Assembly (NCBI RefSeq): GCF_016907925.1
Contig: NZ_JAFBCZ010000045.1
Coordinates: 1-33,507, forward strand
Direction of reading: 5' to 3'
DNA length: 33,507 nt
Source of the DNA: Herpetosiphon giganteus
GTDB taxonomy: Bacteria > Chloroflexota > Chloroflexia > Chloroflexales > Herpetosiphonaceae
The notes under the pieces are model-generated. The model had not been told where the DNA came from, searched no databases, and saw only the letters and a program-made list of their open reading frames with translations. The translations under genes and the position numbers were made by a program. How positions within the stretch are numbered: position 1 is the first letter of the stretch; the number at the start of each line of letters is the position of its first letter. Below are positions 1-33,507 of the stretch, in pieces.

Positions 1-79
1 CTGGGCAACGACGGTGATGCGGGGCAGACGACTGGGCTTGGAAATGGCCTAACATCTATTGATAGCTATTCCTCAACCT

Positions 80-716
80 GTCCGCCCTTAAACGTCGTCG
101 GGGCAGTGAGTTGAACCAGGGTTGAATATGCGTTTCTGGGATACAACCCGTCGTTTTAAACCCCTCGTCGTCGGGGCAGTGAGTTGAACCAGGGTGTACA
201 TAAATGGGAAACCAGTCGACAGTTCAAGTTTTAAACCCCTCGTCGTCGGGGCAGTGAGTTGAACCAGGGTGTACATAAATGGGAAACCAGTCGACAGTTC
301 AAGTTTTAAACCCCTCGTCGTCGGGGCAGTGAGTTGAACCGGATTTCAAGATTGCCATCCGTAATCCAACATTTTCGGTGTTTTAAACCCCTCGTCGTCG
401 GGGCAGTGAGTTGAACGTCGGTAGTATTTGAAGCAGTCAAGAATGAGTACTTTTAGTTTTAAACCCCTCCACGGCGGGGCCGTGAGATGAACGCGAGAAC
501 ACCCCCACGGCGATGACCCGGCACCTGGCTCGTTTTAAACCCCTCGCGGTCGGGGCCGTGAGATGAACACGGAGTGCCAGAACGGCAGGGCGCTGGTTGT
601 ACGGGTTTTAAACCCCGCGCGGTCGGGGCCGTGAGATGAACCGGACTTGGACGGGCGGCGAGTACGCTACATGCTCATCGTTTTAAACCCCTCGCCGTCG
701 GGGCAGTGAGATGAAC
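80..716 (-). CRISPR. CRISPR array 1, nine 37-bp repeats and eight spacers
   Basis: Repeats begin at 80 (degenerate), 153, 228, 303, 380, 456, 532, 605 and 680; each starts gttttaaacccc and ends gtgagttgaac or gtgagatgaac on the plus strand. Spacers are 36, 38, 38, 40, 39, 39, 36 and 38 bp. The repeat at 80 has lost its left third, the usual mark of the distal (trailer) end. The right flank matches the flank of the second array, so I place the leader on the right and infer transcription on the minus strand. Spacers at 190-227 and 265-302 are identical. The repeat has a conserved cccc...gggg stem around a variable centre. The CRISPR subtype cannot be assigned because no effector gene is present. 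Confidence 0.97.
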
Positions 717-857
717 TCCTGTGTGTCCACTTTTGAAAATCAAGCAACTGCTCGCGCTGGTTGCTAGCCTGCTTGCATACCATAACAACTATGCCATGAA
801 GCACTATAAAAATTATGGTAAACTTAAGCAGCATTTTTCTCGCGTCTGTGTCCACCT
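717..857 (-). promoter_or_regulatory. CRISPR leader of array 1
   Basis: The sequence right of the last repeat matches, in reverse complement, the flank of array 2. Shared parts are the array-proximal stretch reading agtggacacacagga, a 16-bp block (ttaagtttaccataat on the minus strand, 812-827) and a distal gtggac box. The proximal box lies at 725-730 and the distal box at 850-855, 125 bp apart as in the other leader. The region must also hold the promoter of the divergent gene that starts at 870. Confidence 0.8.
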
Positions 858-869
858 AAAGGATTCATT

Positions 870-2676
870 ATGCTCTATTCTCGCATACCTGTCAAGCTCT
901 CTGCAAGCCGTGCCTTGGCCCACGTACCGATTCGCACCTTGCGCACCCTCGCCCATTATAGCCACATTCGTCGTGAACGAATGCAAACCCGCCTTGCACT
1001 GGCCGCTGCCATCCAGCAATATTGGGCAACCCCAGCTTATCGTCAGCTCATTCGGCGCTCGCTTACCGCTGCTGACCATGCGCTGTTGCACGCCCTTTGG
1101 CATGGCACGCAGCCCTTGCCCGCCGCCGAAACCCTCGATCTCTGGCGTTGGCACGCGCCATGGCAAGCGCTCGCCAGCCTCTCTTCGCTCCAACGGCTAG
1201 CGGTGCTGGGCTTGCTGCTACCCATCCGCACGCCGCATGGTCGGCACACGGTGTTGCTCCGCGATAGCACTCGCTGGGTACGCCGCACCCGTGCTATGCC
1301 ACCAACGCCCATTCCTGCTTCATTTCAAATGCTGTTTCAAACAGTTGCCGATGTGCTGATTCAGGGTTCGATCGATCCTCAATCGGCAGCAATAGCACCC
1401 TCGTTTGCGCGCACGCTTGCAGAGGCAGCTGGTTGGCTCGTGCTGCGGCTTGAGCAATGGCGCATCACGCCTCGTGGCGTTGCATGGCTCCAAGCCGACC
1501 TCGCCGAACAAACCCGCATGCTCCAACAGCAGATTGTGGGCTGTTCGCCGCCGAGCAGTGGGCTGCCTGCGTGGCGTAATCCCGATTGGGCTGGGTTGTG
1601 GCAAGCCCTCGTAGCGCTGATGGCGGATCAAACACCACGGCGAGTGGATGATGTGGTGGCGTTGCTCTGGGAGCATGCCGCGTGGGGCGGGTTGCCAGAC
1701 GATCAACGGAGGCAGCTGATGCAGCAGTGGTTGCGCGCGGTGCTCCAACCAGCAGGCGTGCTGAGCATCGCGCGGGGCTGGATATTTTGGCATGGCTGGG
1801 CTGCCGTAACGCTGGTTGCGCCCCCATTTGATGGCCTACTGCTCCCCGCAACAGCCCAATTACCGCCGCTGCTGCGCTGGTGGGCACTGGGGCCAGCCAA
1901 CCGACCATGGTTGGCGGCTTAGCGTGGCATCAATCCATACTCGGATGCAGCAGACTGGTGATGTGATGGGGTTTTGGGAGCCGCTCGATGCCTGGTATGC
2001 GCAACGCCCGTAAGCAGTGGAGGCAGCGCTGGCAACAGTCGTAGCTCGACCGCAGCTGCGCATGCGCCAAGTCACGCTGATCGAAGGTAGGAGTGAGGAT
2101 TTAACCGCCATGGCAGCGCAACGCGGCATGCGCGATCTGCTGCAATCGGGCTGGACTGCAACGCAGCGGGTAGTCCGAGCAGGCGCGGAGCCACAGGTTG
2201 CGCAGGCCATTGGCCTTGAAGCTCCGCGCCAGCATACACACGCCACCGATAACGAAACACTGGCGTTGGCGTTGCGCATTGCGGCGCAACAGGTTCCGCG
2301 CTATGCCACAGCGTTTCAGCACCAGGCCCAGCAGATCCTTGGTGATCTGACATTCGAGCAGCGCTGTGCGATCGATGCGCAGTGGGAGGCACTCGCGCCT
2401 CAATCCGCCAACGAGGATGGCACGCTTGGGGTTGGTCAACAGCCCTCGGCTATGATTACGGTCGAACAGGCACGCAAGGCCATGCATCAGGCAATTCGTG
2501 ATGGGCAAAGTTTGACCGTGCGCTATTACACACCGTCGGCCCATCGGATCACCACGCGCACGATTCGCCCGCTCGAACTGACCAGCACAGGGGTGCGCGG
2601 TTGGTGCGACTTGCGCCAAGAAGAGCGGGCTTTTCGCTTTGATTGTATATTGGCGATCGAGATTAATGCACGCTAA
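870..2676 (+). pseudogene. Broken XPB-like helicase-associated/WYL-domain gene
   Basis: An open frame from the ATG at 870 (AAAGGA a few bases upstream) runs 350 codons to a TAG at 1920-1922. The protein then continues in another frame, is cut by a TAA at 2011-2013, and reads on in that same frame to 2676. Joining the parts gives a long N-terminal region, a segment resembling the XPB/Ssl2-like N-terminal domain of bacterial helicase-associated proteins (VTLVAPPFDGLLLP, then WRLSVASIHTRMQQ across the shift, then LRMRQVTLIEG), and a C-terminal WYL domain (IRDGQSLTVRYYTP, then TIRPLEL, then GWCDLRQEERAFRFD). WYL proteins are known regulators near CRISPR-Cas loci and sense ligands or nucleic acid. 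The two lesions suggest decay, although a sequencing error at the frameshift is possible. The alternative is two adjacent genes, with the second starting at GTG 2017. The 3' end overlaps the convergent cas2 by 4 bp. Confidence 0.7.
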
Positions 2677-2951
2677 TCAGTCCAGTAGAAAATTGGGTCT
2701 TGGGTTACCACCCCATGCCCAAGAATGACGATTGCCGTCACCGCATCTTTGGGCAACGAATAAAAACGAATGCTATCTTCGTTGGGAACGATGATGGCAC
2801 TTAGTTGGCTGCGCACCTCGGACAATTGGATCGCGGTCAGATTGCATTCAAACACACTATATTGCACCCGTGTGCCGAAATTTTTGAGGGTTTTGGCAAT
2901 GCGGCTACGGCGTTTATCGTGGCGAATATCATAGCTAATCAAAATAAACAT
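2673..2951 (-). CDS. cas2: CRISPR-associated endoribonuclease/integration subunit Cas2
   Basis: This 92-residue protein has the full Cas2 ferredoxin-like fold signature: a first strand MFILISYDIRHDKRR with the conserved aspartate at residue 8, then RIAKTLKNFGTRVQYSVFEC, and later SIRFYSLP. The length is typical. Cas2 is the structural dimer in the Cas1-Cas2 complex that inserts new spacers at the leader end of CRISPR arrays. It lies 48 bp downstream of the truncated cas1 remnant in the normal cas1-cas2 order, so it was once part of an adaptation operon. With cas1 reduced to its C-terminus, this copy cannot support spacer acquisition alone, although it could act with a Cas1 encoded elsewhere. 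Its end overlaps the convergent WYL gene. Confidence 0.95.
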   Translation of the reverse strand: MFILISYDIRHDKRRSRIAKTLKNFGTRVQYSVFECNLTAIQLSEVRSQLSAIIVPNEDSIRFYSLPKDAVTAIVILGHGVVTQDPIFYWTD

Positions 2952-2999
2952 GCTCGATCCTCGTGTTGGTGGCGCGTATCGGTTAATGCAAGCTCGCCA

Positions 3000-3170
3000 T
3001 CAATCGCTCCAATAATAGGGCTGATAGCGTGGTTCCTCGGCTTGCACCACCCGCGCAAAATGCTGGGCTTGGAGCAACAGCACTCGTCGCAGTGGCTCGT
3101 TGTTGCCAGTTGCTTGATAGCGAATTGGGGTTTGCATGCGTTGTTCGGTCGAAACACTCCGCTCATTGCG
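3000..3170 (-). pseudogene. cas1: cas1 remnant, C-terminal ~56 codons only
   Basis: Read on the minus strand and ending with TGA at 3000-3002, this frame gives TEQRMQTPIRYQ, then GNNEPLRRVLLLQAQ, then HFARVVQAEEPRYQPYYWSD. That is the characteristic Cas1 C-terminus, where a basic helix is followed by an R..L.LQA..FAR segment. An in-frame TAG at 3171-3173 closes the frame upstream. The catalytic E-H-D residues of Cas1 lie further N-terminal and are absent, because the ~250 codons that should precede this piece cannot be found. It sits 48 bp upstream of cas2 on the same strand. There is no start codon of its own, so it is a relic. Confidence 0.85.
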
Positions 3171-3173
3171 CTA

Positions 3174-3661
3174 TCGCTCACGCAACCGCGCTACCGTCGA
3201 CGATAAAACATTAGCAATGTTGGTTTGGATTGCGCTCGCTGAAGGTCGGGCTTCGCTGCAATGGCTCAAAACGATCATGAGCGCCACCAGTCTCATTCTG
3301 CCTGAACCGCTGAATAGCTCATGGCTTGAACGCTATCTGCAAAGCCCGTTTAAACAACCGCTTGAACCAGTGTTGCTCAAGCAGGTTGTGTAGGGACTGA
3401 TTGGGATTGAATTGCCACACCACGCCATGCTGGTCACAGCGCAATTAGCGCAACATCCAAAATCCGTTAACGTAGCGTTTAAGCTGCTAACCATGGTGAT
3501 CGTGCTGCTCATTATGGGAGTCCTCATGCTCTAGCAGCATTGGGCTTTCTGCGCTAGAATTGGAGCTATGCGTAAACAACGGCGTTCGGATGAGCGTCGT
3601 TGTTTGCTGAATGGAAACACCATAGGCCAGCATGCTTCACAGAATGTGTATACTTGAAAAA
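3174..3661 (+). other. Unassigned stretch between cas1 relic and leader 2
   Basis: No convincing gene is seen. A plus-strand frame from about 3195 to 3393 (with SSWLERYLQSPFKQPLEPVL) continues past a TAG at 3391-3393 as GLIGIELPHHAMLVTAQL to a second stop near 3531. This looks like the worn end of a coding sequence of unknown family. At 3574-3605 there is an 11-bp inverted repeat (aaacaacggcg against cgtcgttgttt, one mismatch) with a 10-nt loop and no following T-run. Confidence 0.4.
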
Positions 3662-3800
3662 GTGGACCCCTTATTCTACCTAGTCGAGATTAAGTTTACC
3701 ATAATAAATTCCAGGCTTAAATAGTGCTTGTCTATGGTCAATGAACAACCCTGCATGTATCTACCAGCGCACACTCATTTTAAAAAGTGGACACACAGGA
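3662..3800 (+). promoter_or_regulatory. CRISPR leader of array 2
   Basis: This is an inverted copy of the leader of array 1. It contains the distal gtggac box at 3662-3667, the conserved block ttaagtttaccataat at 3690-3705 and the proximal box agtggacacacagga ending at 3800. The proximal box and the conserved block are 82 bp apart and the two boxes 125 bp apart, exactly as in leader 1. The shared spacing sets the transcription direction of both arrays. Confidence 0.8.
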
Positions 3801-4047
3801 GTTCATCTCACTGCCCCGCCGTGGAGGGGTTTAAAACGTTGGTGTCGCGGACGGCGTTCGCGTTACCGTTGGGTTCATCTCACGGCCCCGCCGTGGAGGG
3901 GTTTAAAACTCATTCTCCCCCCAGAAGAGATCCCCTTCGGGTTTTGTTCATCTCACTGCCCCGCCGTGGAGGGGTTTAAAACGCAAGCTAGTTCCAGCCT
4001 GTAACCAAGTGCCGGTTCGTTCATCTCACTGCCCCGACGTGGAGGAG
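3801..4047 (+). CRISPR. CRISPR array 2, three full repeats plus a truncated terminal repeat
   Basis: Full 37-bp repeats lie at 3801, 3873 and 3946 (beginning gttcatctca and ending gtttaaaac). A fourth at 4019 matches only its first ~29 bp before running into unrelated sequence, as expected of the trailer end. Spacers are 35, 36 and 36 bp. The repeat is the reverse complement of the leader-proximal variant in array 1 (the ctccacggc centre). The leader is on the left, so the array is transcribed rightward, away from array 1. Confidence 0.95.
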
Positions 4048-4400
4048 AACGTATGGCTTTTGGCTTTTGGCTTTTGGCTAGCGGAGGCAGGGTGGATACT
4101 TTATAAATTCGGGCTGATAGGCAATAATCTGTGCTAATCTGTGGCTAAAAATAATGTCATTCGTGGAATTCGTGGCTAAACTTTAACGCAGAGGCGCAGA
4201 GAACGGATGGTGATGGGCTATTGGCTTTGGAGAATAAGAATCTGAGCTAATCTGTGTCAATCTGTGGCTAAAAATAATGATTATTCGTGTTCTCAAAAGC
4301 CAATCCCCTGTAGCCGATAGCCAATAGCCAATAGCCGTATTCTCTTTCGTGGATAAACAAAACAATGGGGATTGAGCTAGTCCCAGCCCGATCTCGTTAT
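4048..4400. repeat. Intergenic phrase-repeat cluster
   Basis: This gap is made of short repeated phrases: ggcttttggctttt, aatctgtgctaatctgtgg, attcgtggaattcgtgg, ttaacgcagaggcgcagag, agccaatagccaatagcc, and the block ggataaacaaaacaatgggg with an imperfect hairpin (about 4365-4392). The block 4126-4201 recurs almost exactly at 6103-6178, and the hairpin block recurs at 6290-6334. No gene is seen here. Confidence 0.8.
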
Positions 4401-4445
4401 TTCAGCAGTTTATCAGTTCAATAACATTTGAATACATCCTGTGCT

Positions 4446-4454
4446 TGCTATAGT
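4446..4454 (+). promoter_or_regulatory. Extended -10 promoter of the lipoprotein gene at 4491
   Basis: TGC-TATAGT forms an extended -10 element about 37 bp upstream of the ATG. A -35-like TTGAAT lies 15 bp further upstream (4429-4434), which is closer than ideal. Assigned by eye. Confidence 0.4.
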
Positions 4455-4490
4455 ACGAGAGATCCTAGTTTATGAGTGAGGACAGGAACC

Positions 4491-5948
4491 ATGCGCAAAG
4501 CTTGGTGGATTGGGTTTTGTGGCCTATTGAGCGCTTTATACTTGCTTGTAGCGTGTTCAGCACCACAGATTAGTAGCAGTCAGACCGATCAAATCACCCC
4601 AACATTGACCCAGACAGGCCCTTTAACAATTACGATAACCACCGATTTGCAAGCCACATCGTTAACCAATCCCTTAGTGCTGACCCAAACTGAGCCATTA
4701 GTTTGGTTGGCCTTAACCAAAAAAGATCCTGAGGCAATTCATTTGACTTCTGCAGAGGTTGGGGTTGAGGAAAGTATTTATCCTGCACCACTGCTTGCGA
4801 TCAATGGGTTAGGCCAGCAAACCATGATTACCACCGAAACTGAGGGGTTGATCTATCGGGAACAAGGATTGCCCTTGCCTATCCTCTATCGGCCAAATCC
4901 GCTGCCTGACCAACCATTTGCAGCTCAAGTATTGACTGATCATGTCGAGATTTCGTGGCGCAGACACTTTCAATTTTCACCCAAGCTTGATTATGTAGCG
5001 ATGCGAACTTTTAGTTTGGGAGCAACCAGTTTAGAGGATAGGAATCGACTTGAGCTAATCAATCTGCAAACAGGGGCTAGGCAGGTATTGCACGAATCTC
5101 AAGGAAACCTGAAGGTTACTGACTGGTTTATTGGTTGGACTGCGAGTGGCATTTATGAACTCTCTTCAATCAATGGACCAATGTCATCGGCATCAATTAG
5201 GTTCTTTGATCCAACCCAAGCTGATCCACTCAAGCAATCAATTCAGCTTAGTGGCGAAGGTGGAATGGGCGACACGTTTTTAGATATTGAGCATGGCTTA
5301 TTGGCCCATGGCGGCAGCTCTTGGCACCCCGCCTTTGGAGTTAAGAATCTGCAAACCGAGACCGATCTGATTATTGGGCAGAACACTGATACAACCGACA
5401 TTGACAATCTATCGATTTCGCCAGATGCTCGTTATTTAGCCTATCTCTATCATCCCACGGTAAGTGATGCTGTTGAGCCAACGTCGGGTACGATTCGCTT
5501 ATATTCAATTGAACAGCAACAGCCATTGGGTGATTTGGCAACGGGCATTAATCCGGATATGGTGCGCCAGCGTTTTGACCATCATAGCTCACCTTTTGAT
5601 CCTACGATGATGCTCTGGACACCAGATAGTCAGTATCTTTTGGCCCTCAGTTGCGATCCCCGCACTCCATGGCAATGGCGACCTATCGGTCCAAGCTGTG
5701 ATGCAGCTTCGCCAATTCAACAGCAACGGCAGGGCTTAGTTTTCCGCCTCGCTGATCAGCAACAATTAACGACAATTGTTGTGCCTGCGCATACTGGCTC
5801 GATTAAATTGGTTAGCCCCACGCTGCTCGGAATGATTGCCTATGTTGATAACCAAGCCTTGCTGATTTTTTGCGATATTGTGACAGGCCGACAAACCGTG
5901 CCGCTTGCACTTGGCAAGGTTATCCCTGTGATTGTTTATCCTCATTGA
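4491..5948 (+). CDS. Beta-propeller (TolB/WD40-like) lipoprotein, function unknown
   Basis: The protein is 485 residues. I chose the ATG at 4491 over the in-frame GTG at 4476 because it opens a clean lipoprotein signal: MRKAWW, a hydrophobic run, and a lipobox LVAC with Cys22. A Thr/Gln-rich spacer follows. The body contains beta-propeller-like blades with SPDARYLAYLY and LWTPDSQYLLAL (the xxPDxxxLA pattern typical of TolB-type repeats) plus blade-end sheets such as IRLYSIEQQQPLGDL. It is therefore expected on the outer face of the cytoplasmic membrane, presumably binding a ligand or protein partner. No catalytic motif is seen. It is monocistronic, with its own extended -10 promoter, and lies between two repeat clusters. 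A second lipoprotein of the same general design is at 22220, but the two are not obviously close paralogues. Confidence 0.8.
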   Translation: MRKAWWIGFCGLLSALYLLVACSAPQISSSQTDQITPTLTQTGPLTITITTDLQATSLTNPLVLTQTEPLVWLALTKKDPEAIHLTSAEVGVEESIYPAPLLAINGLGQQTMITTETEGLIYREQGLPLPILYRPNPLPDQPFAAQVLTDHVEISWRRHFQFSPKLDYVAMRTFSLGATSLEDRNRLELINLQTGARQVLHESQGNLKVTDWFIGWTASGIYELSSINGPMSSASIRFFDPTQADPLKQSIQLSGEGGMGDTFLDIEHGLLAHGGSSWHPAFGVKNLQTETDLIIGQNTDTTDIDNLSISPDARYLAYLYHPTVSDAVEPTSGTIRLYSIEQQQPLGDLATGINPDMVRQRFDHHSSPFDPTMMLWTPDSQYLLALSCDPRTPWQWRPIGPSCDAASPIQQQRQGLVFRLADQQQLTTIVVPAHTGSIKLVSPTLLGMIAYVDNQALLIFCDIVTGRQTVPLALGKVIPVIVYPH

Positions 5949-6290
5949 AGAGTAGAATCTAGAGCAAAGAACATAGAACATAGACGTTGCAAATAATCAA
6001 AAGATCATTCTGGCAATTCAAAGCGAAAAATTTAACGCAGCGGTGCAGAGAACGTATGGCTTTGAGCTATTGACTTTGGGCTAAGAGGAACATAATCAAA
6101 TAAATCTGTGCTAATCTGTGGCTAAAAATAATGTCATTCGTGGAATTCGTGGCTAAATTTTAACGCAGCGGCGCAGAGGGATGAAGAGCATAGAGCATAG
6201 AACATAATCCTAAAAATCTGTGGCTAAAAACTTCGCCCTCTTCGCGTCCTTCGCGGTTTCATCCCTTCGTGCGCTTCGTGCGCTTCGTGG
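5949..6290. repeat. Intergenic phrase-repeat cluster
   Basis: Immediately after the stop codon come agaacatagaacatag (5967-5982) and then taacgcagcggtgcagag. Next is the 76-bp block shared with 4126-4201, followed by agagcatagagcatagaac and tcgcgtccttcgcgg/tcgtgcgcttcgtgcgc phrases. No gene is seen. Confidence 0.8.
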
Positions 6291-6334
6291 ATAAACAAAA
6301 CAATGGGGATCGAGCTTGTACCAGCCCGATCCCC
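6290..6334 (-). terminator. Terminator of the sdhCAB operon
   Basis: On the minus strand a 12-bp stem (ggggatcgggct against agctcgatcccc, one mismatch) with a short loop at 6305-6334 is followed by the T-rich run attgttttgttt. It lies 27 bp after the sdhB stop. The same hairpin and flank occur in the repeat cluster at about 4350-4395. Confidence 0.65.
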
Positions 6335-6360
6335 GATAACCAACAACCGATCCTCAGCTT

Positions 6361-7140
6361 CTACGCTCCGCCGGTTTTGCCGGAGCCTGCGTTGTTGCCT
6401 TCGCGTAGCTTGGCCCGAATTAGGTCGCGGTTCATCTTGGCGATGAATTGAATGCTAATTTCCTTCGGACATGCTGCTTGGCATTCTGCATAGTTGGTAC
6501 AGTTGCCAAAGCCTTCTGCATCCATTTGGGCAACCATGTTGATCACCCGTTGGTCTTTTTCTGGCTCGCCTTGGGGCAGCAAGTTCAGGTGCGAGACCTT
6601 GGCGGCGGTGAACAACATTGCCGAGCCGTTTGGACATGCGGCGACACACGCCCCACAACCAATACAAGCGGCGGCATCCATTGCCAAATCGGAAATTTCT
6701 TTGGCAATCGGAATTGCATTGCCATCTGGTGGCGCACCTGTGCCAACCGAAATAAAGCCGCCAGCAGCAATAATCCGGTCGAGGGCTGCGCGATCAACGG
6801 CCAAATCCTTGATCACAGGGAATGGCTCGGCGCGCCATGGCTCAATATACACTTCGTCGCCATCTTTGAATGAGCGCATGTGCAATTGGCAGGTGGTGGT
6901 TGCCCGCTGTGGCCCGTGGGGAATCCCGTTGATCACCATCGAACATGCACCGCAAATCCCTTCGCGGCAGTCGTGGTCGAAGGCAACAGGATCGTCGCCC
7001 TTGGTGATCAACTCTTGGTTGAGCACATCGAGCATTTCGAGAAATGACATATCGGGGCTGACATGGTTGGCATCGTAGCTGACCATTTTGCCCGCTGTTT
7101 TGGCGTTATCTTGTCGCCAAATGTGCAATTTTAACTTCAT
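6361..7140 (-). CDS. sdhB: Succinate dehydrogenase/fumarate reductase iron-sulfur subunit
   Basis: This 259-residue protein passes electrons from the flavoprotein SdhA to quinone through three iron-sulfur centres. The ligands are all visible. An N-terminal plant-ferredoxin domain carries the 2Fe-2S centre (C58, C63, C66, C84; motif CREGICGAC). A C-terminal ferredoxin domain has C159, C162, C165 and C169, followed by C214, C220 and C224 for the 4Fe-4S and 3Fe-4S centres. The length is in the normal range of the fumarate-reductase-like B subunits. It is the last gene of sdhC-sdhA-sdhB, 16 bp after sdhA, with a GAGGTG ribosome site upstream of its ATG. It acts at the cytoplasmic face of the membrane in the TCA cycle and respiratory chain. 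Confidence 0.97.
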
Positions 7141-7156
7141 TGAAGCACCTCAGCGA

Positions 7157-9070
7157 TTACTTGTACGAACGAGTTGAAAGGTGAACGTTTTCGAATTCGA
7201 GAACTTCTTTGTGCATGGTTGGTTTGGTTCCAACGCCCTTGTATTCCCAAGCGGCCACAAAGGTGAAGTTTTCGTCATCGCGTTTGGCTTCGCCATCCTC
7301 GGTTTGGCTTTCGGTGCGGAAGTGACCGCCACACGATTCGGTACGCATCAAGGCATCGTGGCACATCAATTCGGCAAATTCGAGGAAGTCGGCCAAGCGG
7401 CCTGCTTTTTCCAACTCTTGGTTGAAGTATGTGCCGCTACCTGGCACGCGCACGTCGCGCCAGAATTCTTCGCGAATTTGGGGAATTCGTTCCAAGGCGG
7501 TGCGCAAGCCAGCATCGTTACGCGCCATACCACAATAATCCCACATCACTTTGCCAAGCTCGCGATGGAAATCATCAACTGAGCGTTTGCCATTGATTTG
7601 CAGCAATTGGTTGATTTGGTTGGTTGCTTCGCGCTCAGTTTCAGCAAAAGCTGGGTGATCGGTCGTGACTGGGTTCAACTTAGCGCCCGCAATGTAATTA
7701 CCAATCGTGTAGGGCAAAATGAAGTAGCCATCGGCCAAGCCTTGCATCAAGGCACTCGCACCCAAGCGGTTTGCGCCGTGGTCGGAGAAGTTGGCTTCGC
7801 CCAAGACGTGCAAGCCTTCGATGTTGCTCATCAAGTTGTAGTCGACCCACAAGCCGCCCATGGTGTAGTGCACGGCGGGATAAATCCGCATTGGCACTTC
7901 GTAGGGATTTTCGCCAGTGATCCGTTCGTACATCTCAAACAAGTTACCATAACGCTCGGCGATCATGTTTTTGCCCAAACGCTTGATCGAATCGGCAAAA
8001 TCGAGATACACGCCCAAGCCGCCTGGGCCTACGCCACGACCTTCATCACACACTTCTTTGGCAGCGCGTGACGAAATATCACGCGGCGAGAGGTTGCCGA
8101 ACGAAGGATATTTGCGTTCGAGATAATAATCGCGTTCGCTTTCGGGAATATCCTTGGCAGCGCGAGTGTCGCCAGCCTTCTTGGGAACCCAAATTCGTCC
8201 GTCGTTGCGCAACGATTCGCTCATCAAGGTCAATTTTGATTGATGATCGCCAGCAACTGGAATACAGGTTGGGTGAATTTGGGTAAAACATGGGTTGGCA
8301 AACGCCGCGCCACGTTTGTAAGCGCGATAGCTGGCCGTTACGTTACAGCCTTTGGCGTTGGTTGAAAGGTAGAAGACGTTGCCGTAGCCACCAGTTGCCA
8401 ACACGACTGCATCGCCTGCGTGGCGTTCGATCTTGCCGTTGATCAAATCACGGGTGATAATCCCTCGCGCTTTGCCATCAACCAACACAATATCCAACAT
8501 TTCGCAGCGCGAATACATAGCGACTTTTTTCAAGCCAATTTGGCGTTCCAGCGCTGAGTAAGCGCCGAGCAACAATTGTTGGCCGGTTTGGCCGCGTGCG
8601 TAGAAGGTACGCGAAACCTGTGCGCCACCGAATGAACGGTTGGCCATCACGCCGCCGTACTCACGGGCAAATGGCACGCCTTGGGCCACACATTGGTCAA
8701 TAATATTGACGCTGACTTGCGCCAAACGATACACATTTGCTTCGCGGGCGCGATAATCGCCACCTTTGATCGTATCGTAGAACAAACGGCGCACACTATC
8801 GCCGTCATTTTGATAGTTCTTGGCAGCGTTGATACCACCTTGCGCCGCGATACTGTGGGCGCGGCGGGGGCTATCTTGGAAGCAGAAACACTTGACGTTA
8901 TAGCCAAGCTCGGCCAATGAAGCAGCAGCAGAAGCGCCTGCCAAGCCTGAGCCAACCACCAAAACGGTGTATTTACGCTTATTGGCAGGATTGACCAACT
9001 TCATGTCGAAGCGGTGCTGATCCCATTTATCTTCCAGCGGCCCTGCTGGAATTTTGGCATTCAATTGCAT
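7157..9070 (-). CDS. sdhA: Succinate dehydrogenase/fumarate reductase flavoprotein subunit
   Basis: This 637-residue catalytic subunit oxidises succinate to fumarate. An N-terminal Rossmann signature [19 protein letters not shown] binds FAD. The motif [14 protein letters not shown] supplies His72, the expected site of covalent FAD attachment. Further family blocks follow: [20 protein letters not shown], the active-site loops around HPTCIP and RDISSRA, and [12 protein letters not shown] near residue 400. The length and these blocks fit the Bacillus/epsilon-proteobacterial type with a single cytochrome b anchor, in keeping with the neighbouring five-helix SdhC and the absence of an sdhD. It lies 10 bp after sdhC and 16 bp before sdhB. 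Confidence 0.97.
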
Positions 9071-9080
9071 AATGCGTCAC

Positions 9081-9758
9081 CTATTTCGCTACTGGTTCTA
9101 GGAAACCAACTAAGACCGCAATCGGAATCGAAATATTTCCCAAAAACAACAAGGTGCCAATGCCAAGTGCAGCATTACGCAGCAACCGATTAAAACGGCG
9201 GTTGTTTAAGCCTAAAGTTTGGAACAAGCTCCAAACCCCGTGAGCCATGTGCAACCCAAGGGCGAGCATCGCTAGAATATAAAAGAGCGAAACCCACAGG
9301 TTTTGGAAGCCATAGACCACATTGTTGTAAACATTGTGTACGTCAAACGGTTGTGGCCCACCAGGCGCTTTACCAATGGTAAAGTGCAAAATGTGGTAGA
9401 CGATAAACAACAGCAAAATAAACCCGCCATAGCGCATCGTGCGGCTGGCGAAGGTCGATTCGACGTGTTGTTTCTTGACGTAACGTTGCGGTCGCGATTT
9501 GCGGTTTTCAATCGTCAATTGCACGGCAGCGATGATGTGTAGAATGACTGCGGTCAGCAGCACAACCCGCACAACAATCAGCAACTCGCCAGTGCTCTTG
9601 AGAAACGCCGCATACTTGTTCAATGCTTCGGCTCCCAAATAAATTTGGAGATTGCCAAGCATATGCCCGATGACGAAGCCCACGCCAATCAGGCCCGTCA
9701 CGGCCATCACGACCTTCTTCCCGATGGATGTTCGGTAGAAAGAAAGTACCCCAGTCAT
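9081..9758 (-). CDS. sdhC: Succinate dehydrogenase cytochrome b558-type membrane anchor
   Basis: This 225-residue protein has five predicted membrane helices: around [79 protein letters not shown], and the C-terminal GTLLFLGNISIPIAVLVGFL. Histidines in helices 1-4 (GHMLG, ILHII, YHILH, GLHMAHG) are in the right places to ligate two b-type hemes. It anchors SdhAB and passes electrons to the quinone pool. A single fused anchor of this size is the type B architecture. It is the first gene of the operon, with an AAGGAG ribosome site before the ATG. The upstream -10-like gataat/tataaa around 9800 is weak. Confidence 0.95.
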   Translation of the reverse strand: MTGVLSFYRTSIGKKVVMAVTGLIGVGFVIGHMLGNLQIYLGAEALNKYAAFLKSTGELLIVVRVVLLTAVILHIIAAVQLTIENRKSRPQRYVKKQHVESTFASRTMRYGGFILLLFIVYHILHFTIGKAPGGPQPFDVHNVYNNVVYGFQNLWVSLFYILAMLALGLHMAHGVWSLFQTLGLNNRRFNRLLRNAALGIGTLLFLGNISIPIAVLVGFLEPVAK

Positions 9759-10137
9759 TACTGACTCCTTTATCTGTTCCGACGTGGCATCTTTACCTTT
9801 TATATTATCGCTTAAAACTCAGTTTAGGTGAAACACTTGCTGCACGTGGGTGAAGCTTTGTCCACATACGCTGGCACTGGCTTCAAGCGCCACATGGCTG
9901 CGAATAATCTGCTTCAGCAAGCAAATTAAGCATTAGACGAAATAGTGATTTATGGCTTTATTATAACCTAAAACGTAGCTTTATAGCACAAATATTCGAT
10001 TAACATTTTAGACCTAAGCAATCCAATTAGCGAGGCCGAGTAGCACTGAACAAGGCCAATTGGCTGGTTGAATTCAATAATAAAGACGGATAATATAGAG
10101 TAAACTGTTTTAACTAGAACTTCTTCCAATCATTGAT
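9759..10137. other. Intergenic region upstream of sdhC
   Basis: This AT-rich spacer between the divergent sdh and siderophore operons shows no open frame worth calling. One AATAAAGAC box sits at 10079-10087. Promoters for sdh should lie near 9790-9830 but no strong match is seen. Confidence 0.5.
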
Positions 10138-10165
10138 TTGACAAATAGCCTGAAGCGACTATACT
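10138..10165 (+). promoter_or_regulatory. Sigma70-type promoter of the siderophore-uptake operon
   Basis: TTGACA (10138-10143), a 16-bp spacer and TATACT (10160-10165) predict a start near 10172, directly at the inverted repeat that follows. Confidence 0.65.
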
Positions 10166-10172
10166 TACCCGC

Positions 10173-10209
10173 AATAAAGACAATAAAGACTGATTAAATT
10201 GTCTTTATT
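10173..10209. promoter_or_regulatory. Candidate operator: 12-bp inverted repeat built from AATAAAGAC boxes
   Basis: The arms aataaagacaat (10173-10184) and attgtctttatt (10198-10209) are perfectly complementary around a 13-nt centre. The 9-mer AATAAAGAC occurs at 10079, 10173 and 10182 and inverted at 10201-10209, so four copies bracket the promoter. The position over the predicted start suggests a repressor site, probably iron-dependent given the operon. It does not look like a classical Fur or IdeR box. Confidence 0.5.
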
Positions 10210-10352
10210 AGTTCGGTTTTGTATTAATCAAGCTGAATTTTGCGGCGAAGTTTACCCCAACCGTTGAGCAATTTGCGATTTTTCGAGCCAAGCATTTGAG
10301 CGTTGGTCGTTTTATTGCGCTTAAAAAACGGTTGATCGACGGAGTTATCAAC

Positions 10353-11396
10353 GTGGCGGTTACTCTTGCACAATCAACATCGCAGCCCAAACCGAAACGT
10401 CGCGCCGCTGCGGCTTTAGCAATCGGCCTGCTGCTAGCAACTGGCTTGTTGCTGGTGATTATGACGCTCAGCATTAATTTTGGGGCGACTGATGTTGCGC
10501 CAAGCACCGTCTGGGCATCATTATTTAACTACGATGCGACTTCGACCCAACACCTGATTATTCGCACCTTACGCATGCCACGGGTTCTGGTGGCGGCGAT
10601 TGTCGGGGCCATTTTGGCTTTGGCAGGCGCGATTATGCAGGGCTTGACCCGCAATCCACTTGCCGACGCTGGCTTGTTGGGCATTGAAAGCGGCGCAGCC
10701 TTGGGCGTGGTGCTGGCAATCACCTTCTTCGAGATCAAAACCCTCAATTTATATTCGATTTTCGCCTTTGCTGGGGCAGCGGTTACGGCTGTGCTGGTCT
10801 ATAGCCTTGGCTCTTTAGGGCGCGGCGGGCCAACTCCGCTCAAATTAACCCTTGCTGGAGCCATGATCACGGCCTTCTGCACCTCATTCACCAGCGCCAT
10901 TCTGATTCTCAATCAACAAACGCTTGATGAAGTGCGCTTGTGGTTGGCGGGCACGGTTGCTGGGCGCGATTTGGGCTTAATCGCCGAGAGCCTGCCCTAC
11001 GTTGGGGTTGGCTTTGTGCTGGCGCTGAGCCTTGGGCGCTCGCTGACCGCAATGGCCTTGGGCGAAGATGTGGCGCGGGGCTTGGGCCAACGCACTGGCT
11101 GGGTCAAAGTGATTGCGGCAATTGCCGTGGTGCTTTTGGCTGGCAGCGCGGTTGCCTTGGCTGGGCCAATTGGCTTTTTGGGCTTGTTGGTGCCGCACAT
11201 TATGCGCTTTATCGTTGGCATCGATTATCGTTGGCTCTTGCCCTATTGTGCCATCGGCGGGGCCTTGCTGCTGGTTGTGGCCGATATTATTGGGCGGGTT
11301 GTTGTGCGTCCGATGGAAATTCCAGTTGGCGTTGTTACCGCGCTGCTCGGCGGCCCAATGTTTATTTACCTTGTACGCTGGCGGGTGCAACGATGA
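10353..11396 (+). CDS. Iron-siderophore ABC transporter permease (FecCD family)
   Basis: This is a 347-residue, multi-helix permease of the BtuC/FecCD/FhuB family. Family blocks are visible: [20 protein letters not shown], then [20 protein letters not shown] (the hallmark Q-G-x-x-x-N-P-L-A-x-P/D segment), [11 protein letters not shown] (the cytoplasmic coupling helix that docks to the ATPase), [15 protein letters not shown], and [18 protein letters not shown] near the C-terminus. I prefer GTG at 10353 with GGAG 8 bp upstream. An in-frame TTG at 10296 would add 19 residues but has no clear ribosome site. The protein forms the membrane channel with the next permease. Its stop overlaps that gene's start (ATGA). 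Confidence 0.93.
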
Positions 11397-12448
11397 AAAC
11401 ATTTCCATGGATTACCATTCGGCCCAAGCATGCGCGATTTTCGCTGCGCATCGACCGCCGTTTGCCCAAGGTTGGGCTGATTGTTGGGCTGTTGGTGTTG
11501 GCAATTATGATCATCAACATGGGCGTTGGCGAATATAAAATTAGCCCATTGGATGTGGTTAAAACCTTGCTCGGCATGGAAACAGGCGACCCGCAACATG
11601 TGCTGATTGTGCGGACTCTGCGCTTGCCACGCATGCTGCTATCGGCCTTGGTTGGCTTGGCGCTTGGCACATCTGGCGCATTGCTGCAAGGCTTGACCCG
11701 CAATCCACTGGCCGACCCGAGCATTATGGGCATCAACACTGGCGCTGGTTTGGTTGCCGTGGTGTTGACAATCTTGGTACGCAATTTCCCAGCCCGCTGG
11801 ATTCCGGTCGCGGCTTTTGCTGGGGCCTTGGTTGCCGCTGGCTTGATGTATGTTTTGGCCTGGCGCAAGGGTGGCGATTCACCGATGCGCTTGATCTTAA
11901 TTGGGGTTGGCTTGAGTGCAGTTGGTTCCGCCGTCACAACCTTGGTGATTACGATTGGCAATATCTACGATGTGCAACGGGCCATGATTTGGCTAACGGG
12001 CAGCGTCTATGGCCGCTCGTGGGTCGATTTTTGGGCCTTTGCGCCGTGGGTCGCGATTGCTGTGCCCTTGGCTTGGTTTCAAGCGCGCCAACTGAATAGC
12101 CTGCACCTTGGCGAAGATGTCGCCTTGGGCTTGGGCGTGAATGTTGGCCGTCAACGAGCCTGGATTTTATTTGTTGCCGTGGCCTTGGCTGGCGCAAGCG
12201 TTGCCGTGGCTGGAGTGATTAGCTTTGTGGGCTTGATCGCGCCGCACGTAGCTCGGCGCTTGGTTGGTACCGATCACACGGGGCTTGTGCCGACCGCTGG
12301 CATGCTTGGCGCGTTGTTGCTGGTGGCTTCCGACTGGATTGGCCGCACGATTGCCGCGCCCAACGAAATTCCTTGTGGCCTTGTGACCGCCGTGATTGGC
12401 GTGCCGTTTTTCCTGACAATGCTCTACCACCATGCCAAAACAAAGTGA
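11393..12448 (+). CDS. Iron-siderophore ABC transporter permease (FecCD family), second subunit
   Basis: This is a 351-residue partner of the preceding permease, with the same family blocks: [40 protein letters not shown], the coupling helix [28 protein letters not shown], and [19 protein letters not shown]. It has about nine membrane helices after a basic N-terminal extension. The ATG at 11393 overlaps the upstream stop by 4 bp, so translation is probably coupled. The open frame extends far upstream but only as an out-of-phase shadow of the first permease. Two different permeases imply a heterodimeric channel, as in FecCD and FepDG. Confidence 0.93.
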
Positions 12449-12455
12449 GGATGTG

Positions 12456-13286
12456 ATGTTAGCAACCGATACATTAACCTTGGGCTACGATGGCCCCAAC
12501 ATTCTCGATCAGTTGTCGATCACGCTGCCTGCCGGGCAGATTACCGCTTTGATTGGCCCCAACGGCTGTGGCAAATCGACCTTATTGCGGGGTTTGGCAC
12601 GTTTGATTAAGCCCAAGCATGGCGCAGTTGTGCTTGATGGCCACGATGTGCAGCGCATTCCGACCCGCCAATTAGCAACCCAACTTGGTATTTTGCCGCA
12701 AAATCCGGTTGCACCCGAAGGCTTGACCGTGCGTGAGTTGGTGGCCCAAGGCCGCTATCCGCATCAGCGCTGGTTTCAGCAATGGTCGGCAGCAGATGAA
12801 ACAGCGGTGCGCTCGGCGCTCGAAATTACCAACATGGTCGAATTGGCCGATCGCGCGGTCGATGCGCTTTCTGGCGGTCAACGCCAACGCGCATGGATCG
12901 CTATGACCCTCGCCCAAGAAACCGATATTATCCTGCTTGACGAGCCAACCACCTTTTTGGATTTGGCCCATCAAGTTGAAGTCTTACAGCTTTTAGAACA
13001 GCTTAATCGTCAATCAAGCCGCACGATTGTGATGGTGGTGCATGATTTGAACCATGCCACGCGCCATGCCGATCATGTGATTGCGCTGCGGGCTGGCGTT
13101 GTGCAAGCCGCTGGAGCGCCGCGCGATGTAATTACACCGTCGTTGTTACGCGCTGTGTTTGGCATCGAAGCTGAAGTTATCCCCGATCCGCGCACCGGCG
13201 TGCCATTGTGCATTCCGTATGGTCTGTGTGCTGCGGAACCTACAGATACCCTGTTGCATGCGGATGCTGTTGGCAGCCGCGCTTAA
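12456..13286 (+). CDS. Iron-siderophore ABC transporter ATP-binding protein (FepC/FecE family)
   Basis: This 276-residue ATPase powers the two permeases. Counting from the ATG at 12456, Walker A is GPNGCGKST (34-42), the Q-loop Gln is 82, the signature LSGGQ is at 138-142, Walker B with the catalytic Glu (LLDEPTT) is near 160-166 and the switch His is 196 (VVHDL). The region around [13 protein letters not shown] is typical of the siderophore/vitamin B12 subfamily. I chose 12456 because GAGG lies 5 bp upstream; an in-frame ATG at 12432 overlapping the permease gene would add eight residues. The C-terminal tail after the ATPase core is unremarkable. It lies in one operon with its neighbours, and a binding-protein gene follows after 18 bp. 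Confidence 0.95.
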
Positions 13287-13304
13287 CCCTAGGAGTAACT
13301 TTCA

Positions 13305-14390
13305 ATGGTTCGTTTTTCTCGTTTACTCTCGTGTGGCTTGCTATTGACGGTGTTAGCAGCCTGTGGCGGTGCAGCCAGCACCCCAACTAGCGTTCCAGCA
13401 GCGACCGCGGCTCCAACCGAGGCTGCCGCCGCTACTGCCACAACCGCGCCAACAGAAGCCGCTGTGGCTCAACCAACTGCCACCGCCGCTAGCGATACAA
13501 CCACTAATTCTGGCAATCGCACCTTCACCCACGCCTTGGGCGAAATCAGCATTCCCAATGTTCCACAACGGGTTATCGCCCTCGACTGGATGTATTTGGA
13601 AGATGTTGTGGCCTTGGGCGTGCAACCAGTTGGTGCAATCGATTTGGAAAATTATCCCAAGTGGATTGATTTGCCATTGACGATTGATCCCAGCGTGGTT
13701 TCAATCGGTGCAAATCCAGCGCCCGATTTTGAAACGATTGCCGCATTGAAGCCTGATTTGATTTTGGTTGGCTCGTTGCGCGGCGAAACGATCTACGATC
13801 AATTGAATGCCATCGCTCCAACGATGATGTTCAATCCCTACTTGAAAGAGGGCGAAGGCCATCCATACGCCGAAATGACGACGACTTTCAGCACAATTGC
13901 CGCAGTCTTGGGCAAAGAAACTGAAGGCGCACAAGTGTTGGCCAAGATGGAACAAACTTTTGCTACTTCCAAAGAGCAATTGGCTGCTGCTGGTTTGGCT
14001 GATGCCAATGTGTTGGTAGCCCAAACCTACGCCAGCAACAACGCTGCTGAAGTGCGTTTGTTCACCGATAACGCTGCGGTGATGGAAATCATCAAACGTT
14101 TGGGCTTGAAAAACGCTTGGTCAGACCCAACCTACCAAGTGTGGGGCTTCTCGTCAGTTGGCACCGAAGCCTTGGCTCAATTCAGCGATATTCACATGCT
14201 CTACATCACCGAAGAAAATAACGATCCCTTCCAAAGTGCCGCGATCAAACCCTACTGGGATAGCCTAGAGTTTGTCAAAGCTGGCAAGGCCCACACTTTG
14301 GATAGCCAAACCTGGACCTTTGGTGGCCCAATTGCCGCCGAAGTCTTTGCCCAACGGGTTACGGAAGCGCTCTTGTCGGAAAGCAAATAA
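13305..14390 (+). CDS. Iron-siderophore substrate-binding lipoprotein 1
   Basis: This 361-residue lipoprotein has a signal peptide ending in LAAC (Cys20). A Thr/Ala/Pro-rich linker of about 50 residues follows, then a periplasmic-binding-protein class III fold (FhuD/FecB type). Visible blocks are VPQRVIALDWMYLEDVVALGVQPVGA split over the first lobe, ETIAALKPDLILVG, AAVMEIIKRLGLKNAW, and FGGPIAAEVFAQRV at the end. A clear AGGAG site precedes the ATG. It should capture a ferric siderophore outside the membrane and deliver it to the two permeases encoded upstream. It is a close paralogue of the next gene (for example RLFTDN and LAKMEQT are shared), so the pair arose by tandem duplication. Confidence 0.93.
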   Translation: MVRFSRLLSCGLLLTVLAACGGAASTPTSVPAATAAPTEAAAATATTAPTEAAVAQPTATAASDTTTNSGNRTFTHALGEISIPNVPQRVIALDWMYLEDVVALGVQPVGAIDLENYPKWIDLPLTIDPSVVSIGANPAPDFETIAALKPDLILVGSLRGETIYDQLNAIAPTMMFNPYLKEGEGHPYAEMTTTFSTIAAVLGKETEGAQVLAKMEQTFATSKEQLAAAGLADANVLVAQTYASNNAAEVRLFTDNAAVMEIIKRLGLKNAWSDPTYQVWGFSSVGTEALAQFSDIHMLYITEENNDPFQSAAIKPYWDSLEFVKAGKAHTLDSQTWTFGGPIAAEVFAQRVTEALLSESK

Positions 14391-14402
14391 GCCTGATTTA
14401 GC

Positions 14403-14433
14403 GCTGGCCGTTTGAGAATAGCAAGCGGCCAGC
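14403..14433 (+). other. Intercistronic hairpin between the two binding-protein genes
   Basis: gctggccg (14403-14410) pairs with cggccagc (14426-14433) around a ~15-nt loop, with no T-run after it. It probably stabilises or tunes the upstream mRNA rather than ending transcription. Confidence 0.5.
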
Positions 14434-14449
14434 AGGAATAGATACAACA

Positions 14450-15505
14450 ATGCAACGATTTTTGGCATTAATTGGCTTGGTCAGCATTTTGGCTGCCTGT
14501 GGTTCATCGGCAGCAACGACCGCTCCAACGACCGCCCCAACCACTGCTGCCGCCGCAACCGCGACGACTGCAACAGAAGCAACCGCTGCCGCGACTGAAG
14601 CCGCCGCCGAAGCAACCACTGCTCCAGCTGACACTGCTGGCACGCGCACGATCAAGCACGTGATGGGCGAAACCACGATCACTGGCGTTCCTCAAAAGGT
14701 CGTTGTGCTCGAATGGGTCTATGTTGAAAATCTTTTGGCCTTGGGCGTGCAACCAGCAGGCGTTGCCGACATCGAAGGCTACAACAAATGGGTTGATGTC
14801 CCCGTTGAATTAGGCCCAACTGCGGTTGATGTTGGCACGCGTGGCGAGGCCAACCTCGAAACGATTGCTGCAATCAAGCCTGATTTGATTATTGCGCTTA
14901 AGTATGATGCTGAAAAGAACTATGCCCAATATAGCGCCATTGCCCCTACCTTGGTCTTCAATCCCTATCCTGAATCAGGCGATCAATACACTGAAATGAT
15001 CGAAACCTTCAACACGATTGCCGATGTGCTGGACAAAACCGAAGAAGCCAAAGCTGTGTTGGCCAAAATGGAGCAAACCTACGCCGAAGCCAAGCAAACC
15101 TTGGCTGCAGCAGGCTTTGAAAATGCTCCCTACGTGTTGGCTCAAGCTTACACCTCAAACAGCGCCGCCGAAATTCGCTTGTTCACCGACAACTCGATGA
15201 TTGCCAAATTGATCGCTAAAACTGGGCTTAAGAATGCCTGGACTGACAGTACCTTCCAAGTCTATGGCTTCTCGACCGTAAGCAGCGAAGCGTTGGCTGG
15301 GCTGGGCGATATTCACTTTATGTATGTTGTGGCCGATGATGATAACCCATTTGCCAGCGGCACGATCAAGCCATTCTGGGATAGCCTTGATTTTGTAAAA
15401 AAAGGCCAAGCCTATCCATTGGGTGGCGATGTTTGGTTCTTTGGTGGCCCCTTATCAGCAGAAGTGCTGGCCCAACGCGTTGTCAAGAGCTTGACCAAGC
15501 AATAA
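14450..15505 (+). CDS. Iron-siderophore substrate-binding lipoprotein 2
   Basis: This 351-residue lipoprotein has the lipobox LAAC (Cys17), an Ala/Thr-rich linker to about residue 65 and a class III binding-protein fold. Matching blocks with the upstream copy include VPQKVVVLEWVYVENLLALG, ETIAAIKPDLIIAL, AAEIRLFTDN, GLKNAW, and FFGGPLSAEVLAQRV. Divergence is highest in the pocket-forming segments (GTRGEANL versus GANPAPDF), so the two proteins probably bind different siderophores, or the same one with different affinity, while sharing one permease pair. The ribosome site is weaker (AGGA 11-12 bp before the ATG). Confidence 0.93.
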   Translation: MQRFLALIGLVSILAACGSSAATTAPTTAPTTAAAATATTATEATAAATEAAAEATTAPADTAGTRTIKHVMGETTITGVPQKVVVLEWVYVENLLALGVQPAGVADIEGYNKWVDVPVELGPTAVDVGTRGEANLETIAAIKPDLIIALKYDAEKNYAQYSAIAPTLVFNPYPESGDQYTEMIETFNTIADVLDKTEEAKAVLAKMEQTYAEAKQTLAAAGFENAPYVLAQAYTSNSAAEIRLFTDNSMIAKLIAKTGLKNAWTDSTFQVYGFSTVSSEALAGLGDIHFMYVVADDDNPFASGTIKPFWDSLDFVKKGQAYPLGGDVWFFGGPLSAEVLAQRVVKSLTKQ

Positions 15506-15533
15506 AAAATGTTTATTGATAGAGGATGTGCAT

Positions 15534-16346
15534 ATGCATGTAGAACGTAGCCCACTTGCCCAAAGCTTCGAACGCGCCGTAACCTTGGATCAATACTTGG
15601 TTGCGCGGATTGTCGAACCAACCGAGCCAGATTGGGTCTCAGCTACAGCATTGACCGATCCAGCGATGTTGAACACCATTCTTGCAAGCTTTGCGGAAGT
15701 TCGCAAGCTGGAAAAGCGTCGTTTGGCCGGCTCGTTCTTTATTAGTTCGTATGTTTGGTATCTGGCTGGGGCAGCGATTGCCAGCTTATTGATCGATCAA
15801 CGGGTTCCCGACATGGATCGATCCAATGTGTTGGCGCGTTTCCCCAGCAACGACAACGGCCATCAGCCAGAAGTCGCCTTTGCTTCGCAGCGGTTTTTCG
15901 GCTTAACAGCTGATCAAGCGCATGCGAATGTAACCGTCGTTGCCGATAAAGCCAGCTTGCGCGAACAATTTCGCCAGCAATTTGAGCAACATCTTGCGCC
16001 AGTAGTGCAATTGGTCGCTGAGCAATCAGGTTTAGGCCAACGTGCTCAATGGAACATCATCGCCGATCGCTGTGCAGGTATTTTCTTGCGGGTTGGCCAG
16101 CGCCTTGAGCAAGTTGATGTTGCTTGTGCAGAAGGCTTGGCCTTCGTTGGCGCTAAAGGTTCAGCCATGAAGGCCAGCAAAACTGGCTATATTGAGCTGA
16201 ATACGGCCAGCGATCAATGTGCAACGTTCCTGCAACGCGGTGGTTGCTGCTTATACTATCAAGTTGAGGGCGGCCAAAACTGCAACGATTGCCCATTATT
16301 GCCAGTTGCCGAGCGCGTACAACGCCTGACTGGTATCAGTAACTAA
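15534..16346 (+). CDS. FhuF-like ferric-siderophore reductase, 2Fe-2S
   Basis: This 270-residue protein ends with the exact FhuF cysteine signature C-C-x10-C-x2-C: Cys238, Cys239, Cys250 and Cys253, which bind a 2Fe-2S centre. Outside the motif, similarity is to the IucA/IucC-FhuF C-terminal type region (SSYVWYLAGAAIASLLIDQRVP and a basic CAGIFLRVGQRL). It would reduce imported ferric siderophore in the cytoplasm so that Fe(II) is released. The ATG at 15534 has AGAGG 8 bp upstream; an in-frame TTG at 15516 is less likely. It is the last gene of the operon, 28 bp after binding protein 2, which fits the role of using what the transporter brings in. Confidence 0.88.
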   Translation: MHVERSPLAQSFERAVTLDQYLVARIVEPTEPDWVSATALTDPAMLNTILASFAEVRKLEKRRLAGSFFISSYVWYLAGAAIASLLIDQRVPDMDRSNVLARFPSNDNGHQPEVAFASQRFFGLTADQAHANVTVVADKASLREQFRQQFEQHLAPVVQLVAEQSGLGQRAQWNIIADRCAGIFLRVGQRLEQVDVACAEGLAFVGAKGSAMKASKTGYIELNTASDQCATFLQRGGCCLYYQVEGGQNCNDCPLLPVAERVQRLTGISN

Positions 16347-16377
16347 ACAATTTGGATTGAACTTGTCTAAAGCAGTA

Positions 16378-16403
16378 GCGCAGAGAATTATTGTTCTCTG
16401 CGC
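16378..16403. terminator. Convergent-gene hairpin, possible bidirectional terminator
   Basis: A perfect 10-bp stem (gcgcagagaa against ttctctgcgc) with a 6-nt loop lies between the stops of the fhuF-like gene and ohr. There is no strong T-run. It is made from the same cgcagaggcgcagag phrase that recurs through the window. Confidence 0.5.
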
Positions 16404-16423
16404 CTCTGCGTTAAAACTCGACG

Positions 16424-16843
16424 TTATTTTACGATCAGCTCAACGTCGATATTGCCACGGGTTGCGTTGCTGTATGGGCAAACGGTATGCGCTTTTTCGA
16501 CCAAGGCCAAGGCGGTTTCGCGCTCGACTTTAGGCAAATCGACGGTCAAGGTGACGGCCAAGCCATAGCCACCTTGAGCATTTGCGCCAAGGCTGACCGT
16601 GCCAGTCACGCTTGAATCGCTAGCATCGGCTTTGGCATGTTTGGCAACCAAGCTCAAGGCACTATGGAAACAGGCAGCATAGCCAGCAGCAAACAATTGC
16701 TCAGGGTTGGTCGCGCCACCAGGCCCGCCTAATTCCTTGGGCGAGGCTAAATCGAGGGTCAAGCTGCCATCAGGTGCAGTTACTTGGCCAGTGCGTCCGC
16801 CGCTTGCAGTCATCGTGGTCGTATATAAGGTTTTAAGTGCCAT
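16424..16843 (-). CDS. ohr: Organic hydroperoxide resistance protein
   Basis: This is a 139-residue thiol peroxidase of the Ohr/OsmC family that reduces organic and fatty-acid hydroperoxides. The two catalytic cysteines are present, C58 in YAACFHSAL and C122 in HTVCPYSNATRG, as are the partners Arg17 (GGRTG) and Glu48 (NPEQLF). The length and the NPEQLFAAGYAACFHSAL block place it in Ohr proper rather than OsmC. I start at the ATG at 16843, which has AAGGAG 10 bp upstream, rather than the TTG at 16852. It diverges from the ohrR regulator gene with shared operators between them. Confidence 0.96.
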   Translation of the reverse strand: MALKTLYTTTMTASGGRTGQVTAPDGSLTLDLASPKELGGPGGATNPEQLFAAGYAACFHSALSLVAKHAKADASDSSVTGTVSLGANAQGGYGLAVTLTVDLPKVERETALALVEKAHTVCPYSNATRGNIDVELIVK

Positions 16844-16885
16844 AATTGTCAAGCTCCTTCAAACATAGTAAATTTATATTTATGG

Positions 16886-16916
16886 CAATTATATTGTGTG
16901 CAATTCAATTTGTCAA
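16886..16916 (-). promoter_or_regulatory. ohr promoter overlapped by OhrR operator palindromes
   Basis: On the minus strand TTGACA (16911-16916), 17 bp and TATAAT (16888-16893) form a perfect sigma70 promoter. The plus-strand halves caattatattg (16886-16896) and caattcaattt (16901-16911) overlap both promoter elements and resemble the AT-rich caatt/aattg operators of OhrR. Bound OhrR would block ohr, and probably its own promoter. Confidence 0.75.
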
Positions 16917-16967
16917 GAGCTAATTTTCATGCTACGGTGCTGTTATGCAAAACATAGGAGGCCGACG

Positions 16968-17417
16968 ATGAATTTGGCAGAACAGGGCTTATTGTTGGAG
17001 CAACAATTGTGCTTCGATGTGTACGCGGCCTCACGCGCAATTAACAAGGCGTATCGGCCACTATTAGAGGCGTTGGGTTTGACCTACCCGCAATATTTGG
17101 TGATGTTGGTGTTGTGGCAGCACGAAGCCCAAACCGTCAAGCAGCTTGGCGAGCAGCTTCAGCTTGATTCGGGCACGCTTTCGCCATTGCTCAAACGGCT
17201 AGAAAGTGCTGGCTTTTTGCAGCGTCAACGCCGAGCCAGCGATGAACGTGAAGTTGAAATTCAATTAACTGAAGCTGGGCGGGCTTTGCGCCAGCAGGCT
17301 AGCAATGTGCCAGCCTCAATTTTTCAAGCACTTGGTCTCAATGCGAGCGATTATTTTGAGCTTAAACGCTTGCTGCACCAAGTTATGGCTTCGGTTGAGG
17401 CCAATAGCCCTGATTAA
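16968..17417 (+). CDS. ohrR: MarR-family peroxide-sensing repressor OhrR
   Basis: This 149-residue MarR regulator has the OhrR redox signature: Cys15 in QQLCFDVYAASR, at the same position as the sensing cysteine of Bacillus subtilis OhrR. The core has YPQYLVMLVLWQ, the winged helix-turn-helix VKQLGEQLQLDSGTLSPLLKRLE, and the wing QRRASDEREVEIQLTEAG. When organic peroxide oxidises Cys15 the repressor should release ohr. No further cysteine is visible, so it is probably the one-Cys type that relies on a small thiol. The ATG at 16968 has AGGAGG 6 bp upstream; the open frame begins further upstream without a better site. It diverges from ohr. Confidence 0.95.
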   Translation: MNLAEQGLLLEQQLCFDVYAASRAINKAYRPLLEALGLTYPQYLVMLVLWQHEAQTVKQLGEQLQLDSGTLSPLLKRLESAGFLQRQRRASDEREVEIQLTEAGRALRQQASNVPASIFQALGLNASDYFELKRLLHQVMASVEANSPD

Positions 17418-17497
17418 GATTAAGCAATTCGCGTCAAAAGAATAATTCTGGCTAGCTTTTAGTCCGATTACAATCCACAAATTGCCCTTTAGGGGGT

Positions 17498-17541
17498 GCA
17501 GGGGGATGAAAACCCCCTGCGTTCCCCGCCTAACGGCGGGG
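17498..17541 (+). terminator. Two GC-rich hairpins downstream of ohrR
   Basis: gcaggggg/ccccctgc (17498-17520) and ccccgcc/ggcgggg (17524-17541) are perfect stems with 7- and 4-nt loops. There is no T-run. They may end ohrR transcription or belong to a GC-rich intergenic repeat like that at 27867. Confidence 0.45.
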
Positions 17542-17632
17542 CGGAGGGGTGGTGATCGAGTTAAATTGATGAAACCTTGAACTTAAACTTGGTAGCTTTC
17601 ATTTAAGCCACAATCTACAATCAACCCATCTA

Positions 17633-17680
17633 TGGTATAATCAAGGCCCGTACTGATGTATTCAGTGCGGATTTTTTATT
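17633..17680 (+). promoter_or_regulatory. pyrG promoter with leader terminator (candidate CTP attenuator)
   Basis: An extended -10 (TGG-TATAAT, 17633-17641) is followed by a transcript start region aaggcccg. A 9-bp stem (17648-17656 with 17662-17670, one G-T pair, 5-nt loop) then runs into attttttattt. The intrinsic terminator therefore lies in the leader, before the ribosome site GCGGAG (17685-17690) of pyrG. Firmicute pyrG genes are controlled by a terminator at the same place through reiterative transcription when CTP is low. Whether that mechanism applies here is inference, since the start here would be GGCCC rather than GGGC. Confidence 0.6.
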
Positions 17681-17683
17681 TAA

Positions 17684-19303
<1,620 letters not shown>

Positions 19304-19349
19304 GCTCAAAGTCAAAGGGCAAAAGGCAAAACTATAGCCAAAATGTTTT

Positions 19350-19388
19350 GGAGATCGGGCGTGTCGTGGCTCGATCTCCATCTTTTTT
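19350..19388 (+). terminator. pyrG terminator
   Basis: ggagatcg (19350-19357) pairs with cgatctcc (19372-19379) and is followed by atcttttttt. It lies 46 bp after the pyrG stop. Confidence 0.8.
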
Positions 19389-19700
19389 TAACGCAACGGT
19401 GCAGAGCAACCAAAGGATGAAGTATGAAGGATGAGGGATGAAGTAAAATCAAAAGGCAGAAGTCAAAAGGCAAAACCTGAATCCCATAGCCAATAGCCCT
19501 TTGCGCTCTTCGCGGTTTCCGGCCTTCGTGCCCTTCGTGGATGACTAACGCAGAGGCGCAGAGCTTTTTTTAGCCATGAATTCACCGAATTTCACCAAAT
19601 TATCCTTCTATCTCTAAATTCATCCTTCATCCCTCATCCTTCATAATTTCTCTGTTCTATGCTCTTTGCTCTATGTTCTATGTTCTCAGCTTAGCGTTTG
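19389..19700. repeat. Intergenic phrase-repeat cluster
   Basis: Contains taacgcaacggtgcagag, aaggatgaagtatgaaggatgagg-type units, agccaatagcc, tcttcgcggttt, ttcgtgcccttcgtgg, taacgcagaggcgcagag, and tctatgctctttgctctatg. A TATAAT at 19705-19710 may be the -10 of the downstream glycosyltransferase gene. No gene is seen. Confidence 0.75.
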
Positions 19701-19742
19701 CAGCTATAATAAAGCTTGAACGACAAACTGTAGGGATTGCCT

Positions 19743-20912
19743 GTGAAAGTCTTATATATCGCCAGTGGCATTCGCGTGCCTGGCGCGTTTGGTGGCGCAA
19801 TTCATACAACCGAAGTCGCCAAAGGGCTAGCCCAACTTGGCGTTGAAATGCACGTGGTGACGCGCCCAGCCCAAGGCCAACGGCGCAAGCCATGGCAATT
19901 GCCCAAGCATCAAACTGACTCGATTACCTGGTACGAAGCTGATTTGCCGAAGCCCTTAAGTTTATTGGGCTATGCAGCGATTGCGCGCTTGGTACGCGAG
20001 TTGCAGCCCGACGCAGTGATGGAGCGCTATTACAACTTTGCTGGCGCAGGTATTTTGGCGGCAGCTCGCCAAAAAATACCAACCTTGTTGGAAGTTAATG
20101 CCTTAATTGTTGACCCTCCACAGGTGCGCAAACGCCAAATAGATGATGCTTTGAGCTGGCTTTTGCCTGGCAATTCTGGCCCGATGCGGCGCTGGGCGGC
20201 GTGGCAATGTCGGCATAGCAGCAAAATCGTAACACCGCTGCATACAACTGTTCCGCCAGAAATCGAGCGTAGCCGCATTGTCGAATTGCCATGGGGCGCG
20301 AATGTTCAGGCATTTAGACCCCAAACCAAGCCGCTAGCTCAGCCAGTGTTTGTGTTTCTTGGCTCGTTTCGGCATTGGCATGGCGTAACCGATTTTATTC
20401 AAGCGGCGATTCGCTTGATTCAGCAAGGCAGCCAAGCGAAATTTTTATTAATTGGCAGCGGCCCTGAACAAACAGAAGCGCAACGACTTGCCGCGCCATA
20501 TGCTGAACATTTTGAATGGGCTGGAGCAGTGGCGCATGAACGAGTGCCAGCCTTATTGGCTCAAGCAAGTGTTGGGGTTGCGCCATTTAATCCGGCCCGC
20601 CACCCAGCGTTGCAAGCAGCAGGCTTCTTTTGGTCGCCGCTGAAAATTTACGAATATATGGCCGCAGGCTTGCCCGTGGTGACGGCGAACATTCCGCCAT
20701 TGGATACTATTATTCGACCACAGCAGGAAGGCGGGTTGTTTGAAGCGGGCAATATCGCCGATCTTGCGCGAGTAATGCAGGCAGTTGCCAACGACCCGCA
20801 ACGCCAACAATGGGGCCAAAATGCCCGCCAGCGCGTGGTTGAACATTATTCATGGGAGCAACATTGCCAAGCCTTGAAGCAAATTTTACAAACGATGATT
20901 ACTCAGCCATGA
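19743..20912 (+). CDS. GT4-family glycosyltransferase
   Basis: This 389-residue retaining glycosyltransferase has a GT-B fold. The N-terminal Rossmann domain opens VKVLYIASGIRVPGAFGGAIH with the usual Gly-rich acceptor loop and then TEVAKGLAQLGVEMHVV. The C-terminal donor domain has FLGSFRHWHGVTDFIQA, LLIGSGPE and the conserved SPLKIYEYMAAGLPVVTANI block, followed by the glutamate-containing loop that grips the nucleotide sugar. The start is GTG 19743 with AGGG 7 bp upstream. It overlaps the next glycosyltransferase by ATGA, so the two are cotranslated and probably act on the same glycan. The sugar and acceptor cannot be read from sequence. Confidence 0.88.
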   Translation: MKVLYIASGIRVPGAFGGAIHTTEVAKGLAQLGVEMHVVTRPAQGQRRKPWQLPKHQTDSITWYEADLPKPLSLLGYAAIARLVRELQPDAVMERYYNFAGAGILAAARQKIPTLLEVNALIVDPPQVRKRQIDDALSWLLPGNSGPMRRWAAWQCRHSSKIVTPLHTTVPPEIERSRIVELPWGANVQAFRPQTKPLAQPVFVFLGSFRHWHGVTDFIQAAIRLIQQGSQAKFLLIGSGPEQTEAQRLAAPYAEHFEWAGAVAHERVPALLAQASVGVAPFNPARHPALQAAGFFWSPLKIYEYMAAGLPVVTANIPPLDTIIRPQQEGGLFEAGNIADLARVMQAVANDPQRQQWGQNARQRVVEHYSWEQHCQALKQILQTMITQP

Positions 20913-22195
20913 AACCGCTACACGTGCTTTTGCCAAGCGATGTCTTTCCGCCGCGGACTGGTGGCGCTGGCTGGAGCAGCCATGCCTTAGCGCTGGCCTT
21001 GCTCGAACGCGGCCATCAGGTAACTGCTTTGGTTCCCAAAGCTGGGCTTCGTGGCCTCCAACGGCGGGTTGAGGCGGGCGTGCCCGTGGTTGAGGTTGGC
21101 TATCAACCTTCACGCTTGCCGTTTGTGGCCAATTGGTCGCGCTTTGAGCTGTTCTGGCCGCAATTTGCCCAAGCAATTGTCGAAACTATCGGCGATCAAC
21201 GTGAGCATGTGATTATCCATGGCCAGCACGTCCAAGGGATTGGCGCAGCGGTGCTGGCTGGGCAACAGCTTAATCTGCCGGTGGTGGCAACCGTGCGCGA
21301 TCACTGGCCAAACCATTATTTTGGCACCAATTTACATGGCGATAATGTGCCATTAGACAAGTTTGGTTGGGCGGCAACCGCGACTGATATGCTGGCGCGG
21401 CGCAAGCCTTTGCTGGGAGCGCTCTCGTTATTGGCCATGCCCTATGTTCAAGCGCATATGCGTTGGCGACGACAGCTTTTGCAGGCCTGCGACGCAGTAA
21501 TTTCGTTGAGCGATTACATTACGCAGCGGCTTAGGCCACTGATTGCGCCCGAAAAACTATGGCCAATCCCAAATATGGTTAATTTGCCGGCGATTGCCAA
21601 AGTGCTAGCAACACCTGCCCAAACGACCATTAACCAAGCATATGTGTTGTTCACTGGCAAATTGGCCCGCAACAAAGGCGCGTATTTGCTGCCTGAAATT
21701 ATGGCAAGCATGCGGGCTGCTGGTGGCGATGCAACCTTAGTGATTGCTGGCGGCCAGAATCCAGCCCTCGTGGCAGCGATTCAAGCCCAAGGTGTGGAGG
21801 TAATTGCCCTGGATTGGGTTGAACATGACGAGGTTTTGCGCCTCATGGCAGGAGCCAAACTGTTGCTCTTTCCCTCAACCTGGGGCGAGCCGCTGAGTCG
21901 GGTTTTGCTGGAGGCGTGTGCAGTTGGCATGCCAATTGTGGCAATGTCTACGGGCGGCACGCCAGACCTAATCACCCATGGCTATAACGGCTATTTGGCC
22001 CACTCAGCCCACCAACTTGGGCGGTTGGCAGCAGAATTGTTGGCAAATCCGCAGCGAGCCAAACAACTTGGCCAAGCTGCCCACCAAACTGCACAAACCA
22101 GATTGGCCGCGCCGGTGGTGGTTTCCCAGATTGAGCAACTTTATTGGACATTATTGACTCAGCACGCGCAGCGAGCGCTGACTGGGTACGATTAA
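20909..22195 (+). CDS. GT4-family glycosyltransferase
   Basis: This 428-residue GT-B enzyme starts at the ATG overlapping the previous stop; the frame is open upstream but only as a shadow. The N-terminal domain has LLPSDVFPPRTGGAGWSSHA and LALALLERGHQVTALVP, the pattern of GT4 enzymes that work on membrane-associated glycans. An inner segment (HIRRRQLLQACDAVISLSDYI-like, near residue 195) matches the hinge. The donor domain has FTGKLARNKGAYLLPEI, LVIAGGQ and the signature LFPSTWGEPLSRVLLEACAVG then GGTPDLITHGYNGYLA, with the E-x7-E pair that contacts the nucleotide sugar. The neighbours suggest exopolysaccharide or cell-surface glycan work, which is inference. Confidence 0.88.
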   Translation: MKPLHVLLPSDVFPPRTGGAGWSSHALALALLERGHQVTALVPKAGLRGLQRRVEAGVPVVEVGYQPSRLPFVANWSRFELFWPQFAQAIVETIGDQREHVIIHGQHVQGIGAAVLAGQQLNLPVVATVRDHWPNHYFGTNLHGDNVPLDKFGWAATATDMLARRKPLLGALSLLAMPYVQAHMRWRRQLLQACDAVISLSDYITQRLRPLIAPEKLWPIPNMVNLPAIAKVLATPAQTTINQAYVLFTGKLARNKGAYLLPEIMASMRAAGGDATLVIAGGQNPALVAAIQAQGVEVIALDWVEHDEVLRLMAGAKLLLFPSTWGEPLSRVLLEACAVGMPIVAMSTGGTPDLITHGYNGYLAHSAHQLGRLAAELLANPQRAKQLGQAAHQTAQTRLAAPVVVSQIEQLYWTLLTQHAQRALTGYD

Positions 22196-22219
22196 GTTAC
22201 TGTGTAGGAGAAAAGGCGT

Positions 22220-23611
22220 ATGCGTCGATTGGTTTCTTGGTTGCTCTTGGCGCTGATCCTGGTAGGATGTAGCGCAACGCCAGCAACTGTTAATCTCACC
22301 GTTACCCCGAATTTACGTCAACAAACTGCAACGGCTATTGCTTTAGTAAACCAAGCGCTGCAACGCCCAACTGCCACAGCAACCATAACCGCTGAGCTTG
22401 GCGCGCCAACGCCAACTCGCTCAAGCGCTGTGCAGGCAACCCCAACCCTCAATCTTGGCCCGATTACGGTCACGCCGTTGCCAACCGCAACACCCTTGGA
22501 AAGCCCAACGCCAACCGAGACTCCCTTGCCGTCCGCAACGCCAACGCCCGAACCAACCGCAACTCCAGCGCCACCAAGCGCCAGCAGTGGTTGGATCTAT
22601 TTTGAGCGGGCTGGTGGCTTGTGGAGCTACGATGTTAAGCTCAAAACTGAACAATTAGTTGCTGAACGTGGCGAGTTGGCACGGGTTTCGCCAAATGGTA
22701 CCAAAATTGCCTATTTGGATAATCGCACCTTGTTTGTGGCCGATCGTGATGGTGAAAATGCTCAAGCCTTGACCACCAATGTCAACGAAGCGCCGCGTTG
22801 GGCACCAGATAGCACGGCCTTGGCGGTGGTCAGCGGCAATGCTGATAATCGTTATCCCTTGGCGTGTGCCAATGATAGCCAATTGATCGTTGTCGATTTG
22901 AATAGTAATACCAGCACAACCGTTGCTCAAGGTTGTCAACCAGCATGGTCGCCCGATGGCAAACGCTTGGCCTATGTCTCGCCAACAATTGGCGATATTA
23001 ACGAAGGCTTCAACACGGTTGGCCTGGTTGGTCGCCAAGGCCAAAATGGCTGGACTCCAGTCAGTGCGCCAGTCCAAAACGCTGCCTTCCCTGATCCACG
23101 GCGAATTTTCTATGCGCCGTTCTGGAACCGCGACGGCAGCACGTTGTATAGCTTTGGTTTTATTGGCTATCGGGTGTTGATCGATTTCAGCACGCTGGAA
23201 CAGATCGATCCGATTAATGGTGGCACGCAGCCGATTGGTTTGGCGATGGATGTGCAAAGTGCTAGCGTGCGGCCAACCTTGCGCGGTGATGGCGTGGCCT
23301 ATATTTCACTCGGAGCCAAGGGTAGCCCGATGTTGAATGTGATGAGCACTGGCAATCAACCCCAAGTTGCCGATTATATTGGCACCGCAATTGAAGTTTC
23401 GGCTTTGGTTGAATATGGCACGGAGTTTGTTTCGCAAGCGACGTGGGCACCTGCTGGCGAAATTTTGGCCTTGGTGGTGTGTGCCAACGATGGCTATGCT
23501 TGCACGCCAGGCGGCAGTGGCACGATTCAACTATATGATCCCAAAACCAAACTCAGCACCACCTTGATTCAAAATGTCGATGCCGAAGGCAGCATCGATT
23601 GGGGTCGGTAG
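22220..23611 (+). CDS. Beta-propeller (TolB-like) lipoprotein
   Basis: This 463-residue lipoprotein has the lipobox LVGC (Cys17). A long Pro/Thr-rich stalk (about residues 60-125, repeated PTPTETP-like units) keeps the head away from the membrane. The head is a beta-propeller with blades marked by APRWAPDSTALAVVSG, QPAWSPDGKRLAYVSP, ATWAPAGEILALVV and a closing GSIDWG. The propeller type is used for protein or glycan binding; no enzyme residues are evident. It has a good ribosome site (TAGGAG) and begins 24 bp after the second glycosyltransferase, so it may be cotranscribed and serve in the same cell-surface process. Confidence 0.82.
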   Translation: MRRLVSWLLLALILVGCSATPATVNLTVTPNLRQQTATAIALVNQALQRPTATATITAELGAPTPTRSSAVQATPTLNLGPITVTPLPTATPLESPTPTETPLPSATPTPEPTATPAPPSASSGWIYFERAGGLWSYDVKLKTEQLVAERGELARVSPNGTKIAYLDNRTLFVADRDGENAQALTTNVNEAPRWAPDSTALAVVSGNADNRYPLACANDSQLIVVDLNSNTSTTVAQGCQPAWSPDGKRLAYVSPTIGDINEGFNTVGLVGRQGQNGWTPVSAPVQNAAFPDPRRIFYAPFWNRDGSTLYSFGFIGYRVLIDFSTLEQIDPINGGTQPIGLAMDVQSASVRPTLRGDGVAYISLGAKGSPMLNVMSTGNQPQVADYIGTAIEVSALVEYGTEFVSQATWAPAGEILALVVCANDGYACTPGGSGTIQLYDPKTKLSTTLIQNVDAEGSIDWGR

Positions 23612-23706
23612 TAGGTAGGGGTCAGGGTTCAGGGGCGAGGGATCAGCGATTATTATAATCATTAGCTCTCGCCCTTCATGTTCTTCGTGTTCTTCGTGGT
23701 TAAATA
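23612..23706. repeat. Phrase repeats between convergent genes
   Basis: aggggtcagggttcagggg and tgttcttcgtgttcttcgtgg fill the gap between the lipoprotein and plsY. Related units recur at 26130-26240. No clear terminator is seen. Confidence 0.6.
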
Positions 23707-24312
23707 TCAATCTTTAAACGGATAATCTTGCCAGAGCTTGGTGAGGATGATGATGGCACATGCTGCAATACTGAGCCAAACAACATCTCCATAACCAAGC
23801 AGATAGGCTGCGATTGGCGCGGCGCTGATCATCACCAGCGCTGCCCAACTGCTGCGCTTCAGCACCAAGGCAAAAAATGCTCCTACAGCCAAAAGTGGCA
23901 AGGCCAAAATCGGCGTAAATACGCTAATCACGCCCAGCCCGGTGGCTAAACCTTGGCCACCAACCAGCAACATCCAGTGCCGCCAATGTTGCCATGGGGT
24001 TTTGAAACTGCGCAGCAATAAATAGGGCGAGTAGCAATGGCCCAAAACCGCAGCCACCCCAACCACTGCAACCGCCAATTTGTTGGCGAATAGCGCATCA
24101 GTTAGCAGCATTGGGATGGCTGATTTAAGCGCATCGAGCACTAAAACCAACACTCCAGCCCCAGCCCCAGCCACTCGCAACGAGTTACGCGCCCCAACAT
24201 TGCCTGAGCCAGTCGAGCGCACATCGTGGCCGCTCAGCAAGCGCACCACCGGCACAGCAAAGGGGATTCCGCCAATTAAATAGCCTAAAATGCCCAATAA
24301 TACTAACTGCAT
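23707..24312 (-). CDS. plsY: Acyl-phosphate glycerol-3-phosphate acyltransferase (PlsY family)
   Basis: This 201-residue membrane protein should transfer an acyl group from acyl-phosphate to glycerol-3-phosphate, the first step of phospholipid synthesis in bacteria without PlsB. The family motifs are GSGNVGARNSLR (usual GSGNIGATN), LGHCYSPYL (usual LGHxFPxF) and GGQGLATGLG, where Gln replaces the usual Lys of GGKG. About five or six membrane helices are predicted. The altered third motif means it may be a divergent PlsY with shifted kinetics or substrate. It lies 11 bp after the lipid kinase gene and probably shares its promoter. Confidence 0.85.
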   Translation of the reverse strand: MQLVLLGILGYLIGGIPFAVPVVRLLSGHDVRSTGSGNVGARNSLRVAGAGAGVLVLVLDALKSAIPMLLTDALFANKLAVAVVGVAAVLGHCYSPYLLLRSFKTPWQHWRHWMLLVGGQGLATGLGVISVFTPILALPLLAVGAFFALVLKRSSWAALVMISAAPIAAYLLGYGDVVWLSIAACAIIILTKLWQDYPFKD

Positions 24313-24323
24313 AACAAAACCCT

Positions 24324-25211
24324 CTACACCCGAATCGTCAATGCTGCTGGCTGAATGCTGATGCTGATGTCGTGTAAGCTTGCGCTAAACACCTCACCAT
24401 CGACATGAACGGGCACGCCCCGCTCGCTATACAGCTTAAAGGTGCGGGTTTTGAGCATTGTCACACTTGGCAAATCGCCATGGGTTCCTTGGCGCACCCG
24501 AGCCGAATCGCGCACCATCGACCAGCGTGATTGCTCGCCGGTTAGGCACACATCAAGCAAGCCATCGTCGATTTTGGCCGCAGGCGTGACCCAAAAGCCG
24601 CCGCCATGATAGCCACCATTGCCAACCGTCGCCATATTGATCCGTTGTTGCAGGGTTAAATCATCGGTTTCAATCAGCAGATCGCGGGCTTCGTAGCGCA
24701 AAATCGATTTGAGCACGGCAATGATATAGACCAAGCCACCCTTGATGCGTTTGAGTTTTTGGGCCTCAATCGCCACATTTGCATCCAAGCCAATGCCCAC
24801 GCCATTAATAAACCAGTGTTCGTTAATCATGCCCAAATCGATCTGGCGCAACTGATTGTTGGCAATCGCCCGAATCGCCTCAACGATGCTATTGGCTGGT
24901 AATTTGAGCATTTTAACAAAATCGTTGCCCGTGCCAAGCGGCACAAAACTGAGCGGCAGCTGAGAGCCAGCCATACCATTCACAATTTCATTGATCGTGC
25001 CATCGCCGCCAGCAGCAATAATGCCATCCCACGTGCCTTCGGCAACGCATTGCTGAGCTAAACTCGTGGCATGGCCAACGTGGGTGGTTTTGAATAAACT
25101 GGCTTCAAGCCCAAAATGGCTGAGCATGGCCATAATGTGTGACGCTTGGTGGGCTGCACGTTGACGATTGGAATGGGGATTCAAAATGACTGCTAGCCGC
25201 AGTTGTGACAT
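24324..25211 (-). CDS. Diacylglycerol/lipid kinase family protein (YegS/DgkB type)
   Basis: This 295-residue soluble lipid kinase is of the DAGK catalytic-domain family. The opening VILNPHSNRQ strand, the ATP-binding motif GGDGTINEIVNG near residue 90, the PLGTGNDFVKML block and the C-terminal beta-sandwich with VHVDGEVF are all in order. It would phosphorylate diacylglycerol or a related lipid to feed phosphatidate back into phospholipid synthesis, in keeping with the plsY-like gene next to it. The ribosome site GAGGAG precedes the ATG. Its promoter has an extended -10 (TGC-TATAAT on the minus strand, 25247-25255). The lipid substrate cannot be decided from sequence. Confidence 0.9.
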   Translation of the reverse strand: MSQLRLAVILNPHSNRQRAAHQASHIMAMLSHFGLEASLFKTTHVGHATSLAQQCVAEGTWDGIIAAGGDGTINEIVNGMAGSQLPLSFVPLGTGNDFVKMLKLPANSIVEAIRAIANNQLRQIDLGMINEHWFINGVGIGLDANVAIEAQKLKRIKGGLVYIIAVLKSILRYEARDLLIETDDLTLQQRINMATVGNGGYHGGGFWVTPAAKIDDGLLDVCLTGEQSRWSMVRDSARVRQGTHGDLPSVTMLKTRTFKLYSERGVPVHVDGEVFSASLHDISISIQPAALTIRV

Positions 25212-25246
25212 CGTGAGTCTCCTCGTAATTGCAGAGTGCTAGCAGC

Positions 25247-25255
25247 ATTATAGCA
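25247..25255 (-). promoter_or_regulatory. Extended -10 promoter of the lipid kinase-plsY pair
   Basis: TGC-TATAAT on the minus strand 36 bp upstream of the ATG, with a weak TTTAGA -35 at 16-bp spacing. Confidence 0.55.
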
Positions 25256-25281
25256 GGGGCAGGTAAATTCTAAAGGCGTTG

Positions 25282-26046
25282 CTAGGCCATAATCGAGCCG
25301 CAGGTAAGATTGGCAATTGTGCCAGTCATGGCGCTGGCATAATCCGAGGCGAGGAAGCTTGCTGCATTGGCAACCTCGTTTAAGCGTGGTAAACGCCCAA
25401 GTGCCGTGCCGTCTTGCATATAGCGCTGAATTTGCTCGGCGGGATTATTCCAAGTTTCAGGTAGGGCATCGGAGCGCAGGCAAACCACACGCACATTCTG
25501 CGGGCCAACTTCGCCCGCCAAACTATGGGTAAAGCCTTCGATCGCAAGGCAGGCGGTGCTAAAACCACCAGTTAAATGATAGCGCCGTTCACGGCCTGAT
25601 AGCACTGATGACGATGCCGAGAGGGTCAAAATCACGCCTGATTGTTGCTGTACCATCTGGCGAGCAGCGGCGGTGGCAGTCAAAAAATGGGTTTTCACGC
25701 CAGTCATAATTGGCGTAGTGAAATCATCAGCTGGCATTTGAATTAATGGCGTGCCCTGCAAATCACCGCGAATCCAAATCGCATTGAATGAAATATCAAT
25801 CCTGCCTGTTTTGGCCAGCAGTTCGGCTAAATGATGTTCAATTGCTGCCTGATCAAGCGCATCGACGATCGCAACCTCGGCCAAGCCACCAAGCTCACGA
25901 ATTTCGTTGGCGAGTGTTTCGAGCGATGTTTGATTGCGGCCTGTCAGGAAAACCCGTGCGCCTTCGCGGGCAAAGCCACGGGCCACCGCGCTGCCAATCG
26001 AACCTGCTGCGCCATAAATAACCGCAATTTTGTCGCGTAACAGCAT
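25282..26046 (-). CDS. Short-chain dehydrogenase/reductase fold protein with altered active site
   Basis: This 254-residue protein of classical SDR length keeps the cofactor loop GAAGSIG (12-18) and the strand-ending Arg in LTGRN, which suggests NADP(H). The catalytic site is unusual. Where SDRs have Y-x-x-x-K, this protein reads FSTAC (Phe162 and Cys166, by alignment with the following LAIEGFTHSLAGEVGP helix). The NNAG motif is FNAIW, and the active-site Asn before the TG-V-x-x-x-F helix also appears to be lost; only the serine of SASSS remains. It may be inactive or non-classical, perhaps a regulatory or binding protein, or Tyr156 may serve. The ATG at 26046 has GGAG 7 bp upstream. Confidence 0.85.
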   Translation of the reverse strand: MLLRDKIAVIYGAAGSIGSAVARGFAREGARVFLTGRNQTSLETLANEIRELGGLAEVAIVDALDQAAIEHHLAELLAKTGRIDISFNAIWIRGDLQGTPLIQMPADDFTTPIMTGVKTHFLTATAAARQMVQQQSGVILTLSASSSVLSGRERRYHLTGGFSTACLAIEGFTHSLAGEVGPQNVRVVCLRSDALPETWNNPAEQIQRYMQDGTALGRLPRLNEVANAASFLASDYASAMTGTIANLTCGSIMA

Positions 26047-26049
26047 CAC

Positions 26050-26257
26050 TCAGCTCCTTGTATAACTTAAAATGAAACATATGTTCGTTATTGTAGCCAA
26101 CAAAGAGCGTTAAAGTCAATGATTAAATGATGATCCACGAAGAACACGAAGCAACGAGGGTTCAGAATTCACGTGTCAGGGATCAGTTTAAAAGCATACA
26201 GCATCTGATCCCTAGCCCCTAAACCCTGAACCCTACTGTTCTCTGCGGCTCTGCGTT
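26050..26257. repeat. Phrase-repeat cluster upstream of the SDR gene
   Basis: Contains cacgaagaacacgaag, two arms agggatcag/ctgatccct (about 26177-26212), aaccctgaaccct and the reversed cgcag phrase (ctctgcggctctgcg). No gene is seen. Confidence 0.65.
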
Positions 26258-26288
26258 AAAAAAAGATCAGGCTATTGCTAGCCCGATC
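26258..26288 (-). terminator. Terminator of the sulfate-assimilation/siroheme cluster
   Basis: A minus-strand stem gatcgggcta with tagcctgatc (one mismatch, 4-nt loop) is followed by seven Ts. It lies 33 bp after the cobA stop. Confidence 0.75.
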
Positions 26289-26321
26289 TCTATGTTCTAT
26301 GTTCTGTGCTCTATGCTCTCG

Positions 26322-27113
26322 CTACGCAAATGCGCGCACAACTTCGGGCATTTCGAGCACCGTTGATTCAAACCAGTTGAGTTGTTCGCGTAGCGCAACC
26401 ACTTCGCCTACAATCAAAATGGCGGGTGCGCTAATGCCAACGGCTTTAACTGCGGCCTCAATCTGATCAAGCGGCGCGACCACGGTTTTTTGCTGCTCAG
26501 TCGTTCCCCAGCGAATCACGGCGGTTGGCGTATCGGCAGGCCGACCATTGGCAATCAAGCTCGCAACCGTGTGGTTAATCCGCGAAATACCCATCAAAAA
26601 GACCAAAGTATCAACGCCTTGGGCCAAGGCCTGCCAATTGATGCGGCTGGTTGGCTTGGTTGGATCTTCGTGGCCAGTTACAAACACCACTGATGAGGCA
26701 ACATCGCGATGGGTGACTGGAATGCCAGCATAGGCAGGGGCGGCAATTGCTGAAGAAATGCCTGGCACAACTTCCCACGCAATTCCGGCGGCGCTGAGCG
26801 CTGCTGCTTCTTCGCCACCGCGCCCAAACACAAACGGATCGCCGCCTTTGAGCCGCACGACCAATTTGCCACGTTGGGCATGCTCAATTAAGGTCGCGTT
26901 AATCCAATCTTGGCTGGCTGAATGTTGGCCGCCACGTTTGCCAGCTGGAATCAGCTCTGCATCGCTGCGCGCTTCGGCCAATAATTCGGGCAAAACTAAG
27001 GCATCGAATACGATCACATCGGCACTTTGCAAACGGCGTAAGCCTTTGACCGTGATTAAATCGGCGGAGCCTGGGCCAGCTCCAACTAATGAAACAAAGC
27101 CTTCGCGGGTCAT
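26322..27113 (-). CDS. cobA: Uroporphyrinogen-III C-methyltransferase
   Basis: This 263-residue SAM-dependent enzyme methylates uroporphyrinogen III at C2 and C7 to give precorrin-2, the first step of siroheme synthesis. Family blocks in order are LVGAGPGSADLITVKG, ADVIVFDALV, LKGGDPFVFGRGGEE and VVPGISSAIAAPAYAGIPVTHR. The single methyltransferase domain has the normal length (about 260). It overlaps sirC by 4 bp (ATGA), so translation is coupled. Siroheme is the cofactor of the sulfite reductase upstream in the same cluster. A cobalamin role is also possible in principle, but no cob genes lie nearby. Confidence 0.95.
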   Translation of the reverse strand: MTREGFVSLVGAGPGSADLITVKGLRRLQSADVIVFDALVLPELLAEARSDAELIPAGKRGGQHSASQDWINATLIEHAQRGKLVVRLKGGDPFVFGRGGEEAAALSAAGIAWEVVPGISSAIAAPAYAGIPVTHRDVASSVVFVTGHEDPTKPTSRINWQALAQGVDTLVFLMGISRINHTVASLIANGRPADTPTAVIRWGTTEQQKTVVAPLDQIEAAVKAVGISAPAILIVGEVVALREQLNWFESTVLEMPEVVRAFA

Positions 27114-27709
27114 AAATCCTCCGTTGGCAAGTGATTGGGCCTCGTGGTCGGCTCTTCGGCTAAGGCAGCTAACAGTTGATCAAAATAGCGCTCGCGTTCG
27201 GCGCTGCTGAGGCTGGCGAGTTGGCTGCGTTGGCTTGCGACAACTTGGGCCAGCGTGGCATAGCGTTGATCAAAATAGCTGCTCAGCTGTTGGCGTAGGT
27301 AGCGACTTAAGGCTGGGCTGGCCCCGCTACTACTGATGCTAAACAATAAAGAGCCTTGGCGATGGCTTGCGGTTGTGATGAAATTACCCTCTTCAGCAGC
27401 ATCGGCGATATTGAGGAGGATTGGGCGGTTGTGGCATTCTTGGGCAATTTGCTGGTTGATTGAACGCTGGTTGGTTGCGGCAACAACCAAAAACGCCTGA
27501 TCACAATCACCAGTCTGGTATTCACGGGCAAGGTGCTGAATGTGGCCGTTGGCTTGCCAGTGCTGAAGTTGGGCTGTGAGGTCAGGGCTGATCACAATTG
27601 GGCTTGCGCCGCCTGCAATTAAACCGGCAACTTTGCGCTCAGCCACCGTGCCGCCGCCAACCACCACACAGCGTTGTTGGGCTAAATTGGTCAAAACTAC
27701 TGGGTACAT
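27110..27709 (-). CDS. sirC: Precorrin-2 dehydrogenase/sirohydrochlorin ferrochelatase
   Basis: This 199-residue protein is homologous to the N-terminal half of CysG and to Met8p. It has an NAD-binding strand-loop VVVGGGTVAERKVAGLI near residue 15, the dimer and active-site region NIADAAEEGNFITTA (which contains the catalytic Asp of this family), SSSGASPALSRYLRQQL and a C-terminal helical tail. It oxidises precorrin-2 to sirohydrochlorin; whether it also inserts iron is uncertain from sequence. Together with cobA it forms a separate two-gene version of CysG. A gap of about 260 bp with a palindromic element separates it from the sulfite reductase gene. Confidence 0.92.
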   Translation of the reverse strand: MYPVVLTNLAQQRCVVVGGGTVAERKVAGLIAGGASPIVISPDLTAQLQHWQANGHIQHLAREYQTGDCDQAFLVVAATNQRSINQQIAQECHNRPILLNIADAAEEGNFITTASHRQGSLLFSISSSGASPALSRYLRQQLSSYFDQRYATLAQVVASQRSQLASLSSAERERYFDQLLAALAEEPTTRPNHLPTEDL

Positions 27710-27866
27710 AGCAATCAGCCTTGAGCCGCTGAATCAACAGCAGCGCCAAACAGCAGTGGTTGGGCAAAAGCTGCATTGCAAATCATGTGGGCAAGCCTAG
27801 TATAAGCAAAATCTTGCTTTTGCGAAGCCATAAAACAATTATTTTCTATCGAATTTGCGCCAGATT
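27710..27866. other. Gap upstream of sirC
   Basis: AT-rich sequence that should contain any separate promoter for sirC-cobA. No confident element is seen by eye. Confidence 0.35.
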
Positions 27867-27965
27867 CCCTCACCCCAACCCCTCGCCCATCCGATGAGCG
27901 AGGGGCTTTTTGGTGTCCGGCTCCCCCTCGCCTCGCGGACGGGAGAGGGGGCTGGGGGGTGAGGG
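27867..27965. mobile_element. Palindromic GC-rich intergenic element (MITE-like)
   Basis: About 99 bp with imperfect terminal inverted repeats (ccctcaccccaacccc and ggggctggggggtgaggg) and two inner hairpins: cccctcgc/gcgagggg at 27879-27905, and ccccctc/gaggggg further right. It begins 6 bp after the stop of the sulfite reductase gene. There is no coding capacity, so if mobile it would depend on a transposase elsewhere; it may instead be a REP-type structure. Confidence 0.55.
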
Positions 27966-27971
27966 AACGCA

Positions 27972-29633
27972 CTAGCGGCTTTTATTCCACGAGCCTTCTT
28001 CAGTCCAAACGCCTTCCTCGGTTTCTGGCTGGCCAAAGCCGAGATAGTCGCGCAATTGCTCGTCGGTTTGGCGTTTGGCCCAATGCCGAAACTGGTCTTC
28101 GGGGCTGGTGCGTTGGGCTTGGTAGGTCGTTACCAAGTTGCCCAAACGATCGGCTAGCTCCGACCAAGGCACTTTGGTTGCGACACGGCGGGCAATCGCT
28201 GCATCGTCGCCTAAGGCTCCGCCAAGCAGAATATCGGCTGCTGGCAACTTGTTTTTGCTGCCATCTGGGTTGCGAATTACGCCGCCCTGCAAGCCAATAT
28301 CGGCGATGCTATGTTGGCTGCACGAGTGCGGGCAAGCAGAAAGATGGATGCGCAACGGCACATCAAGCTCAACTTTATTATCCAAAGCTCCGGCCAATTG
28401 CCATGCGGCTTCTTTGGTTTCGATTGTGGCAAAGTTGCAGTAGGGCAAGCCAGTACAAGCCACCACCGTGCGTTGAATTCGTGGCCCATTTGGCTGTAAT
28501 TCTTGCAATAATGGCTCAGCCAGCAAGCCATCCAAGCGGGCTTCAGGAATGTAGGGCAAGAGTAAGTTTTGGCTGTGGGTCAGGCGAATTTCGCTTTGAC
28601 CATATTCGCGTGATAAACGAGCAGCCTCGCGAATTTGGGCTGGCGTGATGCGGCCAGTTGGCACAAGCAAGCCAACCCAGTACAGATTTGGCTGCTTTTG
28701 GCGAAACACACCAACCACATCGCCGCTATAGACTGCTGGCGGCACGTCGGTTGCCGCTCGTTCCAAGCTATGGCCAAGATAGCGCTCGACCTCTTCGCGG
28801 AAGCGTTCTGCGCCCCAATCGGCAATGAGATATTTGAGCCGCGCATGGTTGCGCTTTTCGCGGTAGCCAAAATCGCGATAAACCAAGGTTACTGCACGCG
28901 CTACTTCGACGACCAATTCGGGATCGGCGGGCACAAAAACATCAATATTTTGGGCCAGATATGGCTCGTGCGAAAGTCCGCCACCAACCCAAACGTTATA
29001 GCCCAGCACAATTTCGCCATCGATTTCTTTACGGCCTGGCGTAAAGGCCAAGTCGTTGATTGGAGCTTGGGTTGCGTCGAGGCCGCCGCCAGCGACCGAA
29101 ATTTTGTATTTGCGCGGCAAGTTCGAGTAATCGGTGTTGTAGGCAAAGTGCTCGTCAAGTGCCTTGAAAAATGGCCGTGGATCGAGCCATTCGTCGGCGG
29201 CAATGCCCGCAACTGGGCTACTCACAACGTTACGTGGCACATCGCCACACGCTTCAATTGACGAAAGGCCAACGCTTTCCAAGGTCTGAAACACGGTTGG
29301 AATATCGCGCAGGGCAATCGTATGCAATTGGAAGGTTTGGCGGGTGGTGATTTCGACCCGTCCTGGAGCGACAGTTTCGGCCAATTGCACAATTGCATCA
29401 GCCTGATCAGCGGTCATGATGCCGCCTGGCAAGCGTACCCGCAGCATAAAAAAGCCATCTTTGGGCTTATCGTGATACAAACCATACCATTTGAAACGGT
29501 TCATATCGCTTTCGGTTACGTCATTAATATCGCCGCTTTGGGCGTAGCGATAAATATCATCGAGCACCGCCAAGCCGTCTTTTTCGATTTTTTGCAATTC
29601 TACGGGGTTGAGTTTTTGGGTTGTAGCAGTCAT
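27972..29633 (-). CDS. sir: Ferredoxin-dependent nitrite/sulfite reductase, probably sulfite reductase
   Basis: This 553-residue siroheme/4Fe-4S reductase has two ferredoxin-like half-domains. Substrate-site arginines lie in [19 protein letters not shown] and GDVPRNV. The cluster and siroheme ligands are C393, C399, C434 and C438 (CX5C and CX3C, 34 residues apart), in [13 protein letters not shown] and [12 protein letters not shown]. The family includes nitrite and sulfite reductases. Context decides: it sits between cysC and siroheme genes behind a SAM riboswitch, so sulfite to sulfide is the likely reaction. The usual CTG(T/S) sequence is CTGLP here. Its start overlaps the end of cysC by 4 bp. 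Confidence 0.92.
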
Positions 29634-30184
29634 GCGACCTCCTCAACGGCGGCAACCGTCGGTAGATAGCCAAGTTCCTCAAGTTTGTTGATAATGCGGG
29701 CAACGCTGGCATCGAGCGCTTCGGCGTGGCTTGGAATCACCACTTCGGGGTTGGTTGGCGGTTCGTATGGGTCGGAAACCCCAGTGAAATGGGGGATTTC
29801 GCCAGCCAACGCTTTGGCATACAAGCCCTTAACGTCGCGGTCGATACACACTTCCAAGGGACAATCGATATAGACTTCGACAAAGCGGGCGGTGCTGGAG
29901 CGAATTTCCTCGCGGGTTTGGCGATAGGGCGAGATGGCGGCGGCAATTGCCACTCCGCCATGGCGCGCAACCAAATCACAAACCCAGCCAATCCGCCGCA
30001 CGTTGGTATCGCGATCTTCTTTCGAGAAGCCCAAACCTTTGCTCAAATGGGTCCGTACCACATCGCCGTCAAGCACCTCAACGCGTTGTTCGCGTTCGCG
30101 CAGCACTTCCGCCAATGCCGCTGCAATCGTCGATTTGCCTGCGCCTGATAATCCAGTAAACCAAATAATATAACCTTGGCTCAT
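29630..30184 (-). CDS. cysC: Adenylylsulfate kinase
   Basis: This 184-residue APS kinase phosphorylates adenylylsulfate to PAPS. The P-loop is GLSGAGKST at residues 10-18; the following [20 protein letters not shown] loop binds APS; the lid region has DVKGLYAKA. The length is normal. I start at MSQGY (30184), with AAGGA about 8 bp upstream; the frame is open further upstream to 30217. It lies between sat and sir in the sulfate-assimilation operon. As the operon's reductase has the cluster-binding cysteines of APS reductases, PAPS from CysC may feed sulfotransferases as well. Confidence 0.95.
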
Positions 30185-30235
30185 ACAAAAATCCTTTATG
30201 GGAACGATGAAGCTCACTACTTCCCTTGCTAGAGC

Positions 30236-30266
30236 ATAAAACCCTATGTTCTATGCTCTATGTTCT
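30236..30266. repeat. Phrase repeat between sat and cysC
   Basis: ccctatgttctatgctctatg and related units directly follow the sat stop, the reversed form of the agcatagaacatag phrase found after several other genes. Confidence 0.65.
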
Positions 30267-30270
30267 TTCG

Positions 30271-31422
30271 TTACGCAGCGATCAATTCTTCGATAACTTC
30301 GCGGCGGCTGAACTCTGGTGGTGGCAATTCGCCGCGTGACAAGAGCGCGCGCACGGCAGTGCCACTCAAAATAACGTGGTGTTCGTGAGAGTGCGGGCAG
30401 GTTTTGGCCGAAGCCATTGCGCCACAGCGTTGGCAGTAAAAGGTATGTTCAAAGAACAATGGCGTAATGCCCAAGGCAGCAGGATCAAATTCGCTGAAAA
30501 TCGCTTGCGCATCGTAGGTGCCGTAATAATTGCCAACCCCAGCGTGATCGCGGCCAACGATAAAGTGGGTGCAGCCATAGTTTTTACGATTCAACGCGTG
30601 GAAAATCGCTTCGCGAGGGCCTGCATAGCGCATTGGCGCAGGGAAAACGCCCAGCAACACCCGATTGGCGGGATAATATTCACGCAGCAAGCGCTCGTAG
30701 GAACGCACGCGAGCTGGCGCAGGAACATCATCGCTCTTGGTGGTGCCAACCAAGGGGTGCAACAACAAGCCATCAACAACTTCTAAGGCACATTTTTGAA
30801 TATATTCGTGGGCGCGGTGCACAGGGTTGCGGGTTTGGAACCCAACCACGGTGCGCCAGCCAGCGTCGCTGATCGATTGACGAACTTCTTGGGGCGTGCG
30901 TGGCAAGTGTGGGAACGCGCCTTGTTCAACCTGCAACAACCAAATCGAGCCACCAACTCGCCAGCGGGGTGCTGCATACAAGCGAGCAACGCCAGGGTGC
31001 GTGCCTTCGGTTGTGCGATACACATGTTGGGCTTCGTATTCAACATCGACGGGGAAAATATCTTCAACTTCGAGCACTGCCAAAATTGTGCCTTGCTCGT
31101 CGGTTAAGGCCACTGGCTGATCAAGCACCAAATCGTAGGCTTGATCTTCGGTAATTGGCAAGGTAATTGGAATCGACCATGGCAAGCCATTTTTGAGGTG
31201 CATGGTTTCGACGACCGCCTTGTAGTCGTGGCGATTTAAGAAACCAGTTAAGGGGCTGTACGAGCCAATCCCCAGCATTAAGAGATCAGCGCGATGCGGT
31301 TCGTCGAGCAAAATCTGCGGCAAATCTTGGGCCGATTGCAACAAGTTTTCGCGCAGCAAACCACTAGGAATCCGATTGACCAACGTGCCGCCGTGAGGCA
31401 AAATTAATGATGAAACAGCCAT
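30271..31422 (-). CDS. sat: Sulfate adenylyltransferase (ATP sulfurylase)
   Basis: This 383-residue enzyme activates sulfate with ATP to adenylylsulfate. The nucleotide-binding motif [11 protein letters not shown] and the [12 protein letters not shown] loop are intact. The N-terminal PUA-like domain ([21 protein letters not shown]) is present. A C-terminal zinc site, [16 protein letters not shown], matches that of the bacterial monofunctional type (Thermus-like). No kinase domain is fused; the kinase is the separate cysC that follows. It lies 97 bp after cysH on the same strand, behind the SAM riboswitch. Confidence 0.97.
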
Positions 31423-31519
31423 TGAAGCACACCCTCGAACATAGAATAATAGCTACCATAAAGTAGTGACTTTATGATAATCAGCATTGATTACACATAA
31501 CATAACGAAAGCTTGAAAA

Positions 31520-32224
31520 TTAGATATGGAGTCCACACTCGGTTTTATTAAAGCCAGCCCAGCGTCCGCTGCGTGGGTCACCGTTCACAGGGTGGCTTGT
31601 ACAAGTATGACATCCGAGGCTGGTATAACCTTGGTCAAGCAATGGATTATATGGCACACCATTGGCATGAATGTAACGCCAGATATCGCGTTCAGTCCAC
31701 AAGGCTAGGGGGCAAATTTTAACCAATTGATGTTTGTCGTTCCAAGAAACGACCGGTGTATTGGCGCGGGTGCTGCTTTGGTCGCGGCGCAGCGCGGTGA
31801 GCCACGCGTCGTATGGCGCAAGCACATTTTTGAGTGGCTCGACCTTCCGCAGCTTGCAGCACAAATCGGGATTCGTGCCCCAAAGCTCGGGGCCGTGGGT
31901 TGCAGCTTGTTCGGCCACAGTTTGGGCTGGGCGCGAATATTGCACCGTAATTCCGTAATGCTTTTCGATTTGCTCAACCAAGGCATAGGTTTCGCTGAAA
32001 AGCACGCCGGTATCGAGCACCAACACTGGCAGATTTGGCTCGATTTTGAGCGCCATATCGAGCAATACCATGCCAGAAGAGCCGCCAAACGAGCAAGTTA
32101 GGGCCAAGTTAGGGAAATAATGATCGATCGCCCACCGCACAATTGCTTGCGGAGTTTGGCTCGTTAATTGCGTATCTAAGGCTGTCAGAGCCTCGCGGCT
32201 TGGCAAGGTTGCGTGCATGACCAT
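31520..32224 (-). CDS. cysH: Adenylylsulfate (APS/PAPS) reductase
   Basis: This 234-residue enzyme reduces adenylylsulfate to sulfite using thioredoxin. The PP-loop region CSFGGSSGMVLLDMAL is followed by LDTGVLFSETY. The 4Fe-4S cysteines are C122, C123, C205 and C208 (DLCCKLRKVEPL and GCHTCTS), so it belongs to the APS-reducing type; this type in Bacillus can also use PAPS. The catalytic cysteine is C230 in ECGLHI at the very C-terminus. The ATG at 32224 directly follows eight T residues of the leader terminator. GAGG, in the 3' arm of that hairpin, serves as the ribosome site with 8-nt spacing. It is the first gene of the operon. Confidence 0.95.
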   Translation of the reverse strand: MVMHATLPSREALTALDTQLTSQTPQAIVRWAIDHYFPNLALTCSFGGSSGMVLLDMALKIEPNLPVLVLDTGVLFSETYALVEQIEKHYGITVQYSRPAQTVAEQAATHGPELWGTNPDLCCKLRKVEPLKNVLAPYDAWLTALRRDQSSTRANTPVVSWNDKHQLVKICPLALWTERDIWRYIHANGVPYNPLLDQGYTSLGCHTCTSHPVNGDPRSGRWAGFNKTECGLHI

Positions 32225-32410
32225 AAAAAAAACCTCATCTGTATATTGGGCAGATGAGGAGTAGGGATCGTGGCATTAATGTCACAAACTACTGCTCATC
32301 TGTCAGACATCACTGTCGGAATTAGCACCTTAAACTTAACTGATCAGGTTAAGTATGGTTGCTGGAGCTTCGTCGGGCCGATCCCTCCGCTCCTCTGGAT
32401 GAGTGCAACG
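32225..32410 (-). ncRNA. SAM-I (S-box) riboswitch with terminator, upstream of cysH
   Basis: On the minus strand the leader reads ctcatccagagga, then gcggagggatcggcccgacg, then aagctccagcaacc, the conserved S-box core (32405-32360). A P1 3' strand cagatgag (about 32292-32300) and a 9-bp terminator follow: cctcatctg with cagatgagg at 32233-32259, then eight Ts to 32225. The segment cagatgagcagtag can also pair with ctactcctcatctg (13 of 14), which gives the antiterminator. With SAM bound, P1 forms and transcription stops, so methionine/SAM sufficiency shuts off sulfate assimilation. Confidence 0.93.
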
Positions 32411-32434
32411 GGTATATATTTTTAAGCTGCGAGG

Positions 32435-32463
32435 AATATAACATACTTGATAAACAAAGTCAA
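32435..32463 (-). promoter_or_regulatory. Promoter of the SAM-riboswitch/cysH operon
   Basis: TTGACT (32458-32463), 17 bp and TATATT (32435-32440) on the minus strand place the start near 32428, about 23 bp ahead of the S-box core. Confidence 0.7.
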
Positions 32464-32609
32464 GAATTATTCTAGCGTATTTTAGTCAAGAATTGGAGTA
32501 TACTTAATAACGGATGAGTTCAACGGATGTTTTAGGCCTTTCCAAAGCCAAATTTTGTTTTAGCTAGCTCTCTAGCTAGTAGTTGCGATAGCAAAGGATA
32601 GTTAACTAA

Positions 32610-33164
32610 ATGACTCAACAATATGCCCAAGCAACGCTTGGTAATGGTTGTTTTTGGTGTACCGAGGCCGTATTTGACGACCTGCAAGGGATTATTAGTG
32701 TTGAATCTGGCTATGCTGGGGGCCATGTTGCCAACCCCAGCTACGAAGAGGTTTGTGGCAAAAAAACCGGCCATGCCGAAGTTGTGCGCTTAACCTATGA
32801 TCCAAGCGTGATCAACTTTAGCCAAATCTTGGATGTCTTTTTTGCCACCCATAACCCGACCACATTGAACCGCCAAGGCAATGATGTAGGGCCACAATAT
32901 CGCTCGGTGATTTTTTATCACGATGCTGAGCAAAAAACGCTTGCCGAGCAAGCGATTGCCAATTTGAACGCAAGTGGCCAATGGCCAGACCCGATTGTGA
33001 CCGAAGTTACGCCGATTAATAACTACTATGAGGCCGAAGATTATCACCAAGAATATTTTGCCCATCACCCATTCCAGCCCTATTGTATGGCGGTAGTTTC
33101 GCCCAAAGTCCAAAAATTTCGCAAAGAATTTAGTAAGCAACGCAAATCAGAGCATAGAGCATAG
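32610..33164 (+). CDS. msrA: Peptide-methionine (S)-S-oxide reductase
   Basis: This 184-residue MsrA repairs oxidised methionine with thioredoxin. The catalytic motif GNGCFWCTEA gives the nucleophile Cys14; Cys17 and C159 (FQPYCMAVV) are further cysteines that could resolve the disulfide. The substrate region SGYAGGHVANPSYEEVC and the EVTPINNYYEAEDYHQEYF block are standard. The last residues SEHRA and the stop codon come from an agagcatagagcatag phrase repeat, so the original C-terminus was probably changed. It diverges from the cys operon and is a second oxidative-stress gene in the window besides ohr. A TATACT -10 lies at 32499-32504, with a weak -35. Confidence 0.96.
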   Translation: MTQQYAQATLGNGCFWCTEAVFDDLQGIISVESGYAGGHVANPSYEEVCGKKTGHAEVVRLTYDPSVINFSQILDVFFATHNPTTLNRQGNDVGPQYRSVIFYHDAEQKTLAEQAIANLNASGQWPDPIVTEVTPINNYYEAEDYHQEYFAHHPFQPYCMAVVSPKVQKFRKEFSKQRKSEHRA

Positions 33165-33320
33165 AACACAGAGCGTAGAGCATAGGGATGAAAATTCAGG
33201 CTATAGGCTATTGGCTTTCGGAAATAGATTAAAATTTCCATCATTAAATCCCGTAACCAATAGCCAATAGCCCTCGCTCCCTTCGCGCTCTTCGCGCGCT
33301 TCGCGGTTCCGTGCTTCGTC
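33147..33320. repeat. Phrase-repeat cluster after msrA
   Basis: agagcatagagcatag, gagcgtagagcatagg, ccaatagccaatagcc and ttcgcgctcttcgcgcgc follow, and overlap the end of, msrA. Confidence 0.7.
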
Positions 33321-33324
33321 GCAT

Positions 33325-33353
33325 TTGACAAGGCTGCCGATCTGCGGTAGAAT
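33325..33353 (+). promoter_or_regulatory. Strong promoter 1 at the window edge
   Basis: TTGACA (33325-33330), 17 bp, TAGAAT (33348-33353), followed by cc...ggctgt. It is nearly identical to the second promoter 104 bp downstream. Confidence 0.75.
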
Positions 33354-33428
33354 CCACGGGCTGTCAACGCATGACTTCAAAACGAGTCACGACACACCAA
33401 CTGAGACCTTCGCCCACGGACACGCGAT

Positions 33429-33457
33429 TTGACAAGAATGAGCGGCTGTGGTAGAAT
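33429..33457 (+). promoter_or_regulatory. Strong promoter 2 at the window edge
   Basis: TTGACA (33429-33434), 17 bp, TAGAAT (33452-33457). The flanks ggtagaatcc and ggctgt are shared with promoter 1. Tandem near-identical promoters with no open frame in between are typical of rRNA operons, which would begin beyond 33507. Confidence 0.75.
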
Positions 33458-33507
33458 CCTCAGGCTGTTGACCGACAGCACGATGTTTGCTCAACATCAC
33501 ACAATTT

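What the first reader, a model, noticed from the sequence alone, without database searches (positions are those of the whole stretch)
717..3800. Leader copies share boxes at fixed spacing
Both leaders carry a proximal gtggac box and a distal one 125 bp away. A 16-bp block (ttaagtttaccataat) begins 82 bp from the proximal box in both, although the sequence between has diverged. Conserved spacing in otherwise diverged sequence points to function: a promoter, or a binding site for the integration complex or a host factor.
Basis: seen in the sequence. Interest (0 to 1): 0.55.

Follow-up and report, generated by a model that had tools for sequence, protein, structure and literature searches.

The report
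Phased motif platform in CRISPR leaders
The control regions in front of two CRISPR arrays carry short DNA motifs at strictly fixed distances, and the same design recurs in front of about two dozen arrays with different repeats across the genus Herpetosiphon, so it is probably the start signal for transcription joined to the docking site where new immune memories are inserted.

Summary
Both window leaders carry GTGGAC 14 and 139 bp before the repeat and an identical 16-bp block starting 111 bp before it. Boxes are 80% alike, the rest 35%. Seventeen other-family arrays or array pieces lack the pattern.

Best reading: the distal end (TTGACA-N4-TGnTAnAnT) is the array promoter; the rigid 106 bp down to the repeat is a docking platform for the Cas1-Cas2 integrase with a DNA-bending partner. 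The window's own module is decayed (48-residue cas1 end, cas2, split WYL gene); complete ones with RNase H-like protein, RT, Cas1 and Cas2 stand beside such leaders in two species. Against it: that Cas1 is missing in the other four. Nothing was tested at the bench.

The parts
80..716 (-). CRISPR array 1 (9 repeat copies of 37 nt, read from 716 towards 80; the copy at 80 is degenerate)
717..734 (-). Leader 1 proximal box AAAAGTGGACACACAGGA, abutting the first repeat
   Evidence: 18/18 identical to leader 2
762..764 (-). Leader 1 GCA element (-34..-32); A at -32 in 25 of 25 leaders
779..782 (-). Leader 1 TGGT box (-52); TGG in 24 of 25 leaders
812..822 (-). Leader 1 mid block TTTACCATAAT (-92)
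846..854 (-). Leader 1 distal box TGGACACAG (-124)
877..895 (-). Leader 1 promoter-like element TTGACAGGTATGCGAGAAT (-165), antisense inside the start of the WYL ORF; one mismatch to TTGACA-N4-TGnTAnAnT
870..2676 (+). WYL-domain gene, divergent from leader 1, broken into two ORFs (870-1922, 2017-2676)
2673..2951 (-). cas2 (84% identical to the Cas2 of the complete module in L054)
3003..3146 (-). cas1 remnant: last 48 residues, 90% identical to the RT-linked Cas1 of L054
3636..3654 (+). Leader 2 promoter-like element TTCACAGAATGTGTATACT (-151), two mismatches
3663..3671 (+). Leader 2 distal box TGGACCCCT (-124), core TGGAC only
3695..3705 (+). Leader 2 mid block TTTACCATAAT (-92)
3735..3738 (+). 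Leader 2 TGGT box (-52)
3753..3755 (+). Leader 2 GCA element (-34)
3783..3800 (+). Leader 2 proximal box AAAAGTGGACACACAGGA, abutting the first repeat
3801..4045 (+). CRISPR array 2 (3 full repeats and a truncated fourth)

Best explanation
The two stretches are copies of one CRISPR leader type of Herpetosiphon with two functional ends. Distal end (inferred from sequence): an extended -10-type promoter, TTGACA-N4-TGnTAnAnT, which would start transcription towards the array roughly 130-155 bp before the first repeat. Proximal part (inferred): from the mid block (106 bp before the repeat) through the TGG box (66 bp before) and the GCA and GAGC elements to AAAAGTGGACACAGAGGA at the leader-repeat junction, the DNA is a fixed-length scaffold. 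The Cas1-Cas2 integrase docks at the junction and also contacts upstream boxes brought near by a DNA-bending protein such as HU, so that new spacers enter at the first repeat. The repeated TGGACACA box and near whole-turn spacings (TGG to proximal TGG 53 bp = 5.0 turns; distal to proximal 123-127 bp, mostly 125 bp = 11.9 turns, at 10.5 bp per turn) suggest the same protein, or two copies of it, on one face of the helix. Shown: the boxes, their fixed spacing, their restriction to leaders of this type in what was searched, and the RT-Cas1-Cas2 module beside some of them. Not shown: any binding, transcription or spacer acquisition.
For: Ungapped profile of 15 non-redundant leaders: conserved columns TTgAC.ATAAT (-92..-82), TGGtca (-52), GCA (-34), C (-26), GAGCaG (-20), AAAAGTGGACACAGAGG; these box columns average 0.80 pairwise identity against 0.35 elsewhere (boxes picked on the same data). 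The mid block starts at -92 in 23 of 25 leaders and 1 bp off in the other 2. Found only at arrays genome-wide (within their candidate limits); 17 arrays or pieces of other repeat families, 30 flanks, lack it. The same leader stands before at least ten different repeats. Complete module (RNase H-like protein, two unknown proteins, RT, Cas1, Cas2) with a divergent WYL gene next to such a leader and array in G003 and G001; remnants in the window. The upstream element: at most one mismatch in 23 of 25 leaders; 35 exact hits in 6 genomes against 5 for the reversed control, 14 of the 35 in leaders by my count; of 21 non-leader sites 19 were read, and in 16 an ORF of 128 aa or more starts 33-92 bp downstream (no random control for that). 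No consensus RNA fold on the given strand; no reading frame open in all leaders. Two HU/IHF-family genes in this genome. Precedents: PMC9456107 (start of abstract and passages), PMC10212523 (passages).
Against: The RT-linked Cas1 is found intact in only 2 of 6 species, yet leaders are kept in the other 4 (6, 4, 3 and 2 of them). Either loss is recent (the window remnant is 90% identical), another Cas1 works in trans, or the function is not integration. Related RT-linked modules in other Chloroflexia have arrays whose leaders (9 used of 13) show a -10-like element and a short leader end but no rigid multi-box pattern in an ungapped profile of low power, so the module as such does not seem to need it. 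The proximal box was part of the search that found 24 of the 26 leaders, so its conservation is partly ascertained. The distal box is weak in 4 of 25. One array leader (G002:C1:365981) lacks the mid block and TGG box. M. mediterranea RT-Cas1 integrates in vitro with a 20- or 40-bp leader (PMC11014452, passages). No transcription start is mapped.
Confidence: 0.6

Rival explanations
1. The whole conserved block is a transcription control region: the boxes are operator sites, for instance for the divergent WYL-domain protein or another regulator, and they set array and WYL expression. Integration does not use them.
For: A WYL gene lies divergently beside several of these leaders (window, L023, L052, L053, L054, L107, L108). 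A promoter-like element is present in 23 of 25 leaders at one mismatch or less. Leaders are kept where the RT-linked Cas1 is gone.
Against: In the fetched stretches around leaders with TTGACATAAT-type mid blocks (L050, L112, L113, L114, L116, L126, L127, L128, L131) a tblastn search with the WYL protein found nothing, yet they keep the same boxes and spacing. Rigid spacing right up to the repeat edge is hard to explain for an operator.
Confidence: 0.2
2. Shared ancestry only: the leaders were copied together with arrays, and the boxes are what has not yet diverged.
For: Some pairs are close, for example G000d and G001a at 92%. In one orthologous pair boxes are kept no better than the rest (G001d/G003b, 30 of 41 against 58 of 82).
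Against: Among 15 non-redundant leaders other columns are at 0.35 identity while boxes are at 0.80 (boxes chosen on the same data). In the other 10 of 11 pairs the boxes are better kept by 17 points or more.
Confidence: 0.06
3. The leader encodes a structured RNA or a small peptide, and spacing is fixed by that product.
For: Length is nearly invariant over more than 100 bp.
Against: RNAalifold finds 0 consensus pairs on the given strand of 23 leaders (the other strand was not folded). No frame on either strand is open in all 24 leaders; stops occur in 15 to 24 of 24 depending on frame.
Confidence: 0.04

Closest known systems
Subtype I-A leader of Sulfolobus islandicus: Csa3a distal motif plus Cas1 proximal motif (PMC9456107; start of abstract and passages seen)
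   Same: A distal leader motif (-143 to -94 from the repeat) and a proximal one (-25 to +7) both matter for spacer acquisition; the distances resemble those here (139 and 14 bp).
   Different: There the distal motif binds Csa3a. Here no binder is known, the distal and proximal boxes share one sequence, and more boxes lie between.
Cyanobacterial subtype I-D leader motifs I-III (Kieper 2019, not held; seen as described in PMC10212523, passages)
   Same: Several conserved motifs in a long leader enhance spacer uptake; an anchoring motif and a bending-factor site are proposed.
   Different: Different host and genes; motif sequences could not be compared because the paper is not held.
IHF-folded leaders of subtypes I-E and I-F (PMC12259127, passages; the motif survey by Santiago-Frangos 2021 seen only as a reference)
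   Same: Leader motifs and a bending protein position a folded leader on Cas1-Cas2.
   Different: No IHF site was sought or identified here; the integrase is the type linked to a separate RT.
Type II-A leader-end motifs (PMC5382924; abstract read)
   [quoted passage not shown] here conservation runs for more than 100 bp.
In trans adaptation between CRISPR loci in Flavobacterium columnare (PMC8092290; passages)
   Same: An array without its own Cas1 is served by the Cas1 of another locus despite different repeats.
   Different: There the leader-repeat junctions differ and only poly(A)/poly(T) regions are shared; here the leaders share an exact set of boxes. No acquisition was tested here.

Membership tests
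CRISPR leader | Lies directly beside the first repeat of a repeat-spacer array, at the end opposite the degenerate repeat | tested here: met
   Both window leaders touch an intact repeat; the degenerate or truncated repeat is at the other end
CRISPR leader | Contains the array promoter | tested here: inconclusive
   Promoter-like element in 23 of 25 leaders at one mismatch or less, and before other ORFs; no transcript data
CRISPR leader | Needed for polarised spacer acquisition | not testable with these tools
   Needs an acquisition assay
Leader with phased upstream motifs for Cas1-Cas2 | Motifs at fixed distances from the leader-repeat junction across diverged leaders | tested here: met
   25 leaders: mid block within 1 bp of -92 in 25, TGG at -52 in 24; a 26th, degenerate leader lacks both
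Leader with phased upstream motifs for Cas1-Cas2 | Motifs contact the integrase or a bending protein | not testable with these tools
   No binding data; two HU/IHF-family genes present
RT-associated CRISPR adaptation module of Chloroflexi (RT-CRISPR-9 of PMC5541045, RT separate from Cas1) | Separate RT gene beside cas1 | tested here: met
   Met in G003 and G001 beside such a leader, and in 20 of 20 loci read out of 27 related Cas1 places outside the genus. In the window itself only cas2 and a cas1 remnant remain.
RT-associated CRISPR adaptation module of Chloroflexi (RT-CRISPR-9 of PMC5541045, RT separate from Cas1) | RT falls in clade 9 of the published RT tree | not tested
   No tree was built

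The most novel reading that the evidence does not exclude
A portable, repeat-independent landing platform: one leader of fixed geometry, with the same TGGACACA box at the junction and about 12 helical turns upstream, lets one RT-linked Cas1-Cas2 integrase serve in trans many solo arrays with different repeats scattered over the genome, by closing a DNA loop between the two boxes.
Probability: 0.25. Interest if true: 0.65.

Novelty: new member of a known kind. Interest (0 to 1): 0.45.

Why it matters
It gives a natural mutation series for a CRISPR leader: about 25 leaders of one design, strongly diverged outside the conserved boxes, including those of the type strain genome H. aurantiacus DSM 785. 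That makes it testable which leader positions an RT-linked Cas1-Cas2 reads, whether leader rather than repeat identity decides where spacers go, and how solo arrays far from any matching cas1 are kept in use.

Tried and rejected
RNA structure: RNAalifold on the 23-leader alignment predicts no pairs (given strand only). Coding: no frame open in all 24 leaders. A mid block acting as -35 box: no consistent -10 follows it (judged by eye; no statistic). Wider distribution: exact-pattern scans of genome contigs (9 stretches: 8 Herpetosiphon, 1 Anaerolineales MAG) and viral contigs (5 stretches); in the 200 bp printed after each of the 6 non-Herpetosiphon hits no repeat-spacer array is visible by eye. 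tRNA genes near promoter-like sites: 0 in 20 loci, one of them a leader locus. A gene shared by all arrays without WYL: none seen; orthologous neighbours occur in subsets only. The same profile in leaders of other Chloroflexia: no rigid boxes (13 loci with arrays of 20 fetched, L244 lost by the script's pattern, L232, L240 and L245 dropped as near duplicates, 9 used). I first took the shared array ends of one set (set 1) as orthologous trailers; they are insertion-element ends, so orthology there rests on the upstream neighbour gene.

Rows dropped before counts: G002:C1:365981 (L062; distal TGGAC at -71, no mid block, no TGG box) is left out of all 'of 25' counts. In one search, 24 leaders gave 16 clusters and 15 representatives. 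Arrays with the same or similar repeats but no readable leader: L021 (contig end), L055 and L056 (leader side is an insertion-element end near the contig end), L050:4528-5051 (split off by an insertion element). My array finder missed the array of G003:C49, which one search shows.
Full report
What was claimed and what is there. The two leaders of the window were compared from the repeat edge outwards. In both, GTGGAC starts 14 and 139 bp from the repeat and TTAAGTTTACCATAAT starts 111 bp from it. The last 18 bp before the repeat are identical. The sequence between is unrelated: 29 of 82 non-box columns match against 36 of 41 box columns. The arrays point away from each other: array 1 runs from 716 down to 80 and array 2 from 3801 to 4045. 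The leaders lie at the ends facing each other.

What lies between the arrays. A WYL-domain gene (870-2676, broken into two ORFs), cas2 (2673-2951, minus strand) and the last 48 residues of a cas1 (3003-3146, minus strand). The cas1 remnant is 90% identical to a Cas1 in another Herpetosiphon genome, G003, where the order is RNase H-like protein (RVT_3), two proteins without a Pfam match, reverse transcriptase, a third such protein, Cas1, Cas2, a divergent WYL gene, a leader of this type, and an array. The window is therefore best read as the ruin of an RT-linked adaptation module.

The same leader elsewhere. A pattern search for AAGTGGACACAGAGG with up to two mismatches gave 39 hits in all 6 genus genomes against 4 for the reversed control. 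By my count 25 of the 39 are proximal boxes that touch a repeat, 3 are distal boxes of such leaders, and 11 are neither. From 23 leaders (positions -100 to +14) a sequence-only model was built. In the 6 genomes it finds 26 places, 25 of them full length (150 of about 2,000-2,300 first-look candidates were scored per genome). Two of the 25 were not in the model (G003:C49, G003:C29); both abut arrays. In 158 genomes of the class, with stricter filters, hits are confined to the same 6. An exact-pattern scan of the 84,980-species collection gave 9 stretches, 8 Herpetosiphon and 1 unrelated by eye; the pattern is narrower than the family.

Anatomy. Positions are from the G of the proximal GTGGAC, which is 14 bp before the repeat. 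In 25 leaders (the degenerate L062 excluded) the mid block starts at -92 in 23 and at -91 or -93 in 2; TGG is at -52 in 24; A is at -32 in 25; GTGGACAC is at 0 in 25; GAGC is at -20 in 13; the best TGGACACAG-like stretch is at -122 to -126 in 25, with at most 2 mismatches in 21. No other column between -120 and -1 has TGG in more than 5 of 25. The proximal box was part of the search for 24 of the 26 leaders, so its conservation is partly built in; the mid block, the TGG box and the distal box were not in the pattern. Mean pairwise column identity among 15 non-redundant leaders is 0.80 in boxes and 0.35 elsewhere; the boxes were chosen on the same data, but single columns exceed the 99.9% level of shuffled rows. 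The distal box is not resolved in that ungapped profile because its distance varies by a few bases.

Controls. Seventeen arrays or array pieces of other repeat families in the same genomes, with 30 readable flanks, have no proximal/distal pair and no mid block at these places; four isolated two-mismatch matches to TGGACACAG and three to the mid block occur elsewhere in them. The repeats served by this leader type vary in sequence, are about 37 nt long and end in AAAC or a near variant.

Promoter. An element TTGACA-N4-TGnTAnAnT lies upstream of the distal box, starting at -140 to -144, -150 to -152 or -165 to -166. Of the 25 leaders 23 match it with at most one mismatch, G000a with two and G003d (-149) with three. 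Exact matches in the 6 genomes number 35 against 5 for the reversed pattern; 14 of the 35 are in leaders by my count. Of the other 21, 19 were read: in 16 an ORF of 128 aa or more starts 33-92 bp downstream of the element's start, in 3 at 229-342 bp; one site, TTGACAGCTATGCTAGAGT, is present before the same 137-aa ORF in all 6 genomes. No random control was made for those distances. I read this as an extended -10 promoter; the distance from TTGACA to the -10 part is shorter than in the textbook sigma-70 promoter (recalled), so the role of TTGACA is open.

Platform. The part from -92 to the repeat keeps its length almost without exception. RNA folding on the given strand and coding do not explain that. 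Fixed geometry ending at the leader-repeat junction is what a nucleoprotein complex for spacer integration would need. Precedents were read in passages: a distal Csa3a site and proximal Cas1 site in S. islandicus (PMC9456107), motifs I-III in subtype I-D leaders (PMC10212523), folded I-F leaders (PMC12259127). For M. mediterranea RT-Cas1 (PMC11014452, passages) integration in vitro used substrates with a 40-bp or 20-bp leader, so distant boxes are not needed by every RT-linked integrase.

Problems. Only G001 and G003 keep the matching Cas1; the other four species keep 6, 4, 3 and 2 leaders. Some of these genomes are drafts. In the short arrays compared I saw no spacer shared between species by eye, which fits acquisition since divergence but does not date it. 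Cas10-like genes occur in all 6 genomes (3-6 matches each at E <= 0.001, some below the family cut-off), none on the stretches read around leaders of this type, so the effector for these arrays is inferred to act in trans. RT-linked relatives in other Chloroflexia (20 loci read of 27 Cas1 places, all 20 with RT, Cas1 and Cas2) have leaders without this rigid pattern in a profile of 9, so the platform looks specific to Herpetosiphon in what was searched.

Literature. A search for Herpetosiphon with CRISPR array gave 3 papers; the two on RT-CRISPR were seen in passages and there treat RT phylogeny. Searches for leader motifs and for WYL with leaders gave listings. The leader motif surveys by Santiago-Frangos 2021 and Buyukyoruk 2025 are cited in a paper read in passages but not held, so I cannot say the motifs are unpublished.

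Verdict. A real, genus-wide leader design, most likely promoter plus integration platform; a new member of a known kind, with unusual rigidity, a duplicated box and broad use across repeat sequences.

Noticed in passing
L050:5053-6987, L104:2239-4173; ends also in L023:8486, L052:3250, L053:11318, L131:15747, L132:15054: An insertion element (1935 bp in both complete copies; DDE transposase ORF in L050) sits inside CRISPR repeats at the same point, just before the GG.TTnAAAC end, in arrays of different repeat families; it looks like a transposon that targets CRISPR repeats. One literature search gave one paper, not read.
   Followed up: partly
L053:9599-11242, L109:11772-13412; ends also in L052, L055, L056: A second element (1641-1644 bp, ends GTATAAACA) is also inserted in CRISPR repeats at nearly the same point, in different repeat families.
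   Followed up: partly
L054:76-6747 and 20 loci L231-L250: A relative of the RNase H-like (RVT_3) protein lies beside RT, cas1 and cas2 in all 20 related loci read; a relative of the 499-aa protein without Pfam match is seen in 13 of the 20. RNase H with RT-linked Cas1 would fit spacer capture from RNA.
   Followed up: partly
window 153-302: Two successive repeat-spacer units of 75 bp in array 1 are identical, a spacer duplication.
   Followed up: no
window 4019-4050: The last repeat of array 2 breaks off at ...GTGGAGG, the same point where the insertion elements enter repeats elsewhere, and runs into dispersed intergenic repeat DNA; it may be a scar.
   Followed up: no
window 4045-4393 and 6027-6331: Similar blocks of dispersed repeats (AATCTGTGCTAATCTGTGGCTAAAAATAATG and others, 83-97% alike) flank the ORF 4476-5948 on both sides.
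   Followed up: no
L058, L057 (repeats of G004 and G001): The CRISPR repeats CTTGGAATGGACACAATCC... and CTTAGAATGGACACAATCC... themselves contain TGGACACA, the leader box sequence.
   Followed up: no
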